From Chitinophagales bacterium (GTDB lineage Bacteria; Bacteroidota; Bacteroidia; Chitinophagales; Chitinophagaceae): a DNA stretch of 64,000 nt. Position numbers and translations under genes: made by a program. The stretch spans positions 145,584 through 209,583 of the forward strand of contig JAFLBM010000005.1 in the NCBI GenBank assembly GCA_017303455.1, read 5' to 3'. The notes under the pieces were generated by a model. It was not told the origin of the DNA, ran no database searches, and saw only the letters and a program-made list of their open reading frames with translations. Positions 1 through 64,000 of the stretch are shown piece by piece (position 1 is the stretch's first letter; each line of letters begins with the position of its first letter).

Positions 1-1
1 C

Positions 2-2086
2 CAGTCCTATAATTTCGATCTTGTTCCCAAATCATCAGCAAATACAGAAGTAGTGGTCTATTCCAAACGCAGGGATGCCAATGTGAAGAATGCACAGATG
101 GGAAAGATAGACCTGTCGATGAACCAGATCAAAAATGTTCCTGCTTTTATGGGCGAAGTGGACCCACTGAAAGTGATCCAGTTATTACCGGGTGTCCGTA
201 ATGCCGGGGAAGGTAATGCAGGTTTTTATGTTCGTGGTGGCGGTCCTGATCAGAATCTTATCTTATTGGATGATGCGGTGGTATATAATACCGGTCACCT
301 GTTTGGTTTCTTTTCCATTTTCAATGGGGATGCGATCAAAAATGTGTCCCTGATAAAAGGAGGGATGCCTGCACAATATGGTGGTCGCCTTTCTTCCGTA
401 CTGGATGTAACCATGAAGGATGGTAATATCAATAAATTCCAGACAGAAGGGGGCATTGGACTGATCGCTTCCCGTTTTTCTGTACAGGGCCCGATCAAAA
501 AAGATAAGGCTTCATTCATCCTCTCTGCCCGGCGGACTTATATTGATGCACTGGCCAAACCCTTTATAAAAAAGAGCAGTGACTTTTACGGCTCCGGTTA
601 TTATTTCTATGACCTGAATGCCAAGATCAATTACCGTTTCTCCGAAAAAGACCGTTTATTCATCAGCGGTTATTTCGGCCGTGATGTTTTTGATTTCGTG
701 AATGCCAAACGTTCATTTAAAACCAATATTCCCTGGGGCAACCGTACCGCAACAGTGCGTTGGAACCATGTGTTCAACCGCCGCCTGTTTGCGAATACTA
801 CTTTGTTATATAACGACTACAAGTTCAAATTTGCCGCGCAACAGGAAAGCCTGGAGATCGGTCTTTCTTCCGGTATCCGGGATTATAGTTTGAAAACGGA
901 TTTTGATTATTACCCCTTACCGAACCATAAATTAAAATTCGGCGGGTTGCTCACTTATCACAAGTTTATTCCCAATGTGGCATCCGGCAGGCAGGACTCA
1001 GTCATATTCACTCCCAACAATGAAACAGAAAAATATGCCGCTGAAGCCGCCTTGTATATCCAGGACGATTGGGAAATAGGGGAGCAGTGGAAGATCAATT
1101 ATGGCGTAAGATGGAGCAGTTTCACACAGATCGGCCCGTATAAAAAATTTACCCGTGATATTAATGGCAATAAATTAGACAGCACCATTTATAAGAGTTT
1201 TGCCCCCGTAAAAACCTATGGTGGTTTTGAACCAAGGGTTACCGTCCGTTATGCCATCAATGATGAGACTTCCATCAAAGCATCGGTGACAAGAAACTTA
1301 CAGTACATTCATCTCGTCAGCAACTCCGGAACAACGTTGCCAACCGATCTCTGGGTGCCGAGTACCTATATTGTAAAACCACAGATCAGTTGGTTGTATG
1401 CAGCCGGTTTATTTAAAAATTTCAACGACAATACCTGGGAAACTTCGCTGGAAGTTTATTATAAGGATATGCAGAACCAGGTGGAATACCAGGAAGGGTA
1501 TACACCATCACTGAAAGACCCCGAAGAAGAATTTGTATTTGGCAAGGGATGGAGTTATGGTTCAGAATTATTATTGAATAAAGTGAAAGGAAGGTTCACC
1601 GGCTGGATCGGTTACACATTATCCTGGACCTGGCGGAAATTTCCCCAACTGAATGATGGTGAAAAATACCCGGCCAAGTTTGACCGCCGCCATGATCTTT
1701 CTGTTGTGGGCAACTATGAGCTGAATAAGAAATGGAGATTCGGGGCTGTGTTTGTGTACGGAACCGGGAATGCGATCACATTGCCGGAACGTTTTTATAT
1801 TATCAACGGTGTGCTGACACAGGAATATAGTAAGTTAAACCAGTACCGGATGAAAGCGTATCACCGGATGGATCTTTCTGCTACCTATACACCCACTCCT
1901 AAAAAGCAGCGGAAATTACAGAGCTACTGGGTCTTTAGTATTTATAATTTGTACAGCCGCCTCAATCCTTATTTTATCTATTTCGACCAGGAAGGCAGCC
2001 CGGTGACCGGCGACCTGAAAGTGGAAGCCCGGCAGGTATCCTTATTCCCCATCTTACCGGCTGTGACCTGGAATTTCAAATTCTGA
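2..2086 (+). CDS. TonB-dependent receptor, C-terminal part (5' end outside window)
   Basis: This is an outer-membrane TonB-dependent transporter, open in frame to the window edge, so the signal peptide and probably a carboxypeptidase-regulatory-like domain lie upstream. The plug domain is seen at the start: VKVIQLLPGVRNAGEGNAG-like text, then FYVRGGGPDQNLILLDDA, the hallmark of Bacteroidota receptors that drive uptake of large substrates. After the plug come alternating aromatic/polar strands of a 22-stranded barrel, ending in the aromatic terminus TWNFKF. No SusD partner follows, so this is not a classical SusCD pair in what is visible. The GTG at 53 is internal, because reading continues upstream without a stop. 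The substrate cannot be inferred. Confidence 0.93.
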   Translation, partial: QSYNFDLVPKSSANTEVVVYSKRRDANVKNAQMGKIDLSMNQIKNVPAFMGEVDPLKVIQLLPGVRNAGEGNAGFYVRGGGPDQNLILLDDAVVYNTGHLFGFFSIFNGDAIKNVSLIKGGMPAQYGGRLSSVLDVTMKDGNINKFQTEGGIGLIASRFSVQGPIKKDKASFILSARRTYIDALAKPFIKKSSDFYGSGYYFYDLNAKINYRFSEKDRLFISGYFGRDVFDFVNAKRSFKTNIPWGNRTATVRWNHVFNRRLFANTTLLYNDYKFKFAAQQESLEIGLSSGIRDYSLKTDFDYYPLPNHKLKFGGLLTYHKFIPNVASGRQDSVIFTPNNETEKYAAEAALYIQDDWEIGEQWKINYGVRWSSFTQIGPYKKFTRDINGNKLDSTIYKSFAPVKTYGGFEPRVTVRYAINDETSIKASVTRNLQYIHLVSNSGTTLPTDLWVPSTYIVKPQISWLYAAGLFKNFNDNTWETSLEVYYKDMQNQVEYQEGYTPSLKDPEEEFVFGKGWSYGSELLLNKVKGRFTGWIGYTLSWTWRKFPQLNDGEKYPAKFDRRHDLSVVGNYELNKKWRFGAVFVYGTGNAITLPERFYIINGVLTQEYSKLNQYRMKAYHRMDLSATYTPTPKKQRKLQSYWVFSIYNLYSRLNPYFIYFDQEGSPVTGDLKVEARQVSLFPILPAVTWNFKF

Positions 2087-2095
2087 TGAAATAAG

Positions 2096-2127
2096 TACAG
2101 GTGAATTTTCATGCCTGTATCGTAGTT
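2096..2127 (+). terminator. Probable terminator of the TonB receptor gene
   Basis: A 6-bp stem (TACAGG at 2096-2101 with CCTGTA at 2114-2119) can be extended by an inner TGAA/TTCA pairing. It is followed by a T-rich tract (GTAGTTTTTAT). It lies 10 bases after the receptor stop codon. The stem is short, so confidence is moderate. Confidence 0.45.
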
Positions 2128-2187
2128 TTTATCGTAAAGCTCTTGTACTAATAAAAAGCCGGGGACGTTGTAGTAAAAATTATTCCC

Positions 2188-2583
2188 ATGACTACCCAGG
2201 CTTTTTCATCCGTTGAGAATATTATCAAAGAATATTTAGAACATAAAGACCGGTCTATCCAGTTTGGCAAGAAAAGAATGGATGCGGAGAAAGAGTATAA
2301 CAAGCTGCTGACAAAATACAATGGTGAATCGAAGAACTACAGCCTGCAACAGGCAGACAGTATTTACAAAGCGTATCTGGACATGATCAGTTTCGGGCAG
2401 GAATCAGCAAAAGCGGAAAAGATATTCCTGGAGGCGGAACATAAATTAAGAGAAGTGGGGGAAATATTGTTTGAAGCCTCGATCACGGCTGAGATTCCTT
2501 TAACGCCTTCGATCAACGGACAGGCACCCGTTACCCGACGGGTGACCGTGGCTTATGAAAACGGGCTGGTGATCGTAAAATAA
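2188..2583 (+). CDS. Hypothetical helical protein (131 aa)
   Basis: I do not recognise this family. The protein is short, charged and predicted largely helical in residues 1-95, with heptad-like Lys/Glu spacing that suggests a coiled coil. A short beta-prone tail follows (TRRVTVAYENGLVIVK). There is no signal peptide or membrane segment, so it should be cytoplasmic. The ATG at 2188 is preceded by an AT-rich leader. It stands alone between a terminator-like hairpin and the next lipoprotein gene. Codon use resembles the neighbours, so it looks native. Confidence 0.7.
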   Translation: MTTQAFSSVENIIKEYLEHKDRSIQFGKKRMDAEKEYNKLLTKYNGESKNYSLQQADSIYKAYLDMISFGQESAKAEKIFLEAEHKLREVGEILFEASITAEIPLTPSINGQAPVTRRVTVAYENGLVIVK

Positions 2584-2718
2584 AACTACGGTACAGCATA
2601 TCCTGCAAAAAGGCTGTTGCTTTTTCTACGTATAAAAGCTCTTGCGGATAACAGGGGATTGCAAGATCTTTCAGTGGCCTAATTGTTGTTTATGATACGA
2701 AGTTCAAAAGCAATATCC

Positions 2719-3705
2719 ATGAAGAAACTGATCCGCATCATTCTCTTCTTTGTCGGGTTTTACCTCTATATCATGCTCCTGTCTTCCTGCAAAAAGAAAG
2801 ACAATATTGATGATACAGCCCCGCTTGATCCGGGCACCGGTAATTCCAGTTGCACAGCTACAAAAGCTAATGCAGAAAATATCCAGGTATTCCCGGCTGA
2901 TAACCCCTGGAATAAAGATATAAGTGCCTCAGCAGTTGATCCATTCAATACCCAGATCATTGCGGGTATTTCCGGTAATGTGATCAAAGCAGATTTTGGC
3001 AGCGGGTTATGGAATGGTGCACCCATTGGTATTCCTTATATCGTTGTTTGTGGCAACCAGCCGATGACAACCATCTTCTTTACGGATTATGGAGATGAAA
3101 GTGATCCGGGGCCCTATCCAATACCATTGACGGCACCCATAGAAGGAAACGGCGTTGGTGACTCACATGTGATTGCAGTGGATATTGAAAATAAAAAACT
3201 CTATGAATTGTTTTATGCCCATGTGAATGGTAACCGCTGGGATGCTTCATCCGGGGCTGTATTTAATCTTAATTCTAACCAGCTAAGACCGGAAACATGG
3301 ACATCAGCTGATGCGGCAGGTCTTCCCATTTTTCCGGGGCTTGTGCGGTATGAAGAAATACTGAAAGGGGAGATCGATCATCCGATCCGGTTCACCCTCA
3401 CCAGCAATAATGTGAAACCGGCTTATATATTCCCGGCCCGGCATAAAGTAAACAGTACAGGCGGACAATACAGCTTACCCTTTGGTGCAAGGATACGTTT
3501 GAAAGCAGGTTTTGACATATCCGGCTTTTCGGCCACTAACCAGGTCATCTTAAGAGCCATGAAAAAATATGGTCTGATACTGGCTGATATCGGCAGTAAC
3601 CTCTATATCAGCGGGGCTCCGGATGAACGATGGAATAATAATGATCTCCGTAATCTCGGACAGTTACACGGAAGCGACTTTGAAGTAGTACAATTCAACA
3701 ACTGA
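2719..3705 (+). CDS. Exported lipoprotein of unknown function (328 aa)
   Basis: The start is placed at ATG 2719 rather than the earlier ATG at 2683, because MKKLIRIILFFVGFYL begins a signal sequence ending in the lipobox LLSSC, which gives a lipoprotein. A Gly/Ser/Thr linker follows. The mature domain carries repeated conserved-looking blocks: NPWNKDISASAVDP, GDSHVIAVDI, YELFYAHVNGNRWDA, FPGLVRYEEI, DHPIRFTL and YIFPARHKV. I believe similar text occurs in secreted hypothetical proteins of other phyla, but I cannot name a family. Conserved Asp, His and Trp clusters suggest an enzyme or glycan-binding fold. The last codons form one arm of a strong hairpin. Confidence 0.8.
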   Translation: MKKLIRIILFFVGFYLYIMLLSSCKKKDNIDDTAPLDPGTGNSSCTATKANAENIQVFPADNPWNKDISASAVDPFNTQIIAGISGNVIKADFGSGLWNGAPIGIPYIVVCGNQPMTTIFFTDYGDESDPGPYPIPLTAPIEGNGVGDSHVIAVDIENKKLYELFYAHVNGNRWDASSGAVFNLNSNQLRPETWTSADAAGLPIFPGLVRYEEILKGEIDHPIRFTLTSNNVKPAYIFPARHKVNSTGGQYSLPFGARIRLKAGFDISGFSATNQVILRAMKKYGLILADIGSNLYISGAPDERWNNNDLRNLGQLHGSDFEVVQFNN

Positions 3706-3719
3706 TACTACTTCAAAGT
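3677..3719. terminator. Hairpin overlapping the 3' end of the lipoprotein gene
   Basis: A 14-bp perfect stem: ACTTTGAAGTAGTA at 3677-3690 pairs with TACTACTTCAAAGT at 3706-3719. The loop is 15 nt and contains the TGA stop codon. It lies between convergent genes and probably ends transcription or protects the mRNA 3' end. The downstream T-run is weak. Confidence 0.5.
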
Positions 3720-3744
3720 GCAGTTATATTTCTGAGTAATAAGA

Positions 3745-4188
3745 TCAGAACACATTCAGTACAACCAGGATGGCGTATAATACCGGGATGATCCATAAAA
3801 AGAAGGTGACAATCGCCAGGAAACACAGTAATAAGCTGATCCAGAATTTAGTATTGATCTCACCCTGGTGAAGGAAAACGGCCAGTGGTGGTAACAGGAT
3901 AGCGATGATAGCAAGTAAGAGAGTATTGGTGCTGATATCGCTGTCCTTTTTCTTTGCTTTTTTAAACGCCTTGAATTCTTTCTTCAACTCCTTAAATCTT
4001 GCTTTCTTTTCCTTATTGGAAAGAGACCTGAATTCTTCAAAAGCAGCATTGATGGTAGTAGCATCGGGTTCTTTGGCAGGAGTGTTTGTACCCGGAGCCG
4101 GTACAACGATGGCAGCATAAGAAACGGGAGCGATGCTTAGCAGGGAAACGAATAATACAAGCGTCAGTAAAAGGCTGCTTTTTCTCAT
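3745..4188 (-). CDS. YqaE/Pmp3-family membrane protein with N-terminal extension
   Basis: The C-terminal half (about residues 88-147) matches the YqaE/Pmp3 two-helix pattern: AIIAILLPPLAVFLHQG followed by a second hydrophobic helix rich in Trp/Leu. Members are small inner-membrane proteins linked in yeast and plants to membrane potential and salt stress. This one is longer than the usual 50-60 aa. It has a signal peptide ending SYAA and a Lys-rich helical segment (KKEFKAFKKAKKKD) before the membrane pair. That layout of signal peptide, basic linker and Pmp3 domain is common in Bacteroidota. It converges on the preceding lipoprotein gene. Confidence 0.82.
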   Translation of the reverse strand: MRKSSLLLTLVLFVSLLSIAPVSYAAIVVPAPGTNTPAKEPDATTINAAFEEFRSLSNKEKKARFKELKKEFKAFKKAKKKDSDISTNTLLLAIIAILLPPLAVFLHQGEINTKFWISLLLCFLAIVTFFLWIIPVLYAILVVLNVF

Positions 4189-4252
4189 AGTTGGTTGGTT
4201 TTATTGATGATTAAGATAATGGTCTAAAGTTATTTCATTTCAGTTGGGTGGC

Positions 4253-4284
4253 AAAAAAATAACCCCGCAATGAACGGGGCTATT
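4253..4284 (-). terminator. Rho-independent terminator of the 51-aa ORF
   Basis: Stem AATAACCCCG (4258-4267) pairs with CGGGGCTATT (4275-4284) with one mismatch. Read on the minus strand it is followed by a TTATTTTTTT run. It lies 24 bp beyond the stop of the small minus-strand ORF, which supports that ORF being a transcribed unit. Confidence 0.75.
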
Positions 4285-4307
4285 TCAATATTGTATTCAG
4301 TTAATGA

Positions 4308-4463
4308 TTACATAATATCCATTGCTTTTACAAAAGCAGTTGTTTGAAAAGGTAGGATCATTGTCAGCCAGGGCCAGTGTGTAACAATGGCAAGGATCAG
4401 TGCTGCCGTAGAAGCGAGGAAAACCAACCACCAGATGCCTTTGTATTTTTTTGTTTGCTCCAT
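4308..4463 (-). CDS. Small single-pass membrane protein (51 aa)
   Basis: This short ORF starts MEQTKKYKGIWW and has one hydrophobic helix of about 19 residues (WLVFLASTAALILAIVTHW), then PWLTMILPFQTT and a short tail. Support comes from three signals. A Bacteroidota-type promoter sits 16 bp upstream (TATTTTTG at 4479-4486), the reading frame is clean, and a strong minus-strand terminator lies directly downstream. No family is recognised. The positive N-terminus suggests an N-in topology. It could be a membrane microprotein that modulates a partner, but that is a guess. Confidence 0.6.
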   Translation of the reverse strand: MEQTKKYKGIWWLVFLASTAALILAIVTHWPWLTMILPFQTTAFVKAMDIM

Positions 4464-4478
4464 TTTTCAAAGTTTACG

Positions 4479-4486
4479 CAAAAATA
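4479..4486 (-). promoter_or_regulatory. Candidate -7 promoter element for the 51-aa ORF
   Basis: TATTTTTG on the minus strand matches the Bacteroidota -7 consensus TAnnTTTG. A TTTG lies 17 bp further upstream, close to the reported -33 spacing. The predicted start of transcription is a few bases before the ATG at 4463. Confidence 0.45.
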
Positions 4487-4517
4487 AGGCAGCATGGTTA
4501 AATCAAAAAAAGAGATT

Positions 4518-5045
4518 TTACTCTTTTGCGGTTGTTTTTTTGAATAAGAGGATCGGTATAGATACCAGAGCACCGGTCAATGCAATGATCCATTTGGTTG
4601 CTACCAAAAAATGAAAAAAGCCAAATTTATCCCCGATATACGGGTTGCTTATCCATCTCAGCAGGTAGGTGTTTTCAGTAATGTCGAACCCCCATGCTAC
4701 TGCCTGCAGGATTGCCAGCCCAGCAAATATTTTTTTCCCGGAACCATTTCCGAACTTAGAGGAAGCCATCATGCACAAAGCCGCAATCCCTGGGAAGATG
4801 CCGGCCATAAAAACAAAATCAAAGCTCAGGTGGTAGCGGAGGATGGTACTAACCGGCTGATCAAGCCCTGCAAGGATGGCTGCCACTTTCTCTTTCGGGT
4901 AAAACAGTTCCAGGCCCATAATGGTAAATTTTTCGCCCTGTACCAGCAGGTCGTTTTCCATCCATTTCATACAAAAGGCAGCGGCCACAGCCAGCCCGAG
5001 ACAGAACAGGAAAAGTTTTTTCCAGTGTTTTTGGTTTGAAATCAT
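4518..5045 (-). CDS. Multi-pass membrane protein of unknown function (175 aa)
   Basis: Four hydrophobic helices are visible: LFLFCLGLAVAAAF, the region around FDFVFMAGIFPGIAALCMM, KIFAGLAILQAVAWGF, and WIIALTGALVSIPILLF near the C-terminus, which ends KKTTAKE. Between helices 1 and 2 lies a polar loop of about 45 residues. The topology resembles small DoxX/DUF4149-size membrane proteins, but no family signature is recognised. It starts at ATG 5045 and is divergent from the glucanotransferase gene, sharing a 137-bp intergenic region. Confidence 0.75.
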   Translation of the reverse strand: MISNQKHWKKLFLFCLGLAVAAAFCMKWMENDLLVQGEKFTIMGLELFYPKEKVAAILAGLDQPVSTILRYHLSFDFVFMAGIFPGIAALCMMASSKFGNGSGKKIFAGLAILQAVAWGFDITENTYLLRWISNPYIGDKFGFFHFLVATKWIIALTGALVSIPILLFKKTTAKE

Positions 5046-5182
5046 ACGTTTGCGGAGATTTTTTTAAAGGATTGTTCCAAATAAAAGTACGAACAGCCGA
5101 TGTTTTTTCTATATTCGTATTCAATGTGTTTAAAGGACACGACGATTTTAGGATTCAGACACATATCTAACGATTGACGAAC

Positions 5183-7885
5183 ATGAGACTTCAGTTTTAT
5201 TTACGCTTTCATACCCAGGTTGGCCAGAGTTTGTGGATCAGTGGGAATGCAGAGGAATTGGGTAATGATGACCCGCAGCAGGCAGTAGCTCTTGAATACC
5301 TGAACGAGGAATTCTGGCAGGCCAGCATCGAGATCAGGAAAAAAGATGTTGAGAAAAGTATCCGGTATAAATATTTCCTGAAAAATGAAGATGGCGAACT
5401 GATCGGTGAATGGGGTAACGACCGGCTTGTTGATGTGTTCCGCAAAGAACTGCAGGAAATACAAATGGTGGATACCTGGAACCATGCCGGCGAATATGAA
5501 AACGTTTTCTTCTCGCTTCCTTTTAAGAATGTTTTGCTTGAACAACCGGCTGCAAAAAGCAAAGGGAAAACTGTTAAGAATTTTACCCATCTCTTTAAAG
5601 TAAAAGCTCCCTTATTAAACAAGAACGAGATCGTTTGCCTGCTGGGCAGCGGTGACACTATGGGCGACTGGACAACAGAGAAACCGTTGTTACTGTCGAA
5701 AGAAGAAGATTGGTGGGTGACAAGAGTTGATCTGAAAGAAAATGGTTTCCCGGTAGCCTACAAATATGGCATCTATGATACCGGCGAAAAGAAATTCATC
5801 CGCTATGAAGATGGGAATAACCGTTTCCTGTTCAGTGATGGCGGTAAAAAGAAGATCACTATTATTCACGATGGGTTTGTTCATATTCCCAATAATACCT
5901 GGAAAGGTTCGGGAGTGGCAATCCCGGTGTTCAGCCTCCGCAGCCGCAATAGTTTTGGTGTTGGGGAGTTTACAGATATTAAATTGCTGGTTGACTGGGC
6001 CAAGCAAACCGGGTTAAAACTCGTACAGTTGTTACCGGTGAATGATACAACCGCCACCAATACCTGGCTGGATTCCTATCCGTATGCTGCTATTTCGGCA
6101 TTTGCCTTACATCCGCTTTATATCAACCTGTCACTGGTTGCAGGGAAAACACAGGCCGCAAAGATCAGTTCACTCAGGAGAAAGCAAAAGCAATTAAACG
6201 ATCTTCCGGTGGTGGATTACGAAGCCGTGATGAAGTACAAACTTTCGGTATTGAAAGAATTGTACGAGGAAGCTGGTGAAGAATGCCTTTCTAGTGATGA
6301 TTATAAAAAATTCTTTGAAAGAAATGGGCATTGGCTCCTGCCGTATGCTGCCTTTAGTTATTTCAGGGATAAATATGGTTGTTCCCGATTTGAAGACTGG
6401 AAGACAAATAGTATATACCGGAAAGAAGAGGTAGAAAAAATATTCAACTCCCATTCTGCTGCGGCCAAAGCCATGAAGCTGTATTGTTTCACTCAATACC
6501 ATCTTCACCTGCAATTAAAAGAAGCCGCTGACTATGCACATCAAAAAGGCATTATCCTGAAAGGAGATATCCCGATCGGTATCTATCGGCATGGTTGTGA
6601 TGCATGGACCGACCCGGAACAATATAATATGAACTGGCAGGCCGGTGCGCCACCGGATGATTTTGCCGCAGTCGGGCAGAACTGGGGTTTTCCAACCTAT
6701 AACTGGAAACGTATGCAGGAAGATGGATTTGCCTGGTGGAAACAGCGTTTCGAACAGATGAGCGACTATTTTGATGCCTTCCGTATTGATCATATACTTG
6801 GATTCTTCCGTATCTGGAGCATTCCTGCTGATGCCGTGCAGGGTATCATGGGTCGTTTTGTTCCCTGTCTTCCTGTACACATCAATGAATTTGGAGAAAA
6901 CGGTATCTGGTTCGATTACCAAAGGTTCTGCAAGCCTTTCATTAATGATGATATCATCAATGAAACCTTTGGGCACGGATTAGCCGGCGTGGTTCACTCC
7001 GAATTTTTAGTTCCCAACGAAGTGGGAGGATACGATCTCCAGGATGGATACCAGACACAAAAACAGGTGGAGCAGCATTTTGCTTCGCATGAACATACGG
7101 AAGAAACCGAACGGCTGAAAAATGGCCTGTATGACCTGATCTCCAATGTGCTTTTCTTTGAAGAAGAGGGTTCACAGGGACAGCATTTCCATTTCCGCAT
7201 TGCGATGGAAAAAACATCCACCTTCCGTTATCTTATTCCGCATGTGCAGGAACGGTTGAGAAATATGTATATCAATTATTTCTTCCGCCGCCAGGATGAA
7301 TTCTGGAAGAAAGAAGCCATGCATAAATTACCACAACTGAAAGCAGCCACCAATATGATGGTTTGCGGGGAAGACCTGGGTATGGTGCCGGAATGTGTGC
7401 CGGATGTAATGAAACAACTTGGTATCCTGAGCCTGGAAATACAACGGATGCCCAAGGACCCGAAAAAAGAATTTTTCCATCCCAACGATGCACCGTATAT
7501 GTCGGTTATCACACCCTCCACCCATGATATGAGTACCGTAAGAGGCTGGTGGGAAGAGAACCGGGAACGTACACAGCAATTCTACAATAACATTTTGGGA
7601 CAATGGGGCGATGCACCTTACTATTGTGAATCCTGGGTGAACCGTGCCATTGTGTTACAACATTTATATTCACCTGCCATGTGGAGCATCTTCCAGTTGC
7701 AGGATATATTGGGTATGAGTGAGACGTTGCGCCGGGAAAATCCACACGATGAACGGATCAACAACCCGGCTAATCCCAAACATTACTGGCAATACCGCAT
7801 GCATCTTTCCCTGGAAGATCTTATTAAACAAAAAGAGTTTAATGAAGAATTGAAAGGCTATGTGGAAAATAGCGGAAGGGGATAA
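5183..7885 (+). CDS. malQ: 4-alpha-glucanotransferase, DPE2-like, with tandem CBM20 domains
   Basis: This GH77 amylomaltase (about 900 aa) transfers glucan segments between maltose or maltodextrins and acceptor glycans in the cytoplasm. Two CBM20-type starch-binding modules occupy about residues 1-100 (YLRFHTQVGQSLWISGN) and 125-225 (LLGSGDTMGDWTTEKPLLL), and GH77 follows. Catalytic landmarks are the nucleophile Asp in FDAFRIDHILGFF (about residue 536), the acid/base Glu in VCGEDLGMVPE (about 730), and the third Asp in STHDMSTVRGWW. Bacterial MalQ is usually about 500-700 aa. The double CBM20 and the split catalytic region are typical of the DPE2 branch, which acts on maltose and heteroglycans. 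ATG 5183 is chosen over TTG 5174. No other glycogen genes adjoin it. Confidence 0.93.
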   Translation: MRLQFYLRFHTQVGQSLWISGNAEELGNDDPQQAVALEYLNEEFWQASIEIRKKDVEKSIRYKYFLKNEDGELIGEWGNDRLVDVFRKELQEIQMVDTWNHAGEYENVFFSLPFKNVLLEQPAAKSKGKTVKNFTHLFKVKAPLLNKNEIVCLLGSGDTMGDWTTEKPLLLSKEEDWWVTRVDLKENGFPVAYKYGIYDTGEKKFIRYEDGNNRFLFSDGGKKKITIIHDGFVHIPNNTWKGSGVAIPVFSLRSRNSFGVGEFTDIKLLVDWAKQTGLKLVQLLPVNDTTATNTWLDSYPYAAISAFALHPLYINLSLVAGKTQAAKISSLRRKQKQLNDLPVVDYEAVMKYKLSVLKELYEEAGEECLSSDDYKKFFERNGHWLLPYAAFSYFRDKYGCSRFEDWKTNSIYRKEEVEKIFNSHSAAAKAMKLYCFTQYHLHLQLKEAADYAHQKGIILKGDIPIGIYRHGCDAWTDPEQYNMNWQAGAPPDDFAAVGQNWGFPTYNWKRMQEDGFAWWKQRFEQMSDYFDAFRIDHILGFFRIWSIPADAVQGIMGRFVPCLPVHINEFGENGIWFDYQRFCKPFINDDIINETFGHGLAGVVHSEFLVPNEVGGYDLQDGYQTQKQVEQHFASHEHTEETERLKNGLYDLISNVLFFEEEGSQGQHFHFRIAMEKTSTFRYLIPHVQERLRNMYINYFFRRQDEFWKKEAMHKLPQLKAATNMMVCGEDLGMVPECVPDVMKQLGILSLEIQRMPKDPKKEFFHPNDAPYMSVITPSTHDMSTVRGWWEENRERTQQFYNNILGQWGDAPYYCESWVNRAIVLQHLYSPAMWSIFQLQDILGMSETLRRENPHDERINNPANPKHYWQYRMHLSLEDLIKQKEFNEELKGYVENSGRG

Positions 7886-7899
7886 GTTATATTTGCGGA

Positions 7900-8934
7900 A
7901 TGAAAGTTCAGTACTGGTCTTACCAACTCAAATTCAGGCATCCTTTTACGATTTCCAAAGGAACAAAAACCCACCAGCCTACATTGATCGTGGAGCTGGA
8001 ACATATGGGCATTAAAGGATACGGTGAAGCACCGGCCATTGCCTATTATAATATTCCCGTGGAGAAAATGATCGCTGACCTGGAAGAAAAAAAAATGTTC
8101 GTGGAGAAATTTGCTTTCACTGATCCTGAACGTTACTGGCACTACCTGCACCATCTGATCCCCAATAATCATTTTTTGGTGTGTGCACTTGATATAGCCG
8201 CCTGGGACTTGTATGGTAAAATGAAAAAGAAACCGCTTTACCAATTATGGAATGGAGATATTTCTAAAAACCCCATCACTGATTATACGATCGGGATTGA
8301 TTTCATTGAAAAAATGGTGGCCAAACTCAGGGAGAAACCCTGGCCTATTTATAAGATCAAAGTGGGCACGGCTGATGATATTGCCATTGTAAAAGCCTTG
8401 CGGCAAAATACAGATGCCATCCTGCGGGTGGATGCCAATGCAGCCTGGGATCTTGCAACAGCCCTGCAATTGATTCCCCAATTAAAAGAGCTGGGAGTGG
8501 AGCTCGTTGAACAACCCCTGGCGAAAGACAACTGGGAGGGAATGAAAGTATTATATAAAGAATCTCCATTACCGCTTTATGCGGATGAGGCTTGTGTGTA
8601 TGAACAGGACGTGGAAAAATGCAAGGATCATTTTCATGGTATCAATATCAAACTCACCAAGTGCAGTGGTATTACCCCAGCCAGGAGGATGATCAGCAAA
8701 GCAAGGGAACTCGATTTGAAAGTCATGCTGGGCTGTATGAATGAATCAACTGTTGGTTCTGCTGCCATGGCACATCTTTTACCTTTTATTGACCAGGTGG
8801 ATATGGACGGGCCTTTATTATTAGAAGAAGATGTGGCCACCGGTCTGACCTACGATTTTGGAAAAGTCACTTGCAGCGATCAACCGGGGCTGGGCATCAC
8901 CTTCACGGGTTTACAGGCATCAGAACACAAGTAA
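7900..8934 (+). CDS. L-Ala-D/L-Glu-type dipeptide epimerase
   Basis: This enolase-superfamily enzyme (344 aa) likely epimerises L-Ala-D-Glu or related dipeptides released in murein recycling. The capping domain (residues 1-110) precedes the barrel. Landmarks are the KxK acid/base motif (YKIKVG), the metal ligands in RVDANAAW, VELVEQPLA and YADEAC, the second catalytic Lys in NIKLTKCSG, and the DMDGPLLL motif near the end that binds the substrate amino group in Ala-Glu epimerases. It starts 14 bp after the glucanotransferase stop, so the two may be co-transcribed, although their functions are not obviously linked. Exact dipeptide specificity is uncertain. Confidence 0.9.
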   Translation: MKVQYWSYQLKFRHPFTISKGTKTHQPTLIVELEHMGIKGYGEAPAIAYYNIPVEKMIADLEEKKMFVEKFAFTDPERYWHYLHHLIPNNHFLVCALDIAAWDLYGKMKKKPLYQLWNGDISKNPITDYTIGIDFIEKMVAKLREKPWPIYKIKVGTADDIAIVKALRQNTDAILRVDANAAWDLATALQLIPQLKELGVELVEQPLAKDNWEGMKVLYKESPLPLYADEACVYEQDVEKCKDHFHGINIKLTKCSGITPARRMISKARELDLKVMLGCMNESTVGSAAMAHLLPFIDQVDMDGPLLLEEDVATGLTYDFGKVTCSDQPGLGITFTGLQASEHK

Positions 8935-9011
8935 CCGGTAAGCTTTACCCCAAACAGGTATACTTATTACCCATTTTTCCCGTTTATGAATAAACTGGCC
9001 ACTGACGGCCT

Positions 9012-9019
9012 TAAATTTG
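9012..9019 (+). promoter_or_regulatory. Candidate -7 promoter element for the DUF6089 gene
   Basis: TAAATTTG matches TAnnTTTG exactly and lies 28 bp before ATG 9048. No clear -33 box is seen. Confidence 0.45.
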
Positions 9020-9047
9020 CTATACGTTCTCATCAAACAAGTATACC

Positions 9048-9911
9048 ATGCGAACGAACAAATTACTGATCCTCTTCATTTGTCTCTCCACTGTTGCCAG
9101 CAGCCAGCGGTTGCATGTGGGTGTCTTTGGTGGTCTCGCTGCCTATAATGGAGATCTTACCGATAAAATATTACCGAAAAAAGTAACGAATGGTGCGATT
9201 GGTCTTACCCTGAACTATGAATTGAAAGACCAGATCATACTCCGTGGCGGATTAACCTATGCAATTGTTGGTGGTGCCGACCGTTTCAGCGATAAGCCTT
9301 ACCTCGTGGCCAGGAACCTTGCCTTTGAAACCAAGATCATTGAACTGAGTGCCGTTGGGGAATATTACTTTTTTAATCTTTATGACCGTCGTTATTCTCC
9401 TTATGTATTCGGAGGATTGGCTGTTTATCATTATAACCCTTATGCATATAATGGTTCCACCAACAAAATATTCCTGAAACCACTCAGTACCGAAGGACAG
9501 GGCATAGCTGGTTATCCCGATCGTCAGCCTTATAGTCTCACGCAGGTGGCTTTACCATTTGGGGGCGGTGTAAAATTTGCCATTAACGACAAACTGAGAA
9601 TCGGTGTTGAGCTCGGTATGCGCAAACTATTTACCGATTACTTAGACGATGTCAGCAAAAATTATATTGATGTCAATGACCTGCTGGCTGCCAAAGGCCA
9701 GTTAGCGGTTGATATGTCTTATCGTGGGGATGAATTGCCCGGTGGTAATCCAACCTACCCTGCCAAAGCCGATGAAAGAGGCAGCCCGGCTAACAAAGAT
9801 TTTTATTATTTCACGGGCATTCATCTTACCTATCGTATCGGCAACAGCAACGGCGGATCAGGCTCCGGGGGACGAAGAAGCCGGATGGGTTGCCCTGCCA
9901 ATGTTTATTGA
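9048..9911 (+). CDS. DUF6089-type outer-membrane beta-barrel protein
   Basis: The protein is exported, with a signal peptide at MRTNKLLILFICLSTVASS. The mature part begins QRLHVGVFGGLAAYNGDLTD, a block characteristic of DUF6089/PorT-like barrels of Bacteroidota. It continues with alternating strands (LRGGLTYAIVGGADRF, ELSAVGEYYFFNLYDRRYSPYVFGG) and a conserved GVKFAINDKLRIGVELGMRK near the C-terminus. The end is unusual for a barrel, with a Gly/Ser/Arg-rich tail (GGSGSGGRRSRMG) beyond the last strand. A role in surface structure or secretion is inferred only from the family type. It has its own promoter and is followed by the UbiD-family gene 70 bp later. Confidence 0.85.
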   Translation: MRTNKLLILFICLSTVASSQRLHVGVFGGLAAYNGDLTDKILPKKVTNGAIGLTLNYELKDQIILRGGLTYAIVGGADRFSDKPYLVARNLAFETKIIELSAVGEYYFFNLYDRRYSPYVFGGLAVYHYNPYAYNGSTNKIFLKPLSTEGQGIAGYPDRQPYSLTQVALPFGGGVKFAINDKLRIGVELGMRKLFTDYLDDVSKNYIDVNDLLAAKGQLAVDMSYRGDELPGGNPTYPAKADERGSPANKDFYYFTGIHLTYRIGNSNGGSGSGGRRSRMGCPANVY

Positions 9912-9980
9912 TACGATCCCATTCCCATTTGAACCTTTACAGCCGTGTCATGTTGTACATTTGCAGCAATTATACCACAC

Positions 9981-11915
9981 ATGGCCTGGAAAAATCAGCA
10001 ACAATTCATCGAAGCATTAGACAAAGCCGGAGAGTTACTTCGCATTACCACTTATGTTGATCCCAAACTGGAGATAGCCGAGATCACCGACCGTATCAGT
10101 AAATCGGGTAACGGTGGTAAAGCCATTCTTTTTGAAAATACGGGTTATGATTTTCCTGTCCTCATGAATGCCTATGGCAGTGAAAAAAGAATGTGCATGG
10201 CGCTGGGTGTAAACCACCTCGATGATGTGGCCCACGAGATCGAAAACTTATTCAAACTCTTAGCGGCTGCCAAAGAAGGTATCCTGGATAAATTAAAAAT
10301 GCTGCCCAAGCTCGGACAGTTTGCCAGCTGGATGCCCAAAGTAAAAAAAGGAAGAGGCGAATGCCAGGAAGTAGTGATGACTGCACCCGATATCACAAAG
10401 ATCCCTGTTATTACCTGCTGGCCCAAAGATGGCGGCCCATTCGTTACACTGCCTATCATTCATACCAAGGACCCGAATACCAGCAGCCGCAACGTGGGGA
10501 TGTATCGTATGCAGGTCTTCGGGCCCACACTCACCGGTATGCACTGGCACAAGCATAAAGTTTCTGCCAAACATTTTGCAGAATATAAGAAACTGAATAA
10601 ACGAATGCCGGTGGCCGTTGCCCTCGGTGGTGATCCGGTCTATGCGTATTCTGCCACAGCTCCCTTGCCGGAGAATGTGGATGAGTATATGTTAGCAGGT
10701 TTTCTGCGCAAGCGAAAAGTGGAACTGGTAAAATGTATTTCACAACCCGGTGTGGAAGTCCCGGCTGATGCTGATTTTATTATTGAAGGCTATGTGGATC
10801 CTGCTGATGAACTGATCTGGGAGGGTCCGTTTGGTGATCATACCGGTTATTATTCATTGCCCGATTTCTATCCCCGTTTTCATATCACGGCGATCACCCA
10901 TAAAAAGAATGCGGTATATCCTGCTACTATTGTTGGTATACCGCCGCAGGAAGATGCCTGGCTGGGTAAAGCTACTGAACGTATTTTTTTAGCGCCGATC
11001 AAAATGACGATGGTACCCGAGATCATGGATATGGATATGCCGGTGGAAGGAGTGTTTCATAATCTCGTGATTGCACAGATCAAAAAAGATTATGCCGGGC
11101 AGGGACAAAAAGTAATGAATGCCATGTGGGGTGCCGGGCAAATGATGTTCAACAAGATATTAGTGATGGCAGATGAAGGCGTGAAGATCCAGGATTATGA
11201 AGCACTGGCGAAATATGTGTTTAAGAATTTAAATCCCGCTACCGATATCGCTTTTGCCAATGGCCCGATGGATGTACTCGATCACAGTTGCAGCAAACTC
11301 GGCTTTGGTGGTAAGATGTGTATTGACGGAACGAAGAAGTATGAGGAAGAAGAGGATGACAGTTATGAGCCGGGAGTCGTTAGCCGGGAGCAGGGAGTCA
11401 TCGAAAAGGCACTCCAACATTTTACTGAAATCAAAGTTGTTAATACAGCACTGCTGAAAAAAGAAATTCCCTGCCTTATTATTTCTGTAGAAAAAAACAG
11501 GCCCGGTCATATCAGTGAATTACACAAACAAGTGGGCGGGTTACAAGAACTGCAAGGCATCAAAATGATTCTCTATGTGGAGCATAGCGTTGATGCCAAC
11601 GACCTGCCAACAGCTCTCTGGCGTTTCTGCAATAACCTCGACCCAAAAAGAGATTTCCACCTGTTTACAAAACCAGTTAACCAATCAACTAATCAACCGG
11701 CCAGCTATTTTGCCTGCATGGGTCTCGATGGAACCCGCAAAACAAAAGAGCTGGACAACTTCCACCGTGACTGGCCCAACATTATTGTGGCCAATGAAGC
11801 CACGATACAGGCCGTGGATGCAAAATGGGAAAGCCTGGGTATTGGTGCCTTTCTTCCATCACCTTCGTTGAAGTTCAAAGACCAGGTATATGGAGAAGAG
11901 GCGGTGGTGAGCTGA
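9981..11915 (+). CDS. UbiD-family decarboxylase
   Basis: This prenylated-FMN-dependent (de)carboxylase of 644 aa is annotated in many Bacteroidota as a menaquinone-biosynthesis decarboxylase. Family blocks are present: GGPFVTLPIIHTKDP, RNVGMYRMQVFG, the active-site segment EGPFGDHTGYYSLPDFYPR with its conserved acidic residues, and VGIPPQEDAWLGKATE. ATG 9981 (MAWKNQQQ) is chosen over an upstream GTG at 9945. Two in-frame insertions look repeat-derived: SYEPGVVSREQG, encoded by GGGAGTC-like repeats at about 11368-11399, and NQSTNQP, encoded by AATCAAC repeats at about 11681-11698. The essential core is intact. A UbiX partner is not in the window. Confidence 0.9.
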   Translation: MAWKNQQQFIEALDKAGELLRITTYVDPKLEIAEITDRISKSGNGGKAILFENTGYDFPVLMNAYGSEKRMCMALGVNHLDDVAHEIENLFKLLAAAKEGILDKLKMLPKLGQFASWMPKVKKGRGECQEVVMTAPDITKIPVITCWPKDGGPFVTLPIIHTKDPNTSSRNVGMYRMQVFGPTLTGMHWHKHKVSAKHFAEYKKLNKRMPVAVALGGDPVYAYSATAPLPENVDEYMLAGFLRKRKVELVKCISQPGVEVPADADFIIEGYVDPADELIWEGPFGDHTGYYSLPDFYPRFHITAITHKKNAVYPATIVGIPPQEDAWLGKATERIFLAPIKMTMVPEIMDMDMPVEGVFHNLVIAQIKKDYAGQGQKVMNAMWGAGQMMFNKILVMADEGVKIQDYEALAKYVFKNLNPATDIAFANGPMDVLDHSCSKLGFGGKMCIDGTKKYEEEEDDSYEPGVVSREQGVIEKALQHFTEIKVVNTALLKKEIPCLIISVEKNRPGHISELHKQVGGLQELQGIKMILYVEHSVDANDLPTALWRFCNNLDPKRDFHLFTKPVNQSTNQPASYFACMGLDGTRKTKELDNFHRDWPNIIVANEATIQAVDAKWESLGIGAFLPSPSLKFKDQVYGEEAVVS

Positions 11916-11923
11916 GAATACCC

Positions 11924-11991
11924 AACAAGGAACAAGGAATGATGAATAAAGAAGTGTACCAACACTCATTGGACATTCCTTGTTCCTTGTT
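11924..11991. repeat. Perfect 18-bp inverted repeat after the UbiD gene
   Basis: AACAAGGAACAAGGAATG at 11924-11941 is the exact reverse complement of 11974-11991, with a 32-nt loop. It starts 9 bp after the stop codon. Its internal AACAAGG tandem structure is like the short intergenic repeats common in Bacteroidota. It could act as a terminator, but there is no T-tract. Confidence 0.8.
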
Positions 11992-12017
11992 CATTATTCG
12001 ATATTTTTACCATCAGC

Positions 12018-13103
12018 ATGTCAACCCCACAGCAAAATAGCGATCTCAGTTCCCATCCAGGGAACAGGGGCATTCACCTCCTCATGACCGGTGCCGGTGC
12101 TCCCGGAGCTGCAGGTATCTTACAATGCCTCTGGCAACACCCGGCTGTTCATATCACCGCAGCCGATGTTAATCCCAATGCGGTGGGCCGTTTTCTTACC
12201 AATGATTTTGTAACGATCCCGGCAGCGAATGATCCGGCCTTTGCAGATACACTTTTATCCATTTGCCGGGAAAAAGATATTCATATCGTGCTGCCGCTGG
12301 TGACCAAAGAACTCATACCACTGGCGTTGCGCAAAAATGATTTTGAAATGGCGGGGGCAAAAGTATTGGTTTCCTCCGCCGCTTCTTTAGAGATCGCCAA
12401 TAACAAAAGCCGTTTGTATGAATTCCTGCAATGGAGAGGCATGACCGTTCCGGCTTTTAAAATTGTGGAAACGGTTGAACAGTTTCGTGAAGCAGTGCTG
12501 GAACTGGGCTACCCGGAAAAAAATGTGTGCTTCAAACCATCGGTCTCCAACGGCAGCCGGGGTTTCCGGATTCTCTCGGAGCAAATGGATGAACTCGATC
12601 TGTTGTTCAATTATAAACCTTCCTCTACGTATCTCCGTTTGCAGGATGCCATCCGCATATTGTCCTCCGGTGTGTTTCCTGAATTATTGGTCAGCGAATA
12701 TTTACCCGGCGAAGAATACTCCGTGGATTGTTTAGCAGATCATGGTGAATCAAAACTAATTGTACCAAGATCAAGACAAAAAATGATCAATGGTATCAGT
12801 GTGGAAGGGGAGTTTGTCAACGATGAAAGTATCATCAGCTATTGCACACAGATCATCAAAGAACTGCAGTTGCATGGTAATATCGGTATACAGGTCAAAC
12901 GTTCAGCGGAAGGAAAATTTTTATTGGTAGAAATAAATCCCCGGGTGCAGGGCACTATCTCCGCTGCATTAGGTGCAGGCGTTAACCTTCCCCTGCTCGC
13001 TGTTAAACAGGAATTGGGGTTACCCATACCGGCAGAGGAGTTGCAGGTAAAATGGGGCACCCGCTTCTCCCGCTATTGGTCGGAAGTTTTTTGGAAGGGT
13101 TAG
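12018..13103 (+). CDS. ATP-grasp enzyme (CarB/PylC-like)
   Basis: This is a carboxylate-amine/thiol ligase-type ATP-grasp protein of 361 aa. It has an N-terminal Rossmann-like pre-ATP-grasp domain (LLMTGAGAPGAAGILQCL). The ATP-grasp fold follows, with the Lys/Gly phosphate loop (FKPSVSNGSRGFRI), the linker strand LVSEYLPGEEYSVDCLAD, and the Mg-binding Glu/Asn in FLLVEINPRVQGT. The layout resembles half of carbamoyl-phosphate synthase large subunit and stand-alone ligases that make small peptide-like products. The substrate is unknown. It lies downstream of the UbiD gene but is separated by a strong inverted repeat, so shared function is uncertain. Its stop codon abuts another inverted repeat. 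Confidence 0.85.
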   Translation: MSTPQQNSDLSSHPGNRGIHLLMTGAGAPGAAGILQCLWQHPAVHITAADVNPNAVGRFLTNDFVTIPAANDPAFADTLLSICREKDIHIVLPLVTKELIPLALRKNDFEMAGAKVLVSSAASLEIANNKSRLYEFLQWRGMTVPAFKIVETVEQFREAVLELGYPEKNVCFKPSVSNGSRGFRILSEQMDELDLLFNYKPSSTYLRLQDAIRILSSGVFPELLVSEYLPGEEYSVDCLADHGESKLIVPRSRQKMINGISVEGEFVNDESIISYCTQIIKELQLHGNIGIQVKRSAEGKFLLVEINPRVQGTISAALGAGVNLPLLAVKQELGLPIPAEELQVKWGTRFSRYWSEVFWKG

Positions 13104-13212
13104 CCACAGATTACACGGATTTACACAAATTACCAGTCTTAAACTGGTTAATTCCTGTGAGGTATAAATATTCTTCTCCTTAAAATCTGTGAGAATCTGT
13201 GTAATCTGTGGC
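13103..13212. repeat. Inverted repeat of the GCCACAGATTACAC type
   Basis: A 25-nt arm at 13103-13127 pairs with 13188-13212 with three mismatches. The shared core is GCCACAGATTACAC. It fills almost the whole intergenic space between the ATP-grasp and TraB genes. The sequence belongs to a family of dispersed intergenic repeats that I recall from several Bacteroidota. The central 60 bp are AT-rich and show no gene. Confidence 0.8.
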
Positions 13213-13261
13213 CTTGTCCTCATCTGCGCTTAGTTCAGTAACTTGCTTAAAATTGCAGCAC

Positions 13262-14182
13262 ATGAAAAGATGGAGTTCTGTTTTCCTGCTGGGCTTGTTA
13301 ACGATGGCCGGTTGTGCCCAGAAAAATGATGGCCTTAAAACTTCGGCCAATACCAATACGCTGTTATGGAAGATCAGTGGCAAGGGCTTGTCCAAACCTT
13401 CCTATCTCTTCGGCACCATCCATATGCTTTGCGGGGAAGATGCTGTCCTCAGCGACAATCTAAAAAAGGCCATCAAAGCGGCGGATGAAGTGTACCTGGA
13501 AATTGATATGGACAACCTCATGGAAATGTTTGGCGCTATGGCCAAAATGAAAATGACCGGTGACACCACCCTGCAGGACCTGCTGAGTGCTGAGGATTAT
13601 GAACTGGTGAAAGAATACTTTGAAAGCAGGAGTTCGATGATCCCGTTCTCCATGCTGCAAACCTTTAAACCCATCCTTGCAGCTTCCACGCTGGAGCAAT
13701 CCAAACTGCCCTGTGATGATATGGCGGCCATGGATCAAATTGTTATGCAGGAAGCCAAAAACAATGACAAAGAAATAAAAGGACTGGAGACCATGAGTTA
13801 CCAGGCCGGTATGCTGGACAGTATCCCGTATAAAATGCAGGCCGAGCAATTGCTGAGTTATGTAAAGAACAATGGCAAATCAGATGACGGGCTTGAAATG
13901 AAAGACATGCTGAAAGCCTATACCGACCAGGACCTGCAAAAATTAGAAGAGATGATGACCAAAGCCGACGCCGGCCTATCGGGCTTTACTGAAATATTAT
14001 TGTACAACCGCAACCGCAACTGGGTTAAAAAATTAAATGATCTATTACCCAACAAAGCATTAGTGATTGCCGTAGGAGCGGGGCACCTGCCCGGTGAGCA
14101 GGGTGTTATTAACCTGCTGCGCAAAGAAGGCTATACCGTGGAGCCAGTGGAGAATAAATTGAATAAGGCGAGGGAGATATAA
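13262..14182 (+). CDS. TraB/GumN-family lipoprotein
   Basis: This is an exported lipoprotein (306 aa) with signal MKRWSSVFLLGLLTMAGC, and the Cys is the lipidation site. The TraB/GumN fold follows: LLWKISGKGLSKPSYLFGTIHMLC contains the first conserved GTxH motif. Later come KGLETMSYQAGML (conserved Glu) and ALVIAVGAGHLPGEQGVINLLRKEGY (the second conserved G-GHxxG-GG-like motif). The family is related to Tiki-type metalloproteases, with two GxxH motifs as likely metal ligands. Activity in bacteria is poorly defined. ATG 13262 is chosen because it begins the signal peptide; the frame is open further upstream into the repeat. Confidence 0.88.
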   Translation: MKRWSSVFLLGLLTMAGCAQKNDGLKTSANTNTLLWKISGKGLSKPSYLFGTIHMLCGEDAVLSDNLKKAIKAADEVYLEIDMDNLMEMFGAMAKMKMTGDTTLQDLLSAEDYELVKEYFESRSSMIPFSMLQTFKPILAASTLEQSKLPCDDMAAMDQIVMQEAKNNDKEIKGLETMSYQAGMLDSIPYKMQAEQLLSYVKNNGKSDDGLEMKDMLKAYTDQDLQKLEEMMTKADAGLSGFTEILLYNRNRNWVKKLNDLLPNKALVIAVGAGHLPGEQGVINLLRKEGYTVEPVENKLNKAREI

Positions 14183-14230
14183 GTAATGCGTTCTTTAGAT
14201 GACCTGAAACCGGGATTGTAAAATTGAAAA

Positions 14231-14350
14231 TGCGAAAGTTTTGGTTGTATTTGCGAAAGTAGGGGTAGACAAAAACAATTTTTTTAGTAAATTGAATTGT
14301 AAACAGTTACCAAAAAAAAAGCGAAAGTTTAGCCAACGGGGACTTTCGCA
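14231..14350. repeat. Four TGCGAAAGT copies, two forming a hairpin
   Basis: TGCGAAAGT occurs at 14231-14239 and 14252-14260, GCGAAAGT at 14321-14328, and the inverted form ACTTTCGCA at 14342-14350. The last two form an 8-bp hairpin with a 13-nt loop. They occupy the AT-rich 204-bp space before the orphan gene at 14387 and mark the left edge of the accessory island. Nothing else is seen in this interval. Confidence 0.7.
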
Positions 14351-14359
14351 TATTTACGA

Positions 14360-14369
14360 GTTGGCCGCA
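14360..14369 (+). other. R'-like core site upstream of the 14387 gene
   Basis: GTTGGCCGCA here is the exact reverse complement of TGCGGCCAAC at 15024-15033, so the two bracket the 14387-15016 gene. The context TACGA-GTTGGCCGCA resembles TACA-GTTAGCGGCA before the 15932 gene. Its position is that of an integron R' site ahead of a cassette gene, but the core does not match GTTRRRY exactly. Confidence 0.35.
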
Positions 14370-14386
14370 ATAAATTACGACACCTC

Positions 14387-15016
14387 ATGAATCGGAAAAT
14401 TATCCTCGCAGTCCTGATCTTTCTTTCATTGAATTCCCTTGGACAAGAAGTCACGAATGAAAGTCCCTATGTTAACAATGATTTCAAGAAGTATCTGTAT
14501 GTCAATTTCGATAATCCTATTTACATCAGCACAGGAAAGTATAAATCATTAAAAATAGAAACCAGCAACGGAACAATTACCAAAACGAATACTCCGGGCA
14601 AATATTTAATTAAACCAGAACGTTGCGAGACGACACTTATCACTCTTAGCAGACCCGGTTATAGTAGGCTATTTGAATTTGATTGCGCAGTGATGCGCTA
14701 TCCAGAGATTGATTTTTTGGGTTATCGCTACGAACACAATGTAGCATCAATCCGACGTTCCGAAGGTATATATGCTAAACATACTCCGCTCGATTTAGAT
14801 ATTTCATATCGTATCGATTCTGTTCGAGTAACGGTAAAAGACTCTTTAAATGAAAAAACACATATTAATATTGGATCAAAGTGGGACAGTACTACTTTAA
14901 AAATGCTCGAGCAAGCTGAAAAAGGTAGTGTACTTATAATTGATCAGATTAAACTTACTGGACCTAATAACGAACGCTATCAAGGAGAACCACTTTATAG
15001 ACGATTTTGGGAGTAA
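14387..15016 (+). CDS. Orphan exported protein (209 aa), AT-rich
   Basis: No family is recognised. The signal peptide MNRKIILAVLIFLSLNSLGQ is clear, with likely cleavage after Gly-Gln, so the product is periplasmic or secreted. The mature part looks beta-rich, with NFDNPIYISTGKYKSLKIETSNGTI and IDSVRVTVKDSLNEKTHINIG. It resembles the GldM C-terminal or Ig-like beta-sandwich style (DNPIYIS, TVKTNTPGKYLI), but I cannot claim homology. Base composition is visibly more A+T-rich than the flanking genes. A 10-bp inverted pair (14360-14369 and 15024-15033) frames it. Together these suggest an acquired cassette-like gene. Confidence 0.7.
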   Translation: MNRKIILAVLIFLSLNSLGQEVTNESPYVNNDFKKYLYVNFDNPIYISTGKYKSLKIETSNGTITKTNTPGKYLIKPERCETTLITLSRPGYSRLFEFDCAVMRYPEIDFLGYRYEHNVASIRRSEGIYAKHTPLDLDISYRIDSVRVTVKDSLNEKTHINIGSKWDSTTLKMLEQAEKGSVLIIDQIKLTGPNNERYQGEPLYRRFWE

Positions 15017-15040
15017 CCAAAACTGCGGCCAACAAGTGGT

Positions 15041-15073
15041 TTTACGCCGTTGTTGGTGTTTCTCACCAACAAC
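15041..15073 (+). repeat. REP palindrome, left copy
   Basis: The unit is TTTACGCC followed by a perfect 10-bp hairpin: GTTGTTGGTG (15049-15058), loop TTTCT, CACCAACAAC (15064-15073). It lies 12 bp beyond the stop codon of the RAYT gene. Its inverted relative is on the other side of that gene at 15660-15689. Confidence 0.85.
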
Positions 15074-15084
15074 CGGACTATAGG

Positions 15085-15603
15085 TCAATCCCGGTGATGG
15101 GAAAGAAATCCCCAGTTATCAATACCGGTTTCATAAAACAGTGCTGAAGAATATTTATACTCTTCCGGCATTGAACAAATACCCGCCCGGACCGGATTCA
15201 GGTGGATATAATCCAGCTTCTGCCGGTATACCTCATCTGTTCTTAATTCGATACTCAACGGATTACGTTCCCATAGTTGATATTCCCGGTCTGCTGCATG
15301 TACTTTAAAATGTTCAAGTACATCCGGGTGATGTTGCCGCAAGTCATATTTGATTTGCTGGCTGGTGTATTTCAAAAAATCCCGCTGCACATCAGAGGGA
15401 TGGATAAGCGGCTGCATCTGCCAGATAAGATGCAGGTGATTCGGCATGATCACAAAAGCATAGAGTTTTATTCTCTTATTTTCCACCAGGAAGCGAAAAC
15501 TGTTTATTATAATATCTTTATACTTGTCCGGCCGGAGTAGTTTTTTCCACTCCAGGTTGGTGGCAGTGAAGAACTGGGGATATTCAGTGATGAATACAGG
15601 CAT
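15085..15603 (-). CDS. REP-associated tyrosine transposase (RAYT, Y1_Tnp/HUH)
   Basis: This 172-aa protein of the IS200/IS605-related Y1 transposase superfamily nicks and rejoins single-stranded DNA at REP hairpins. The HUH metal motif is MPNHLHLIW (His56, His58). The C-terminal block DYIHLNPVRAG carries the probable catalytic Tyr132 and is diagnostic for RAYTs. N-terminal YAFVIMPNH and WERNPLSIEL also fit. Start ATG 15603 is clear. It is flanked by REP palindromes in opposite orientations, which is the usual arrangement of a RAYT with its cognate sites. RAYTs are usually single-copy and vertically maintained, unlike ordinary insertion sequences. The frame is intact. Confidence 0.93.
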   Translation of the reverse strand: MPVFITEYPQFFTATNLEWKKLLRPDKYKDIIINSFRFLVENKRIKLYAFVIMPNHLHLIWQMQPLIHPSDVQRDFLKYTSQQIKYDLRQHHPDVLEHFKVHAADREYQLWERNPLSIELRTDEVYRQKLDYIHLNPVRAGICSMPEEYKYSSALFYETGIDNWGFLSHHRD

Positions 15604-15659
15604 AGGAGAGATAAAAGTAAAGAATGTTTTATTGACCAGTTATATCCCTTCGTTAGTGC

Positions 15660-15689
15660 GGTTGGTGAAAAACACCAACCTCGGCGTAA
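15660..15689 (-). repeat. REP palindrome, right copy (inverted)
   Basis: A perfect 8-bp hairpin, GGTTGGTG (15660-15667), loop AAAAA, CACCAACC (15673-15680), is followed by TCGGCGTAA. Its reverse complement begins TTACGCCGAGGTTGGTG, matching the left REP at most positions. The compensated stem changes (GTTG versus AGG) keep the hairpin. Confidence 0.82.
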
Positions 15690-15784
15690 GGGTGACAGAG
15701 TATTTTACGAAGACAAGAACATGAATATTGCCAAGTGGTTCAGCGGAGTGGGGCTAACACTACGACTTGGCAAATACATTTAAT

Positions 15785-15810
15785 TTTTACGCCGTTGTTG
15801 GTGTTTCTCA
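15785..15810 (+). repeat. Truncated REP copy (half-palindrome)
   Basis: These 26 bases are identical to 15040-15065 of the left REP, covering TTTTACGCC, the first hairpin arm and the loop. Identity stops inside the second arm, which is replaced by GGACGGG, so the hairpin can no longer form. Confidence 0.85.
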
Positions 15811-15931
15811 GGACGGGTTTTATCTTTACTCGACTGATATTGGCAGCAGACGTAACACAGAATGCCCATATTGCATAAATTCCTACAGTTAGCGGCATCA
15901 CTATTAGACCGTACATTATAAAACCTTTTTT

Positions 15932-16408
15932 ATGAAAAATATCATCGTTATTTTACTGATTTCATCATCGCTATCAGCATGTAATAAGACAATTTCTTGT
16001 ACAGATCCACAAATTTCTATTGGCTTTATTTCATTACCTATTGATAATATTGACACAATAGTACTGAGGAAATTTGTAGCGAACAGTAACTATCAAACGC
16101 TTATAGATTCTATTGGAATATATCGTGACATTAATAGTTCTATTAGAGTATTTCCCGGTGGGGATACTGCAATAATTACTTTATTCAACACAGATAATGG
16201 CATAGCGCAGGGCTTTGATTGGCAAATTTTCAATCCAGCAACAAACAATACTTATACTATTTCAGAAATAGAGAAAGAAGATACAGAGATTAAATGTGGT
16301 GCTCTTAGCACAAATTGTTTTTGTAGTGATGAAATCACAAGAATTTCAGTTAATAACCAAAATGCAATACCGAATGCTTATCAATTCAACGTATTGTTTT
16401 TAAGGTGA
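15932..16408 (+). CDS. Orphan lipoprotein (158 aa), AT-rich
   Basis: The signal MKNIIVILLISSSLSAC ends in a good lipobox, so the product is a membrane-anchored lipoprotein. The mature sequence is unfamiliar and looks beta-rich (ISIGFISLPIDNIDTIVLRKF, AIITLFNTDNGIAQGFDWQIF). It has a Cys-rich patch (KCGALSTNCFCSDEI) that may form disulfides or bind metal. The DNA is more A+T-rich than the core genes. It lies directly after a GTTAGCGGCA core site and the REP remnants, in the same accessory island as the 14387 gene. No function is proposed. Confidence 0.7.
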   Translation: MKNIIVILLISSSLSACNKTISCTDPQISIGFISLPIDNIDTIVLRKFVANSNYQTLIDSIGIYRDINSSIRVFPGGDTAIITLFNTDNGIAQGFDWQIFNPATNNTYTISEIEKEDTEIKCGALSTNCFCSDEITRISVNNQNAIPNAYQFNVLFLR

Positions 16409-16567
16409 TAATTGATAGTCCAGGTATTTGTAAAAAAAAGGTGAAAACTCAGCTTTCGAACTCTGCGAAATTTTCTCATTCGTAGTTGAAGTATATCGCC
16501 CGGGGTAATCACAAGGCATTGTAGGGATTCAACGATTAATCATTTACTTTACTAAAAATAAACCCCC

Positions 16568-16924
16568 ATGCTCACCGCCATCCATCCCAAAATTCCCATG
16601 CGAAATAAAGCTGTGACAAAAGATTATTATATCAACCAGTTAGGCTTCCGGCCATTGGGGACTGCAGATTATGATGGTTACTTAATGCTGCAAAAAGATA
16701 CGATTGAGCTCCATTTTTTTGAGTTCAAAGAACTTGATCCCAACGAAAATTACGGGCAGGTCTATATCCGGACGGATGATATTGAGCACCTGTATCAATC
16801 ACTACTAGAGAAAAAAGTAAGCATACACCCCGCAGGGCCATTACAACTAAAACCCTGGGGGCAAAAGGAATTTTCATTGCTCGATCCTGATAATAACTTG
16901 TTGACATTCGGGCAAGCAGTATAA
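16568..16924 (+). CDS. VOC-family (bleomycin-resistance/glyoxalase-like) protein
   Basis: This 118-aa single-domain vicinal-oxygen-chelate protein has two beta-alpha-beta-beta-beta modules. The first has IPMRNKAVTKDYYINQLGFRPLG and YLMLQKDTIELHFFEF. The second has QVYIRTDDIEHLYQSLLEKKV and ending WGQKEFSLLDPDNNLLTFGQ. The pattern is that of bleomycin-resistance proteins, which act as dimers that sequester a ligand rather than as metalloenzymes. A typical metal-binding His at the first module is absent (PK instead). The natural ligand is unknown. It converges on the AraC-type regulator gene. Confidence 0.85.
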   Translation: MLTAIHPKIPMRNKAVTKDYYINQLGFRPLGTADYDGYLMLQKDTIELHFFEFKELDPNENYGQVYIRTDDIEHLYQSLLEKKVSIHPAGPLQLKPWGQKEFSLLDPDNNLLTFGQAV

Positions 16925-16945
16925 AGGGTACAACAGCCCATAAGC

Positions 16946-17926
16946 TTACGCTATAGAAGCTTTATTGTATTTATTCCGGTATTCAACAGGAGAGAGGCCG
17001 GTTATTTTTTTAAAGGTGGTGCGGAAAGCCTTGGTATCATTATACCCCACTTCATACATCACTTCGTTGATATTCTTGCGGCTGGTCTCAAAGCCTTTTT
17101 TGGCCGCTTCGATCTTTACCCGTTGTATGTATTCCACCACCGTATTCGCCGTGGCTTTTTTAAAGCGTCTTTCGAGATTTCTTCGTCCCAGGGCCAGCAT
17201 ATCCGCCAGTTGATCCACCGTAATCTTATCATTATAATTCCGCTCAATAAAATCCTGTGCTTTTTTGATAGGTTCATCTTCATGGGTCTTCTGCCCGTTG
17301 AACATAATGAAAGGCGACTGGCTTTCCCGGTCAATATCAATCATAAAGGTTTTAGCAATCCGGATAGCCACATCACGGCCGGCATATTTTTCGATCAGGT
17401 AGGCCAGCAAATTCAGGAAAGAATAAGCACCGCCACTGGAATAGATACCATCTTCTTCGGTCATGATGCGATCATCCACCAATATCACTTCGGGAAACAT
17501 AGCCCTGAACTGGTTTGCAGCGATCCAGTGCGTGGCACATTTTTTCCCGTTCAGCAAACCGGTGGAGGCCACAAAGAAAGCAGCGATACAAAAACTAACC
17601 AGTTCGGCCCCTTTCTTATACTGTTCGGTGATCCAGGGAAGGAAAGCTGCATTTGCTTCCATAGCTGCTGGCAGGTCGCCGTGCATGGCAGGAATAATAA
17701 TGATATCCGTTTTGGTTACCTCGCTGATCAGTACATCCGGTTGTATGGTGTACAAACCATTCCGTTGCGGCACTTCCCGGGAGAGTCCCACTAATTGTAT
17801 TTTGAACAAAGGTTCTTTACCCATACTGATAAGGATATTATTCACTTCCGTCAGTATCTGTTGTGATCCGTCAATATTGGGGAGGCTGCTGTGTCCTGCC
17901 GGGATAAGTATGGAGATATGTTTCAT
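16946..17926 (-). CDS. AraC-family regulator with DJ-1/PfpI N-terminal domain
   Basis: A 326-aa GATase1-like transcription factor of the FtrA type. The N-terminal DJ-1/PfpI domain (about residues 1-190) includes IIIPAMHGDLP and the nucleophile-elbow region ELVSFCIAAFFVASTGLLNGKKCATHW. This domain normally senses a small molecule and is usually not catalytic. The C-terminal double HTH of AraC type runs from DFIERNYNDKITVDQLADML to YNDTKAFRTTFKKITGLSPVEYRNKY. ATG 17926 is chosen over the further ATG at 17971, since MKHISILIPAGHSSL begins the domain. It is divergent from the DinB gene run, so regulating it or itself is plausible. Confidence 0.9.
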   Translation of the reverse strand: MKHISILIPAGHSSLPNIDGSQQILTEVNNILISMGKEPLFKIQLVGLSREVPQRNGLYTIQPDVLISEVTKTDIIIIPAMHGDLPAAMEANAAFLPWITEQYKKGAELVSFCIAAFFVASTGLLNGKKCATHWIAANQFRAMFPEVILVDDRIMTEEDGIYSSGGAYSFLNLLAYLIEKYAGRDVAIRIAKTFMIDIDRESQSPFIMFNGQKTHEDEPIKKAQDFIERNYNDKITVDQLADMLALGRRNLERRFKKATANTVVEYIQRVKIEAAKKGFETSRKNINEVMYEVGYNDTKAFRTTFKKITGLSPVEYRNKYNKASIA

Positions 17927-18040
17927 CGCTGGTTTTTTGATGATCAAATGTAGGAAATTGGTTTGTCGCAATCAACCCCAAAGATTGCCGCATTAACACC
18001 CTGCATAATCAAAAGAGCTTGTATAGGTTTGTTACCAGAA

Positions 18041-18574
18041 ATGCAGAATATGCCAATTACCTCAACCAATATCGGAATGATCACCGGTTCGCTGAATACA
18101 ACAGCGATGGAACTGGTAAGCCTTCTGAAAAGCTGCCCGGAAAATCGTATGAACAATATCCCGTTTGAAGGAAGCTGGACAATAGCCCAGGTGGCCGATC
18201 ATCTTTTTCTTTCCAATACCTCCATTGCTAAAGCCCTTTCATTGGAGGGAACTTCCATTAACCGGGCCGCGGATGAACGGGCCGGGGAACTGGAAGCTAT
18301 TTTCCTGGATTTTTCAAAAAAGTATAAAGCTCCTGATTTCATTATACCTGCCAAAGAGCTGTATGGGAAGGAAGAACTGATCCATCAGTTGGAACATTCA
18401 TTCAGTACGATAAAAGAAGTCAGTGATCATACCGACCTGGCTGTATTGATCAATCACCCCGCTTTCGGGGATATCAGCAAACTGGAGATCCTGTATTTTG
18501 TGTGGTTTCATACACAACGGCATTTGCAGCAGGTAAAAAATATTTTGCATTACCTGGAGGGAAAGCAGCAATGA
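18041..18574 (+). CDS. DinB-superfamily protein
   Basis: A 177-aa four-helix-bundle protein of the DinB/YfiT type. Diagnostic segments are SWTIAQVADHLFLSNTSIAKAL, with the conserved His in helix 2, and ILYFVWFHTQRHLQQVKNIL, with the C-terminal His residues that would complete a three-His metal site. Bacterial members include metal-dependent thiol transferases and nucleophile-scavenging enzymes; the substrate here is unknown. The reading frame is open upstream to 17963, but ATG 18041 gives the usual length. It is the first gene of a six-gene plus-strand run ending at 21115. Confidence 0.8.
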   Translation: MQNMPITSTNIGMITGSLNTTAMELVSLLKSCPENRMNNIPFEGSWTIAQVADHLFLSNTSIAKALSLEGTSINRAADERAGELEAIFLDFSKKYKAPDFIIPAKELYGKEELIHQLEHSFSTIKEVSDHTDLAVLINHPAFGDISKLEILYFVWFHTQRHLQQVKNILHYLEGKQQ

Positions 18575-18596
18575 GGTTGTTATCAAGAATGCATGT

Positions 18597-18806
18597 ATGA
18601 TCGAAGTATTTAAAACCAATGTGGACGAAGCAACCGAGGCCCGGAAAGTGATCGGCTTGCTGAAAGAGCATTTCCCGGCCAGCCGGATCAATATTGACCT
18701 GCATGATTGTGATAAGGTGCTGCGGCTGGAGGGACATGATTTTCATCCCGTGCAGGTCATCACCTTGATGACGGAAAATGGATATAACTGTAGTATATTA
18801 GAATGA
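18597..18806 (+). CDS. Small HMA-fold-like protein (69 aa)
   Basis: The sequence has a beta-alpha-beta-beta-alpha-beta rhythm (MIEVFKTNVDEATEARKVIGLL, INIDLHDCDKVLRLEGHDF, VQVITLMTENGYNCSIL) like heavy-metal-associated domains. It lacks the CxxC metal motif in loop 1, so metal carriage is unlikely. Similar small proteins of unknown function are common in Bacteroidota. It sits 22 bp after the DinB gene and 62 bp before the SRPBCC gene in the same direction, so is probably co-transcribed. Confidence 0.7.
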   Translation: MIEVFKTNVDEATEARKVIGLLKEHFPASRINIDLHDCDKVLRLEGHDFHPVQVITLMTENGYNCSILE

Positions 18807-18868
18807 CCGGTGAATACCTGCAATCGTATTCATCCTTGTAAACTGATCAACCAACTAAAACAACCAAC

Positions 18869-19402
18869 ATGAATGTTCTTATTACGATTGGCCTTGTACT
18901 GGCCGGTATCATTGCCCTTTTTCTTATTGTCGCCCTGCTCACCAAAAAAGAATGCAGGCTGGAAAAGCAAATTGTGATCAATAAACCCAAACAGGAAGTA
19001 TTCAATTATGTAAAACTGATCCGAAACCAGGAACAATATAGTGTGTGGGTGATGAAAGACCCGAATATTAAGATCGTCTATACCGGCACTGACGGAACGG
19101 TTGGTTTTATTTCTTCCTGGGAAAGTAAGGACAAGAATGTGGGTATTGGTGCCCAGGAGATCATTAAAATAACTGAAGGAGAGAGTGTGGAAGTGGAGAT
19201 ACGGTTTAAAAAACCATTTGAAGGAACCAACTGGGCCACTACCACGGTAACAGCTATCAACGGATCACAAACAAAGGTCAGCAATGTATTTACCGGCAAA
19301 TCAAAATTCCCGATGAATATCATGAACCTGTTCATGGATAAACTGGTGGGTAAGGATATGCAGCAAAACCTGGTGAATATGAAACAGCAATTGGAAAAAT
19401 AA
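18869..19402 (+). CDS. SRPBCC-fold protein with N-terminal membrane anchor
   Basis: A 177-aa protein with one N-terminal hydrophobic helix (VLITIGLVLAGIIALFLIVALL), followed by a START/Bet v1-like domain: CRLEKQIVINKPKQEVFNYVKLIRNQEQYSVW, then GTVGFISSWESKDKNVGIGAQEI and a long C-terminal helix (MNLFMDKLVGKDMQQNLVNMKQQLEK). This domain binds hydrophobic ligands in a cavity. Ligand and role are unknown. Such genes often travel with VOC and DUF1801 genes, as here. Confidence 0.85.
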   Translation: MNVLITIGLVLAGIIALFLIVALLTKKECRLEKQIVINKPKQEVFNYVKLIRNQEQYSVWVMKDPNIKIVYTGTDGTVGFISSWESKDKNVGIGAQEIIKITEGESVEVEIRFKKPFEGTNWATTTVTAINGSQTKVSNVFTGKSKFPMNIMNLFMDKLVGKDMQQNLVNMKQQLEK

Positions 19403-19428
19403 TTTGCCAGCATCTTTAATACAACGAT

Positions 19429-20202
19429 ATGCAAAAAGCAGCCAACAATACAGATGAGTTTATTGCCGGTTTTCCAACAGCAACACAGATCATGCTCAAA
19501 AAAATCAGGGCCATTATTCAGAAAGCAGCTCCTAAGGCAACTGAGACCATCAGCTATGGCATTCCCACTTTTGTGCAGGAAGGTAACCTGGTGCACTTCT
19601 CCGGTTATAAAACGCATATTGGTTTTTACCCCGGTACCGCAGGTGTTGAAGCCTTCACCAAAGAGTTATCAAACTATGTGACTTCCAAAGGAACTGTACA
19701 ATTTCCCTTGGATAAACCATTACCTGTTGGACTCATCACCCAGATCGTAAAATTCAGGGTGCTGCAAAACCTGGAAAAAGCGAAAGCAAAAAAGGGAGCA
19801 AAAAATGAAAAGGCTCCCCCGGCAGCAAAGTCAAAGGAATCAACGGATAAAAAACAGGTGAAAGCATGGTTAAATAATCTTAACCCTGCTGTGAAGAGTG
19901 AGATCGAAACAGTACGAAAGATCATTAAAGGAACCAGCCCCAAACTGAGCGAAAGAATTAAATGGAATGCTCCCAGTTATTATTACAAGGAAGATATCGT
20001 CACGTTCGGGCCGTATAAAACACAGAAATTATTACTCGTCTTTCATCACCCGGCAGTGGTAAAAGTAAAATCAGGTCTGCTGGAAGGCGCTTATAAAGAC
20101 CGGCGGCTGGTTCATTTCAAAGACAAGACAGAAGCTTTAAAAAACAAAAAAGAACTGGCAAGAATCATTACAGAGATCATACATCTGATCGAAAAAAAAT
20201 AA
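19429..20202 (+). CDS. Protein with two fused DUF1801 domains
   Basis: A 257-aa cytoplasmic protein. Residues 1-115 form one DUF1801 (YdhG/YdeI-like) domain, with TDEFIAGFPTATQIMLKKIRAII, ISYGIPTFVQEGNLVHFSGYKTHIGFYPG and LPVGLITQIVKFR. A Lys/Ala-rich linker follows. Residues 145-257 form a second, more divergent DUF1801 copy (LSERIKWNAPSYYYKEDIVTF). DUF1801 proteins are usually single-domain, about 120-150 aa, so this is a duplication-fusion. The function of the family is unknown, although some resemble iron-carrier frataxin-like folds. It is in the same run as the SRPBCC and VOC genes. Confidence 0.88.
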   Translation: MQKAANNTDEFIAGFPTATQIMLKKIRAIIQKAAPKATETISYGIPTFVQEGNLVHFSGYKTHIGFYPGTAGVEAFTKELSNYVTSKGTVQFPLDKPLPVGLITQIVKFRVLQNLEKAKAKKGAKNEKAPPAAKSKESTDKKQVKAWLNNLNPAVKSEIETVRKIIKGTSPKLSERIKWNAPSYYYKEDIVTFGPYKTQKLLLVFHHPAVVKVKSGLLEGAYKDRRLVHFKDKTEALKNKKELARIITEIIHLIEKK

Positions 20203-20213
20203 AACCAACGTAT

Positions 20214-20687
20214 ATGCAAACGATTACCCCTTTCTTATGGTATGATGGAAAAGCGGAAGAAGCTATCCGTCTCTATACCTCCATTTTCAAAAATTCAAAG
20301 ATCATCAATATCAAGTATTGGGCTGAGGGCAGCCCTTTCCCGAAAGACCAGGTGATGACCGGTGTATTTGAACTCGATGGTCTCCGTTTCTATGCCTTTG
20401 ATGCGGGTCCGCAATTCAAATTCACAGAAGCCACTTCTTTCTTCGTCAACTGTGAAACGCAGGAAGAAGTTGATCATTACTGGAACAGCCTGACTGCTGA
20501 TGGCGGACAGGAGAGTATGTGCGGCTGGCTGAAAGATAAATTCGGTCTGTCCTGGCAAATTATTCCCTCTGCATTAATGAAAATGATGGGAGATAAGGAC
20601 CCGGTGAAAGCCGGCAGGGTGATGCAGGCCATGTTGCAAATGAAAAAGATCATCATAGCCGATTTGGAAAAAGCATATAACCAATAA
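20214..20687 (+). CDS. PhnB-like VOC protein (3-demethylubiquinone-9 methyltransferase fold)
   Basis: A 157-aa protein starting TITPFLWYDGKAEEAIRLYTSIFKNSKI, the usual opening of the PhnB-like subgroup of the VOC superfamily. It continues VMTGVFELDGLRFYAFDAGP, ATSFFVNCETQEEVDHYWNSLTADGG and CGWLKDKFGLSWQIIP. The methyltransferase name attached to this fold is not supported by any SAM-binding motif, so an enzymatic role is unproven. It starts 11 bp after the DUF1801 gene and is followed 20 bp later by another VOC gene. Confidence 0.88.
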   Translation: MQTITPFLWYDGKAEEAIRLYTSIFKNSKIINIKYWAEGSPFPKDQVMTGVFELDGLRFYAFDAGPQFKFTEATSFFVNCETQEEVDHYWNSLTADGGQESMCGWLKDKFGLSWQIIPSALMKMMGDKDPVKAGRVMQAMLQMKKIIIADLEKAYNQ

Positions 20688-20707
20688 ATCATTTTAAACT
20701 CCAGGAA

Positions 20708-21115
20708 ATGCCAAGTAAAATATTTGTCAACCTGCCGGTCAAAGACCTGAAAAGAAGTATTGATTTCTTCACGCATCTCGGTTTTTCATTCAACCAGCAG
20801 TTCACCGATGATAAAGCGGCCTGTCTTGTTATCAATGATGGTAGCATCTACGCCATGCTGCTGACCGAACCCATGTTCAAAACCTTTACTAAAAAAGAGA
20901 TCGCTGATGCCAGCAAAACAACGGAAGTACTGATCGCTATTGATGCCGACAGCCGGGAACAGGTGGATGAACTGGTAAGGAAAGCAGTGGAGGCGGGAGG
21001 CAGCATTTATTCCGAACCTGCTGATCATGGCTGGATGTACCAGCACAGTTTTGCCGACCCGGATGGTCACCAGTGGGAAGTATTGTATATGGATGAAAGC
21101 AAATTACCCGGGTAA
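20708..21115 (+). CDS. VOC-family glyoxalase-like protein
   Basis: A 135-aa protein with KIFVNLPVKDLKRSIDFFTHLGFSFNQQF, SIYAMLLTEP, EVLIAIDADSREQVDELVRKAVEAGG and a C-terminal QHSFADPDGHQWEVLYMD. The last block carries the Glu/His positions of metal-binding glyoxalase relatives. It resembles lactoylglutathione-lyase-annotated proteins but a glutathione role is unlikely to be shown by sequence alone. It is the last gene of the plus-strand run, ending at the shared hairpin before the convergent ndk. Confidence 0.85.
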   Translation: MPSKIFVNLPVKDLKRSIDFFTHLGFSFNQQFTDDKAACLVINDGSIYAMLLTEPMFKTFTKKEIADASKTTEVLIAIDADSREQVDELVRKAVEAGGSIYSEPADHGWMYQHSFADPDGHQWEVLYMDESKLPG

Positions 21116-21146
21116 ATAAAAAAGCCGGTAACACAATTACCGGCTT
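21115..21146 (-). terminator. Terminator of ndk (perfect 10-bp hairpin)
   Basis: AAGCCGGTAA at 21122-21131 pairs with TTACCGGCTT at 21137-21146 around a CACAA loop. On the minus strand the stem is followed by TTTTTTATTT, the strong T-tract, so the main target is ndk. It may also stop the opposing VOC transcript. Confidence 0.85.
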
Positions 21147-21168
21147 CAATGCTTTGAGTTATCAATTA

Positions 21169-21585
21169 TCAGAACTGTTCCAGTCCGCTAAAGAAAAAAG
21201 AACCTTCGATTTTCGCATTCTCGTCACTGTCACTGCCGTGAACAGCATTCTCACCAACTGAAGTGGCATATAATTTACGGATGGTACCTGCTGCTGCATT
21301 CGCAGGATTGGTGGCACCGATCAGGTCACGGAAAGAAGCGACTGCATTCTCTTTTTCGAGGATGGCAGCAATAATAACCCCGCTGCTCATAAACTCTACC
21401 AGCTCTCCGTAAAAAGGTCTTTCTTTATGGATTGCATAGAACTCGCCGGCCTTTTCCGGGCTCAGCTTGGTTTGCTTTAATGCTACAATTTTGTATCCTT
21501 CCTTAATAAAACGATCAATGATAGCACCTGCATGGCCGTTCTTCATGGCGTCAGGTTTGATCATGGTGAATGTCCGATTGCTCAT
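21169..21585 (-). CDS. ndk: Nucleoside-diphosphate kinase
   Basis: This 138-aa enzyme transfers the gamma-phosphate from ATP to other nucleoside diphosphates through a phosphohistidine. Family text is clear: [23 protein letters not shown] at the start, [21 protein letters not shown] in the middle, and the active-site block [13 protein letters not shown] with the catalytic His. Length is normal for bacterial Ndk. Start ATG 21585 has an exact TAnnTTTG promoter 25 bp upstream. It is divergent from the DHH phosphoesterase gene. Confidence 0.97.
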
Positions 21586-21610
21586 AGTTACGTTGTTTGT
21601 TTTTTGCGCC

Positions 21611-21618
21611 GCAAAAGT
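21611..21618 (-). promoter_or_regulatory. Candidate -7 promoter element for ndk
   Basis: TACTTTTG on the minus strand matches TAnnTTTG exactly and lies 25 bp before the ndk ATG. No convincing -33 TTTG is present. Confidence 0.5.
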
Positions 21619-21746
21619 AAGTGAAGTTTGTGGTTTAAAACGGCCCGATGGTAGTTATTTCAAAAAAAGCCTGCCGGCAGCCAAAAGGCAGGAACCATAA
21701 TCTCCCAACTGCTAACTCCAAACTCTTTATCTTCGCAGCCGTCTTT

Positions 21747-22754
21747 ATGAAGCCAATACAAGAGATATATCCCCTGCTGGAACAGCCCCGGAAAATAGCG
21801 ATCACCACCCACCAGAAACCGGATGCGGATGCCATGGGCTCGTCACTGGCACTGCGACTTTTCCTGGAACAGCTGGGCCACCAGGTAACCGTCATTTCCC
21901 CCACCAACTGGGCGGGATGGGTGAACTGGATGCCGGGTGTGAAAGATGTGATGGACTATGAGATGAATAAACAAAAAGCAGAAGCCGTTTTGGATGAAGC
22001 CGATTGGTTATTCTGCCTTGACTTCAACATTTTTCACCGCACCAAAACCCTGACAGAAAAGCTGAAACAGCTAACCTGTACCAAAATACTCATCGACCAT
22101 CACCAGGAACCGGATACGCCTTCTTTTGATTATGGTGCCAGTGATACCAGTAAAAGCTCCACTTGTGAAATGATCTATGATTTCATCATGGGAGCCGGGA
22201 AGGGAGAGCTGATCAACGAGGATATCAGTGAATGTTTATATGCCGGGCTGGTTGGTGATACCGGTTCCTTCCGTTTCCCCTCAGCACATGCCGGTGTACA
22301 TAAGATCGTGGCCGACCTGAAAGAAAGGGGCCTGAAACACCCGAAAGTGCATGATAAGCTGTTTGATAACTTTTTGGAGAACAGGCTGCGGTTTACCGGG
22401 CATGTGCTGCTGCACCGGATGGAGATCTTTTATGAATACAATACGGCCCTGATCGCTATTCCTAAAAGCGACCTGCTGAAATATTATATCAAAACCGGCG
22501 ATACAGAAGGCCTGGTCAATTATCCCCAGTCCATCCAGGGTATTAAACTGGTGGCATTGGTTATTGACCGGGATGAAGAAAGAAAATGGAGCTTTCGCAG
22601 CAAAGGTGATTTTGATTGTAATACATTTGCCCGCACTTATTTTGAAGGCGGTGGGCACTATAATGCTGCCGGGGGCCGCAGCAGTGATTCACTGGAAGAC
22701 ACAGTGAAAAAATTCAAAGAAGTATTGAAAGAAAATGCCAAACTTTTACAATAA
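21747..22754 (+). CDS. DHH-family phosphoesterase (NrnA-like)
   Basis: A 335-aa bifunctional oligoribonuclease/pAp-phosphatase-type enzyme. The DHH domain shows the metal motifs HQKPDADAMGSSLAL (motif I), FCLDFN (II), IDHHQEPD (III, the DHH motif) and GLVGDTGSFRFPS (IV). The C-terminal DHHA1 substrate-binding domain ends with GGGHYNAAGGRSS, the conserved GGGH motif. It degrades nano-RNA and adenosine 3',5'-bisphosphate in relatives. ATG 21747 is preferred over the upstream ATG at 21648, which lies in intergenic sequence including a Pro-rich translation. It precedes the FKBP gene by 11 bp. Confidence 0.9.
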   Translation: MKPIQEIYPLLEQPRKIAITTHQKPDADAMGSSLALRLFLEQLGHQVTVISPTNWAGWVNWMPGVKDVMDYEMNKQKAEAVLDEADWLFCLDFNIFHRTKTLTEKLKQLTCTKILIDHHQEPDTPSFDYGASDTSKSSTCEMIYDFIMGAGKGELINEDISECLYAGLVGDTGSFRFPSAHAGVHKIVADLKERGLKHPKVHDKLFDNFLENRLRFTGHVLLHRMEIFYEYNTALIAIPKSDLLKYYIKTGDTEGLVNYPQSIQGIKLVALVIDRDEERKWSFRSKGDFDCNTFARTYFEGGGHYNAAGGRSSDSLEDTVKKFKEVLKENAKLLQ

Positions 22755-22765
22755 TTAATATAAAT

Positions 22766-23704
22766 ATGAAACTGATCCAGTCTTTCGTTGTAGCGATGTT
22801 TGCTGTCATCCTGTTTACAGCATGTAACCAAGTTTCCCATAAAAAAACACCCGGCGGAATGCCTTACAAGTTAATAGCTGGTAAAGGAACAGTCAAAGTG
22901 CAAAAAGGGAATATCATCAAGCTTAATTATACCCAGGAGATAAAAGACAGTATCTACTTCACCACCCGGGGTAAGATACCTTTCTATATGCCAGTAACTG
23001 ATTTCAGTAACCCTTATGATATTTCAGAGATCATATTGCTGCTGAAAAAAGGTGACAGCGTTATTGCCACCCAGATGATGGATACTTTCATCAAAAGAAA
23101 TCCTGCGAATGTGCCTCCTCAATTCAGAAACGGTGACCGTATCATTACCACCATCAGGGTAATTGACGTATTCACTTCTGATTCAGCGGCCCGGCTGGAT
23201 GAAGAAAAAGAAAAAAGTATCTTTCTTGCGTCTGAAATAAACTCACTTTCCAAATACCTGGCTGATAAAAAGATCAGTACTCAAAAAACACCCAGCGGCA
23301 CTTTTGTACAGGTGATCAATCCCGGTACCGGTGAGCTGGTTGCTCCCGGCAAAATGATCTCTGTCAATTATACCGGCACCGGTTTTTTAACCGGTAAAGT
23401 ATTTGACAGCAATACAGATACTGCTTTTCATCATGTGGAACCGATGACCTTTGCCGTAGGCACAGGACAAATGATCAAAGGTTTTGATGAAGCAATGCTC
23501 TTTCTTCGTCCCGGTGCTGAAGCAAGAATTTATATCCCTTCTATGTTGGCATACGGTGCAAGACCCAACTCACCTGATATTAAAGAATTTGAACACCTGA
23601 TATTTGATCTTAAAGTAGTGGATGTAAAAGATCAGCAGGATACACAACGGCCTGCTGCAAAGGAGTTACAGAAAAAACTTGACGCTGCTCAACCAAATAA
23701 ATAA
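22766..23704 (+). CDS. FKBP-type peptidyl-prolyl isomerase lipoprotein
   Basis: A 312-aa exported lipoprotein, with the signal ending FTAC. Two FKBP-like domains are visible: a degenerate N-terminal one (about residues 30-140, GDSVIATQMMDTFIKRNP) and a complete C-terminal one (about 175-295). The latter carries VNYTGTGFLTGKVFDSN, FAVGTGQMIKGFDEAMLFLRPGAEARIYIPSMLAYGA and FEHLIFDLKVVDV. It catalyses proline isomerisation during folding of envelope proteins. Tandem FKBP lipoproteins are common in Bacteroidota. It may be co-transcribed with the DHH gene. A strong terminator follows. Confidence 0.92.
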   Translation: MKLIQSFVVAMFAVILFTACNQVSHKKTPGGMPYKLIAGKGTVKVQKGNIIKLNYTQEIKDSIYFTTRGKIPFYMPVTDFSNPYDISEIILLLKKGDSVIATQMMDTFIKRNPANVPPQFRNGDRIITTIRVIDVFTSDSAARLDEEKEKSIFLASEINSLSKYLADKKISTQKTPSGTFVQVINPGTGELVAPGKMISVNYTGTGFLTGKVFDSNTDTAFHHVEPMTFAVGTGQMIKGFDEAMLFLRPGAEARIYIPSMLAYGARPNSPDIKEFEHLIFDLKVVDVKDQQDTQRPAAKELQKKLDAAQPNK

Positions 23705-23734
23705 CGTTGAAATAAAATAATAACTGAACTTTAC

Positions 23735-23766
23735 ACCCGTCTTCATAACAGAGACGGGTTTTTTTA
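23735..23766 (+). terminator. Terminator after the FKBP gene
   Basis: ACCCGTCT (23735-23742) pairs with AGACGGGT (23752-23759) and is followed directly by a run of seven T. It is a classical intrinsic terminator on the plus strand. Confidence 0.9.
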
Positions 23767-23935
23767 TCCGTTGTTACAAAGGCCCCGTTTTTAGTCCAAG
23801 GTCCAGGTCAGATAATCAATACCCCTTGAAGCAGGTTCCTGAGCAGTCCACTTACTTATTACCCTTTATTATAATCCGCTTTTGATAGGTCTGTGAAAGC
23901 ACCTGGTTACACAGGCATGATTAAACATCTTGCTG

Positions 23936-23968
23936 AAAGAGCATCGGATTGATGCTCTTTCTTTTTTT
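23936..23968 (+). terminator. Second plus-strand terminator before folP
   Basis: AAAGAGCATC (23936-23945) pairs perfectly with GATGCTCTTT (23951-23960) around GGATT and is followed by CTTTTTTT. The T-tract is only on the plus strand, yet folP runs on the minus strand. So this ends something transcribed through 23767-23935, or backs up the FKBP terminator. Confidence 0.85.
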
Positions 23969-24794
23969 ACTGCTGGTAGTTACTGAACAGGTTAATGGCT
24001 TCTTTTGCTTCTTTCACATCATGCACCCGCAAAATGCCGGCACCATTCATCAGCCCGATTGTATTAAGTACCGTCGTTCCATTCAATGCCTGCTCTGCAG
24101 CAATGTCCAGGGTTTTATAGATGGTTGACTTGCGGGAAATGCCCAGCAGGAGCGGGGCATCCAGCATTTTAAATACGGAGAGGTTGCGCAGCAGTTCAAA
24201 ATTGTGAGCTATTGTTTTACCAAAACCAAAACCCGGGTCGATAATAACATCATGAATACCGGCCTGCTGCAATTCATCTTTCTTTTGAATAAAGAAATCC
24301 AGCACTTCCTTTGTCACATTTTCATAAATGGGCTGCTGTTGCATCGTCTGTGGTGTTCCCTGCATATGCATCAGCACATACGGCACCTGCAATGCCGCCA
24401 CGGTACTGATCATCTTCCCATCCATGCTGCCGGCGCTGATATCATTAACAATAGATGCCCCGGCTGCAATTGCTTCCTTTACCACCTCCGCATAATAGGT
24501 ATCCACAGAAATAAAAGTATCGGGGAAATGAGTATTGATGGCTGTTATCGGGTCAATGATCCGCTCCAATTCCTGTTCAGCACTGAGCTTTTCACTTCCG
24601 GGCCGGGTGCTTTGCCCGCCAATATCAAGTATCGCGGCACCCTCTTTTAGCATTTTTTCTGCTTGTTTCAATACAGCATCCGTTCCCTGCCGGCGGCTGT
24701 CCCTATAAAATGAATCCGGGGTGATATTGATGATCCCCATTACCACCGGCTTATCAATGACCAGCAATCTTCCTTTACAATTCAGTGTAAACAT
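23967..24794 (-). CDS. folP: Dihydropteroate synthase
   Basis: A 275-aa folate-pathway enzyme joining pABA to dihydropterin pyrophosphate. Conserved blocks are VVMGIINITPDSFYRDSRRQG (first pterin signature), AAILDIGGQSTRPGSE (second signature), FISVDTYYAEVVKEAIAAGASIVNDISAG, YVLMHMQGTPQTMQ, IIDPGFGFGKT and LLLGISRKSTI. These cover both pterin- and sulfonamide-site residues with no visible change. ATG 24794 gives the usual start; the frame is open to 24854. It is divergent from the DUF1599 gene, an arrangement typical of Bacteroidota. Confidence 0.96.
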   Translation of the reverse strand: MFTLNCKGRLLVIDKPVVMGIINITPDSFYRDSRRQGTDAVLKQAEKMLKEGAAILDIGGQSTRPGSEKLSAEQELERIIDPITAINTHFPDTFISVDTYYAEVVKEAIAAGASIVNDISAGSMDGKMISTVAALQVPYVLMHMQGTPQTMQQQPIYENVTKEVLDFFIQKKDELQQAGIHDVIIDPGFGFGKTIAHNFELLRNLSVFKMLDAPLLLGISRKSTIYKTLDIAAEQALNGTTVLNTIGLMNGAGILRVHDVKEAKEAINLFSNYQQ

Positions 24795-24878
24795 TAGTCG
24801 CAGTTCGTTATTTTTGGAGCTAAGATATAACGGAAGTCTGACGTCAACCGCCATAAAAGGAAATCCTGATCAAAAAAC

Positions 24879-25418
24879 ATGACAACAACCAACCAGCAAT
24901 ACGATATCGCCATCAACTCCTGCAAAGAAATTTTTTTAAAGAAGGCCAGCGATTACGGTACAGCCTGGCGGGTATTGCGTACTATCTCGATCGTTGACCA
25001 GATCTTTATTAAAGCGCAGCGTATACGCACTATCCAGGAAAAGAAACAACAAAAGGTGGCAGATGATATCACCGCTGAATTCAAAGGCATCATTAATTAT
25101 GCGGTGATCGGGTTGATACAATTAGCCCTGCCTGCAGATGCGCCGGAAGAACTGGAATTGCAACAGGTAGCTGCTTTATACGATGAGAATGTAAGCACAG
25201 CTAAAAGACTGATGCAGGATAAAAACCATGATTATGGCGAAGCCTGGAGAAGCATGAGCCAGGAAAGTTTCGTGGACCTGATCTTAATGAAACTGCAGCG
25301 TATCCGGCAGATATTGTCGAATGAAGGGAAGACCCTGGTGAGCGAAGGCATTGATGCGAATTACCATGATATTTTGAATTACGCTGTCTTTGCCCTGATC
25401 CTGATGGCTGAAGCATAG
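24879..25418 (+). CDS. DUF1599 protein with two internal repeats
   Basis: A 179-aa all-helical protein made of two DUF1599 repeats. The first has FLKKASDYGTAWRVLRTISIVDQIFIKAQRIRTIQ and IINYAVIGLIQL. The second has MQDKNHDYGEAWRSMSQESFVDLILMKLQRIRQIL and ILNYAVFALILM. The conserved DYGxAWR, KxxRI and NYA elements resemble nucleotide-pyrophosphohydrolase-like MazG helices, so a nucleotide-related role is possible but unproven. The gene is next to folP in many Bacteroidota, which hints at a link with folate or nucleotide metabolism. Confidence 0.9.
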   Translation: MTTTNQQYDIAINSCKEIFLKKASDYGTAWRVLRTISIVDQIFIKAQRIRTIQEKKQQKVADDITAEFKGIINYAVIGLIQLALPADAPEELELQQVAALYDENVSTAKRLMQDKNHDYGEAWRSMSQESFVDLILMKLQRIRQILSNEGKTLVSEGIDANYHDILNYAVFALILMAEA

Positions 25419-25473
25419 ATCCTCTGCAGGCTTTGCCCGATATTGTTTATTTTCAGTTTACAATTATGTTTTT

Positions 25474-26685
25474 ATGAAAGCAACGATCAATATAATACGG
25501 GTAATCGTTGGTGTATTATTCATTTTCTCCGGTTTGGTGAAAGCGAACGACCCGCATGGACTGAGCTATAAAATGCAGGAATTTTTCGAGATCTGGCATA
25601 TGAGTCAGTTCAACGATTGGTCACTTACTCTTTCTGTGGCAATGAATGCATTTGAGATCATTGCCGGTTTCGCCTTATTACTGGGCTGGCGGATCAAACT
25701 GGTAAGCTGGCTTTTATTATTACTCATTATCTTCTTTACTTTCCTTACCGGTTATACCTATATCACCGGTAAACCGAAAAACTGCGGTTGCTTTGGCGAT
25801 TGTTTACTGATCACCTCAAAGGCTTCTTTCCTCAAAGATGTGGCGCTGACCATACTCATCAGCCTGCTGATTGGGTTCAGGGGTTACATAAAACCGCTGT
25901 TCAGCAGTAAAATAAACATCATTGTAATGCTGCTGGTCACCCTGCTGAGTTTCGGTATGCAATGGTATGCTCTCAACTATCTCCCGTTCGTGGATTGCCT
26001 TCCTTTTAAGAAAGGAGCTAATATCCCTGAGAAAATGAAAATGCCGGCGGATGCAATTCCTGATAGTACCGTGATCACTTTTGTGTATGAAAAAGCAGGC
26101 CAGAAAGTGGAATTCACTGCTGATAATTTCCCGGCTGATTTTTCTGCTGATGTCTATAAATTCATCAGCCGTTATGACAAAGTAGTGAAGGAAGGAAAGA
26201 ATAATGAACCTCCGATAAAAGGACTTTCATTGTCGGGTATCACTAACCAGGATTCAACACAGTTTGTACTGGAACAACCTTATACTGTTTTATTTTTCTG
26301 CGAAAACTTTTCTACTCCTTTTACTACCTGGAAAACCGATTTTGAAAAGGTATACGCTGCCGCCAACGAAAAGAAGATACCTGTATATGCCATTACCAGC
26401 AGTATGGAAGAGGCGATGAAAAACTTCAGCCCCTATACAGGTGTACAGGTGTTGAAATGTGATTATACGGCGATACGGACAGCAGCAAGGGTCAACCCTA
26501 CTGTTTATCTTCTTAAAAAAGGAACGATAGTGGATAAATATGGTTACCGCCAATTCAATAAGATCATACCCATACTAACCAAAGTACCTGTGCAGAAAAG
26601 TGCAGCTGCTATTGACCAAATTATTCCTGTGCCGCATTTTGACAGGATAATTAAAGAAAAAATAGATTCCATTAAAAACAACTAA
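25474..26685 (+). CDS. BT_3928-family DoxX-like membrane protein
   Basis: A 403-aa inner-membrane protein. The N-terminal half holds a DoxX/MauE-like four-helix unit: VIVGVLFIFSGLVKANDPHGLSYKMQEF, FEIIAGFALLLGW, LLLLLIIFFTFLTGYTYITGKPKNCGCFGDC and a further helix near residue 150. GCFGDC is the conserved Cys pair that suggests a quinone- or thiol-linked redox role. The C-terminal part is a thioredoxin-like soluble domain (PYTVLFFCENF, KKIPVYAITSS). The family is specific to Bacteroidota and usually sits beside the DUF1599 gene, as here. Confidence 0.9.
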   Translation: MKATINIIRVIVGVLFIFSGLVKANDPHGLSYKMQEFFEIWHMSQFNDWSLTLSVAMNAFEIIAGFALLLGWRIKLVSWLLLLLIIFFTFLTGYTYITGKPKNCGCFGDCLLITSKASFLKDVALTILISLLIGFRGYIKPLFSSKINIIVMLLVTLLSFGMQWYALNYLPFVDCLPFKKGANIPEKMKMPADAIPDSTVITFVYEKAGQKVEFTADNFPADFSADVYKFISRYDKVVKEGKNNEPPIKGLSLSGITNQDSTQFVLEQPYTVLFFCENFSTPFTTWKTDFEKVYAAANEKKIPVYAITSSMEEAMKNFSPYTGVQVLKCDYTAIRTAARVNPTVYLLKKGTIVDKYGYRQFNKIIPILTKVPVQKSAAAIDQIIPVPHFDRIIKEKIDSIKNN

Positions 26686-26687
26686 GC

Positions 26688-27755
26688 TTGCTCAACTACA
26701 TCCTCAAAAAACTCCTCTATGGCCTGCTCGTGTTAGTGGGAGTGGTGGTATTGGTGTTTTTTTTATTCCAGGGCTTTGGTGATCCGTCAAGAATTGTGAT
26801 GGGGCAGTCGGGTGATGCCGCCACGCAGGCCAATATCCGGAAGGAATTATACCTGATCGATGCAAAAGGAGACAAGATTCCCAAATTCAAACAGTTCCTT
26901 TATTATCTCAATGATGTTTCTCCTCTCTGTTTTCATACGAAAGAGGAGATCAGTACTAAAAAACTCAAAGGCTTTTTCATAGGCGGAGAAAGAAAATTTG
27001 GTATAAAAGTCCCTTACCTGCGCAAATCTTACCAGAGTAAAAGGGATGTATGGAGCATTTTGATGCAGGCCTTGCCCGGCACCATCATTTTAGCTATTGC
27101 GGCTATGTTCATTGCTATCCTTATCGGCATCCCGTTGGGGGTGGTGGCAGCCGTCAAACAAAATACCTGGTTAGACACATCCGCCATCTTCTCCAGTATT
27201 GTCGGTATCTCAGCCCCTTCGTTTTTCATGGGTATCATCATTGCGTATTTGTTCGGGTTTGTATTAAGCGACTGGACAGGACTTCATATTTCCGGCAGTT
27301 GGTTTGAAATAGATGAAGTGACCGGGGAAAGAACATTATCTATGCAAAATCTTATCCTGCCTGCCGTCACCCTGGGTATACGGCCGCTGGCCATCATCAC
27401 CCAGTTGACCCGGAGTTCCATGCTGGATGTATTAGACCAGGATTATATCCGTACAGCCTATGCAAAGGGCCTAAGTAAAAGAACTGTTATCTGGAAACAT
27501 GGGCTGCGTAACGCCCTGAACCCCGTCATTACGGCTATAACCGGCTGGTTTGCGGAATTACTGGCCGGGGCTTTCTTTGTTGAATACATCTTTGGCTGGC
27601 AGGGTATTGGTAAGGTAACCGTGGATGCCCTGGAAAAACTGGACTACCCGGTGGTAATGGGGTCGGTACTGATCGCTGCTGCTTTTTTTATACTTATTAA
27701 CATACTGGCAGATATTTTGTACGGGATCATAGATCCGAGAGTCAGAATTCAGTAA
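26688..27755 (+). CDS. ABC transporter permease, DppB/OppB type
   Basis: A 355-aa integral-membrane permease for peptide-type import. The first helix is LYGLLVLVGVVVLVFFLFQGFGD, with the family motif DPSRIVMG. A large extracytoplasmic insert (about residues 50-115) separates helix 1 from the rest. The EAA loop appears as YAKGLSKRTVIWKHGLRNALNPVI, and the C-terminus IIDPRVRIQ is typical of DppB. No ATG is available, so translation probably starts at TTG 26688, 2 bp after the BT_3928 stop codon, which suggests translational coupling. The partner permease, ATPases and binding protein are not in the window. Confidence 0.88.
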   Translation: MLNYILKKLLYGLLVLVGVVVLVFFLFQGFGDPSRIVMGQSGDAATQANIRKELYLIDAKGDKIPKFKQFLYYLNDVSPLCFHTKEEISTKKLKGFFIGGERKFGIKVPYLRKSYQSKRDVWSILMQALPGTIILAIAAMFIAILIGIPLGVVAAVKQNTWLDTSAIFSSIVGISAPSFFMGIIIAYLFGFVLSDWTGLHISGSWFEIDEVTGERTLSMQNLILPAVTLGIRPLAIITQLTRSSMLDVLDQDYIRTAYAKGLSKRTVIWKHGLRNALNPVITAITGWFAELLAGAFFVEYIFGWQGIGKVTVDALEKLDYPVVMGSVLIAAAFFILINILADILYGIIDPRVRIQ

Positions 27756-27901
27756 CTTACTGAAACGAGAGCGGATCTATTACCCCGGCTGTTTCCTTAC
27801 AATCGCTGAACGAAACCACCTTGTATTATTACCTGATAAGACCCGGTTGCACATAGTACCGGTACATTGGTTTCAGATTATTCATCCTAAAAAAGATTGT
27901 T

Positions 27902-28333
27902 ATGGAAAAAGTAACTGCCATATTAAACCGGAAAGGGCCCGGTTACAGGTTTATCTCTTCCAGCAGTTCTGTAGATGAAGCGTTGTGCAGGATGAGTTGT
28001 GAAAATGCGGATCACCTGCTTGTATTCGACAACGATCAGCAATTCGTTGGGGTTATTACAGAACATGATATTCTTCAAAAAGCAATGGAGGGAGCGTTTT
28101 ACCCGGCCAGTATTCCTGTGGAGAAACTGGTAAACAAACGGCTACCCACGGCTTCAACAGACGATACCGTTGACCAGTGCATGCAACGAATGCTGCAATA
28201 CCATGTCCGGCTTTTACCTGTTTTTGATGGATTTGTTTTTAAAGGCCTTGTGTCAGCAGATGATATCCTTGATGAACTGGCCCTGCGTAAAGAGATCGTC
28301 TTTGATGAGGATAAGATCAACCGGGTTTACTGA
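27902..28333 (+). CDS. Two-CBS-domain protein
   Basis: A 143-aa protein consisting of a Bateman pair. CBS1 (about residues 5-60) includes DEALCRMSCENADHLLVFDNDQQFVGVITEHDILQK. CBS2 (about 68-128) includes TASTDDTVDQCMQRMLQYHVRLLPVFDGFVFKGLVSADDILDE. Such stand-alone CBS proteins bind adenine nucleotides and regulate unknown partners. Its stop codon overlaps the end of the convergent DUF721 gene by 7 bp. Confidence 0.9.
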   Translation: MEKVTAILNRKGPGYRFISSSSSVDEALCRMSCENADHLLVFDNDQQFVGVITEHDILQKAMEGAFYPASIPVEKLVNKRLPTASTDDTVDQCMQRMLQYHVRLLPVFDGFVFKGLVSADDILDELALRKEIVFDEDKINRVY

Positions 28334-28608
28334 ATCAATACTTCTTTGATCACTCTTTGCCCCAATGCTTCATTCACCCGTTGCATGATCTTTTCTTTTT
28401 GGTATTTCAATTCCTGTTTTAACGGTGCCACGGACGTGGTGATGATCAGTTTGTCACCGATGATCTGCAATTTGTCGGTGTAACGGGCCACGGTCTTTCC
28501 CATGATCTGTTCCCACACATCTTCTATCTGCATCGCCTGGATAGAACCTTTGATCCGGCTCTTTTCCAGGAACTGCTGTATCGCATCACTGATAGAATAT
28601 TCACCCAT
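28327..28608 (-). CDS. DUF721/DciA-like protein
   Basis: A 93-aa protein with the DUF721 pattern: SISDAIQQFLEKSRIKGSIQAMQIEDVWEQIMGKTVARYT, then LQIIGDKLIITTSVAPLKQELKYQKEKIMQRVNEALG, and a C-terminal VIKEVLI. DciA proteins help load the replicative helicase in many bacteria. The short Bacteroidota form is a plausible relative but the function is inferred. ATG 28608 gives the usual start; the frame is open to 28632. It is downstream of recF on the same strand, a pairing widespread in this phylum. Confidence 0.85.
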   Translation of the reverse strand: MGEYSISDAIQQFLEKSRIKGSIQAMQIEDVWEQIMGKTVARYTDKLQIIGDKLIITTSVAPLKQELKYQKEKIMQRVNEALGQRVIKEVLIQ

Positions 28609-28639
28609 AAAACGAAGGTAGAGAAAGTTCAAGAAGTTT

Positions 28640-28726
28640 CAGGGGTTTAAAAGTTTAGCAAGCTGTAATACCCAAACGAGCTTATTAAACCCTTTGAACT
28701 TTTCAAACCTTTTAAACACTTTAAAC
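28640..28726. repeat. TTTAAACC/TTCAAA-rich imperfect inverted repeat
   Basis: The 87 bp between DUF721 and recF are built of interleaved TTTAAACC, TTGAACTTTTC and TTTTAAAC units. The left end (AAGTTCAAG, GGGGTTTAAAAG) imperfectly mirrors the right end (TTAAACCC, TTTGAACTTTTC). It is another intergenic low-complexity repeat like those at 11924, 13103 and 59058. Confidence 0.5.
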
Positions 28727-29821
28727 CTATAAACTAACAAGCTGGTAGCTGACCGACAAAGCATCCAGGTGTTGCCGGAGTCTTTCCTCGTTGGTATCCG
28801 TAATAAAAACCTGTCCTTCATTTTCCAGGCAAACTTTCCGCAACAGGTTGCTGATCCGTTCTTCATCCAGTTTTTCAAATACATCATCCAGCAGCAGGAG
28901 CGGGGCAAAGTGCTTTTCCTTGCGGATCATTTCCATTTCGGCCAGCTTCAGGGCAAACAATAAACTTTTCCGCTGGCCCTGCGAAGCAATATTTTTAAAT
29001 AGCTGTTGACCGAAATTTATTTCCAGGTCATCCTTATGCACCCCAACGGTTGACCGCTGGGCCAGGCAATCTTTCTGCCGGGAAGCCTTTAACAATTCCG
29101 CAAACGAAGCATGCATCAGATCGCTTTCATAGAAAAGACTGATATCCTCCGGTTGCTGAGCTATTTCCTGGTACAGGTGTTTGGCAATGGGTAAAAAGGA
29201 AACGAGGAATTCTTTTCGCTTGTTGAAAATGATCTCACCGGGTTTCACCAATTGTTCATCCAGCACATCTAATAACGACAGGTCTTTAGTACCTGTTTCG
29301 GCAAACAATTTCAGCAGAGAGTTTCGTTGCTCGGTTACTTTTTTATAAACGATCAATTGCTGCAAATAATCCGGGTCCAGTTGTGAAAGCAGGGAATCCA
29401 AAAAAGTTCTTCGTTCTTTACTGTCACCGGTAATCAGTTCGGCATCATCCGGGGCAATAATAACGCAGGGATAGCGGCCGATATGCTGCGAAAATTTTTC
29501 ATAGGCCTGGTCATTAATGGAAAGTTCTTTGCGGCCTGTTTCCCGCAACACACAAATAGCTTTTTCCGGCTTGTCCTGCAACACAAAATTCCCTTCCAGC
29601 CGGAAACCATTCTTACCCTGCTGCACATTATTGGCATCCAGCCGGGTAAAATAGCTTTTGGTAAAACAGAGGTAATGGATGGCATCCAGCAGGTTGGTTT
29701 TGCCCACACCATTCTTGCCACAGATACCCACGATCCTTTCCGAAAAGGAAAAAGACCGGTCACTGTAATTCTTGAATTGTAAAATGGATATGGAACTGAC
29801 CGCTGGCATTAAGGACTGCAA
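28727..29821 (-). CDS. recF: DNA replication and repair protein RecF
   Basis: A 364-aa SMC-like ATPase that binds gapped DNA and helps load RecA with RecO and RecR. Visible motifs are Walker A GICGKNGVGKTNLLDAIHYL (about residues 32-51), the ABC-type signature IASQGQRKSLLFALKLAE, and Walker B LLLLDDVFEKLDEERI. ISILQFKNYSDRSFSF at the start is the family's N-terminal block. The true start may be M5 (29809). A neighbouring DUF721 gene and the downstream TPR/ribH genes fit the recF neighbourhood of Bacteroidota. Confidence 0.96.
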   Translation of the reverse strand: MQSLMPAVSSISILQFKNYSDRSFSFSERIVGICGKNGVGKTNLLDAIHYLCFTKSYFTRLDANNVQQGKNGFRLEGNFVLQDKPEKAICVLRETGRKELSINDQAYEKFSQHIGRYPCVIIAPDDAELITGDSKERRTFLDSLLSQLDPDYLQQLIVYKKVTEQRNSLLKLFAETGTKDLSLLDVLDEQLVKPGEIIFNKRKEFLVSFLPIAKHLYQEIAQQPEDISLFYESDLMHASFAELLKASRQKDCLAQRSTVGVHKDDLEINFGQQLFKNIASQGQRKSLLFALKLAEMEMIRKEKHFAPLLLLDDVFEKLDEERISNLLRKVCLENEGQVFITDTNEERLRQHLDALSVSYQLVSL

Positions 29822-29967
29822 GATAAAGGTAAGGCCACAAGCAACAAGGCCTAAAAAGCCGGTGGCTTAGCAGAACCTTCAAGGAAGTGTAGCAAGAGCT
29901 GATGACCAGGGGCCCGGAAGCCGGTAAAACACTAAAAATCAAAACGCTGAATTTCCTATTTTACCCT

Positions 29968-29975
29968 TATTTTTG
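29968..29975 (+). promoter_or_regulatory. Candidate -7 promoter element for pdhA
   Basis: TATTTTTG matches TAnnTTTG exactly. It spans the TTG at 29973 that could otherwise be read as a start, so translation more likely begins at GTG 30018, about 35 nt into the transcript. Confidence 0.55.
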
Positions 29976-30017
29976 CGTCCCGTAAATCGGTTTACAAAAA
30001 CATCAAATCAAGCGCCG

Positions 30018-31013
30018 GTGGCTACCCAATTTTCTAAAGAAACATACCTGTACTGGTACGAACTGATGCAACTTATCCGTCAATTTGAACTGATGGCGGA
30101 AGAGAAGTACAAAATGGAAGGCAAGATCCGTGGCTTTTTCCATGCCTATGTAGGGCAGGAAGCCATTGCTGCCGGTTGCATGACAGCTACACGTCCTGAA
30201 GATATGATGATCACGGCTTATCGTGACCATGGTTTGGCCATTGCAAAAGGTGTTTCGGTTAACAGTTGTATGGCCGAATTGTATGGCAAGGCAACGGGCT
30301 GCGCCAAAGGGAAAGGTGGGAGTATGCACTTCTTTGGTAAGGATGTTGGTTTCTTTGGCGGACATGGTATTGTTGGGGCGCAGATCGGAACCGGAACCGG
30401 TTTAGCTTTTGCCGAATATTACCGTGGTTCTGACAACGTAGTGCTTTGCTATTTTGGAGACGGTGCCGCCCGACAGGGTATGCTGCACGAAAGCTTTAAC
30501 CTGGCCATGCTCTGGAAATTACCCGTCATCTATATCTGCGAGAACAACAACTATGCGATGGGTACTTCAGTGGAACGTACTTCCAACGTGGTGGATATTT
30601 ACAAACTGGCAGACGGGTATGATATGCCGGCTGATATGATCGATGGCATGAGCCCCGAAGCCGTGCATGAAGGGGTAAGCCGGGCAGTGAAAAGAGCCCG
30701 GGAGAAGGGAGGGCCTACTTTATTAGAAATTAAAACTTATCGTTATAAAGGGCACTCCATCAGTGATCCGCAGAAATACAGGACCAAGGAAGAAGTGGAT
30801 GAATACAAATCCAAAGACCCGGTGCAGATGGTATTGAAAACGATTCTGGATAACAGGTTTGCCACCCAGGAAGAGATAGACGCCATCAACAAAAGAGTGG
30901 ATGCGATCGTGGATGAGTCGGTAAAATTTGCTGAAGAAAGCCCCTGGCCCAACGATGATGAAGTGCTGAAAGATGTGTACGTGGATCAGAACTATCCTTT
31001 TATTACTGATTAA
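30018..31013 (+). CDS. pdhA: Pyruvate dehydrogenase E1 component, alpha subunit
   Basis: A 331-aa thiamine-diphosphate-dependent subunit of the pyruvate dehydrogenase complex. Landmarks are FHAYVGQEAIAAGCMTA, ITAYRDHGLAIAKG, the ThDP/Mg-binding GDGAARQGMLHESFNLA ending with the Asn of ENNNYAMGT, and the regulatory-loop YRYKGHSISDPQKYR. GTG 30018 (VATQFSKETYLYW) is chosen because the earlier TTG lies in the promoter. The E1 beta and E2 genes are not adjacent. The insertion of pdhA between recF and the TPR/ribH genes is unusual but known in some Chitinophagaceae as far as I recall. Confidence 0.93.
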   Translation: MATQFSKETYLYWYELMQLIRQFELMAEEKYKMEGKIRGFFHAYVGQEAIAAGCMTATRPEDMMITAYRDHGLAIAKGVSVNSCMAELYGKATGCAKGKGGSMHFFGKDVGFFGGHGIVGAQIGTGTGLAFAEYYRGSDNVVLCYFGDGAARQGMLHESFNLAMLWKLPVIYICENNNYAMGTSVERTSNVVDIYKLADGYDMPADMIDGMSPEAVHEGVSRAVKRAREKGGPTLLEIKTYRYKGHSISDPQKYRTKEEVDEYKSKDPVQMVLKTILDNRFATQEEIDAINKRVDAIVDESVKFAEESPWPNDDEVLKDVYVDQNYPFITD

Positions 31014-31055
31014 AATTTCTTTTTAATACAACACTAACGAAAAGTAAACCAAGTT

Positions 31056-31742
31056 ATGTCAGACAAGAAAATTGTGCAGGGAATGGAAGGCAGTGAGGCT
31101 GTGATTGAAAGAGACAAAGATTTTTGGGGCAAATACAGCAAACCGATCATCATCGCCTGTTTAGCTATTATCGTGGCAGCCGGTGGCTGGTTGATCTATA
31201 AGAATTTTGTACAAGCACCAAAAGAAAAAAAGGCTGCCGAAGCCATGTTCAAAGCAGAAGATTATTACCGTATGGATTCTGTGAACCTTGCGCTGAATGG
31301 TGATGGCCAAAATCTTGGCTTCCTGAAGGTCATCAGCAAATATGATGGAACAAAAGCCGCAAACCTTGCTCATTTTTATGCCGGTAGCTGCTTTATCAAA
31401 TTAAATGATAACGTTAAAGCTGTTTCGCATTTAAAAGATTTCAGCACTTCATCAAAGCCACTGCAGGCAAGAGCTTATAAATTACTCGGCGATGCCTATG
31501 CCGACCAGGGTAAAAATGCTGAGGCGCTGAGTGCTTATAAAAAAGCGGCCCGTCATTTTACCGAAGACAAAATGGCTTCAGCAGAAGCGTTGTTCATGGC
31601 TGCCCAGATTGCCGAACGCAACAAAAACCAGCAAGAAGCCATTGAACTTTTAAAAGAATTGAAAGAAAAATATCCCCAGACCCAGCAAGGCGTTGATGCT
31701 GATAAATACCTTGCACAGATGGGAGTATATAATGTAAACTGA
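31056..31742 (+). CDS. Membrane-anchored TPR protein (YfgM-like)
   Basis: A 228-aa inner-membrane protein with a cytoplasmic N-terminus, one TM helix at about 27-46 (PIIIACLAIIVAAGGWLIY), and four TPR-like helical pairs facing the periplasm (AANLAHFYAGSCFIKLNDNVKAVSHL, ARAYKLLGDAYADQGKNAEALSAYKKA, AEALFMAAQIAERNKNQQEAIELL). The layout is that of YfgM-type proteins that work with the Sec machinery and periplasmic chaperones. It starts 42 bp after pdhA and its stop is 2 bp before the ribH ATG, so coupling with ribH is likely. Confidence 0.87.
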   Translation: MSDKKIVQGMEGSEAVIERDKDFWGKYSKPIIIACLAIIVAAGGWLIYKNFVQAPKEKKAAEAMFKAEDYYRMDSVNLALNGDGQNLGFLKVISKYDGTKAANLAHFYAGSCFIKLNDNVKAVSHLKDFSTSSKPLQARAYKLLGDAYADQGKNAEALSAYKKAARHFTEDKMASAEALFMAAQIAERNKNQQEAIELLKELKEKYPQTQQGVDADKYLAQMGVYNVN

Positions 31743-31744
31743 TT

Positions 31745-32245
31745 ATGGCTGACGTAAGCAACAGTAAACTCTTACACATTGATACAGGCATTCTGAACAT
31801 ACAGGATGCCTGTATCGTTTTGGTGAAAACCGAATGGAATGCCGCTATCGTTGATGAATTAGAAAAAGGATGCATCAGCGAATTACAAAAGCACTCCGTT
31901 AAAAAAATCATTACCATCACTGTGCCCGGTGCTGTTGAAATCCCTTTTGCTGTTAAAAGTTATTGGGATAACAGCGGGAAAAAGAACAGGGCTGATGCAT
32001 TTATTGCCCTCGGGTGTGTGGTGAGAGGTGATACCCCTCATTTTGATTATGTGTGCAAAGCCGTAACGGATGGTGTTGTGCAGTTGAATCTAAGTTTACC
32101 GGTACCAGTTATTTTTGGCGTACTGACGGTAAATAATGAAGAGCAGGCCAGGGAAAGAATTGGCGGCCGGCACGGGCATAAAGGTGAGGAAGCTGCGATC
32201 ACTGCGTTGAAAATGGTATCACTGAAACAAAACTTTGGCAAATAG
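31745..32245 (+). CDS. ribH: 6,7-dimethyl-8-ribityllumazine synthase
   Basis: A 166-aa riboflavin-pathway enzyme that condenses the ribityl-aminouracil with dihydroxybutanone phosphate; the subunits form pentamers or 60-mers. Motifs: VPGAVEIPFAVKSY (substrate loop), ALGCVVRGDTPHFDYVCKAV with the catalytic His in RGDTPHF, VPVIFGVLTVNNEEQARERIGG and GHKGEEAAITALKM. Its N-terminal 50 residues are longer than average but usual for Bacteroidota. Its last codons overlap the upstream start region of the Fe-S gene. Confidence 0.95.
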   Translation: MADVSNSKLLHIDTGILNIQDACIVLVKTEWNAAIVDELEKGCISELQKHSVKKIITITVPGAVEIPFAVKSYWDNSGKKNRADAFIALGCVVRGDTPHFDYVCKAVTDGVVQLNLSLPVPVIFGVLTVNNEEQARERIGGRHGHKGEEAAITALKMVSLKQNFGK

Positions 32246-32252
32246 CACCGGC

Positions 32253-32972
32253 ATGAACGTACAGCTTTTTATACCTTGTTTTATTGACCAGCTTTACCCG
32301 GAGACCGCTTTCAATATGATCAAAGTGCTGGAGAAAGCAGGATGTACTGTCAGTTATAATACTTCGCAAACCTGTTGCGGCCAGCCGGCTTTCAATGCCG
32401 GTTTCTGGGAAGAATCAAAAGCCGTTTGCAGTAAATTCCTCAACGATTTTGAAGGCACTGACCTGATCGTAGCACCCAGTGCCAGTTGTGCCGGCTTTGT
32501 AAAGAATTATTACAGTAAGTTATTTGATAACTCTTCCATGCATCATGCGGTGACGGAAATGAGTAAGCGGATGCATGAGTTCTCGGACTTTATGGTGAAT
32601 GTGTTGCACATTGAAAATGTAGGTGCATCCTTAAATGGCAAAGCCACTTACCATGACAGTTGTGCCGGGCTGAGAGAATGTAAGATCAAAAAAGAGCCCC
32701 GTAAGCTTTTAGCCAACGTAAAAGGATTACAACTCACTGAAATGAATGATGTGGAAACCTGTTGCGGTTTCGGCGGCACTTTCGCCGTAAAATTTGAACA
32801 TATCTCCATTGGCATGGGCGAACAAAAAGTGGAAAATGCTTTAGCCACCGGTGCCGAATACCTTATCTCCACCGATCATTCCTGCCTCATGCACCTGCAG
32901 GGTTATATCAACCAGAAAGGTTATAATTTAAAAACAATGCATATTGCCGATGTGATGGCATCCGGCTGGTAA
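32253..32972 (+). CDS. CCG-domain Fe-S protein (LutA/YkgE-like)
   Basis: A 239-aa protein with two CCG (DUF224) motifs: the first SQTCCGQPAFNAGFW and the second VETCCGFGGTFAVKF. Additional Cys occur at FIPCFIDQLYPE and DSCAGLRECK. These bind Fe-S clusters, as in the LutA/GlpC/HdrB group. LutA is part of the lactate-utilisation complex LutABC. LutB and LutC are not adjacent, so the partner is unknown. ATG 32253 is chosen; the frame is open slightly upstream inside ribH. Confidence 0.9.
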   Translation: MNVQLFIPCFIDQLYPETAFNMIKVLEKAGCTVSYNTSQTCCGQPAFNAGFWEESKAVCSKFLNDFEGTDLIVAPSASCAGFVKNYYSKLFDNSSMHHAVTEMSKRMHEFSDFMVNVLHIENVGASLNGKATYHDSCAGLRECKIKKEPRKLLANVKGLQLTEMNDVETCCGFGGTFAVKFEHISIGMGEQKVENALATGAEYLISTDHSCLMHLQGYINQKGYNLKTMHIADVMASGW

Positions 32973-32987
32973 TACTGCAAAAAATAA

Positions 32988-33012
32988 AACCGGTATGCAG
33001 TGCACACCGGTT
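32988..33012 (-). terminator. Terminator of the fasciclin gene (bidirectional)
   Basis: AACCGGT (32988-32994) pairs with ACCGGTT (33006-33012), loop ATGCAGTGCAC. On the minus strand the stem runs into TTATTTTTT, giving a good terminator for the fasciclin gene. The plus side has only TTATTATT. Confidence 0.7.
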
Positions 33013-33037
33013 ATTATTAAAAGCATAGGGGGTCTTC

Positions 33038-33607
33038 TTATTTGGGAAGCACCACATGGTCGATCACATGGATCACACCATTGCTCTGGTACACATTCTT
33101 AATCGTAATAGCAGCCATACCAGCATTCTCATCTTTCAGCATGTATTTGCCGCCTTTTTTCATGATCCACAGTTTGCCCCCGGCCACTGTTGCCAGTTCA
33201 GCAGTACCATCACCGGCTTTGATCTTTTCATCCAGTTCTTTGGTACCCAGGCGGCCTGCCACTACATGGTAAGTTAAGATGCCGGTCAGTTTCATTTTGT
33301 TCTCCGGCTTTAATAATGTTTCAACGGTGCCAGCAGGTAACATATTGAACGCATCGTTGGTGGGAGCGAATACGGTGAATGGTCCTGCACTCTGCAAGGT
33401 TTCCACCAGTCCGGCAGCTTTAACAGCAGCTACCAGTGTGGTATGGTCTTTGGAATTCACCGCATTTTCCACAATGTTTTTGGAAGGATACATGGGTGCA
33501 CCACCAACTTCTACTGTTTTTTCTTTTGCCATATCTCCCTGGGCAAAGGAAACATTCAGTACTAAAGAAGCAAGGAGCATCAATCCGATGGATTTGATCT
33601 GTTTCAT
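33038..33607 (-). CDS. Secreted fasciclin (FAS1) domain protein
   Basis: A 189-aa exported protein. The signal peptide is SIGLMLLASLVLNVSFAQG. One FAS1 domain spans about residues 40-189. It shows ENAVNSKDHTTLVAAVKAAGLVETLQSAGPFTVFAPTNDAF (H1 motif), KLTGILTYHVVAGRLGTKELDEKIK, and the C-terminal H2-like NGVIHVIDHVVLPK. FAS1 proteins mediate surface adhesion. It is a single unit with its own terminator. Confidence 0.93.
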   Translation of the reverse strand: MKQIKSIGLMLLASLVLNVSFAQGDMAKEKTVEVGGAPMYPSKNIVENAVNSKDHTTLVAAVKAAGLVETLQSAGPFTVFAPTNDAFNMLPAGTVETLLKPENKMKLTGILTYHVVAGRLGTKELDEKIKAGDGTAELATVAGGKLWIMKKGGKYMLKDENAGMAAITIKNVYQSNGVIHVIDHVVLPK

Positions 33608-33728
33608 AATTAAAAGGTTTGGGGTTTTGTTTGAATGATTAACCAGCCGTAATAGCCGGACAAAACAGATACGTTGGAAGATCAGGGGTTGGATTGCAGA
33701 AAAGAAAATTTATTTATCCAACTTCTGC

Positions 33729-33736
33729 TAAATTTG
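33729..33736 (+). promoter_or_regulatory. Candidate -7 promoter element for the EVE gene
   Basis: TAAATTTG matches TAnnTTTG exactly, 24 bp before ATG 33761. Confidence 0.45.
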
Positions 33737-33760
33737 AAAATTGTAAATAATTAGTATAAC

Positions 33761-34171
33761 ATGGCATACTGGCTTATCAAATCTGAACCGTTTAAGTATT
33801 CCTGGGATCAGTTTGAAAAGGATAAACAAACTTTCTGGGACGGTGTACGTAATTATGCGGCCCGTAACCACCTCAAAGCAATGAAAAAAGGCGACCAGGT
33901 ATTCTTTTATCACAGTAATGAAGGCACAGAAATAGTAGGTATTGCCAAAGTAGCCAAAGAAGCCTACCAGGACCCCACCACCAACGAAGAAGCCTGGGTG
34001 GCCGTTGATTTTAAACCGCATCAGAAATTAAAAAAACCGGTGAGCCTGGCACAGATCAAAGCGGAAAAACGTTTAGCAAATATGGCATTGGTAAGACTGG
34101 GTCGTTTATCGGTTCAGCCGGTGACTGATGAAGAATGGGCGATTGTAATGGAAATGGCAGGAGAGAAGTAG
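33761..34171 (+). CDS. EVE-domain protein (THYN1-like)
   Basis: A 136-aa protein that is almost entirely one EVE domain (PUA-like superfamily). MAYWLIKSEPFKYSWDQFEKDKQTFWDGVRNYAARNHLKAM contains the conserved WDGVRNYxARN block. GDQVFFYHSNEGTEIVGIAKV and VDFKPHQKLKKPVSLAQIK follow. EVE domains bind modified bases in DNA or RNA. Stand-alone bacterial members are common and the ligand is unknown here. No modification or defence gene is adjacent. Confidence 0.92.
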   Translation: MAYWLIKSEPFKYSWDQFEKDKQTFWDGVRNYAARNHLKAMKKGDQVFFYHSNEGTEIVGIAKVAKEAYQDPTTNEEAWVAVDFKPHQKLKKPVSLAQIKAEKRLANMALVRLGRLSVQPVTDEEWAIVMEMAGEK

Positions 34172-34267
34172 TGCATTCATTTTTCCCGTTTAACAAATCA
34201 CATGGGTTACTTTTTAATGTCTTGAAGAATCAATACAAGATTCTCTATTCATCAAAAAAGTATAGCC

Positions 34268-34660
34268 ATGAAAAAAACATTCATCGGGCTGCTTATTATA
34301 GCAGCCGCCGGTGCAGGCATTTTCCTGTACCTGCAAAAAAAGAGTAATACTGTTACCACTGCTGAGATCCGCAAAGAATTACTCATTGGTAAATGGCAGG
34401 TTGAATCATTTCAACCTGTAAAAGATTCTTTACAGGCAAAGTTCCGTTGTGCTTTTTCTCCTGACGGACTGTTTCTACGGAGTGCAGGTGATTCGGTAAA
34501 AACCGATTCACTTCACTATGAATGGAAAAACAAAAACGAGTTGGTGGTAAAAGAAAATGACAGTACGTCCATTTCGTACGTCATTACCCGGTTAACCCCC
34601 GACAGCCTGCAATGGCAAACCCCCGACAGTGTGCAAACACTGCTGATCAAACTAAAGTAG
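34268..34660 (+). CDS. Membrane-anchored lipocalin-like protein (130 aa)
   Basis: The N-terminal helix MKKTFIGLLIIAAAGAGIFLYL anchors or exports the protein. The rest is beta-rich: LIGKWQVESFQPVKDS, CAFSPDGLFLRSAGDSVKTDSLHYEWKNKNELVVKE and TSISYVITRLTPDSLQW. The opening GKWQVES and the strand order are those of lipocalin-like (DUF4923/DUF5004-type) proteins. Which family applies is unclear. A terminator-like hairpin lies just downstream, so it is probably monocistronic. Confidence 0.75.
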   Translation: MKKTFIGLLIIAAAGAGIFLYLQKKSNTVTTAEIRKELLIGKWQVESFQPVKDSLQAKFRCAFSPDGLFLRSAGDSVKTDSLHYEWKNKNELVVKENDSTSISYVITRLTPDSLQWQTPDSVQTLLIKLK

Positions 34661-34663
34661 TAA

Positions 34664-34690
34664 AATGTCCCGGCCAAACCGGGACATTAT
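34664..34690 (+). terminator. Probable terminator after the lipocalin-like gene
   Basis: AATGTCCCGG (34664-34673) pairs perfectly with CCGGGACATT (34679-34688) around CCAAA. The following ATTATG is only weakly T-rich, but the stem is strong. Confidence 0.6.
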
Positions 34691-34734
34691 TATGTAATCC
34701 TTTTTATTTAGCATCAAAGAATAAATCAAAAGCC

Positions 34735-35670
34735 ATGCAAAAAATAATTGCAGTTGCACTTGCCAGTGCGATGCTGCTTGCTGTTGCCTGTAACAGCCGA
34801 AACGAAACAAAAAAAGATGTCCGGATCAGTGAGCTATCAATGACAGAAACCGAAAAAAACGAACCCGGAAGTTTTGGATTTGCTACCGACTCCGCCGCTT
34901 CGCAGGAATATAACGGGAATGCCGATAAGGAAGAAGACCAGGATCAAAAACAAAAGAGACAACCTGTTCAACCTAAAGCAACAGAACCTGTGGCCAAACC
35001 GGACTGGGATAAAAAGATCATCAAGACCGCCTCCATCAACCTCGAAATAAAAGAATATACTAAATACAATACATCGCTCCGCGAAAAAGTAAAAAGCTTC
35101 GGCGGTTATATTGCCCAGGAAGAACAAAGCCAGTCGGATTATAAGATTGAAAATACCGTAACAGTTAAAGTCCCGGTTGACCAGTTCGACAATGCAGTTA
35201 CCTTACTGACCAGTAACGTGGAAAAGCTGAATGAGAAAAAGATCAGTTCGCAGGATGTTACAGCCGAATTTGTGGATACAAAATCGAGGCTGGAAGCGAA
35301 ACGGCAGGTGAGGGAACGTCATATCGGCCTGTTGAAACAGGCAAAGAATATGGAAGAAATATTGAATGTACAATCAGAGATCAACAGTATCCAGGAAGAT
35401 ATGGAGGCTGCTGCCGGCAGGATCCAGTACCTTGGGCATTCAGCGTCTTACAGTACTATCAACCTTACCTATTTCGAAGTGCTTAATTCATCCGCCAAAA
35501 CAGATGACAACCCTTCTTTCGGTACAAAGTTTATCAACGCTTTTAAAACCGGCGGCAGCGGCGTTATGGATTTGCTGGTCGGGCTGGTAACGATCTGGCC
35601 TTTATTCCTGCTTGCCTTTATTGGTTTGGTAATTTACAGGAGAACAAGAACTGCCAAAGTCAAAGTATAA
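34735..35670 (+). CDS. DUF4349 lipoprotein
   Basis: A 311-aa exported lipoprotein (signal to MLLAVAC). Residues 15-75 are a charged, disordered Asp/Glu/Lys/Gln linker. DUF4349 follows from about 85 to 285: KIIKTASINLEIKEYTKYN, FGGYIAQEEQSQ, TVKVPVDQFDNAVTLL, DVTAEFVDTKSRLEAKRQVRERHIGLL (coiled-coil) and YSTINLTYFE. A C-terminal TM helix (LVTIWPLFLLAFIGLVIY) is followed by RRTRTAK, which would be cytoplasmic. ATG 34735 is chosen as the signal-peptide start. The function of DUF4349 is unknown. Confidence 0.9.
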   Translation: MQKIIAVALASAMLLAVACNSRNETKKDVRISELSMTETEKNEPGSFGFATDSAASQEYNGNADKEEDQDQKQKRQPVQPKATEPVAKPDWDKKIIKTASINLEIKEYTKYNTSLREKVKSFGGYIAQEEQSQSDYKIENTVTVKVPVDQFDNAVTLLTSNVEKLNEKKISSQDVTAEFVDTKSRLEAKRQVRERHIGLLKQAKNMEEILNVQSEINSIQEDMEAAAGRIQYLGHSASYSTINLTYFEVLNSSAKTDDNPSFGTKFINAFKTGGSGVMDLLVGLVTIWPLFLLAFIGLVIYRRTRTAKVKV

Positions 35671-35689
35671 TAAAATTACAGTGATGAAA

Positions 35690-35722
35690 AAGTATGTCAT
35701 GCCGGGAAAGCATGACATACTT
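35690..35722. promoter_or_regulatory. Strong 13-bp hairpin before the sirtuin gene
   Basis: The arm at 35690-35702 (AAGTATGTCATGC) pairs perfectly with 35710-35722, with loop CGGGAAA. It lies 20 bp after the DUF4349 stop and 11 bp before the sirtuin ATG at 35733. It could be the terminator of the first gene (TTAATTTT follows), an operator, or a leader structure. The TAATTTTG just after it resembles a -7 box but is too close to the ATG to assign. Confidence 0.6.
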
Positions 35723-35732
35723 AATTTTGGGT

Positions 35733-36419
35733 ATGTCAAAAAAGAAACTCGTTGTATTGACCGGTGCCGGTATCAGTGCCGAAAGTGGTTTAAAAACTTT
35801 CCGGGACAGTGACGGGCTTTGGGAAGGATATAATATAGAAGATGTGGCCACACCCCGTGCCTGGCGGAAAGACCCGCAACTGGTGCTGGACTTTTATAAT
35901 TTCCGGAGGAAAAATGTACTGGATGCCCAACCCAATGCAGCTCACTATGGGTTGGCAGCATTGCAAAATAATTTTGATGTAACGATCATCACCCAGAATA
36001 TTGATGACCTGCATGAGAGGGCCGGTTCCACCAACATTCTTCACCTGCATGGAGAAATTTTAAAAATGCGGAGTGAAAGAAATGAATATCTTATTTACGA
36101 TATAACAGGCGATATTAAATTAGGTGACAAGGCAGAAGACGGCTTTCAGCTTCGTCCGCATATTGTATGGTTTGAAGAACCGGTTCCGAAAATAGAGGAA
36201 GCCATTCCAATTGTAAACGCAGCGGATATATTTGTTGTTGTGGGAACATCACTGGTGGTTTATCCTGCTGCCGGGCTGGTGAATTATACAAGAGCAGGTG
36301 TTCCCATTTTTATGATTGATAAAAAAATACCTGCGATTTCATCGGTGGAGAATTTAACAAGTATTGAAAAGCCGGCAACAGAAGGAATAAAAGAGCTGCT
36401 TCACCTGCTTACAGGCTAA
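35733..36419 (+). CDS. Sir2-family NAD-dependent deacylase lacking zinc cysteines
   Basis: A 228-aa class-III-like sirtuin removing acyl groups from lysine with NAD. Motifs: NAD-binding GAGISAESGLKTFRDSDGLW, TQNIDDLHERAG, the catalytic His in LHLHGEI, RPHIVWFEE and VVGTSLVVYPAAGLV. A YxxR motif (DFYNFRRK) matches the desuccinylase pocket residues of CobB/SIRT5. The zinc-ribbon cysteines found in most sirtuins are absent, and the protein has no Cys at all; a Tyr/Asp/Gly-rich stretch replaces the ribbon. ATG 35733 is chosen. It overlaps the convergent saccharopine-dehydrogenase gene by 11 bp. Confidence 0.92.
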   Translation: MSKKKLVVLTGAGISAESGLKTFRDSDGLWEGYNIEDVATPRAWRKDPQLVLDFYNFRRKNVLDAQPNAAHYGLAALQNNFDVTIITQNIDDLHERAGSTNILHLHGEILKMRSERNEYLIYDITGDIKLGDKAEDGFQLRPHIVWFEEPVPKIEEAIPIVNAADIFVVVGTSLVVYPAAGLVNYTRAGVPIFMIDKKIPAISSVENLTSIEKPATEGIKELLHLLTG

Positions 36420-37920
36420 TCGTTTTCTCCCTGAATTGAACGCCCAGTTGTTCCAGTTCCTTCAGCACCGGTTCATAGATTTCTTTTTTGGTAGGTATAT
36501 GCAGGCCGTTCATTTTGATCTTTCCCTGCAGGATCAGTTTGGCGGCAATACCCAACGGTAAGCCAACAGTTTTTGCCATCGCAGTCCGGAGGTTATTTTC
36601 TCCCTTTACTACCAGTGAGCTGCTGATAGCTGATTCTTTATTGCCGATCTTGTAAACAAATTCATGCAGCATTACGATCATATCCTTATCATAAGGCCGG
36701 AGGGATAATTTCTTCTCCACAGCAAACTGCAAAATATCTGCAGGGCTGCAGAATCCTTTATTTACCATCGTATCCTGGTCATCAAGGCCAAGAAAGAAAA
36801 GTTGTTTCAATGTAAGATTTGCCTGGTGCATCTGCTCCGCGAGATAGGCTGCTGCCCGGTTCTTCACTTCACCGATCTCAATTTCTTCAATATTGCCACT
36901 GTCATCAGCCGTCATAAATGTTTGCGGGATCTTGTCACCCTCTCTGGTAACTTCATTCTCGGCTTCCATCAGTTTCATCAGGTTTTCCATCAATCCCTTT
37001 GTTTCAGCAAAACGTTCCGAAAGCTTCTCATTCAGCCATTCCCCAAAACCATGTTTATCCATATGTTCTTTAAAAACCTGGTACAAGGTTTTTCCATCAG
37101 TATTATATTGCGGTGTTTCATCTGTCAGTTTCAGGTCAATGATATTTTTCCAGCCATACATAAAATCAGGGTGCCGCAATGTGGTACGGATAAAAGTAGT
37201 GGTATCCTGCAGTCCATACAAAGGAGTATAACTGAGTGAATCACGGTTGGGATACCAGCTTAAAAGCCCGAGGTCAGGTATCTCCACGGTATGTTCGCCG
37301 GTAAACAGTTCTTCGTATGGCAACTTCTTTTCATTGCCATTCTCTTTATAATGGGCACCTGCTTTTCCTGCCATAATGATATTACGGGGATTCCAGCTTA
37401 TTTTATAATGCCAGGGATTATCATCACTCTCCGGTGCAACGAGTCCGCCGCAATGCGATTTAAAGGAACTGATGGTACCGCCTTTGGCATGAATGTTATC
37501 AATGATCTGCATGGCACTCATATGATCAATACCCGGGTCCAGGCCCATCTCGTAAAGGAAAAGAAGTTTGTTCCTGCTGATATCGGGTTCCAGTTTACGG
37601 ATATCATCATCCACATAAGAAGCCGTCAGCAGGTTCTTCTGGAATTTCACACAGTCTTTCGCTACTTCAATATGAAGAAAGGGAGGCAACAGCGAAATAA
37701 CAATATCAGCTTGCCTGATATACTTACCTCTTTCGGCTGCATTCGCAATATCAAAAGAGACAGCTGTTGCTTTTTGTGAAGTACCGATCTTCGATTGTGC
37801 CAGTTTCAGGTCAGCATCCACCACTGTTATTTTCCAGTTCTCAGTGATCGCCGTATCCAGTAAGTAATCGATCAGTACTGTTGCTGATTTACCTGCCCCA
37901 AAAAGTAAAACTGTTTTCAT
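36409..37920 (-). CDS. Saccharopine dehydrogenase family protein
   Basis: A 503-aa NAD(P)-dependent protein of the saccharopine reductase/carboxynorspermidine group. The Rossmann start is VLLFGAGKSATVLIDYLL with the acidic strand end VVDADL. LLTASYVDDDIRKLE, MGLDPGIDHMSAMQIID, FKSHCGGLVAPESDDNPWHYKISWNP and RHPDFMYGWKNIIDL are family blocks. A charged insert at about residues 305-345 (LMENLMKLMEAENEV...) makes it longer than the typical 400-450 aa. No lysine-pathway gene is adjacent. The exact substrate is uncertain. It ends inside the 3' end of the sirtuin gene. Confidence 0.9.
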   Translation of the reverse strand: MKTVLLFGAGKSATVLIDYLLDTAITENWKITVVDADLKLAQSKIGTSQKATAVSFDIANAAERGKYIRQADIVISLLPPFLHIEVAKDCVKFQKNLLTASYVDDDIRKLEPDISRNKLLFLYEMGLDPGIDHMSAMQIIDNIHAKGGTISSFKSHCGGLVAPESDDNPWHYKISWNPRNIIMAGKAGAHYKENGNEKKLPYEELFTGEHTVEIPDLGLLSWYPNRDSLSYTPLYGLQDTTTFIRTTLRHPDFMYGWKNIIDLKLTDETPQYNTDGKTLYQVFKEHMDKHGFGEWLNEKLSERFAETKGLMENLMKLMEAENEVTREGDKIPQTFMTADDSGNIEEIEIGEVKNRAAAYLAEQMHQANLTLKQLFFLGLDDQDTMVNKGFCSPADILQFAVEKKLSLRPYDKDMIVMLHEFVYKIGNKESAISSSLVVKGENNLRTAMAKTVGLPLGIAAKLILQGKIKMNGLHIPTKKEIYEPVLKELEQLGVQFREKTISL

Positions 37921-37959
37921 TCCAAATCATTTATAGATCCGGTTGTAAAGATTATTATT

Positions 37960-37967
37960 TATTTTTG
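37960..37967 (+). promoter_or_regulatory. Candidate -7 promoter element for the PorT-like gene
   Basis: TATTTTTG matches TAnnTTTG exactly, 13 bp before ATG 37981, which would give a very short leader. Confidence 0.4.
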
Positions 37968-37980
37968 CAAAAACCATTTT

Positions 37981-38559
37981 ATGAAAAAGATAATTCTGAT
38001 CGTTGCCGTACTTATTGCTATTAACAGTACAGCGCAATCATTTCAATTCGGGGCAAAGGCAGGTGCCAATATCAGTAATTTCACTGGTGGTAATTTCGAT
38101 GCTGTAAAAAAGAAGGCCTTAGTTGGGTTTCATGGTGGTTTGTATCTCCGGTTTTCCTTTATGAATTTTTCTATTCAGCCTGAAGCAATGATCTCTTCGC
38201 AGGGAGCAGTCATAGACAGCGTATCCGGCAGCTATGACTGGAAAGTTACTTACGTAAATATTCCTGTGCTGGCACAATACCGTTTCAGCAGTGGCATCTA
38301 CCTGGAAGCAGGTCCGCAGGTTGGTTTTAAAGTCAGTGAAAGTATAGAGAATGAAACGATCGACAATTTTGCCAAAGGCCTTGATCTTTCTGCGGCTGCG
38401 GGAATCGGTTTCAGGGGTAAAAGAGGTTTCGGCATTGGCGGAAGATATACAGCAGGTATCAGTAAAGTAGGAGATTTCAATTCCGGTAATATCAATCCTG
38501 ATTTTAAGAATGGGGTAATTCAATTCAGTCTTTATATTCCGCTGACACCCGGTAAGTAA
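37981..38559 (+). CDS. PorT-family outer-membrane beta-barrel protein
   Basis: A 192-aa exported barrel with signal MKKIILIVAVLIAINSTAQS. The first strand SFQFGAKAGANISNFTGGNFDAVKKKALVGFHGG is the common start of OMP_b-brl_2/PorT-like proteins. Regular strand pairs follow (LYLRFSFMNFSIQPEAMISSQGA, VTYVNIPVLAQYRFSSGIYLEAGPQVGF), ending VIQFSLYIPL. Many paralogs exist per genome in this phylum and most have unknown roles. The gene is monocistronic, with its own promoter and a strong terminator shared with the convergent GYF-domain gene. Confidence 0.88.
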   Translation: MKKIILIVAVLIAINSTAQSFQFGAKAGANISNFTGGNFDAVKKKALVGFHGGLYLRFSFMNFSIQPEAMISSQGAVIDSVSGSYDWKVTYVNIPVLAQYRFSSGIYLEAGPQVGFKVSESIENETIDNFAKGLDLSAAAGIGFRGKRGFGIGGRYTAGISKVGDFNSGNINPDFKNGVIQFSLYIPLTPGK

Positions 38560-38574
38560 AAAAAATGAAATTAT

Positions 38575-38610
38575 AAAAAAGCCCCTGCATGTTATCGCAG
38601 GGGCTTTTTT
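38575..38610. terminator. Bidirectional terminator between PorT-like and GYF genes
   Basis: The arm AAAAAAGCCCCTGC (38575-38588) pairs perfectly with GCAGGGGCTTTTTT (38597-38610), loop ATGTTATC. The A/T ends supply a T-tract on both strands, so it serves both convergent genes. Confidence 0.92.
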
Positions 38611-38611
38611 A

Positions 38612-39979
38612 TTACAGGTCGGCCATATCTTTCGCTGATTGTACCGAAAGTATATGTGTGATCTTATACGTTACTTTGATCCCCCGGTTCGTATCCGGAA
38701 CACGGATGGTTTGTGTACCACCGGGAGCCACCGAGCGGAACTGGATAGACTCTGTTTTCAACGGCTGTTCACTGGGTTTTAAATATTGCAGTTCTACCAC
38801 CACGTTATCCAATACATATTTTGAATCATTGCTTACCGTTAGCTGAAGATTACGGATACCGCCGAAAGCTACTTTCTGGTAATCGTTACTCGAAACGGTC
38901 ACCTGCTTTGAAAGGCTATTATTTTTAAGCACTGCTTTTGGCACCGGTTCACTGATAATTTCCTTCTCTGTCGGCTCCGTTGTTTCGCTACGAACTTTTT
39001 TGTTTCGTTCCCCGGTTCTTGCATTGATCTCCACCCCGGGTGAAGGTTCATCCGCAGGCACAAATTTCTTTTCAGGTTGTACTACTTCTTTTTTGGGAGT
39101 GGTTGTAATGGCTTTTTCAGGTACACTGGCAGGAGCTGTCAGTGGTGATTGTTTTTGTTCCTTCAATTCCTGTTTTTTCATTTCATCCTGTATCACAGGC
39201 TGTGGTTCTTCATAGGCTGGTTCTGCAGGTATTTCTTCATCCTTTTGCTCCTGTGCGGGTTGTTCTTGTAAAACAGGCCCGGTTGTGTCCGCAGGCAGTA
39301 TAGCTACTTGTTGTGGAATTATATTTTCTGTAGCTGTTACCGGCTTATTACCATTCGATTTCATGGCAAACCCGATCAATATTCCAACTCCTACAATTGC
39401 CAGGGCTACGGCAGCATTTTTCATTGCGGCGTTCAGGTAGGTCTTTTTTGCTATTTTCTGTTTCCTGTCCTGCAGGGTCTTTACATACATTTCCTTGATC
39501 TCATCCAACGGCTGGGAATATTTGATCTCGGCGGTAACAGGTGTTTCAGTGATGAGGATCGTTGGAGCCGCTGTTTCGGCCATTACCGTTTCCTTCACAG
39601 CAGGCTGGTATTTTTCATAGCCGGTAACAGGCTGCTCTTTTATGCTTGCCGGCTGCTGTTGTTTTTGCCCCGGCAAGGTCACAAAAACAGATTTCCTGGG
39701 AATATAGGTGGATTGCTGAACCACGTTTTCCTTTTGCTGAACCGCAACCGGCACCTGTTTTTTCTCTTCCGAAGGCTTTTTGAAAAACCGGTCGTAAGGT
39801 TGCTCCTCCACGGCCGGGGAATATTCTTTGAGTTCTGCGATCTCGCCGGGGTATCGCCAGGCGGCACTTTTCCCGTTCACCCAAACGAGGTCGTAAGGTT
39901 TCAGGCCGTGCTGAATTAATTCCTCCAGCGAAAAAGGCCCTTTTTCCTTGTTATTGCGGAGTAAAAGGTAACTGGTCAT
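38612..39979 (-). CDS. GYF_2-domain membrane protein with long disordered linker
   Basis: A 455-aa protein. Residues 1-55 are a GYF_2/DUF4339 domain (YLLLRNNKEKGPFSLEELIQHGLKPYDLVWVNGKSAAWRYPGEI), normally a peptide-binding module. A Pro/Gln/Lys-rich linker leads to one TM helix at about 195-215 (AAVALAIVGVGILIGFAMKS). A second long Pro/Glu/Lys-rich linker follows. The C-terminal 100 residues form a beta-domain (SNDYQKVAFGGIRNLQLTVSNDSKYVLDNVVVELQYL, VPDTNRGIKVTYKITHIL). So a cytoplasmic adaptor domain is tethered to an extracytoplasmic beta-sandwich. The start is ATG 39979. It is divergent from gyrA. The role is unknown. Confidence 0.82.
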   Translation of the reverse strand: MTSYLLLRNNKEKGPFSLEELIQHGLKPYDLVWVNGKSAAWRYPGEIAELKEYSPAVEEQPYDRFFKKPSEEKKQVPVAVQQKENVVQQSTYIPRKSVFVTLPGQKQQQPASIKEQPVTGYEKYQPAVKETVMAETAAPTILITETPVTAEIKYSQPLDEIKEMYVKTLQDRKQKIAKKTYLNAAMKNAAVALAIVGVGILIGFAMKSNGNKPVTATENIIPQQVAILPADTTGPVLQEQPAQEQKDEEIPAEPAYEEPQPVIQDEMKKQELKEQKQSPLTAPASVPEKAITTTPKKEVVQPEKKFVPADEPSPGVEINARTGERNKKVRSETTEPTEKEIISEPVPKAVLKNNSLSKQVTVSSNDYQKVAFGGIRNLQLTVSNDSKYVLDNVVVELQYLKPSEQPLKTESIQFRSVAPGGTQTIRVPDTNRGIKVTYKITHILSVQSAKDMADL

Positions 39980-40144
39980 GATCCGTTTCTTTTGGTAACG
40001 CCACAACAACGAAAAAACAGTGCCGCGAAGTGTAAAAAACTTGTTATAAACCAGCCAATTCGGAAAGCCGTTTTTAATTCACAGTAGTGGATAAAAGAGA
40101 TCAAAAAACAGGTTTTTTTATCAGGTTTTCAAGGCTGAAAAGGG

Positions 40145-40152
40145 TAGATTTG
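40145..40152 (+). promoter_or_regulatory. Candidate -7 promoter element for gyrA
   Basis: TAGATTTG matches TAnnTTTG exactly, 66 bp before the gyrA ATG. A GTTTTC lies about 17-20 bp further upstream as a weak -33 element. The remaining sequence of the 240-bp divergent region (39980-40218) shows only short direct repeats (CAGGTTTTT, CAGGTTTTC). Confidence 0.45.
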
Positions 40153-40218
40153 CGAGCCTTCAAAAAGCCCCGTTTTAGGGATCCATTTTACGCAAAACGA
40201 ATATAAGAAGCAGATCAC

Positions 40219-42789
40219 ATGGAAGAGAATTTAGAACCATTGGAAACGCAGGATAACAACCGCATCATTCCCGTTAATATCGAAGAGCAGATGAAGACCG
40301 CTTACATTGACTATTCAATGTCGGTGATCGTGGGCCGGGCCCTCCCGGATGTGCGGGACGGGTTAAAACCTGTTCATCGCCGGGTCCTGTTTGCGATGAA
40401 TGAACTCGGTATCCATTACAACAAGCCGTATAAAAAATCGGCCCGTATTGTCGGGGAAGTATTGGGAAAATACCACCCGCATGGTGATACATCGGTGTAT
40501 GATGCGATGGTGCGTATGGCACAGGAGTGGAGTATGCGCTACACCCTTATTGATGGCCAGGGTAACTTTGGTAACCAGGATGGTGATGGTCCCGCAGCCA
40601 TGCGTTATACAGAAGCAAGGTTGGAACGGCTGGCCGAACATATGCTGGATGATATCGAAAAAGATACCGTTGATTTCCAATTGAACTTTGACGACTCTGA
40701 AAAAGAACCCACCGTTTTGCCGGCAAGGGTTCCTCAATTACTGATCAATGGCTCCAGCGGTATTGCCGTGGGTATGGCCACGAATATGATGCCGCATAAC
40801 CTGACGGAAGTCATTGATGGTTGTGTTGCTTATATCGACAACCGGGAGATCAGTATTGATGAGCTGATGCAATATGTAAAAGCCCCCGACTTCCCGACAG
40901 GTGGTATCATCTATGGGATGGAAGGAGTGAAGGCTGCCATGCATTTTGGCCGTGGCAGGGTGGTTGTGAGAGGAAAATTAACGGTAGAGACCAAACCAAG
41001 CGGCCGTGAACAGATCATCATCACCGAAGTGCCTTACCAGGTGAACCGGGATGCACTGATCAACCGTATTGGTGAACTGGTAAATGAAAAGATCATTGAA
41101 GGTATTGCCCATGTCAATAACGAATCGACCAATAAAGAAGGTACACGATTAGTGATCGATCTGAAAAGAGATGCTATCGCCAATGTGATCATCAACCAGA
41201 TCTATAAACTTACCGATCTGCAGACCTCTTACGGTATCAACAATGTGGCGATTGTTAAAGGAAGACCCAGGACCCTGAACCTGAAAGACCTGATCAGCGA
41301 GTTCGTTGAATTCCGTCACGAAGTGGTGGTAAGGCGTACAAAATATGACCTGCGGGAAGCTGAAAAGAGAGCCCATATCTTACAGGGTTATCTCATCGCA
41401 CTTGATCACCTGGATGAAGTGATTGCGTTGATCCGCAGCTCAGCCACGCCTGATATTGCCAAAGACAATTTGATCAATGCAGGCTGGGGATTGGATGAGA
41501 TACAGGCCAAAGCGATACTGGAACTGCGTTTACAACGCCTGACCGGTATGGAAAGAGAGAAGATCAAAGAAGAGTATGATGAACTGATGAAACTGATCGC
41601 CCATCTCAATAATTTATTATCCAATGAAGGAATGAGGTTCGACCTGATCAAAACAGAATTGCTGGAGATCAAAGATAAATTCGGTGATACAAGGAAAACA
41701 GAGATCACTTACCTCGATGATGAAGTAAAGATCAAAGACCTGATCAAAGAAGAAGATGTGGTGATCACTATTTCACACCTGGGTTATATCAAACGTACAC
41801 CGGCTGATGAATACCGGGCACAACGCAGGGGTGGAAGAGGAGTGATCGGTGGCAAAACAAGGGATGAAGATTATATCGAACATCTTTTTGTGGCTTCCAC
41901 ACATCACACCATGTTATTCTTTACCGAAAAAGGAAGGTGTTACTGGCTGAACGTATGGGAAATTCCGGAAGGCGAAAAGACAGGTAAGGGCCGTGCCATA
42001 CAGAACCTGATGCCGTTGCCAACAGATGATAAAGTAAGAGCCATCATTGATGTGAAAGACCTGAAAGATGAAGAATTTGTAAAAGCCCATAATATTGTTC
42101 TCTGTACCAAAAAAGGGATCATCAAGAAAACTGAACTGGAAGATTTCAGCCGTCCGAGACAAACAGGTGTGATTGCAATTACCATTGTGGAAGGCGATGA
42201 ATTACTGGAAGCAAAGATGACCGATGGTAAATCGGAGATCATGATGGCCGTGAAAAGCGGAAGGGCTATCCGTTTCTCCGAAGAAAAAGTGAGGGCCACC
42301 GGCCGCGGTGCCATTGGTGTGGCAGGTATTGAAGTCGATGATGCCGCTGATGAAGTGGTGGGCATGATCTGTGTAAATCCTGAAACAGATGCATCCAAAA
42401 CCGTACTGGTGGTAAGTGAGAAAGGATTTGGAAAACGTACACCGGTGGACGAATACCGTTTCACCAACCGGGGCGGTAAAGGAGTGAAGACGATCAATGT
42501 AACCGATAAAACAGGTTCCCTGGTAGGAATTTTGGATGTAACCCCGCAGGAAGACCTGATGATCACCTGTAAGAGTGGTGTAACGATCCGGATGCCGGTA
42601 GCGGGTATCAGTGAGCAGGGCAGGGCCACGCAGGGTGTGAAACTGATCCGCCTGGATGAAGGAGACGAGATCGCAGCGATCACCAAACTGGATGAGGGGG
42701 AAGAGGAATTAGCTGAACTCCCGGAAACAACGATTCCTCCAACAGAACAGGGTAATGACGCAACGGGTACCACTGAAAATCCATCTTAG
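40219..42789 (+). CDS. gyrA: DNA gyrase subunit A
   Basis: An 856-aa breakage-reunion subunit that with GyrB introduces negative supercoils. The N-terminal domain has the start [31 protein letters not shown] and the catalytic Tyr130 in [10 protein letters not shown]. The quinolone-resistance region reads [17 protein letters not shown], so the position equal to E. coli Ser83 is Thr91, and Asp87 is conserved as Asp95. The C-terminal wrapping domain contains the GyrA box QRRGGRG, which separates gyrase from ParC. An acidic tail ([10 protein letters not shown]) ends the protein. It has a promoter of its own and is followed closely by an exported TPR-like gene. Confidence 0.98.
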
Positions 42790-42830
42790 GAGGGATGAAC
42801 TATAACTACGTTTATTTTAAATATGCTAAT

Positions 42831-44168
42831 ATGAAAAAAGTCTCTTTGTTTTTTGTGCTGCTATCATTGGCTTTTGCCGGCTATGCCCAAAACTATGAAC
42901 CCATCAAGAACCTTCTTGTGCTCGGACAATATAAAAAAGCCAAAGAAGACCTGGATAAGGGAATGACGAATGCAAAATTTGCCGCCAAACCCGAAGCTTA
43001 TATTCTAAAAACACTGGTATATGCCAGTCTTGCAGGGGATGAAACAGTAAAAAATACTCCTGAAGCAAAAACGCTGATAACGGAAGCTGAAATTGCCTTT
43101 GGCAAATACAAAGAGATGCAGCCAGATCTCAGCCTGGTAAAAGATCCTGTTTACCAGAGTGCCCCTATTAACCTGTACAGTTCTTTATTTTCAGTAGGAT
43201 ACAAAGATTATAATGAGAAGAACTGGCAACACGGGTTTGAAACATTTGAGAAAGTAGTGGCTTTGTCGGATATGCTGATCAAAGAAAAACTGATCAATGT
43301 GCCTGTTGATACCAACAGCCTGTTGCTGGCCGGTATCACTGCCGAGAGCAGTAATAACAGGGATGCTGCTGCCAAATATTACTCAAGACTGGCTGATATT
43401 AAAGTAGCTGACAGGGAATACGAGAATTTCTACCGTTTCCTGGTGAATTATTATTTCACTAAAAAGGATTTAGCTTCTTTTGAGAAATATAAAGCACTTG
43501 GTAAAGAGGTATATCCCAAAAGTGAATTTTTTAATTATGATAAAGTGGATTTTGCTGTTGGTCTTGAAACCGAACTGGACAAAAAGATCCAGGCGGTGGA
43601 AGAAATAATAGCTACTGACCCTACTAATTACAAAGCCGCTTTATTATTAGGTGGTGTTATTTATGATACATTGAACTCCACAGAAGAGGGTGCTGTGCAA
43701 CCGGCCAATGCAGCCGAACTTGAAACAAAGATGGTCGCTTCCCTGAACAAAGCAGCGGAACTGGATCCAAAATCTGAAGACCCGCATGTGTACCTCGGCG
43801 GCCACTACCTGAACAAAGCCAAAATGGTCAATAAGCAACGTTCTGCCCATGCTGCCGAAATGCAGGCACGCACCAAACCCGGTAAGCCTGCTGCGAAAGA
43901 AGATATACAGAAAAGAGAAGACCTTGATAAATTATATGCAGCTACCATGGATCTTGCCATCGCTCCATATGAAAAAGCAGCGGCCATACTCGGAGCCAAA
44001 TTAGCCACCCTGAACCTGCGTCACAAACAACAATACAAATTCATTGTAAGTGACCTGGGTGAAATGTATGGTTTCAAAAAGATCATGGCAAAAGGCAAAC
44101 CGGCCGAAGCTGCCAAATATGCGGCCGAGGAGAAAAAATGGAATGACCTGTACGATTCGATCCATTAA
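42831..44168 (+). CDS. Exported TPR-like protein, paralog 1
   Basis: A 445-aa protein with signal peptide MKKVSLFFVLLSLAFAGYAQ. Helical repeats follow: KNLLVLGQYKKAKEDLDKGM, PEAYILKTLVYASLAGDE, INLYSSLFSVGYKDYNEKNWQHGFETFEKVV, LLLAGITAESSNNRDAAAKYYSRLADIKV and KAALLLGGVIYDTL. The C-terminal 100 residues are Ala/Lys-rich helices. ATG 42831 is chosen as the signal-peptide start; an in-frame ATG at 42795 sits only one base after an AGGAGGG and would give a longer leader. It is 41 bp from gyrA. Together with the next gene it forms a tandem pair of paralogs. The function is unknown, perhaps a periplasmic scaffold. Confidence 0.85.
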   Translation: MKKVSLFFVLLSLAFAGYAQNYEPIKNLLVLGQYKKAKEDLDKGMTNAKFAAKPEAYILKTLVYASLAGDETVKNTPEAKTLITEAEIAFGKYKEMQPDLSLVKDPVYQSAPINLYSSLFSVGYKDYNEKNWQHGFETFEKVVALSDMLIKEKLINVPVDTNSLLLAGITAESSNNRDAAAKYYSRLADIKVADREYENFYRFLVNYYFTKKDLASFEKYKALGKEVYPKSEFFNYDKVDFAVGLETELDKKIQAVEEIIATDPTNYKAALLLGGVIYDTLNSTEEGAVQPANAAELETKMVASLNKAAELDPKSEDPHVYLGGHYLNKAKMVNKQRSAHAAEMQARTKPGKPAAKEDIQKREDLDKLYAATMDLAIAPYEKAAAILGAKLATLNLRHKQQYKFIVSDLGEMYGFKKIMAKGKPAEAAKYAAEEKKWNDLYDSIH

Positions 44169-44176
44169 AAATAACT

Positions 44177-44208
44177 CAGACACCGCTTTAACAGCGGTGT
44201 CTGTTTAT
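44177..44208 (+). terminator. Terminator after TPR paralog 1
   Basis: CAGACACCGCT (44177-44187) pairs perfectly with AGCGGTGTCTG (44193-44203), loop TTAAC, followed by TTTATAT. Confidence 0.85.
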
Positions 44209-44254
44209 ATAAAAGTTTTCCCGGCCCGGCATACATCCTTTATCAATCCTTTGT

Positions 44255-45487
44255 ATGAGTAAACATATTTCCTTTTTTCTTTTTAGTTTTTTTATCAGTG
44301 TGATTGCCATGGGGCAGACCCTCGATGATATCCGTTCACTGGCGGGAAAGAACCAATGGGAAAAAGCAAAGGAGGGAATTGACAGCTATCTCACTAGTGA
44401 GACCAATGCCAAACGTTCCGAAGGCTGGTACCTCAAAGCACTTGTTTACTACAATATACTGAAACAGGGCAATGCCTTGCCATCCGGTTATTCAGATGCA
44501 TTTACAGCCTATAAAAAATTCCTGGAACTGAAAGAAAAGGAGAAAGATGCGACCGCAACAGAACATGAAGTATTATTCGGGCTCACCTTTAATAATATTG
44601 ACAAAGCCAACAATGATTTCCAGTCGAAGCGGTTTGAAGAAGCATTGAAAAGTTTCCGGGAAGTGGAAGAAATGGAAAATTTTATTGTGAAGAAAGGATT
44701 CAGCTACCAGGCTTATTTATTCCCGGTTTATGATACACAGCTTTATGTAAATATTGCCGCTGCCGCTATCAATGCCGGCAAAGAAGATATTGCCATCAGT
44801 TATTACCAGAAGATCGCCGATAATAAGATCACCGGTAAAGGTTTTGAAGGTATCTACCGGTTTCTTGCTGACCGCTTTCAGAAAAAAGGAGATAAGCCCA
44901 ACCGTGACAAATACAGCAGCCTTGGCCGGGAATTGTACCCGGAAGATGAATTCTGGTGCCAACTGCCATTGAAAGACGCAGGCACCGATAAGAAAAAACT
45001 ATTTTCCAAATACGAGGAACTGATCAAAAGCTATTGTAATAATTATACCACGAATTATAATTATGCCGCCGAGCTGTATAATTATTGTTTCAAACAAACG
45101 GCCCGCCCGGCTGACTTTGCCACACAGCATCCGAAGATCCCGGAAATACTGAAGAGTGCACTGCTGGCTAAAGCAACCGTGGAAGCCAACCTGCTGATGA
45201 GCCGTTACCAGCTCAACCTGATCAATGACCTGATCGACAGCTACAATAAGTCAACCGACGCCAAAAAGAAAGATGCTTATGCTGCAGATATCAACCAGCG
45301 CTATGAACAGGTGTACCAATATGCCGGTAATGCTTACAATAATATAGATGTTAGCAAACTGGCTGCCCAGCCAAAGGATAAAGACAATTATATCAGCGCC
45401 TGCAAAATGCTGCTGGATTACTGGGACCGGAAAAAGGATAAGGAGAGGATGAAGGAGTTCCAGGAGAAGATTGATGCAGTGAATTAG
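44255..45487 (+). CDS. Exported TPR-like protein, paralog 2
   Basis: A 410-aa protein with signal MSKHISFFLFSFFISVIAMGQ and the same overall plan as paralog 1: DIRSLAGKNQWEKAKEGIDSYLTSE, SEGWYLKALVYYNIL, a Phe/Tyr-rich repeat (EALKSFREVEEMENFIVKKG), AAAAINAGKEDIAISYYQKIADNKITGKGFEGIYRFL, and FSKYEELIKSYCNNYTTNYNYAAELYNY. The aligned landmarks (AKxGI, YYSRLADIKV versus YYQKIADNKI, FYRFL versus IYRFL, YPxxEF) show common origin despite low identity. It is separated from paralog 1 by a strong terminator, so expression can differ. It converges on the accessory small-gene unit. Confidence 0.85.
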   Translation: MSKHISFFLFSFFISVIAMGQTLDDIRSLAGKNQWEKAKEGIDSYLTSETNAKRSEGWYLKALVYYNILKQGNALPSGYSDAFTAYKKFLELKEKEKDATATEHEVLFGLTFNNIDKANNDFQSKRFEEALKSFREVEEMENFIVKKGFSYQAYLFPVYDTQLYVNIAAAAINAGKEDIAISYYQKIADNKITGKGFEGIYRFLADRFQKKGDKPNRDKYSSLGRELYPEDEFWCQLPLKDAGTDKKKLFSKYEELIKSYCNNYTTNYNYAAELYNYCFKQTARPADFATQHPKIPEILKSALLAKATVEANLLMSRYQLNLINDLIDSYNKSTDAKKKDAYAADINQRYEQVYQYAGNAYNNIDVSKLAAQPKDKDNYISACKMLLDYWDRKKDKERMKEFQEKIDAVN

Positions 45488-45500
45488 ACTTTCCTAATTT

Positions 45501-45647
45501 TTAGTTTTCTGGAATCCAAGTTACTTTACCAGATTTATAAATCCATCGTTTAGATGGAATTCCTTCGTCTCCAAATATTATATATCTGTTTTTGTAGCTT
45601 GTCATATTAAGGCGAATTGGGTTGCTCTTATAAAACAGCCCTATCAT
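45501..45647 (-). CDS. Small orphan protein (48 aa) at the end of the SLATT-like unit
   Basis: The ORF starts MIGLFYKSNPIRLNM and continues TSYKNRYIIFGDEGIPSKRWIYKSGKVTWIPEN; a start at the inner ATG (45605) is equally possible. It is in the same frame as, and 12 bp downstream of, the proline-rich ORF. The aromatic/basic alternation (RYIIFGDE, KRWIYKSGKVTWIP) suggests a small beta-hairpin domain. No family is recognised. Its only support is clean coding character and position, so confidence is modest. Confidence 0.45.
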   Translation of the reverse strand: MIGLFYKSNPIRLNMTSYKNRYIIFGDEGIPSKRWIYKSGKVTWIPEN

Positions 45648-45659
45648 CAATAAAAGGAT

Positions 45660-45818
45660 TTACCCTTCTTTCTTTGGAGGTGGAGGCGGAGGCGGGGGAT
45701 TTTCCATCCTTGGAACCTGACCTTTTTGGTCAGGGATTTTATGCTCCCTGAATTTTTCGGGTACTGGTGGTTTTGGCGGCGGCGTAGGCGGCGTCTTAGG
45801 CTGTTGTGATTTACTCAT
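45660..45818 (-). CDS. Proline-rich small protein (52 aa), coupled to the upstream membrane gene
   Basis: The product reads MSKSQQPKTPPTPPPKPPVPEKF with a central charged stretch (REHKIPDQKGQVPRMEN) and eight consecutive prolines before a KKEG tail. The ATG overlaps the TGA of the preceding gene as ATGA (45815-45818), a standard sign of translational coupling. It is highly disordered, with polyproline helices that could bind SH3-like, GYF or membrane partners. The G+C of this ORF is locally high because of CCN codons. No family is recognised. Confidence 0.6.
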   Translation of the reverse strand: MSKSQQPKTPPTPPPKPPVPEKFREHKIPDQKGQVPRMENPPPPPPPPKKEG

Positions 45819-46309
45819 TGTGGGTAATATGTGTTTATATAATTTCTGACATCTTGGTCAGTTTTATCCTTTAGAGATTTGTAAATTCTGATATTTATTT
45901 TATTATCGAGCTCTTCTATCTTCTTTGAAGATTCTCTCAATTCAAATAGTCTTCCTTTTGCAGTTTCCTCGGTCATTGATTCATAGTTACTGAAGAGTTT
46001 TTCTAATTCTTGTTCCCAATCTAAATACATCAATCTTAACTTACATATTTGCTGCATATCATTTTCAGAGTGCATGATATGCTCTTCCAGTAAACTGGCT
46101 ATTTGAACTACTCCAATTGCTGAGAGCATTATTATAGTCGGTATTTTGAAGTCTTTAAAGGCTGAAAAAATACCTCCTGCAGAAAAGATAATGGTCAAAA
46201 TTTTAAACCATTTTTTTACTTTCCTTTCCCTTTTTAAGTATAGAATCAAATACTCACCGCCGAATTTGGCATTTAGGAAATCATACCAAATTGTGTTCCT
46301 AACATTCAT
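45815..46309 (-). CDS. Two-TM membrane protein, SLATT-like (164 aa)
   Basis: Starting at ATG 46309 (MNVRNTIWYDFLNAKFGGEY), the protein has an amphipathic N-terminal helix and a basic segment (LKRERKVKKW). Two TM helices follow at about 35-51 (FKILTIIFSAGGIFSAF) and 57-74 (PTIIMLSAIGVVQIASLL). A long charged helical cytoplasmic tail follows (EHIMHSENDMQQICKLRLMYLDWEQELEKLFSNYE, LFELRESSKKIEELDNKI). This order of basic helix, two TMs and a long helical tail is that of SLATT-domain proteins, membrane effectors found with nucleotide-second-messenger defence systems. No cyclase is present here. Longer translation from GTG 46378 is possible. The DNA is A+T-rich. Confidence 0.65.
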   Translation of the reverse strand: MNVRNTIWYDFLNAKFGGEYLILYLKRERKVKKWFKILTIIFSAGGIFSAFKDFKIPTIIMLSAIGVVQIASLLEEHIMHSENDMQQICKLRLMYLDWEQELEKLFSNYESMTEETAKGRLFELRESSKKIEELDNKINIRIYKSLKDKTDQDVRNYINTYYPQ

Positions 46310-46353
46310 AATCCGAATATACCAAGAACAAGAATAGGTATGCAATATAGTAG

Positions 46354-46378
46354 GTGAAAACCTGTACCTGGTTTTCAC
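46354..46378. promoter_or_regulatory. 9-bp hairpin upstream of the SLATT-like gene
   Basis: GTGAAAACC (46354-46362) pairs perfectly with GGTTTTCAC (46370-46378), loop TGTACCT. It lies 45 bp before the proposed ATG (46309). It may be an operator or leader hairpin. If the gene instead starts at GTG 46378, the hairpin is coding. Confidence 0.45.
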
Positions 46379-46423
46379 AATAGAAGCAGAGCTTTTATAA
46401 GAGTTTAGTTTCGGCTTTATTTA

Positions 46424-46577
46424 ACATAATGTAAATTATAAGAAAAGAATCTGATTTAATATACAATAGTGCGCCCCGAAGTTGCGATTTTTTCAGTTCA
46501 CCTTATTTGTTGGCAGTTACCAGAAAAAATCGCAACTTCGGGGCGCAAAGGAAGTTTTCTTATAATATACGTTATGT
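46424..46577 (+). repeat. 154-bp double inverted repeat, attC-like
   Basis: The outer arms (46424-46446 and 46555-46577) are complementary over 23 nt with two mismatches; they begin ACATAATGTA and end TACGTTATGT. The inner arms (46470-46494 and 46523-46547) are perfectly complementary over 25 bp, with a 28-nt loop. Nested arms with short terminal ACATAAY/GTTATGT boxes resemble the R''-L''...L'-R' plan of integron attC sites. A related outer box occurs again at 47147-47170. Origin as a miniature inverted-repeat element is the main alternative. Confidence 0.8.
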
Positions 46578-46705
46578 GTGAAACCCCTTCGGGTAAATTG
46601 GTTGCTAAGAGAAAAAAAAGAAACCTGCGCTTCCGGCGTGAGAACTTTAAACAGATCTACTGATTAGTATTGCGTATCGTGTGGATTTAAACATCTGAAA
46701 ATATT

Positions 46706-46915
46706 ATGGTATATTCTTTTTACACGATTGATAGTTCCGAAGTACCCAGAAATCCTAAACTGGCATTCAAGTTAGAGTTAGAAAATAAGCCCAATAAAGG
46801 TGACTACATTTCTCATGATGCCAAATTGTATGTTGTTAACTTTTTGGTCTATTCTGAAAAAGGAATTATGATAGTGGTTGCTCAGGATTCCTTTCAGTTA
46901 AATGTAGCTTACTAA
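46706..46915 (+). CDS. Orphan small protein (69 aa), cassette-like position
   Basis: MVYSFYTIDSSEVPRNPKLAFKLELENKPNKGDYISHDAKLYVVNFLVYSEKGIMIVVAQDSFQLNVAY looks like a compact beta-rich domain (the last segments alternate hydrophobic and polar residues); the family is unknown. It is the only plus-strand ORF between the attC-like element (ending 46577) and the next related box (47147). It overlaps the convergent 46866-47150 ORF by 50 bp, so at most one may be real. Confidence 0.5.
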   Translation: MVYSFYTIDSSEVPRNPKLAFKLELENKPNKGDYISHDAKLYVVNFLVYSEKGIMIVVAQDSFQLNVAY

Positions 46916-47150
46916 CAATTCCTGATTGGATTTCTTTTAGTAAGTTTAACGCATCAAATGCGTCTTTCCGGGTTTTAAAATCAACAGGAATAGTATATGC
47001 TACATCGAAGAGATGTTGTAAATATTGTGACCCCCGCTCACCAATTTTCGTAGACGGCTGCGCCGATTTAATACGCCTTGTATTTTCTTTTTTTGCCTGC
47101 TTGCATTTTGTTGCAAACAACTTACAAAATGCCGATAACCAATTGAACAT
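46866..47150 (-). CDS. Orphan small protein (94 aa), convergent with the 46706 ORF
   Basis: The ORF begins MFNWLSAFCKLFATKCKQAKK, with its ATG inside the ACATAAC box (47147-47153). It is basic at the N-terminus, then has a helical stretch (GSQYLQHLFDVAYTIPVDFKTRKDAFDALNLLKEIQSGIVSKLHL). There is no signal peptide or known motif. The 50-bp tail overlap with the 46706 ORF, and the lack of a recognisable promoter, keep confidence low. Confidence 0.4.
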   Translation of the reverse strand: MFNWLSAFCKLFATKCKQAKKENTRRIKSAQPSTKIGERGSQYLQHLFDVAYTIPVDFKTRKDAFDALNLLKEIQSGIVSKLHLTERNPEQPLS

Positions 47151-47170
47151 AACGTAGTTTACATTATAAG
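47147..47170 (+). repeat. Third ACATAAYGTA...ATTATAAG box
   Basis: ACATAACGTA, then six bases, then ATTATAAG. The box matches the left outer arm of the 46424 element apart from a five-base insertion, and matches the right arm in reverse. It is in the same orientation as the left arm, so the segment 46578-47146 sits between an R'-like and an R''-like box. Confidence 0.55.
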
Positions 47171-47190
47171 ACTAAAATTCATCCAAACCA

Positions 47191-47260
47191 GGGCGGTGTC
47201 TGGTGATCAGCCCGGATTGATGTCCAGGGCTGGCCAGTTCGATTCTGGCACTGTCCTCCA
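47191..47260 (+). other. tRNA-like element without a D arm
   Basis: The 3' half is textbook tRNA: T stem GCCAG/CTGGC (47233-47237, 47245-47249) around the loop TTCGATT, then ACTGTCC, discriminator T and CCA. GGGCGGT at 47191-47197 pairs with ACTGTCC over all seven positions (two G-U). The middle is only 35 nt and holds one long hairpin (CAGCCC/GGGCTG) in place of separate D and anticodon arms, so no anticodon can be assigned. It may be a decayed tRNA, an attachment-site remnant or a structured RNA. Confidence 0.4.
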
Positions 47261-47352
47261 ATGATTTAACAGATAAACGACCATGTTCTTGCAATAAGGT
47301 TTGGGCTATTCCTGTCTGTTAGTTAATTTACACCCTTAATTAAAACTCAAAT

Positions 47353-48090
47353 ATGGATTACCCTAATCATTCCAGCAGCACTCCTGAACACCTGTTCAAC
47401 AGTTACCAGGCTACAGGAACCCGGTCCAAATCATTTATCGCTAATGTATTTGCCTATATGTTCCTGGCACTGGGCATTTCTGCAGTTGTAGCCTTCTTAT
47501 TTGCTGAGAACCGTCAATGGTTGGAGCCAATTTTACAAAACAAAGTATTATTCTACTTAGTTGTTTTTGCACCCCTGGGCTTTGTTTTATTAATGTCATT
47601 TGGCTTTAAGAAACTATCTGCCCCGGTTATGATCCTGTTATTTATCGTTTACTCTGGAATAACCGGAATTACCTTGAGTTTTGTTCTTTTAACCTATGCA
47701 GCCAGTTCTGTTTTTGGCTGTTTTGCCTCTGCCGCTGCCATGTTTGGCGTGATGGCTTTTATGGGTTATACCACGAATAAAGACCTGACCAGTTTTGGCC
47801 GCATCATGACCATGGGCCTTATCGGTATTGTGATCGCTTCGGTGATCAATATGTTCCTCGGCAATTCTACCATGGACTATATCATCAGTTTTGTCGGTGT
47901 CCTCGTGTTTACCGGCCTCACCGCTTATGATGTACAGAAAATCAAACGCATTGGTGAAGGTTTTGATGAAAATGGACAAGTCCTTGAAGGCGATGTGAAA
48001 AAATTCGCCATCATGGGTGCCCTCACCCTCTATCTTGATTTTATCAACCTGTTCCTGATGCTGCTCCGTTTATTCGGCAAAAGAGACTAA
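47353..48090 (+). CDS. Bax inhibitor-1/YccA-family membrane protein
   Basis: A 245-aa protein with seven hydrophobic segments: FIANVFAYMFLALGISAVVAFLFAEN, LFYLVVFAPLGFVLLMSFGF, PVMILLFIVYSGITGITLSFVLL, FGCFASAAAMFGVMAFMGYTT, LIGIVIASVINMFLG, IISFVGVLVFTGLTAYDVQKI and a final GALTLYLDFINLFLMLLRLFG. The last two include the conserved Asp pair (TAYD and LYLDFIN) that forms the pH-sensitive latch of BsYetJ-type calcium leak channels. The physiological role in bacteria is not settled. A terminator follows. Confidence 0.94.
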   Translation: MDYPNHSSSTPEHLFNSYQATGTRSKSFIANVFAYMFLALGISAVVAFLFAENRQWLEPILQNKVLFYLVVFAPLGFVLLMSFGFKKLSAPVMILLFIVYSGITGITLSFVLLTYAASSVFGCFASAAAMFGVMAFMGYTTNKDLTSFGRIMTMGLIGIVIASVINMFLGNSTMDYIISFVGVLVFTGLTAYDVQKIKRIGEGFDENGQVLEGDVKKFAIMGALTLYLDFINLFLMLLRLFGKRD

Positions 48091-48111
48091 TATATCTTCA
48101 TTACTTCGTTG

Positions 48112-48152
48112 ACAAAAGGCAGCTTTTCCAAAAGTTGCCTTTTGTATTTTTA
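48112..48152 (+). terminator. Terminator after the BI-1 gene
   Basis: ACAAAAGGCA (48112-48121) pairs with TGCCTTTTGT (48136-48145), with an inner CTTTT/AAAAG pairing that makes a nearly continuous 15-bp stem. It is followed by ATTTTT. Confidence 0.82.
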
Positions 48153-48159
48153 CAGGGTT

Positions 48160-48672
48160 ATGAACCTGAGGAATACCTTACTCGCCGAACATTCCAAAGC
48201 CCAGGCTGATAAAGTCATTCAATGGATCGGCAGTAACCAGCATCGCTTCGACCAGTTGTTTACTCTTTTTACAAGCAATGAATACAAGATTGTACAACGG
48301 GCCGCCTGGCCGCTGAGCTATGCTGTTGCCGCACACCCTGTTCTTATTCAAAAACATTTTGGCAAACTGCTCCGCTACCTGAAACAACCCAACCTGCATG
48401 ATGCGGTAAAGCGCAATTCGGTCCGCCTGCTGCAGGATATGGATATTCCCAAAAAATACCAGGGCGATGTGATGAATCTTTGCTTTGATTATATCATCAA
48501 CCCCAAAGAAAAACCGGCGGTGAAAGCCTTTTCTTTAACCGTATTGCAAAACCTCTCCCGCCAGTACCCGGAAATAAAAAATGAACTGCGTACCATTATT
48601 GAAACACAATGGGACAACGAATCACCTGCATTCAGGTCAAGGGCCCGGAAAATTCTCAAAGAGCTTAACTAA
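48160..48672 (+). CDS. HEAT-like helical-repeat protein (170 aa)
   Basis: A soluble all-helical protein: MNLRNTLLAEHSKAQADKVIQWIG, FDQLFTLFTSNEYKIVQRAAWPLSYAVAAHPVLIQKHFGKLL, HDAVKRNSVRLLQDMDIPKKYQGDVMNLCFDYI, PAVKAFSLTVLQNLSRQYPEIKNELRTIIE and FRSRARKILKEL. The repeated helix pairs with Arg/Lys at inter-repeat turns resemble DNA-glycosylase-like ALK/HEAT proteins, but no catalytic residues are evident. ATG 48160 is chosen; the frame is open into the terminator. It ends 2 bp before the convergent membrane gene. Confidence 0.8.
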   Translation: MNLRNTLLAEHSKAQADKVIQWIGSNQHRFDQLFTLFTSNEYKIVQRAAWPLSYAVAAHPVLIQKHFGKLLRYLKQPNLHDAVKRNSVRLLQDMDIPKKYQGDVMNLCFDYIINPKEKPAVKAFSLTVLQNLSRQYPEIKNELRTIIETQWDNESPAFRSRARKILKELN

Positions 48673-48674
48673 CA

Positions 48675-49118
48675 TTAATGACTTTGCAGGTACCCGGTAA
48701 GGTTTGTAACAAATAATCCTGAAAAGATCAATGCAAAAGATATAAATAAGGCATTCATCCCCACTTCCCCAATTTTAAAGATCGCTTTCTTTGGTATCTC
48801 GTACATGGGATAATAGGCAAACTGAGTAATCACTTTCCCGATCCAGTAAGCAGCAACCAGGCCTGTGAGGGCAATTGCCAATCCTGTCTGGTTTTTCAAT
48901 TCATCAGTCAGTAAAATTGTGATGAGTCCAAATGAAAAATTCAATCCCTGTATATACCGGCCATAGGTTTTGGCGATCTCCTGGTTCAATGGTTTCAGTT
49001 TTTTAATATCGTTATACCAGTCAAAAACCACATGCCGTATATACGGATAGATCAATGCAGTAAATACCTGGCCGATACCGCCTGCGATGATCAGCCAATT
49101 GGGGATTTCAAATTTCAT
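48675..49118 (-). CDS. Four-TM membrane protein of unknown function (147 aa)
   Basis: Helices: LIIAGGIGQVFTALIYPYI, FSFGLITILLT, GLAIALTGLVAAYWIGKVITQF and GMNALFISFALIFSGLFVTNLT. The loops contain WYNDIKKLKPLNQEIAKTYGRYIQGLNF. No family signature is recognised. It follows the NDH-2 gene by 31 bp on the same strand, so a shared transcript and a link with respiration are possible but speculative. Confidence 0.75.
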   Translation of the reverse strand: MKFEIPNWLIIAGGIGQVFTALIYPYIRHVVFDWYNDIKKLKPLNQEIAKTYGRYIQGLNFSFGLITILLTDELKNQTGLAIALTGLVAAYWIGKVITQFAYYPMYEIPKKAIFKIGEVGMNALFISFALIFSGLFVTNLTGYLQSH

Positions 49119-49149
49119 ATAAAAACATTTCCGTCATTATAATGATAAC

Positions 49150-50439
49150 TCATGCACCCGCTTTAGAAGGTACAGGAGTTTTATTGAATTCTTTAAATAT
49201 CAACCGCAGGTTCTGATCATAGGTAAAATAGTTATAGAGCCAGTTACTGAATACAAAGAACCTGTTCTTAACACCGAGTATCAGCATCAGGTGCAATCCC
49301 ATCCAGATCAGCCAGGCAATAAAGCCGCCAAAATGTAATTTGGGTTTGGGCACATCCACTACCGCCAGGTTTCTGCCCACGGTAGCCATCGAGCCTTTGT
49401 CGTTGTATTCAAATTCATATTGTCGGCCGGGATCCGATTTCTTTTCGATCAGTTTCAAATTTTCAGCCAGCAGGTCTGCCTGTTGTATCGCTACCGGTGC
49501 CACCTGTGGATGGCTGTTCGGATACTTGGGTGTTTCCATATAAGCGAGGTCGCCCAGTGCATATATATTATGGTATCCCTGCACCCGGCAGTAACGGTCT
49601 GTTTTGATCCGGTTTCCTCTTGCAATCAGTGATTGATCGAAACCGGCAGGAATATTTCCTTTGATACCGGCCGCCCATATCACCGTAGCAGCAGGGATCG
49701 TATTGCCATCCTGCAACAAGACTTCCTTACCATCATAATCCTTCACCAGTGTATTGGTCATCACCGTCACACCCAGTTTGGATAAATATTGTTGCGATTG
49801 GGCAGACGATTTTTCACTCATCGCTGCCAGTGTTTTACCGGCTCCTTCCAGCAGGTAGATATTCATCTGCGAAAAATCGAGTTCGGGATAGTCTTTAGGT
49901 AATACATATTTTTTCATTTCCGCTAATGCACCGGATACTTCCACACCCGTGGGGCCACCGCCCACCACTACAATATTCATCAGGCGTTGCAGTTCTTTCT
50001 TATTCTGTATGGCATGAGCATCTTCAAACAATTGCAGCAAGCGGTGACGGATCTGCAGAGCTTCCACAGTTGATTTCATGGGGAAAGCATGTTGCTCCAG
50101 GTTTTTATTGCCGAAGAAATTGGTATCGGCACCGGTAGCCAGCACCAGCACATCATAAGGTATTTCTTCTGTATCAGTAATCACTTTATTCTCACCGGCC
50201 ACGACCTGTTTCAATTCCGCCAGCCTTATCCTTACATTTTTACTTTTCTGAAATACTTTTCTTAGCGGGAAAGAAATATTACTGGCATCCAGCCCTGCCG
50301 TGGCCACCTGGTAAAACAAGGGCTGAAACTGGTGATAGTTGAATTTATCAATAAGTATCACTTCAAAACCAGCCTTGTTATTTAAGCGGCGGGCCAGCCT
50401 GAGTCCGCCGAATCCCCCGCCTACGATCACTACTTTCAT
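49150..50439 (-). CDS. ndh: Type II NADH dehydrogenase (NDH-2)
   Basis: A 429-aa single-subunit, non-proton-pumping NADH:quinone oxidoreductase, peripheral on the inner membrane. FAD-binding VVIVGGGFGGLRLARRLNN starts the protein. FNYHQFQPLFYQVATAGLDASNISFPLRK is the NDH-2 block near the isoalloxazine. NAD-binding is IVVVGGGPTGVEVSGALAEM, and the second FAD contact is YALGDLAYM followed by PQVAPVAIQQADLLAENL. The C-terminal membrane-anchoring helices are FIAWLIWMGLHLMLILGVKNRFFVFSNWLYNYFTYDQNLRLIF. The gene has an exact TAnnTTTG box and a 22-bp palindrome upstream. Confidence 0.95.
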   Translation of the reverse strand: MKVVIVGGGFGGLRLARRLNNKAGFEVILIDKFNYHQFQPLFYQVATAGLDASNISFPLRKVFQKSKNVRIRLAELKQVVAGENKVITDTEEIPYDVLVLATGADTNFFGNKNLEQHAFPMKSTVEALQIRHRLLQLFEDAHAIQNKKELQRLMNIVVVGGGPTGVEVSGALAEMKKYVLPKDYPELDFSQMNIYLLEGAGKTLAAMSEKSSAQSQQYLSKLGVTVMTNTLVKDYDGKEVLLQDGNTIPAATVIWAAGIKGNIPAGFDQSLIARGNRIKTDRYCRVQGYHNIYALGDLAYMETPKYPNSHPQVAPVAIQQADLLAENLKLIEKKSDPGRQYEFEYNDKGSMATVGRNLAVVDVPKPKLHFGGFIAWLIWMGLHLMLILGVKNRFFVFSNWLYNYFTYDQNLRLIFKEFNKTPVPSKAGA

Positions 50440-50458
50440 AAAAAATCATTTAGCAGTA

Positions 50459-50466
50459 CAAACTTA
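50459..50466 (-). promoter_or_regulatory. Candidate -7 promoter element for ndh
   Basis: TAAGTTTG on the minus strand matches TAnnTTTG exactly, 19 bp before the ATG. Confidence 0.5.
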
Positions 50467-50470
50467 CACA

Positions 50471-50492
50471 ATTTTCAATAATTATTGAAAAT
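50471..50492. promoter_or_regulatory. 22-bp perfect palindrome at the ndh promoter
   Basis: ATTTTCAATAA is followed directly by its reverse complement TTATTGAAAAT, so the site is fully self-complementary. It begins 4 bp upstream of the -7 box, where a repressor would block polymerase. The core TTCAAT-N4-ATTGAA resembles CRP/FNR-superfamily half-site spacing. Confidence 0.6.
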
Positions 50493-50535
50493 ACAGGAAT
50501 AAATATTTTCCTTCTTTCCTTCGGGGTCTCCGGCT

Positions 50536-51792
50536 TTAAAAAGCAGTTGCCCAGGTATAGATAATGAACAGGAAGAAATAGCAGATAAAAATAACTTCGC
50601 CGGGGAAAATACCGGTCAGCCCGACGAGTAATGAAATACTGCCTGAAAATACTAACCCGATAGCGATCCACTGGGATACCGTATTATTTTTAAACCGGAC
50701 CGGGAACAGCATATGCCCGGTGGGTATGGCCAGTGACAAAGCAATAAGACCGCTGGCCAGCCAGCTGTCAGTTCTCTCCCCCTCTCCCACAAGAGATGAA
50801 AGAAAAAGTATGACAGTGCCTGCTGCTATACAGGTCATAAAACCGATGGCGTTGATCTTTTCCTGCTTTTCCAACGCATGTTTTCCATCCCTATGAAAGA
50901 ATAAAAAACTATTGGCAAGCGGGTTCAATATCCAGGAAAGGGAAACAAAAAGAAGGTAGGCACCCGCTACGATCATTCCCACGTTTTCAAAACCGGGGCT
51001 GTCATTACTTACTGTGGCAATGATGCGTACGATCACAAAAATGCCAATCAAAAATCCCCACCTGAAATTGCTTCCTTTATTGCTTAGCCAGAAATTGAAC
51101 TGGAGCAACCATCGGTATGGTGGAATTTTTGATTTCAACGCTTCCTTCAACCCACTTTTTGCATTGTGATGATCAGGGGCCAGGCGCAGGGCTTCCCGGA
51201 AGTGTTCAGTGGCCTGTTTATGTTTGCCCTTCTCCAATAAATTCCAGCCGATGGTGGAATGGGTAAATTCATTATCCGGATCCTGTGCAAGAGCATTCTG
51301 CATGGTTTCAATGGCATCATCTGTACGGCGCAATTTGTTCAGGGCAACAGATCTTGCATTCAGGCAGGTGATATTTTCTGCATCAATAGCCAATCCTTCA
51401 TTGGCTTTACTGAGCCCTTCTTCAAATTGCTGATCATCCAGCTGCACGAACGCCAGCAGGCCATAATACTCTGCACTATAAGGATCCAGTTCAATGGCTT
51501 TGCTCAGGTAAGTGATCGCCTGTACTGTCAGATTCTTATGGTAATACCCAAACCCCAGCAGGTAATAATAAAATGATTCTTCAGGGTCAATTGCAATAGC
51601 TTTTTGAATTGTTTCCATCCCCTTATCATGCTGGCCGTTGTTCAGGTAAATCCTTGCCAATACGGATAAAGCATAATCATTCTCCGGCTCCTTAGCCAGG
51701 GCCTGTTTGATGAACTTTTCAGCATCGTTGAACCGGCCCTGTTCCAGCAACAGGTTAGCCCTTTCAATAAAAGCACTGGTTTCGTTACTCAT
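50536..51792 (-). CDS. TPR protein with C-terminal membrane domain
   Basis: A 418-aa protein. Residues 1-205 form about six TPRs (FIERANLLLEQGRFNDAEKFIKQALAKEPENDYALSVLARIYLNNGQHDKG..., ATEHFREALRLAPDHHNAKSGLKEAL). A hydrophobic half with about five to six TM helices follows (FLIGIFVIVRIIATV, VGMIVAGAYLLFVSLSWIL, IGFMTCIAAGTVILFLSSLV, LIALSLAIPTGHMLF, IGLVFSGSISLLVGLTGI, VIFICYFFLFIIYTW). Its ATG follows the AAA gene's TAA with no gap, so the two are translationally coupled. Together they suggest a membrane complex in which both partners use TPRs. The function is unknown. Confidence 0.87.
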   Translation of the reverse strand: MSNETSAFIERANLLLEQGRFNDAEKFIKQALAKEPENDYALSVLARIYLNNGQHDKGMETIQKAIAIDPEESFYYYLLGFGYYHKNLTVQAITYLSKAIELDPYSAEYYGLLAFVQLDDQQFEEGLSKANEGLAIDAENITCLNARSVALNKLRRTDDAIETMQNALAQDPDNEFTHSTIGWNLLEKGKHKQATEHFREALRLAPDHHNAKSGLKEALKSKIPPYRWLLQFNFWLSNKGSNFRWGFLIGIFVIVRIIATVSNDSPGFENVGMIVAGAYLLFVSLSWILNPLANSFLFFHRDGKHALEKQEKINAIGFMTCIAAGTVILFLSSLVGEGERTDSWLASGLIALSLAIPTGHMLFPVRFKNNTVSQWIAIGLVFSGSISLLVGLTGIFPGEVIFICYFFLFIIYTWATAF

Positions 51793-53097
51793 TTATTTTT
51801 TGATCTTCAGGTACTTTAAAATATCATCATACAGGCCGGATTCATTAGCGTACAACGCATAATTACGGGCTGATGAAAACCATTCCAGGGTGGTAGGTTT
51901 GTGCAGTTTGAGCGCCTTTAAAATATCTTTTGTTGTGATGGGTTCAATAGCACCCGTATGCAAGGATGCAGTGATCTTATCCTCCACAGTGATATCAACC
52001 AGCGCTTTAATATCAGCTCCTGAATAATTTCCGGATGCAGCAGCCAGTTTAGCCGTATCAATATCTTTCACGGGTTTTCCCTGCAGCATGCTGCTGAACA
52101 TTTCTTCCCTGGCTTTTTCATCCGGTGGTTCCACAAAAATGATCCGGTCAAACCGGCCCGGTCTCCTGAATGCTGCATCCACACTCCAGGGTGCATTGGT
52201 GGCCGCCAGTATCAATACATCTTCATTGTCTGAATCCACACCATCGAGCTCTGCGAGAAACTGGTTGATCACATGGCGCATTGCCGATTGTTTCAGGTCG
52301 CTGCGGCTGGCACCCAGGGCATCCACTTCATCAAAGAACAACACACAGGGTTTATTCCGCCGGGCCATTTCAAATATCTCATGCAGGTTCTTTTCACTGT
52401 TGCCGATCCACATATCCAGGATATCATGCAGCCCGATATTAATGAACCTTGCATTCATTTCACCGGCTGTGGCTTTGGCAATATAAGTTTTACCACAACC
52501 GGGAGGCCCGTACAATAAAATGCCTCCCCCGGCTTTTTTACCAAACGCTTTGTAGAGATCAGGATTTTTCAGGGGCTGTATGATCTTCAGCGATATTTCA
52601 TCCTTCACTTTTTTCATCCCGCCCACATCTGCAAAACTGATGGAAGGCTTTTCCATAAAATAATCCCCGTCATTAAACAAATCATCAGCTTCCGCAGCTA
52701 CAGCAGGCATCCGCAGTGCAGCATCAATTTCCTCGTCTCTGAACCCGGGATGAAGTGCCAGCAATTGCTGGTATTGGTCTGTTGCGGCCTGTATTGAATT
52801 CTCTTTGATCAGTGATTTGATATACATGACCTGGTCAAACAACTGCAGCTGCCCGTTCAGTTGCTCATAGATGATAATGGCAGTAGAAAATTTGTGTAAA
52901 TGAAAATAACAGGAAGCCATTCCCAACTGTGCCTTGCTGTTACCATAGCTTTTTTCCAATACCTGCTGGTATTGCTCAATGGCCTGGTCATACATTTTTT
53001 GCTGGACCATCAGGTCGGCGACCTGCAAACGCAACGGTACATTATCAGGCGAAAAAGCCAGTGCTTCGAGCAGGCTTTTGATTAAGTCTTGTGACAT
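51793..53097 (-). CDS. AAA+ ATPase with N-terminal TPRs (CDC48-like)
   Basis: A 434-aa protein. Residues 1-125 are TPR-like (PLRLQVADLMVQQKMYDQAIEQYQQVLEKSYGNSKAQLGMASCYFHLHKF). One AAA module spans about 152-390: FADVGGMKKVKDEI, Walker A GPPGCGKT (197-204), pore-like MWIGNSEKN, Walker B CVLFFDEVDALG (Asp256, Glu257), sensor ILAATNAPWSVD, and the arginine-finger region FRRPGRFDR. A Vps4-like C-terminal helix bundle ends the protein. The TPRs probably recruit substrates for unfolding or remodelling. It is between serA (10 bp upstream) and the TPR/membrane gene (0 bp downstream) in one transcript. Confidence 0.93.
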   Translation of the reverse strand: MSQDLIKSLLEALAFSPDNVPLRLQVADLMVQQKMYDQAIEQYQQVLEKSYGNSKAQLGMASCYFHLHKFSTAIIIYEQLNGQLQLFDQVMYIKSLIKENSIQAATDQYQQLLALHPGFRDEEIDAALRMPAVAAEADDLFNDGDYFMEKPSISFADVGGMKKVKDEISLKIIQPLKNPDLYKAFGKKAGGGILLYGPPGCGKTYIAKATAGEMNARFINIGLHDILDMWIGNSEKNLHEIFEMARRNKPCVLFFDEVDALGASRSDLKQSAMRHVINQFLAELDGVDSDNEDVLILAATNAPWSVDAAFRRPGRFDRIIFVEPPDEKAREEMFSSMLQGKPVKDIDTAKLAAASGNYSGADIKALVDITVEDKITASLHTGAIEPITTKDILKALKLHKPTTLEWFSSARNYALYANESGLYDDILKYLKIKK

Positions 53098-53107
53098 AAA
53101 ATAAAAT

Positions 53108-54346
53108 TTAGTATAGCATCCTCACTTTAATCGTATCCTTCACTTCTTTCAGTAACTGCAGGGCCCGGTTGGATAATTGCTTATCCACATCGAGCACCAC
53201 GTAGCCAATATCTTCATTGGTTTTCAGGTACTGTCCCACGATATTGATTTTGTGCTTGGATAACTGTGTATTGATCTCTGATAAAACACCCGGTACATTT
53301 TTATGGATATGCAGGATGCGGTGTGATCCTTCCTGAGGCGGCAGGGCCAATGCAGGGATTGTATGCGAACCAAAAGTCATTCCTTTCTCCAGGTAGTTGA
53401 ACAATTTCACACTCACATCCTCACCGATATTCATTTGGGCTTCTTCGGTAGAGCCCCCGATATGCGGTGTCAGGATCACATTCGGCAGGTCCTGCAACGG
53501 TGTTTGAAAACGGTCCCCGTTCTTTTCCGGTTCCCAGGGAAATACATCAATGGCTGCGCCGCCGATATGTTCCTCAATAATTGCTTTTCGCAGTGCATCC
53601 AGGTCCACCACTTCTCCCCTCGCATAGTTGATCAGGATCGCTCCTTTCTTAAAATACTTCAGGTTATTCTTATTAATTAAATTCTTTGTGTGTGAAGTTT
53701 CCGGCACATGCAGCGTTACCACATCGGCTTTGCTCAATACTTCTTTGAGTGTTTTTCCATCAGAGGCATTACCCAACGGCAGTTTTGTTTCCACATCATA
53801 GAACAGCACTTTCATGCCTAATGCTTCGGCCAGTACACTTACTTGTGAGCCGATATTACCATACCCAATTATACCCAATGTTTTTCCCCTTAACTCATAA
53901 CTCCCTTTTGCATCTTTCATCCAGATACCTTCATGCGCCGCTTTATTCTTATCGGGAATACGACGGATCAGCATGATGGCGAGACCGATCACCAGCTCTG
54001 CTACTGATCTTGTATTGGAATACGGCGCATTGAAGACCACCACCCCATTTTTGGTAGCAGCTTTCAGGTCCACCTGGTTTACCCCAATACAAAAGCAACC
54101 GATGGCCTGCAGTTTTTTGGCAGCATCTAATATTTTTTTGGTGACCTGTGTCTTGGAACGGATCCCGAGGATATGCACATTTTTGATCTCATCGATCAGT
54201 TCATCTTCGGTCATCGCTTTGGTAATTTTTTCCACCTGCACATAACCATGCTGGCGAAAATTCTTTACTGCTGCATCACTGATATTCTCTAAAAAAAGTA
54301 TCCGGATCTTTTCTTTGGGATAACTGGTGGGATTGCTGGGTGCCAT
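53108..54346 (-). CDS. serA: D-3-phosphoglycerate dehydrogenase with ACT domain
   Basis: A 412-aa enzyme that oxidises 3-phosphoglycerate in the first step of serine synthesis. Motifs: NAD-binding GKTLGIIGYGNIGSQV, substrate-binding RSVAELVIG and YARGEVVDLDALRKAI, the Glu-His active-site pair represented in LPNVILTPHIGGSTEEAQ, and a C-terminal ACT domain (ILHIHKNVPGVLSEINTQLSKHKINIVGQYLKT) that binds L-serine for feedback inhibition. ATG 54346 is chosen over the TTG at 54355. An exact -7 box is only 7 bp upstream, so the mRNA may be leaderless or nearly so. It heads the operon with the AAA and TPR genes. Confidence 0.95.
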   Translation of the reverse strand: MAPSNPTSYPKEKIRILFLENISDAAVKNFRQHGYVQVEKITKAMTEDELIDEIKNVHILGIRSKTQVTKKILDAAKKLQAIGCFCIGVNQVDLKAATKNGVVVFNAPYSNTRSVAELVIGLAIMLIRRIPDKNKAAHEGIWMKDAKGSYELRGKTLGIIGYGNIGSQVSVLAEALGMKVLFYDVETKLPLGNASDGKTLKEVLSKADVVTLHVPETSHTKNLINKNNLKYFKKGAILINYARGEVVDLDALRKAIIEEHIGGAAIDVFPWEPEKNGDRFQTPLQDLPNVILTPHIGGSTEEAQMNIGEDVSVKLFNYLEKGMTFGSHTIPALALPPQEGSHRILHIHKNVPGVLSEINTQLSKHKINIVGQYLKTNEDIGYVVLDVDKQLSNRALQLLKEVKDTIKVRMLY

Positions 54347-54352
54347 AGTTTG

Positions 54353-54360
54353 CAAATATA
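54353..54360 (-). promoter_or_regulatory. Candidate -7 promoter element for serA
   Basis: TATATTTG on the minus strand matches TAnnTTTG exactly and ends only 6 bp before ATG 54346. Transcription would begin at or next to the start codon. Confidence 0.45.
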
Positions 54361-54452
54361 ACCCCGCTATGCGTAAGACTAATTAACAGCTGGGGAAAAG
54401 TTGCCGTTCCGGCATAATCCTTGCCCTGTTATTTTCGTCCAAATTATCCTGA

Positions 54453-55712
54453 TTGAAAAACATTCTGTACACTATTCTCTTACTCACAGTTGTTAGTGGT
54501 TGTAACCTCGGATCGCCGGAAACAAAAAAACCGGATGATTCGCTGGACTACTACCCTCCCACCCCCGCCGGATTATCCAAAGAAGAATTCAGGTATTACC
54601 GGCGGATATTACCGGCCTGGTTTGATTCAGCGTTGAATTTCCGGGGATTTAACGGTGCCATACTGGTGGCAAAGAACGGAGCCGTCTTATATGAAAAATA
54701 TACCGGCAAAATTGATCTCCGGAAAAAAGAGCTGCTTACCGACAGCACGGCTTTTCATTTGGCGTCCAGCAGCAAACCTTTTACTGCCGTCGCCATTTTA
54801 AGAATGGTGCAGGAGAATAAATTATCACTCACTGATTCACTAACTAAATTCTTTCCTGGTTTTCCATATACCGGCATCAATGTGCAAATGCTGCTGAACC
54901 ATCGCAGTGGTTTACCCAACTATGTTTATTTTATTCCCAACAGCAAATGGGATAAAAAGAAATATGTGACCAATAACGATGTATTGCAAATGCTGTATAC
55001 CGAAAGACCCAATAAGAGTTTTACTGCCGGTACCCGGTTCAGCTACAGCAATACCAATTATGTGCTGCTGGCGCTGATCGTAGAGAAGATCAGCGGCAAA
55101 AGTTTCCCGGAATATATGCAGCAGAAATTCTTTCAGCCGCTGCAGATGAATCATACCTATGTTTTCACACAGGCAGATTCGGCAAGGTCGCTACCTTCTT
55201 TTAATTATAACAATACTTTCTGGCAAAACGATTTCCTGGAACTGACCTACGGTGATAAGAATATCTATTCCACGCCAAGGGATATATTGAAATGGGACCA
55301 GGCTTTATATACAGACCAGGTGTTAAGTAAGGAATTACAGGATTCTGCTTACAAACCGTATAGTTTGGAAAGACCTTCCATTCATAACTACGGACTCGGG
55401 TTCAGGATGCTGCAGATGCCCAATGGGAAAAAAGTGATCTACCATTTCGGCCGGTGGCATGGTTTCAATGCGGCTTTTGTTCGCCTGCTGGATGAAAAAG
55501 TAACGATCATTATCCTCGGTAATAAATTCACCCGTGCCGTGTACAATGCGGCAAGACTTTCTTATGATCTTTTTGGCGATTACCAGCAGGGTGGTAAGCC
55601 GGACGAGGAAGAATCTGAATCCCTCGTGACAAACAGTTCAGCCAAAAAAAATGAAGCTCCCCAAAAGCAAACGGTCAAATCTTCTGATCCAAAGGCTGAA
55701 ACTAAAAAGTAA
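54453..55712 (+). CDS. Serine hydrolase lipoprotein, class C beta-lactamase-like
   Basis: A 419-aa exported lipoprotein (signal ending VSGC). The penicillin-binding/beta-lactamase fold has the nucleophile motif SxxK at LASSSKPF (Ser105, Lys108), the YxN motif in FSYSNTNYVLLALIVEKISG, and an HxG-like HFGRWHGF near the C-terminus. Between them lies NHRSGLPNYVYF, typical of class C relatives (estB/DD-peptidase type). It starts at TTG 54453, since no ATG begins the signal peptide. A Lys/Glu/Pro-rich tail (SSAKKNEAPQKQ) ends the protein. Substrate could be D-Ala peptides or esters. It precedes the Nnr gene. Confidence 0.9.
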   Translation: MKNILYTILLLTVVSGCNLGSPETKKPDDSLDYYPPTPAGLSKEEFRYYRRILPAWFDSALNFRGFNGAILVAKNGAVLYEKYTGKIDLRKKELLTDSTAFHLASSSKPFTAVAILRMVQENKLSLTDSLTKFFPGFPYTGINVQMLLNHRSGLPNYVYFIPNSKWDKKKYVTNNDVLQMLYTERPNKSFTAGTRFSYSNTNYVLLALIVEKISGKSFPEYMQQKFFQPLQMNHTYVFTQADSARSLPSFNYNNTFWQNDFLELTYGDKNIYSTPRDILKWDQALYTDQVLSKELQDSAYKPYSLERPSIHNYGLGFRMLQMPNGKKVIYHFGRWHGFNAAFVRLLDEKVTIIILGNKFTRAVYNAARLSYDLFGDYQQGGKPDEEESESLVTNSSAKKNEAPQKQTVKSSDPKAETKK

Positions 55713-55757
55713 TACCCGATCATTCTTTTTCTGCCGATTGTTTCTCAACTTTAGAAG

Positions 55758-57263
55758 ATGAAAATTCTTTCCGCAGAAGAAATACGGCAATGGGATCAGT
55801 TTACGATTCAACAGGAACCCATTGCTTCCATTGACCTGATGGAGAGAGCTGCCAGGGCATGTACGGATTGGTTACTGGAAAAATACAAAGGCGCATCTTC
55901 ATTTGGTATCTATTGCGGTAAAGGAAATAACGGCGGTGACGGTCTTGCGATAGCCCGTTTGTTACTGGAAGCCGGCTACCCGGTCATGATACATATCCTT
56001 GAATTCGGCCACAAAGGCACGGATGATTTTCAAACCAATCTTTATCGCCTTCACCAGTTGCCTGCGGCGGATATTCATTTTATTCAACCCGGACAAAATT
56101 TTCATCCTGTTCCCAAAGGACAGGTCATTATTGATGCGTTATATGGTTCCGGTCTCAACAGAAATCCGGAAGGAGTAACAGCGCAGCTCATTCATCATAT
56201 AAACAGCTCCGGTTCAGAGATCGTTGCGATTGATATTTCAAGTGGTTTATTTGCGGATCGTTCTTCCAAAGGCAATACGATCATCGTAGCCAATCATACG
56301 TTGAGTTTCCAATGTTATAAAGCGGCATTTCTCTTTGCAGAGAATGAAGAGTACACAGGTGAAATCCATATACTCGATATTGGGTTGCATCCCGGTTTTT
56401 ATCATGCTTTGCAAAATAAGTTCGAACTGGTGGATGACACGATCATTCACTCTATTCATAAACCAAGAAAGCGTTTCTCCCACAAAGGAAATTTTGGTCA
56501 TACACTGCTTGTTGCCGGCAGTTATGGAAAAATGGGTGCGGCTGTATTAAGTGCCAAAGCCTGCTTACGCAGCGGGGCTGGTTTGCTCACCTGCCATGTA
56601 CCCAAATGCGGGTATGATATTTTACAAACCAGTATCCCTGAAGCCATGCTGCTGACGGATTTTAATTCTTCCTTTACTACAAAAGTGGAAGATGACCTGA
56701 CCAAATACGATGCGATTGGAATTGGTCCCGGTCTCGGTACCGCCACAGAAACAAAAATGCTGTTACGGGAATTGTTTGATACCTATCGTCATCCCGTGGT
56801 ACTGGACGCAGATGCATTAAATATTATAGCGTCGCAGAAAGACCTGCTGGCATTGATCCCCGCCGGTTCCATATTAACCCCGCATCCAAAGGAATTTGAA
56901 AGATTGTTTGGAGAAACCGCCAATGAGTTTGACCGTATATTATTATGCCTGCAAAAAGCAAAAGAACTCAATTGTATCATTGTTTTAAAAGGACATCATA
57001 GTTTTATTGCCACACCCGATGGTAAAGGCTTCTTCAATGCCACCGGTAATGCAGGTATGGCTACAGCAGGCAGTGGCGATGTACTGACAGGCATATTGAC
57101 CGGGCTGCTGGCACAGGGATACAGCTCAACAGAGACGGCGATCCTGGGTATTTATTTACATGGAAAGGCTGGCGACCTGGCGGCAAAAGAATTTTCCATG
57201 GAAGCCATGATCGCCGGTGATATCATAACACAAATGGGAGCCGCATTCAAAACAATTGTATAG
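55758..57263 (+). CDS. nnr: Bifunctional NAD(P)H-hydrate repair enzyme
   Basis: A 501-aa fusion of NAD(P)HX epimerase and dehydratase that repairs hydrated NAD(P)H. The N-terminal YjeF_N epimerase domain (about 1-215) has YCGKGNNGGDGLAIARLLLEAGY and VIIDALYGSGLNR. The C-terminal dehydratase (about 235-501, ribokinase-like) has GHTLLVAGSYGKMGAAVLSAKACLRSGAGLLT, IGIGPGLGTATETK, VVLDADALNI, ILTPHPKEFERLFG and NAGMATAGSGDVLTGILTGLLAQG with the catalytic Asp of GSGD. Length and order match E. coli YjeF/Nnr. Confidence 0.95.
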   Translation: MKILSAEEIRQWDQFTIQQEPIASIDLMERAARACTDWLLEKYKGASSFGIYCGKGNNGGDGLAIARLLLEAGYPVMIHILEFGHKGTDDFQTNLYRLHQLPAADIHFIQPGQNFHPVPKGQVIIDALYGSGLNRNPEGVTAQLIHHINSSGSEIVAIDISSGLFADRSSKGNTIIVANHTLSFQCYKAAFLFAENEEYTGEIHILDIGLHPGFYHALQNKFELVDDTIIHSIHKPRKRFSHKGNFGHTLLVAGSYGKMGAAVLSAKACLRSGAGLLTCHVPKCGYDILQTSIPEAMLLTDFNSSFTTKVEDDLTKYDAIGIGPGLGTATETKMLLRELFDTYRHPVVLDADALNIIASQKDLLALIPAGSILTPHPKEFERLFGETANEFDRILLCLQKAKELNCIIVLKGHHSFIATPDGKGFFNATGNAGMATAGSGDVLTGILTGLLAQGYSSTETAILGIYLHGKAGDLAAKEFSMEAMIAGDIITQMGAAFKTIV

Positions 57264-57315
57264 AAGCAACGGGAAAGCCGGGATGCAAAATTGGCGGGTT
57301 ACTTTTTATGTAAAC

Positions 57316-57342
57316 GGGTATAAATTGTATCTCAGTATACCC
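57316..57342. promoter_or_regulatory. 7-bp hairpin upstream of the cytochrome lipoprotein gene
   Basis: GGGTATA (57316-57322) pairs perfectly with TATACCC (57336-57342) around a 13-nt loop. It ends 10 bp before the ATG at 57353 and may be an operator or a leader hairpin. Confidence 0.35.
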
Positions 57343-57352
57343 AAACCTGTTT

Positions 57353-59017
57353 ATGAAAAAAATCATTGCCCTGCTCAGTCTTATTACAGTAGTTATCATC
57401 GCCTGTACTACCAATCAGCAAACCAACAGCCTGCTTTCCAAACCAGGCGATGTGAAAGCTGATGAATACAGTATTACAATTGACCGGGATACAACGCTTG
57501 TTACAAAGAACGGCGCCTTACTGAACATTCCGAAAGGCGCACTTGCAACTGATAATGGAAATACCGTTGTTCTTGAAATAAAAGAAGCCTATTCACTTGA
57601 GCAAATGATCCGGTATGGCCTCACCACCTCTTCCGGCGATGAGCCGCTTTCCAGCGGAGGCATGATCTATGTGAATGCTAAAGCGGGGCAAAATGTAACA
57701 ATAAAACAAGCAATTAAAGTAGCAATACCCACGGATTATCTAAGCCCCGGAATGCAATTATTCAAAGGTGAAGAAACTAAAGACGGAAACATTAACTGGA
57801 TAGAACCAACTGCCTTGCCGGAAAATCAGCAATTGAATACAATCGAAAAAGGTGAACAATTATTTGAAAGTAAATGTGCCGGTTGTCATGCCATTGGAAA
57901 GGATATGAAAGGTCCAGACCTGGCACATTTTGTCAAAAGATTCCCGATAATGGGTGAAATAGCTTGGCGATATTACGAACATGGTTATATCATGAGTGAA
58001 TATGATTATCCAGTTATTGAAAAATTATCACCTGATACTTCAGCTATTCAGAAAGACTATTCTCGCAAATACTACCATCCAGATCCTTATCCGGTCTATA
58101 AATGCAATCTCCTGTCCCGTTTTGCATCCACAGGCCCAAGAATGTTTACCGACTCTGTCAATCAATTAATCGAATCTGTTTATAAGTATATCCAAAACGA
58201 AAGTGACAGGCGACAATTGGCTTTACCTGCACATGCCTATTTACTGGATTGTGCCGATAGCTGCATCCAATACCGGCAAAGAATTACTGATCTGCAGAAA
58301 CTGCAAAAGAATACAGCCGCAAAAAGAAGAAACCTGGTTGGTGAAGCAGAGCCTTCAACAGAAGAAGTGAAAATAAAAACCGGTACCGTACCTGAGCCAC
58401 CGGTGCAGTTTGATGATGTGGTTTCCCCAACAAGTAACAAAGGAGTTTATTACCAGTTTTCCATCGAAACTTTTGGCTGGTATAATATTGACATCTTACT
58501 AAAGAACGTAACCGGCAACGTAGAAAGCGAATTAATAGTTCGCATCTCCGGCTCTTACAGGGAGAAATTGGATATTTTCCTTGTCATCCCTGAACAAAAA
58601 ATATATACGAAGGCGGGAAAAAAGAAAGGCAGTATTGATGAATACGTATTTGCCTATACCAGCGGTAAGATATTTCTGCCACAAAATGCGAAAGCCTATA
58701 TATTGGCCATGACGGAAGCAGAGGCAACCATTGCTTTCAGCCTGATGCAATTTACAACCAGCCAGACGCAACAATTAGATGTAGAATTGAAAACCGCCAG
58801 CAAAGAAGAATTTAATGCAGCCATCAGCAGCCTGAATATTTCGGGTATGAAGATCGAGGCAAAGGATTCAAAGAATGCTGCTGAAATAAGAAAAACCGAC
58901 GCCGACCTGAAAACCATTGAGGAGGAACTGAAAAAGGCCGAAAACCTGAAACCCAGGGGCTGCGACTGTAGTTGCTGGAATACCGGAGCTGATGCCACCA
59001 CTTTCGGGCCTAAATAA
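57353..59017 (+). CDS. Lipoprotein with ZU5-like and embedded c-type cytochrome domain
   Basis: A 554-aa exported lipoprotein (signal ending VIIAC). The N-terminal region (about 35-155) reads TLVTKNGALLNIPKGALATDNGNTVVLEIKEAY, the look of a ZU5-like beta-sandwich. At about 165-215 is a heme-binding CxxCH motif (KCAGCHAIGKDMKGPDLAHF) with a distal region IMGEIAWRYYEHGYIMSEYDYPVIEKLSPD that may hold the axial Met. Further on is a Cys pair (DCADSC), a linker, a beta-rich domain with SYREKLDIFLVIPEQK, a coiled-coil and a Cys-rich C-terminus (GCDCSCWNTG). The combination is unusual. Electron transfer at the cell surface is possible but unproven. Confidence 0.82.
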   Translation: MKKIIALLSLITVVIIACTTNQQTNSLLSKPGDVKADEYSITIDRDTTLVTKNGALLNIPKGALATDNGNTVVLEIKEAYSLEQMIRYGLTTSSGDEPLSSGGMIYVNAKAGQNVTIKQAIKVAIPTDYLSPGMQLFKGEETKDGNINWIEPTALPENQQLNTIEKGEQLFESKCAGCHAIGKDMKGPDLAHFVKRFPIMGEIAWRYYEHGYIMSEYDYPVIEKLSPDTSAIQKDYSRKYYHPDPYPVYKCNLLSRFASTGPRMFTDSVNQLIESVYKYIQNESDRRQLALPAHAYLLDCADSCIQYRQRITDLQKLQKNTAAKRRNLVGEAEPSTEEVKIKTGTVPEPPVQFDDVVSPTSNKGVYYQFSIETFGWYNIDILLKNVTGNVESELIVRISGSYREKLDIFLVIPEQKIYTKAGKKKGSIDEYVFAYTSGKIFLPQNAKAYILAMTEAEATIAFSLMQFTTSQTQQLDVELKTASKEEFNAAISSLNISGMKIEAKDSKNAAEIRKTDADLKTIEEELKKAENLKPRGCDCSCWNTGADATTFGPK

Positions 59018-59057
59018 CCCGTGCAAATCAACCAAATACACCCAGAAATTCTAAATC

Positions 59058-59087
59058 GGAAATCTAAAATCCAAAATCCAGATTTCC
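59058..59087. repeat. Short AAATCC-rich repeat with hairpin
   Basis: The sequence between the cytochrome lipoprotein and hppA is composed of AAATCGGAAATCTAAAATCC-like units. GGAAATCT (59058-59065) pairs perfectly with AGATTTCC (59080-59087). It is another intergenic low-complexity repeat and may act as a weak terminator. Confidence 0.5.
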
Positions 59088-59098
59088 CCCTCATCCCC

Positions 59099-59106
59099 TA
59101 TCTTTG
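59099..59106 (+). promoter_or_regulatory. Candidate -7 promoter element for hppA
   Basis: TATCTTTG matches TAnnTTTG exactly, 35 bp before ATG 59142. Confidence 0.5.
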
Positions 59107-59141
59107 CCGTCCTTTAAAACTTAGATTAAGACCACAGGCTT

Positions 59142-61373
59142 ATGGACAAATTGATCTATCTCGTTCCCGCCATGGGAATCATTGGTTTGCTTTACACGTT
59201 TGTAAAATTCAACTGGGTGTCCAGACAGGATGCCGGTAACGAACGGATGAAAGAGATCAGCACTTATATCTCCGAAGGTGCGATGGCTTTCCTGAAAGCG
59301 GAATGGAAAATTCTCGGCTATTTTGTTGTGATCGTGGGCATCTTGCTGGCGGTAATGGCGACCTCCAATCCCCATTCCCATTGGCTTATCGCTGCGGCCT
59401 TCGTGGTGGGTGCTGTATTCAGTGCCACTGCAGGTTATATTGGTATGCGAGTAGCCACCAAGGCTAATGTCCGTACCGCACAGGCAGCCCGTACCAGTTT
59501 ATCAAAAGCATTAAATGTTTCCTTTACCGGTGGTGCCGTGATGGGTCTTGGTGTGGCCGGGCTGGCTGTACTTGGTTTGGGAAGCTTGTTCATTATTTTC
59601 AAAATGATCTTTGTACCCGCCGGTGCCTCCGTGAACGGGGTAGAAATGATCAAAATGATCGAAGTACTGACCGGGTTCTCGCTGGGTGCTGAATCCATTG
59701 CCTTATTTGCCCGTGTGGGTGGCGGTATCTATACCAAGGCCGCCGACGTAGGTGCTGACCTCGTAGGTAAAGTGGAAGCCGGTATTCCCGAAGATGATCC
59801 GAGAAACCCTGCCACCATTGCTGATAACGTGGGTGATAACGTAGGTGATGTGGCCGGTATGGGTGCTGACTTATTTGGTTCTTATGTAGCCACTGTATTG
59901 GCGACTATTGTTCTGGGTCAGCAAACAGTTATCACCGGTGATGATGGCTTAGGTGGTATGTCTCCCATCCTGCTACCAATGCTGATTGCCGGTGTGGGTA
60001 TTTTATTTTCAATTGCAGGTACCTGGTTCGTTCGTGTAAGCGATGCGGCCGGTATTAATACAGATAATGTACAGAAAGCCCTGAATATGGGTAACTGGGG
60101 TTCTATTATTCTTACAGCTATCGCTGCTGCAGGTTTAGTGGCCTGGTTACTTCCTGAAACGATGACCCTCCGTGGATTTGAGTTTACAAAATGGGGAGTA
60201 CTGGGAGCTATTGCTGTTGGTTTAGCAGTTGGTGCCCTGATGAGTATCATCACCGAATACTATACAGCGATGGGCAAAGGCCCCGTTAAATCAATTATTA
60301 AACAATCTTCTACCGGTCATGCCACTAACGTAATTGGCGGTTTGGCAGTAGGAATGGAATCTACTTTCCTTCCGATATTGGTGTTGGCTGCCGGTATCTG
60401 GGGCTCTTACCAGTGTGCCGGTTTATATGGTGTGGCTATTGCAGCTGCCGGTATGATGGCCACCACGGCGATGCAATTGGCGATCGATGCATTCGGTCCT
60501 ATTGCTGATAATGCCGGTGGTATCGCTGAAATGAGTGAATTGCCTAAAGAAGTACGGGAAAAAACAGACGTGCTGGATGCTGTAGGTAATACAACGGCGG
60601 CTACAGGTAAAGGTTTCGCTATTGCTTCTGCTGCCTTAACAGCACTGGCCTTATTTGCAGCCTTTGTGGGTATTGCACTTCCTGCAGACAACCAGCGTAT
60701 CGATATTTATAAAGCCGATGTACTGGCTTCTTTATTTGTTGGGGGAATGATCCCTTTTATCTTTTCTTCATTAGCCATCCGTGCTGTAGGAGAAGCTGCC
60801 ATGAGTATGGTGGAAGAAGTACGCCGCCAGTTCCGGGAAATACCGGGTATTATGGAAGGAAAAGGCAAACCTGAATATGATAAATGCGTGGCGATCTCTA
60901 CACAGGCCTCCATCAAAAAAATGATGTTGCCTGGTGCTATCACGATCATTTCGCCATTAGTGATCGGGTTTTTATTAGGCCCTGAAGCCTTAGGTGGTTT
61001 CTTAGCCGGTGCTACTGTAAGTGGTGTGTTGATGGGAATGTTCCAGAACAATGCCGGTGGTGCCTGGGATAATGCCAAAAAATCATTTGAAAAAGGCGTT
61101 GAGATCAATGGCGAGACTTATTACAAGAAATCAGAGCCGCATAAAGCTTCTGTAACGGGTGACACCGTGGGTGATCCTTTTAAAGATACTTCCGGTCCGT
61201 CCATGAATATTCTTATTAAATTAATGTCTATCGTATCTTTGGTCATCGCCCCGACCCTTGCTCAGCTGAACGGGAACCCGGAGGCAGAGTCTGTCAAGCT
61301 TCCAAAAAAAGAAATAAAAGCAGAGAAGTCAATAGCTTCATTGCCAAATACAAATACGGTTCAGTATAAATAA
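59142..61373 (+). CDS. hppA: Membrane-bound ion-translocating pyrophosphatase
   Basis: A 743-aa, 16-helix inner-membrane pump that couples pyrophosphate hydrolysis to Na+ or H+ export. Core motifs are present: the substrate motif [48 protein letters not shown], the second acidic cluster [15 protein letters not shown], and [11 protein letters not shown] near the end. The segment [16 protein letters not shown] has Ala-Gly at the positions that mark K+-dependent enzymes, where K+-independent ones carry Lys. Na+ versus H+ specificity depends on a semi-conserved Glu that I did not place. A charged tail (KKEIKAEKS) extends past the last helix. Confidence 0.96.
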
Positions 61374-61400
61374 TTAAAGAGTCTAATCAGAACCATTACA

Positions 61401-61437
61401 TAAGTCCCGCTGTTTCTACAGGGGGGCTTATTTTTTT
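61401..61437 (+). terminator. Terminator after hppA
   Basis: TAAGTCCC (61401-61408) pairs with GGGGCTTA (61423-61430) with one G-U, plus an inner CTG/CAG. It is followed by TTTTTTT. Confidence 0.85.
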
Positions 61438-61541
61438 GCCCATACTTCACCATTTATTTCCCTTGTAACATTTTTTCAACCTGCTGCGTCTCAATGTTAA
61501 GCACTGTTAAAAAAAATTAAATAAGGTTGTACTATGTTCTT

Positions 61542-61561
61542 TATACGAAATTGGTCGTATA
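61542..61561. promoter_or_regulatory. Candidate BlaI-family operator
   Basis: TATACGA and its exact reverse complement TCGTATA are separated by six bases (AATTGG). The dyad lies 23 bp before the BlaI ATG (61585). BlaI/MecI regulators bind dyads of about this size in their own promoters, so autoregulation is likely. Confidence 0.55.
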
Positions 61562-61584
61562 TTCGGGTTCCAAAAGATCAAACT

Positions 61585-61968
61585 ATGTCGAATAACAAAC
61601 TGATAAAGCCAACAGAAAGTGAGCTGGAAATACTCCAGATACTGTGGTCAAAAGGACTGGCTACTGTGCGGGAAGTGCATGAAGGCCTCGCCGCATCCAA
61701 AGATGTGGGCTATACCACGACCCTGAAACTAATGCAGATCATGAATGAAAAAGGGTTGGTGAAAAGAGATGATTCCATGCGTACTCATGTGTATCAGGCA
61801 GCCGTGAACAAAGAAAGAACACAAAAGCATTTGCTGAATAAGATGATCGATAGTTTGTTCGGCGGCTCCCCCACCCAACTGGTGATCCAGGCATTGGGAG
61901 AAACCAAAGCCAGTCCCGAAGAAATAGAAAAGATACAGGCCTTATTAAATGATCTGAAAAAACAATAA
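61585..61968 (+). CDS. BlaI/MecI/CopY-family repressor
   Basis: A 127-aa winged-helix repressor. The DNA-binding domain is KPTESELEILQILWSKGLATVREVHEGLAASKDVGYTTTLKLMQIMNEKGLVKRDDSMRTHVYQA, with the recognition helix YTTTLKLMQIM. The C-terminal dimerisation helices carry LNKMIDSLFGGSPTQLVIQALGE and EEIEKIQALLNDLKKQ. ATG 61585 is chosen; the frame is open upstream across the candidate operator. It is followed 9 bp later by a BlaR1-like M56 peptidase, the usual sensor partner that cleaves the repressor. Confidence 0.93.
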   Translation: MSNNKLIKPTESELEILQILWSKGLATVREVHEGLAASKDVGYTTTLKLMQIMNEKGLVKRDDSMRTHVYQAAVNKERTQKHLLNKMIDSLFGGSPTQLVIQALGETKASPEEIEKIQALLNDLKKQ

Positions 61969-61977
61969 GCGTTAGCG

Positions 61978-63711
61978 ATGGGCGCCATTAACCAATCCAA
62001 CTTTTTGCAGGCATTAGGCTGGGCTGTGCTGAACAGTCTCTGGCAAATGGCCCTGCTCTGGGTCGTTTACCAATTGATCACAACTGTTTTTAAAACAGCC
62101 CGATCCTCCCAAAAAAGCCTACTGGCATCTTTATTAGCCATTGCCGGTTTTACCTGGTTTTTGCTGACATTGGTTTCTATACTTTATAAAACTGAAAATG
62201 CTGTTATCGGTTCGACAGGTTTAATAAACCTGGAAGGCAACGGGCAATTGAATGACTGGCTATACCGGACCTTACCCATCGCTTCCCTGCTTTACCTTAT
62301 TCTCTTAGTATTCCCACTTTTGCAATTCGTAAGAAACTACCGGTATGTAAAGGTTATCCGTAAATATGGCCTTTCCAAAGCAGCCGTTGAATGGAGAATG
62401 TTTGTAAAAAAGGTGGCTGCACAAATGGGCATCAAAAAGCCGGTGCATATCTGGGTATCAGAACTGGTTACTTCGCCTGTCACCATTGGTTATATCAAAC
62501 CGGTGATCCTGGTTCCTTTGGCAGCTGTTAACCAATTATCAACCCAGCAACTGGAAGCAGTCTTATTGCACGAACTGGCACATATACGCCGTTTTGATTA
62601 CCTGCTGAATCTTATACTGAAATTCATCCAGTCCGTTTTATATTTCAATCCTTTTGTAAAAGCATTTGTGCAAATCGTGGAAAGGGAAAGGGAAAAAAGC
62701 TGTGATGAAATGGTGATGCAATTCCAGTATGATCCTTATGGCTATGCTTCCGCTTTACTGGAATTAGAAAAAGTCAATCATTTGCCCAAGGCACTGGCGG
62801 TCTCAGCCGGGGGAAAGAAGAATGACCTTTTGCACCGGGTGGAATGGATCATGGGTGTTAACAAACAGCCGGTTTTTTCATTCAATAAACTGGCGGGTGT
62901 GCTGGCTGGTCTCTTATGCCTGATCACTTTCAATGCACTGTTGATACTCAGCAAACCGGTTAATAAGATCAATAACGGCATCGCTGCAACAACGGGTTCT
63001 TTATCGTCTCCCTTCTATCTTTTCATGGATGATGATAAAAAAGCAGAAGCCGTTGAAGCCGCTGAAAATGCAGCCACGATTGTTAATAATATTGAACCCT
63101 ACGTAAAGCAAATCGCAGCTTCTATTGATGAGAAAGAAGCAGCCGTCATAGAAAAAGAATTAGAAGGGCTGGGTGAAAAAATAGAACATGTTATTGCGAA
63201 CCCGTTTGCAATCGCTGCTACGCATTTTGCTGCCCCTGAAGCTCCCGAACTAAAGAATTACCAGGAAGAACAGATAAAAGAAGCTATTGATGCCTCTAAA
63301 AGAGTATTACAGGAAAAAGAATGGGAAGAGGTTGAGAAAAATATAGCCGAGGTTTTTACCCAGCAACAGAAAGAGGCACTAAAAACAGAATACCTGAAGA
63401 AGATCAACAAGGTAGACTGGAAGAAATGGGAAAATGAACTTCGCCTGGCTTATAATAAAGTGAACTGGGAACAAGTGAATGCACAATTGGCCAATGCCGT
63501 TACAAATATTCGCCTCGACAGTCTGCAGCATGTGTATAATAAAGCCATGATGAACCTGTCAGTGGTGGAAAGACAACTCTCAAGAGACAGCCTGGCAGGT
63601 ATCCCCGACTCCGATATTACCCTCGAAGTGATCGAACAAAAGAAAGCGGAGGTCAGCAAAGCACTTAACCAACTGAGAGGAATAAAAACGAAAAAGATCG
63701 TTCGCCTGTAA
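61978..63711 (+). CDS. BlaR1-like M56 metallopeptidase
   Basis: A 577-aa membrane protein. Four helices surround the gluzincin site: FLQALGWAVLNSLWQMALLWVVYQL, SLLASLLAIAGFTWFLLTLVSIL, ASLLYLILLVFPLLQFV and, after the catalytic domain, LAGVLAGLLCLITFNALLIL. The zinc motif is HELAH (VLLHELAHIRRFDYLLNLIL) and the third ligand Glu is in ERECEKSCDEMVM-like REREKSCDEM. Unlike classical BlaR1 there is no penicillin-binding sensor domain. The extracytoplasmic C-terminus is a long charged coiled coil (KEWEEVEKNIAEVFTQQQKEAL, WKKWENELRLAYNKVNW). It probably cleaves the adjacent BlaI repressor in response to an unknown envelope signal. Confidence 0.92.
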   Translation: MGAINQSNFLQALGWAVLNSLWQMALLWVVYQLITTVFKTARSSQKSLLASLLAIAGFTWFLLTLVSILYKTENAVIGSTGLINLEGNGQLNDWLYRTLPIASLLYLILLVFPLLQFVRNYRYVKVIRKYGLSKAAVEWRMFVKKVAAQMGIKKPVHIWVSELVTSPVTIGYIKPVILVPLAAVNQLSTQQLEAVLLHELAHIRRFDYLLNLILKFIQSVLYFNPFVKAFVQIVEREREKSCDEMVMQFQYDPYGYASALLELEKVNHLPKALAVSAGGKKNDLLHRVEWIMGVNKQPVFSFNKLAGVLAGLLCLITFNALLILSKPVNKINNGIAATTGSLSSPFYLFMDDDKKAEAVEAAENAATIVNNIEPYVKQIAASIDEKEAAVIEKELEGLGEKIEHVIANPFAIAATHFAAPEAPELKNYQEEQIKEAIDASKRVLQEKEWEEVEKNIAEVFTQQQKEALKTEYLKKINKVDWKKWENELRLAYNKVNWEQVNAQLANAVTNIRLDSLQHVYNKAMMNLSVVERQLSRDSLAGIPDSDITLEVIEQKKAEVSKALNQLRGIKTKKIVRL

Positions 63712-63734
63712 TTATTTTTCTTCTCCTTTTTCTA

Positions 63735-64000
63735 TTAATAACAACGGGGACAAGCTTCACTGTATTTATTCCCCAGCAGGAACCCAAGTACTATTTCATG
63801 GGTGCCGCGGTTAAAGGCATTGAGCTGGATATTATTATTCGTTCTGTCGTATGAGTAACTGACATTAAAGGAATTCTTTACATTCATCCCGATCATTCCT
63901 GCATATCCGTCCTGGTAGCGGTAACTGCCCCCCACCCAGAAAAGATCCCGGTATTGCAGTTTAAGATTTGCTTCCGGCTGAAATTCTTTTAGCGAACTTC
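63735..64000 (-). CDS. PorP/SprF-family type IX secretion protein, C-terminal end
   Basis: The reading frame is open to the window edge, so only the last 88 codons are seen. LKEFQPEANLKLQYRDLFWVGGSYRYQDGYAGMIGMNVKNSFNVSYSYDRTNNNIQ and GTHEIVLGFLLGNKY are the typical C-terminal barrel strands of PorP/SprF proteins, which link secreted adhesins of type IX secretion or gliding to the outer membrane. The terminus ACPRCY with its two Cys is common in this family. The rest of the gene, and perhaps a large adhesin, lies beyond the window. It converges on the M56 gene. Confidence 0.85.
   Translation of the reverse strand, partial: SSLKEFQPEANLKLQYRDLFWVGGSYRYQDGYAGMIGMNVKNSFNVSYSYDRTNNNIQLNAFNRGTHEIVLGFLLGNKYSEACPRCY

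What the first reader, a model, noticed from the sequence alone, without database searches (positions are those of the whole stretch)
46424..47170. attC-like double inverted repeat and cassette layout without an integrase
Seen: a 154-bp element with outer boxes ACATAAT/GTTATGT and a perfect 25-bp inner stem, then a small plus-strand ORF, then another ACATAAC box in the same orientation at 47147. Known: integron attC sites have R''-L''...L'-R' pairing and flank cassette genes. Inference: this is a CALIN-type cassette. The boxes deviate from RYYYAAC/GTTRRRY by one base and the inner stem is longer than usual.
Basis: partly seen in the sequence, partly recalled or inferred. Interest (0 to 1): 0.6.

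Follow-up and report, generated by a model that had tools for sequence, protein, structure and literature searches.

The report
Tiny Xer-integrated gene cassette at dif
A 728-bp stretch with a small gene appears to have been inserted into the bacterium's own chromosome-separation site (dif) by the host's XerC/XerD enzymes, through a folded single-strand hairpin like that of the cholera-toxin phage; because it is the size of an integron cassette and not of a phage, it looks like an integron-like way of moving genes that needs no integron integrase.

Summary
The inverted boxes are real but are not attC. The left box is the chromosome's single dif site (46419-46446): the same sequence occurs about once per genome across Bacteroidia, at the GC-skew turning point. 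The right box (46555-46582) is an inverted dif-like site, and between them lies a perfect 25-bp stem. The third box (47142-47174) is a complete dif-like site with an 11-nt spacer. Together they delimit a 728-bp insert. Its attP1/attP2 geometry is nearly that of phage CTXphi (spacers 11/6 nt here, 12/7 there; folded region about 150 nt). A same-genus genome has the empty site. Another has two tandem copies of an element with the same sites but an unrelated body, and its inner junction is the predicted free attP. Twenty-three of 172 dif loci carry such folded structures, against none of 52 control segments. In a second type, inserted on the other side of dif, the stem arms diverge yet stay complementary within each element. 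The host has XerC and XerD and no integron integrase. Best reading: a cassette-sized, helper-less IMEX (mobile element exploiting Xer) inserted as folded ssDNA by XerC. Folding and junctions are shown; ssDNA intermediate and mobility are inferred. New variant of a known kind.

The parts
46419..46446 (-). Chromosomal dif, regenerated by the insertion. As read on +: XerD arm ATTTAACATAA, spacer TGTAAA, XerC arm TTATAAGAAAA; XerC-to-XerD orientation is the - strand.
   Evidence: One match per genome in ~100/294 family and 174/296 class genomes, reversed-pattern control near 0; GC-skew maximum of the contig 605 nt away; left arm is the reverse complement of the canonical XerD arm.
46436..47163 (-). 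The inserted element, 728 bp, GC 36% against 43.5% for the window; bounded by the XerC/spacer boundary of dif and of the third site
   Evidence: Comparison with the empty dif of G219 and with G167, G288 and UBA2789 elements.
46470..46494 (.). Left arm of the perfect 25-bp inner stem
46523..46547 (.). Right arm of the inner stem
46555..46582 (+). attP2: inverted dif-like site, XerC arm TTTTCTTATAA, 6-nt spacer TATACG, XerD arm TTATGTGTGAA
   Evidence: Core ACATAACGTATATTATAAG (reverse strand) identical in four elements with unrelated bodies.
46706..46915 (+). Cargo ORF, 69 aa, orphan
   Evidence: No Pfam, PADLOC or NCBIfam match; no homologue in 243 other family genomes.
46866..47150 (-). Possible second cargo ORF, 94 aa, convergent with the first; its ATG lies in the XerD arm of the third site
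   Evidence: Open frame only; no match anywhere.
47142..47174 (-). Third site: element XerD arm ATTGAACATAA and element 11-nt spacer CGTAGTTTACA (both attP1), joined to the chromosomal XerC arm TTATAAGACTA
   Evidence: TTATAAGACTAAAAT is identical to the empty-site flank of G219; same site type in G167, G288 and UBA2789.

Best explanation
[quoted passage not shown] In its free form the element would carry one long-spacer dif-like site (attP1, 11-nt spacer) and one inverted dif-like site (attP2, 6-nt spacer) on either side of a perfect hairpin. Folded as single-stranded DNA, attP1 pairs with attP2 and makes a double-stranded site that XerCD can bind. XerC exchanges one strand with dif at the XerC-arm/spacer boundary, and replication or repair completes the insertion. 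This regenerates a proper dif on the left and leaves a long-spacer, presumably inert site on the right. From the junctions, the strand that recombined is the window's minus strand, which by GC skew is the lagging-strand template on that side. Unlike known elements of this kind it is not a phage: it carries one or two small orphan ORFs and no replication, packaging or recombinase gene, so it behaves like a gene cassette whose 'attI' is dif and whose 'integrase' is XerCD. SHOWN by sequence: sites, fold, junctions, empty site, relatives, XerC and XerD genes. INFERRED: single-stranded intermediate, XerC catalysis, present-day mobility, source of the single strand, cargo function.
For: dif identity: one copy per genome and skew maximum; dif polarity relative to skew conserved in 133 of 157 loci, p = 2e-19. 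Folded element. Empty site in same-genus G219, where the Bax1-I gene flank and the XerC-arm flank AAGACTAAAAT are the same as in the window. Same-genus G167 has two tandem 807-bp copies (one SNP in 788 nt) whose inner junction is exactly the predicted free attP1. Four elements share attP sites while their bodies are unrelated. Folded inverted-dif structures at 23/172 dif loci against 0/52 controls. Within-element complementarity of diverged stem arms in type B elements, 0 of 20,000 permutations as good. XerC and XerD encoded, integron integrase absent. Geometry matches CTXphi: spacers 12/7, ~90 nt apart, ~150-nt forked hairpin, one new functional dif after insertion (PMC3089051, PMC5357621).
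Against: No excised or circular form was seen, and no experiment exists. The 3 nt next to the XerC cleavage point match imperfectly between attP1 (TGT) and this dif (TTT). No helper phage with this attP was found, so the source of single-stranded DNA is unknown. The family sample was drawn by similarity to the query, so the frequency is not a population estimate.
Confidence: 0.8

Rival explanations
1. It is a decayed or deleted remnant, or a helper-dependent satellite, of a dif-integrating ssDNA phage (microvirus, finnlakevirus or filamentous phage) and not an independent cassette class. Integration chemistry would be the same.
For: ssDNA phages at dif are known in this phylum: BMV microviruses, some with a second dif-like site (PMC3091885), and PhiCjT23-like Flavobacterium prophages (PMC9719478). 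CTXphi has the satellite RS1 (PMC7567579).
Against: At least 12 independent elements are all 0.4-1.4 kb, none with phage genes. No microvirus capsid gene over cut-off in 244 family genomes and only short, marginal Zot-model hits inside 500-540-aa frames in 147. No match to phage records and none of 80 dif-bearing viral contigs showed this structure.
Confidence: 0.3
2. The element entered as double-stranded DNA by ordinary Xer recombination (VGJphi or TLCphi style), and the hairpin has another role such as transcription termination or replication.
For: XerCD can integrate dsDNA circles with one dif-like site (PMC5357621).
Against: The second, inverted site and the coordinated change of both stem arms in type B elements are unexplained; the long 11-12-nt attP1 spacer is the mark of the folded CTX type; no T-run follows the hairpin on either strand.
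Confidence: 0.1
3. Integron attC site and CALIN cassette.
For: Folded inverted boxes, cassette size, orphan ORF.
Against: No integron integrase over cut-off; left box is the conserved chromosomal dif present in element-free genomes; core boxes deviate from RYYYAAC/GTTRRRY.
Confidence: 0.02
4. MITE or other palindromic repeat with chance resemblance to dif.
For: Palindromic, AT-rich, short.
Against: Single copy in the genome; always at dif in relatives and absent from controls.
Confidence: 0.01

Closest known systems
CTXphi-type IMEX (folded ssDNA attP of Vibrio filamentous phages)
   Same: No own recombinase, inserts at dif, two inverted dif-like sites with long (11 vs 12) and short (6 vs 7) spacers, ~150-nt forked hairpin, one functional dif regenerated beside two inert sites, junctions of XerC type, tandem arrays.
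   Different: 0.4-0.8 kb against ~7 kb, no phage or replication genes, orphan cargo, Bacteroidia hosts; a type B set of elements with XerD-side junctions and variable XerC arms sits on the other side of dif.
Bacteroidetes microvirus proviruses (BMV) and PhiCjT23-like prophages
   Same: Insert at dif in the same phylum; BMV4-6 have an additional dif-like site near one end.
   Different: 5-8-kb phages with Rep and capsid genes.
Integron gene cassettes (attC)
   Same: Short unit, one or two small often orphan genes, single-strand folded recombination site, unrelated cargo between conserved sites.
   Different: Recombinase is XerCD, target is dif, core boxes differ, no IntI.
xrs cassettes / pdif modules of Acinetobacter plasmids
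   Same: Adaptive genes flanked by Xer sites.
   Different: Unfolded double-stranded sites on plasmids; the tested xrs cassettes were not excisable (PMC11705084).
TLCphi-type IMEX
   Same: For the type B relatives only: junction on the XerD side and one degenerate arm.
   Different: Type B folds as a hairpin and is cassette-sized, and its degenerate arm is the XerC arm, whereas attP of TLCphi lacks homology on the XerD side.

Membership tests
IMEX, CTXphi type | Located at the chromosomal dif, with dif regenerated | tested here: met
   empty site in G219
IMEX, CTXphi type | Encodes no recombinase; host encodes XerC and XerD | tested here: met
   (XerD over its cut-off; XerC best model TIGR02224 at 298 bits, below its 335 cut-off)
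IMEX, CTXphi type | Two inverted dif-like attP sites that pair in single-stranded DNA around a hairpin | tested here: met
IMEX, CTXphi type | Long spacer in attP1, short in attP2 | tested here: met
   11 and 6 nt here, 12 and 7 in CTXphi El Tor
IMEX, CTXphi type | Homology at the XerC side of the central region (3 nt) | tested here: inconclusive
   attP1 TGT against dif TTT, 2 of 3
IMEX, CTXphi type | Filamentous phage genome with rolling-circle replication and packaging genes | tested here: not met
   728 bp, two orphan ORFs, no phage gene
IMEX, CTXphi type | Integration needs XerC catalysis and a single-stranded substrate | not testable with these tools
   needs bench assay
Integron cassette / CALIN | RYYYAAC / GTTRRRY core boxes | tested here: not met
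   ACATAAT and ACATAAC have A at a Y position
Integron cassette / CALIN | Integron integrase in the genome (not required for CALIN) | tested here: not met
   TIGR02249: none over cut-off
Integron cassette / CALIN | attC covariance-model hit with extrahelical bases | not testable with these tools
   No HattCI or IntegronFinder model; Rfam gave no match
MITE | Several copies at unrelated sites | tested here: not met
   single copy

The most novel reading that the evidence does not exclude
The dif locus of Bacteroidia is an integron-like platform: a class of recombinase-less gene cassettes ('Xer cassettes') with folded single-strand sites is captured at dif by housekeeping XerCD, on the XerC side (type A) or XerD side (type B) of the spacer, and exchanged between cells as lagging-strand or imported ssDNA. 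Such cassettes would be a living form of the intermediate that has been proposed between Xer-exploiting phages and integrons.
Probability: 0.4. Interest if true: 0.85.

Novelty: new variant of a known kind. Interest (0 to 1): 0.72.

Why it matters
CTXphi integration has been called the only reaction resembling cassette recombination, and it has been speculated that Xer-exploiting elements were ancestors of integron cassettes (PMC4792948). Cassette-sized elements with folded Xer sites and orphan cargo, recurring at dif in a whole class of bacteria, would make that idea directly testable and would reveal a gene-capture route that integron and prophage finders miss. In 10 library searches no paper surfaced that describes them; subscription papers and bioRxiv were not held, so this is not proof of novelty.

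Tried and rejected
Integron/attC: rejected. MITE: rejected. Simple terminator: no T-run. The first arm assignment (left arm = XerC) was dropped because ATTTAACATAA is the reverse complement of the canonical XerD arm TTATGTTAAAT; this turned type A into a XerC-side junction. Exact search of attP1 in viral contigs: none. attP2 in viral contigs: one hit, not an element. Most genome-wide attP2 hits outside Chitinophagaceae are the normal dif of Omnitrophota and Planctomycetota. Helper phage search by Phage_F and Zot families: no convincing hit. Of 80 dif-bearing viral contigs three scored; two are perfect 126-nt palindromes (possible assembly hairpins) and one is a weak AT-rich match, none of this type. 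Plasmid and phage records: no match. Conserved body motif GCGTGAGAAC, about 55-60 nt inside several elements: noted, not explained.

Full report
Observation. The finding's elements are all present: inverted outer arms (46424-46446 / 46555-46577), a perfect 25-bp inner stem (46470-46494 / 46523-46547) and a further ACATAAC box at 47147 in the orientation of the first. As single-stranded DNA the region folds at -43 kcal/mol, z = -10.5 against 200 dinucleotide shuffles.

What the left box is. A search of 294 genomes of the same family with the element returned, in 103 genomes and almost always once per genome, only the first ~28 nt: TATTTAACATAATGTAAATTATAAGAAAA. The degenerate pattern TTAACATAANRTNNATTATARG occurs in 174 of 296 class-level genomes, nearly always once, while the reversed control pattern is almost absent. 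In the window's 237-kb contig the cumulative GC skew peaks 605 nt from it, and in 133 of 157 loci the skew is higher on the ATTTAACATAA side than on the other (p = 2e-19). This is the chromosome dimer resolution site dif. Its left arm is the reverse complement of the canonical XerD arm TTATGTTAAAT, so the right arm TTATAAGAAAA is the XerC arm. The genome encodes a XerC-like and a XerD protein and no integron integrase over the curated cut-off.

The insert. The second box is a full inverted dif-like site (XerC arm TTTTCTTATAA, spacer TATACG, XerD arm TTATGTG). The third is another full site with an 11-nt spacer, ACATAA-CGTAGTTTACA-TTATAAG. In same-genus genome G219 the dif locus is empty: dif, whose XerC arm and flank (TTATAAGACTAAAAT, 15 nt) are identical to those of the third site in the window, then the same Bax1-I gene. 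The insert is therefore 46436-47163, 728 bp, 36% GC against 43.5%. Left junction: chromosomal XerD arm and spacer joined to the element's XerC arm (a proper dif). Right junction: element XerD arm and long spacer joined to the chromosomal XerC arm. This is the product expected of a strand exchange at the XerC-arm/spacer boundary.

Relatives. G167 (same genus; public record RBC053) has two tandem copies of an 807-bp element at the same place, differing by one SNP in 788 nt. Its inner junction, ACATAACGTAGTAATACATTATAAGAAAAA, is exactly the predicted unrecombined attP1. Chitinophagaceae genomes IBVUCB2 (G288, ~395 bp) and UBA2789 (~492 bp) have the same arrangement; attP2 has the identical core ACATAACGTATATTATAAG in all four, and attP1 spacers are 11, 11, 11 and 12 nt. 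The bodies are unrelated in sequence apart from short motifs. G104 has a variant with its own cargo ORF. Cargo in the window is a 69-aa and perhaps a 94-aa ORF, both without homologues in 243 other family genomes or in Pfam, PADLOC or NCBIfam. Other cargo ORFs are similarly small; one is DUF1737-like, sub-threshold.

A second type. On the other side of dif, elements of about 0.5-1.3 kb start with ATTTAACATAA, a 5-6-nt unpaired spacer, a variable arm, a perfect hairpin, the complementary variable arm and TTATGTT, and end at dif. Their junctions lie on the XerD side of the spacer. In nine of them the variable arms match their own partner (mean score 23.2) far better than another element's partner (11.8); none of 20,000 permutations reaches the observed sum. 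Arms that change together while staying complementary imply selection for the folded strand. With one fixed detector, 23 of 172 dif loci have a strong folded inverted-dif structure within 2 kb, against 0 of 52 control segments; these z-scores use mononucleotide shuffles and RNA parameters, and the family loci were picked by similarity to the query, so the frequency is indicative only.

Mechanism. CTXphi carries attP1 (12-nt spacer) and inverted attP2 (7-nt), ~90 nt apart, which pair in the single-stranded genome to a ~150-nt forked hairpin; XerC alone exchanges one strand with dif, giving one new functional dif and two inert sites (PMC3089051, PMC5357621). The window element has the same parts with 11- and 6-nt spacers, 108 nt between arms and a ~155-nt fold. 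From the observed junctions the exchanged strand must be the window's minus strand; by GC skew that is the lagging-strand template to the right of dif, and the corresponding strand of type B to the left of dif is likewise the lagging-strand template (inference). Shown: sites, fold, junctions, empty site, tandem junction, covariation. Inferred: ssDNA intermediate, XerC catalysis, mobility. Unknown: source of the single strand, since no replication gene and no helper was found. One imperfection: the 3 nt next to the XerC cut are TGT in attP1 and TTT in this dif.

Relation to known things. It works like a CTXphi-type IMEX and has the layout of an integron cassette. It meets the site-level features of the first and fails its phage features; it fails the box and integrase features of the second. 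dif-integrating ssDNA phages are known in this phylum (PMC3091885, PMC9719478), so a satellite or remnant origin is the main rival. An IMEX ancestor of integron cassettes has been proposed on theoretical grounds (PMC4792948); these elements would be candidates for that intermediate.

Noticed in passing
window 45488-46410: A second, separate insertion of about 0.9 kb (35% GC) lies between the TPR gene and dif; G219 has only ~100 bp there. It holds a minus-strand ORF of 187 aa with a sub-threshold SLATT_4 match (E 1.4e-4) and a 52-aa proline-rich ORF. It may be a type B element that has lost its hairpin.
   Followed up: partly
L161 (G211), up to ~1 kb right of dif: Downstream of a folded inverted-dif structure lies a Gp49/HigB-like toxin gene (Pfam PF05973, E 1.8e-22) followed by an HTH-type frame, possibly toxin-antitoxin cargo; the far end of the element was not found.
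   Followed up: partly
L248, L249, L250 (other Bacteroidia families), 0-460 nt right of dif: Several nested or serial inverted dif-like sites, including a short hairpin ACATAATATCAGATATTGCGACAAACG...CGTTTGTTCAATATCGACAGATATTATGTT, looking like arrays of a third site type.
   Followed up: partly
window 46636 and G091, G167, UBA2789 near dif: Motif GCGTGAGAAC, followed in most by (T)GCGTATC about 25 nt on, lies between the XerD arm and the cargo ORF in both element types; possibly a promoter or replication signal.
   Followed up: partly
L292 and L333 (IMG/VR contigs): Perfect 126-nt palindromes with dif at both ends in viral contigs; real or an assembly hairpin is unclear.
   Followed up: no
L097-L107: The normal dif of Omnitrophota and several Planctomycetota reads ACATAACGTATATTATAGG, close to attP2 of the Chitinophagaceae elements.
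   Followed up: no
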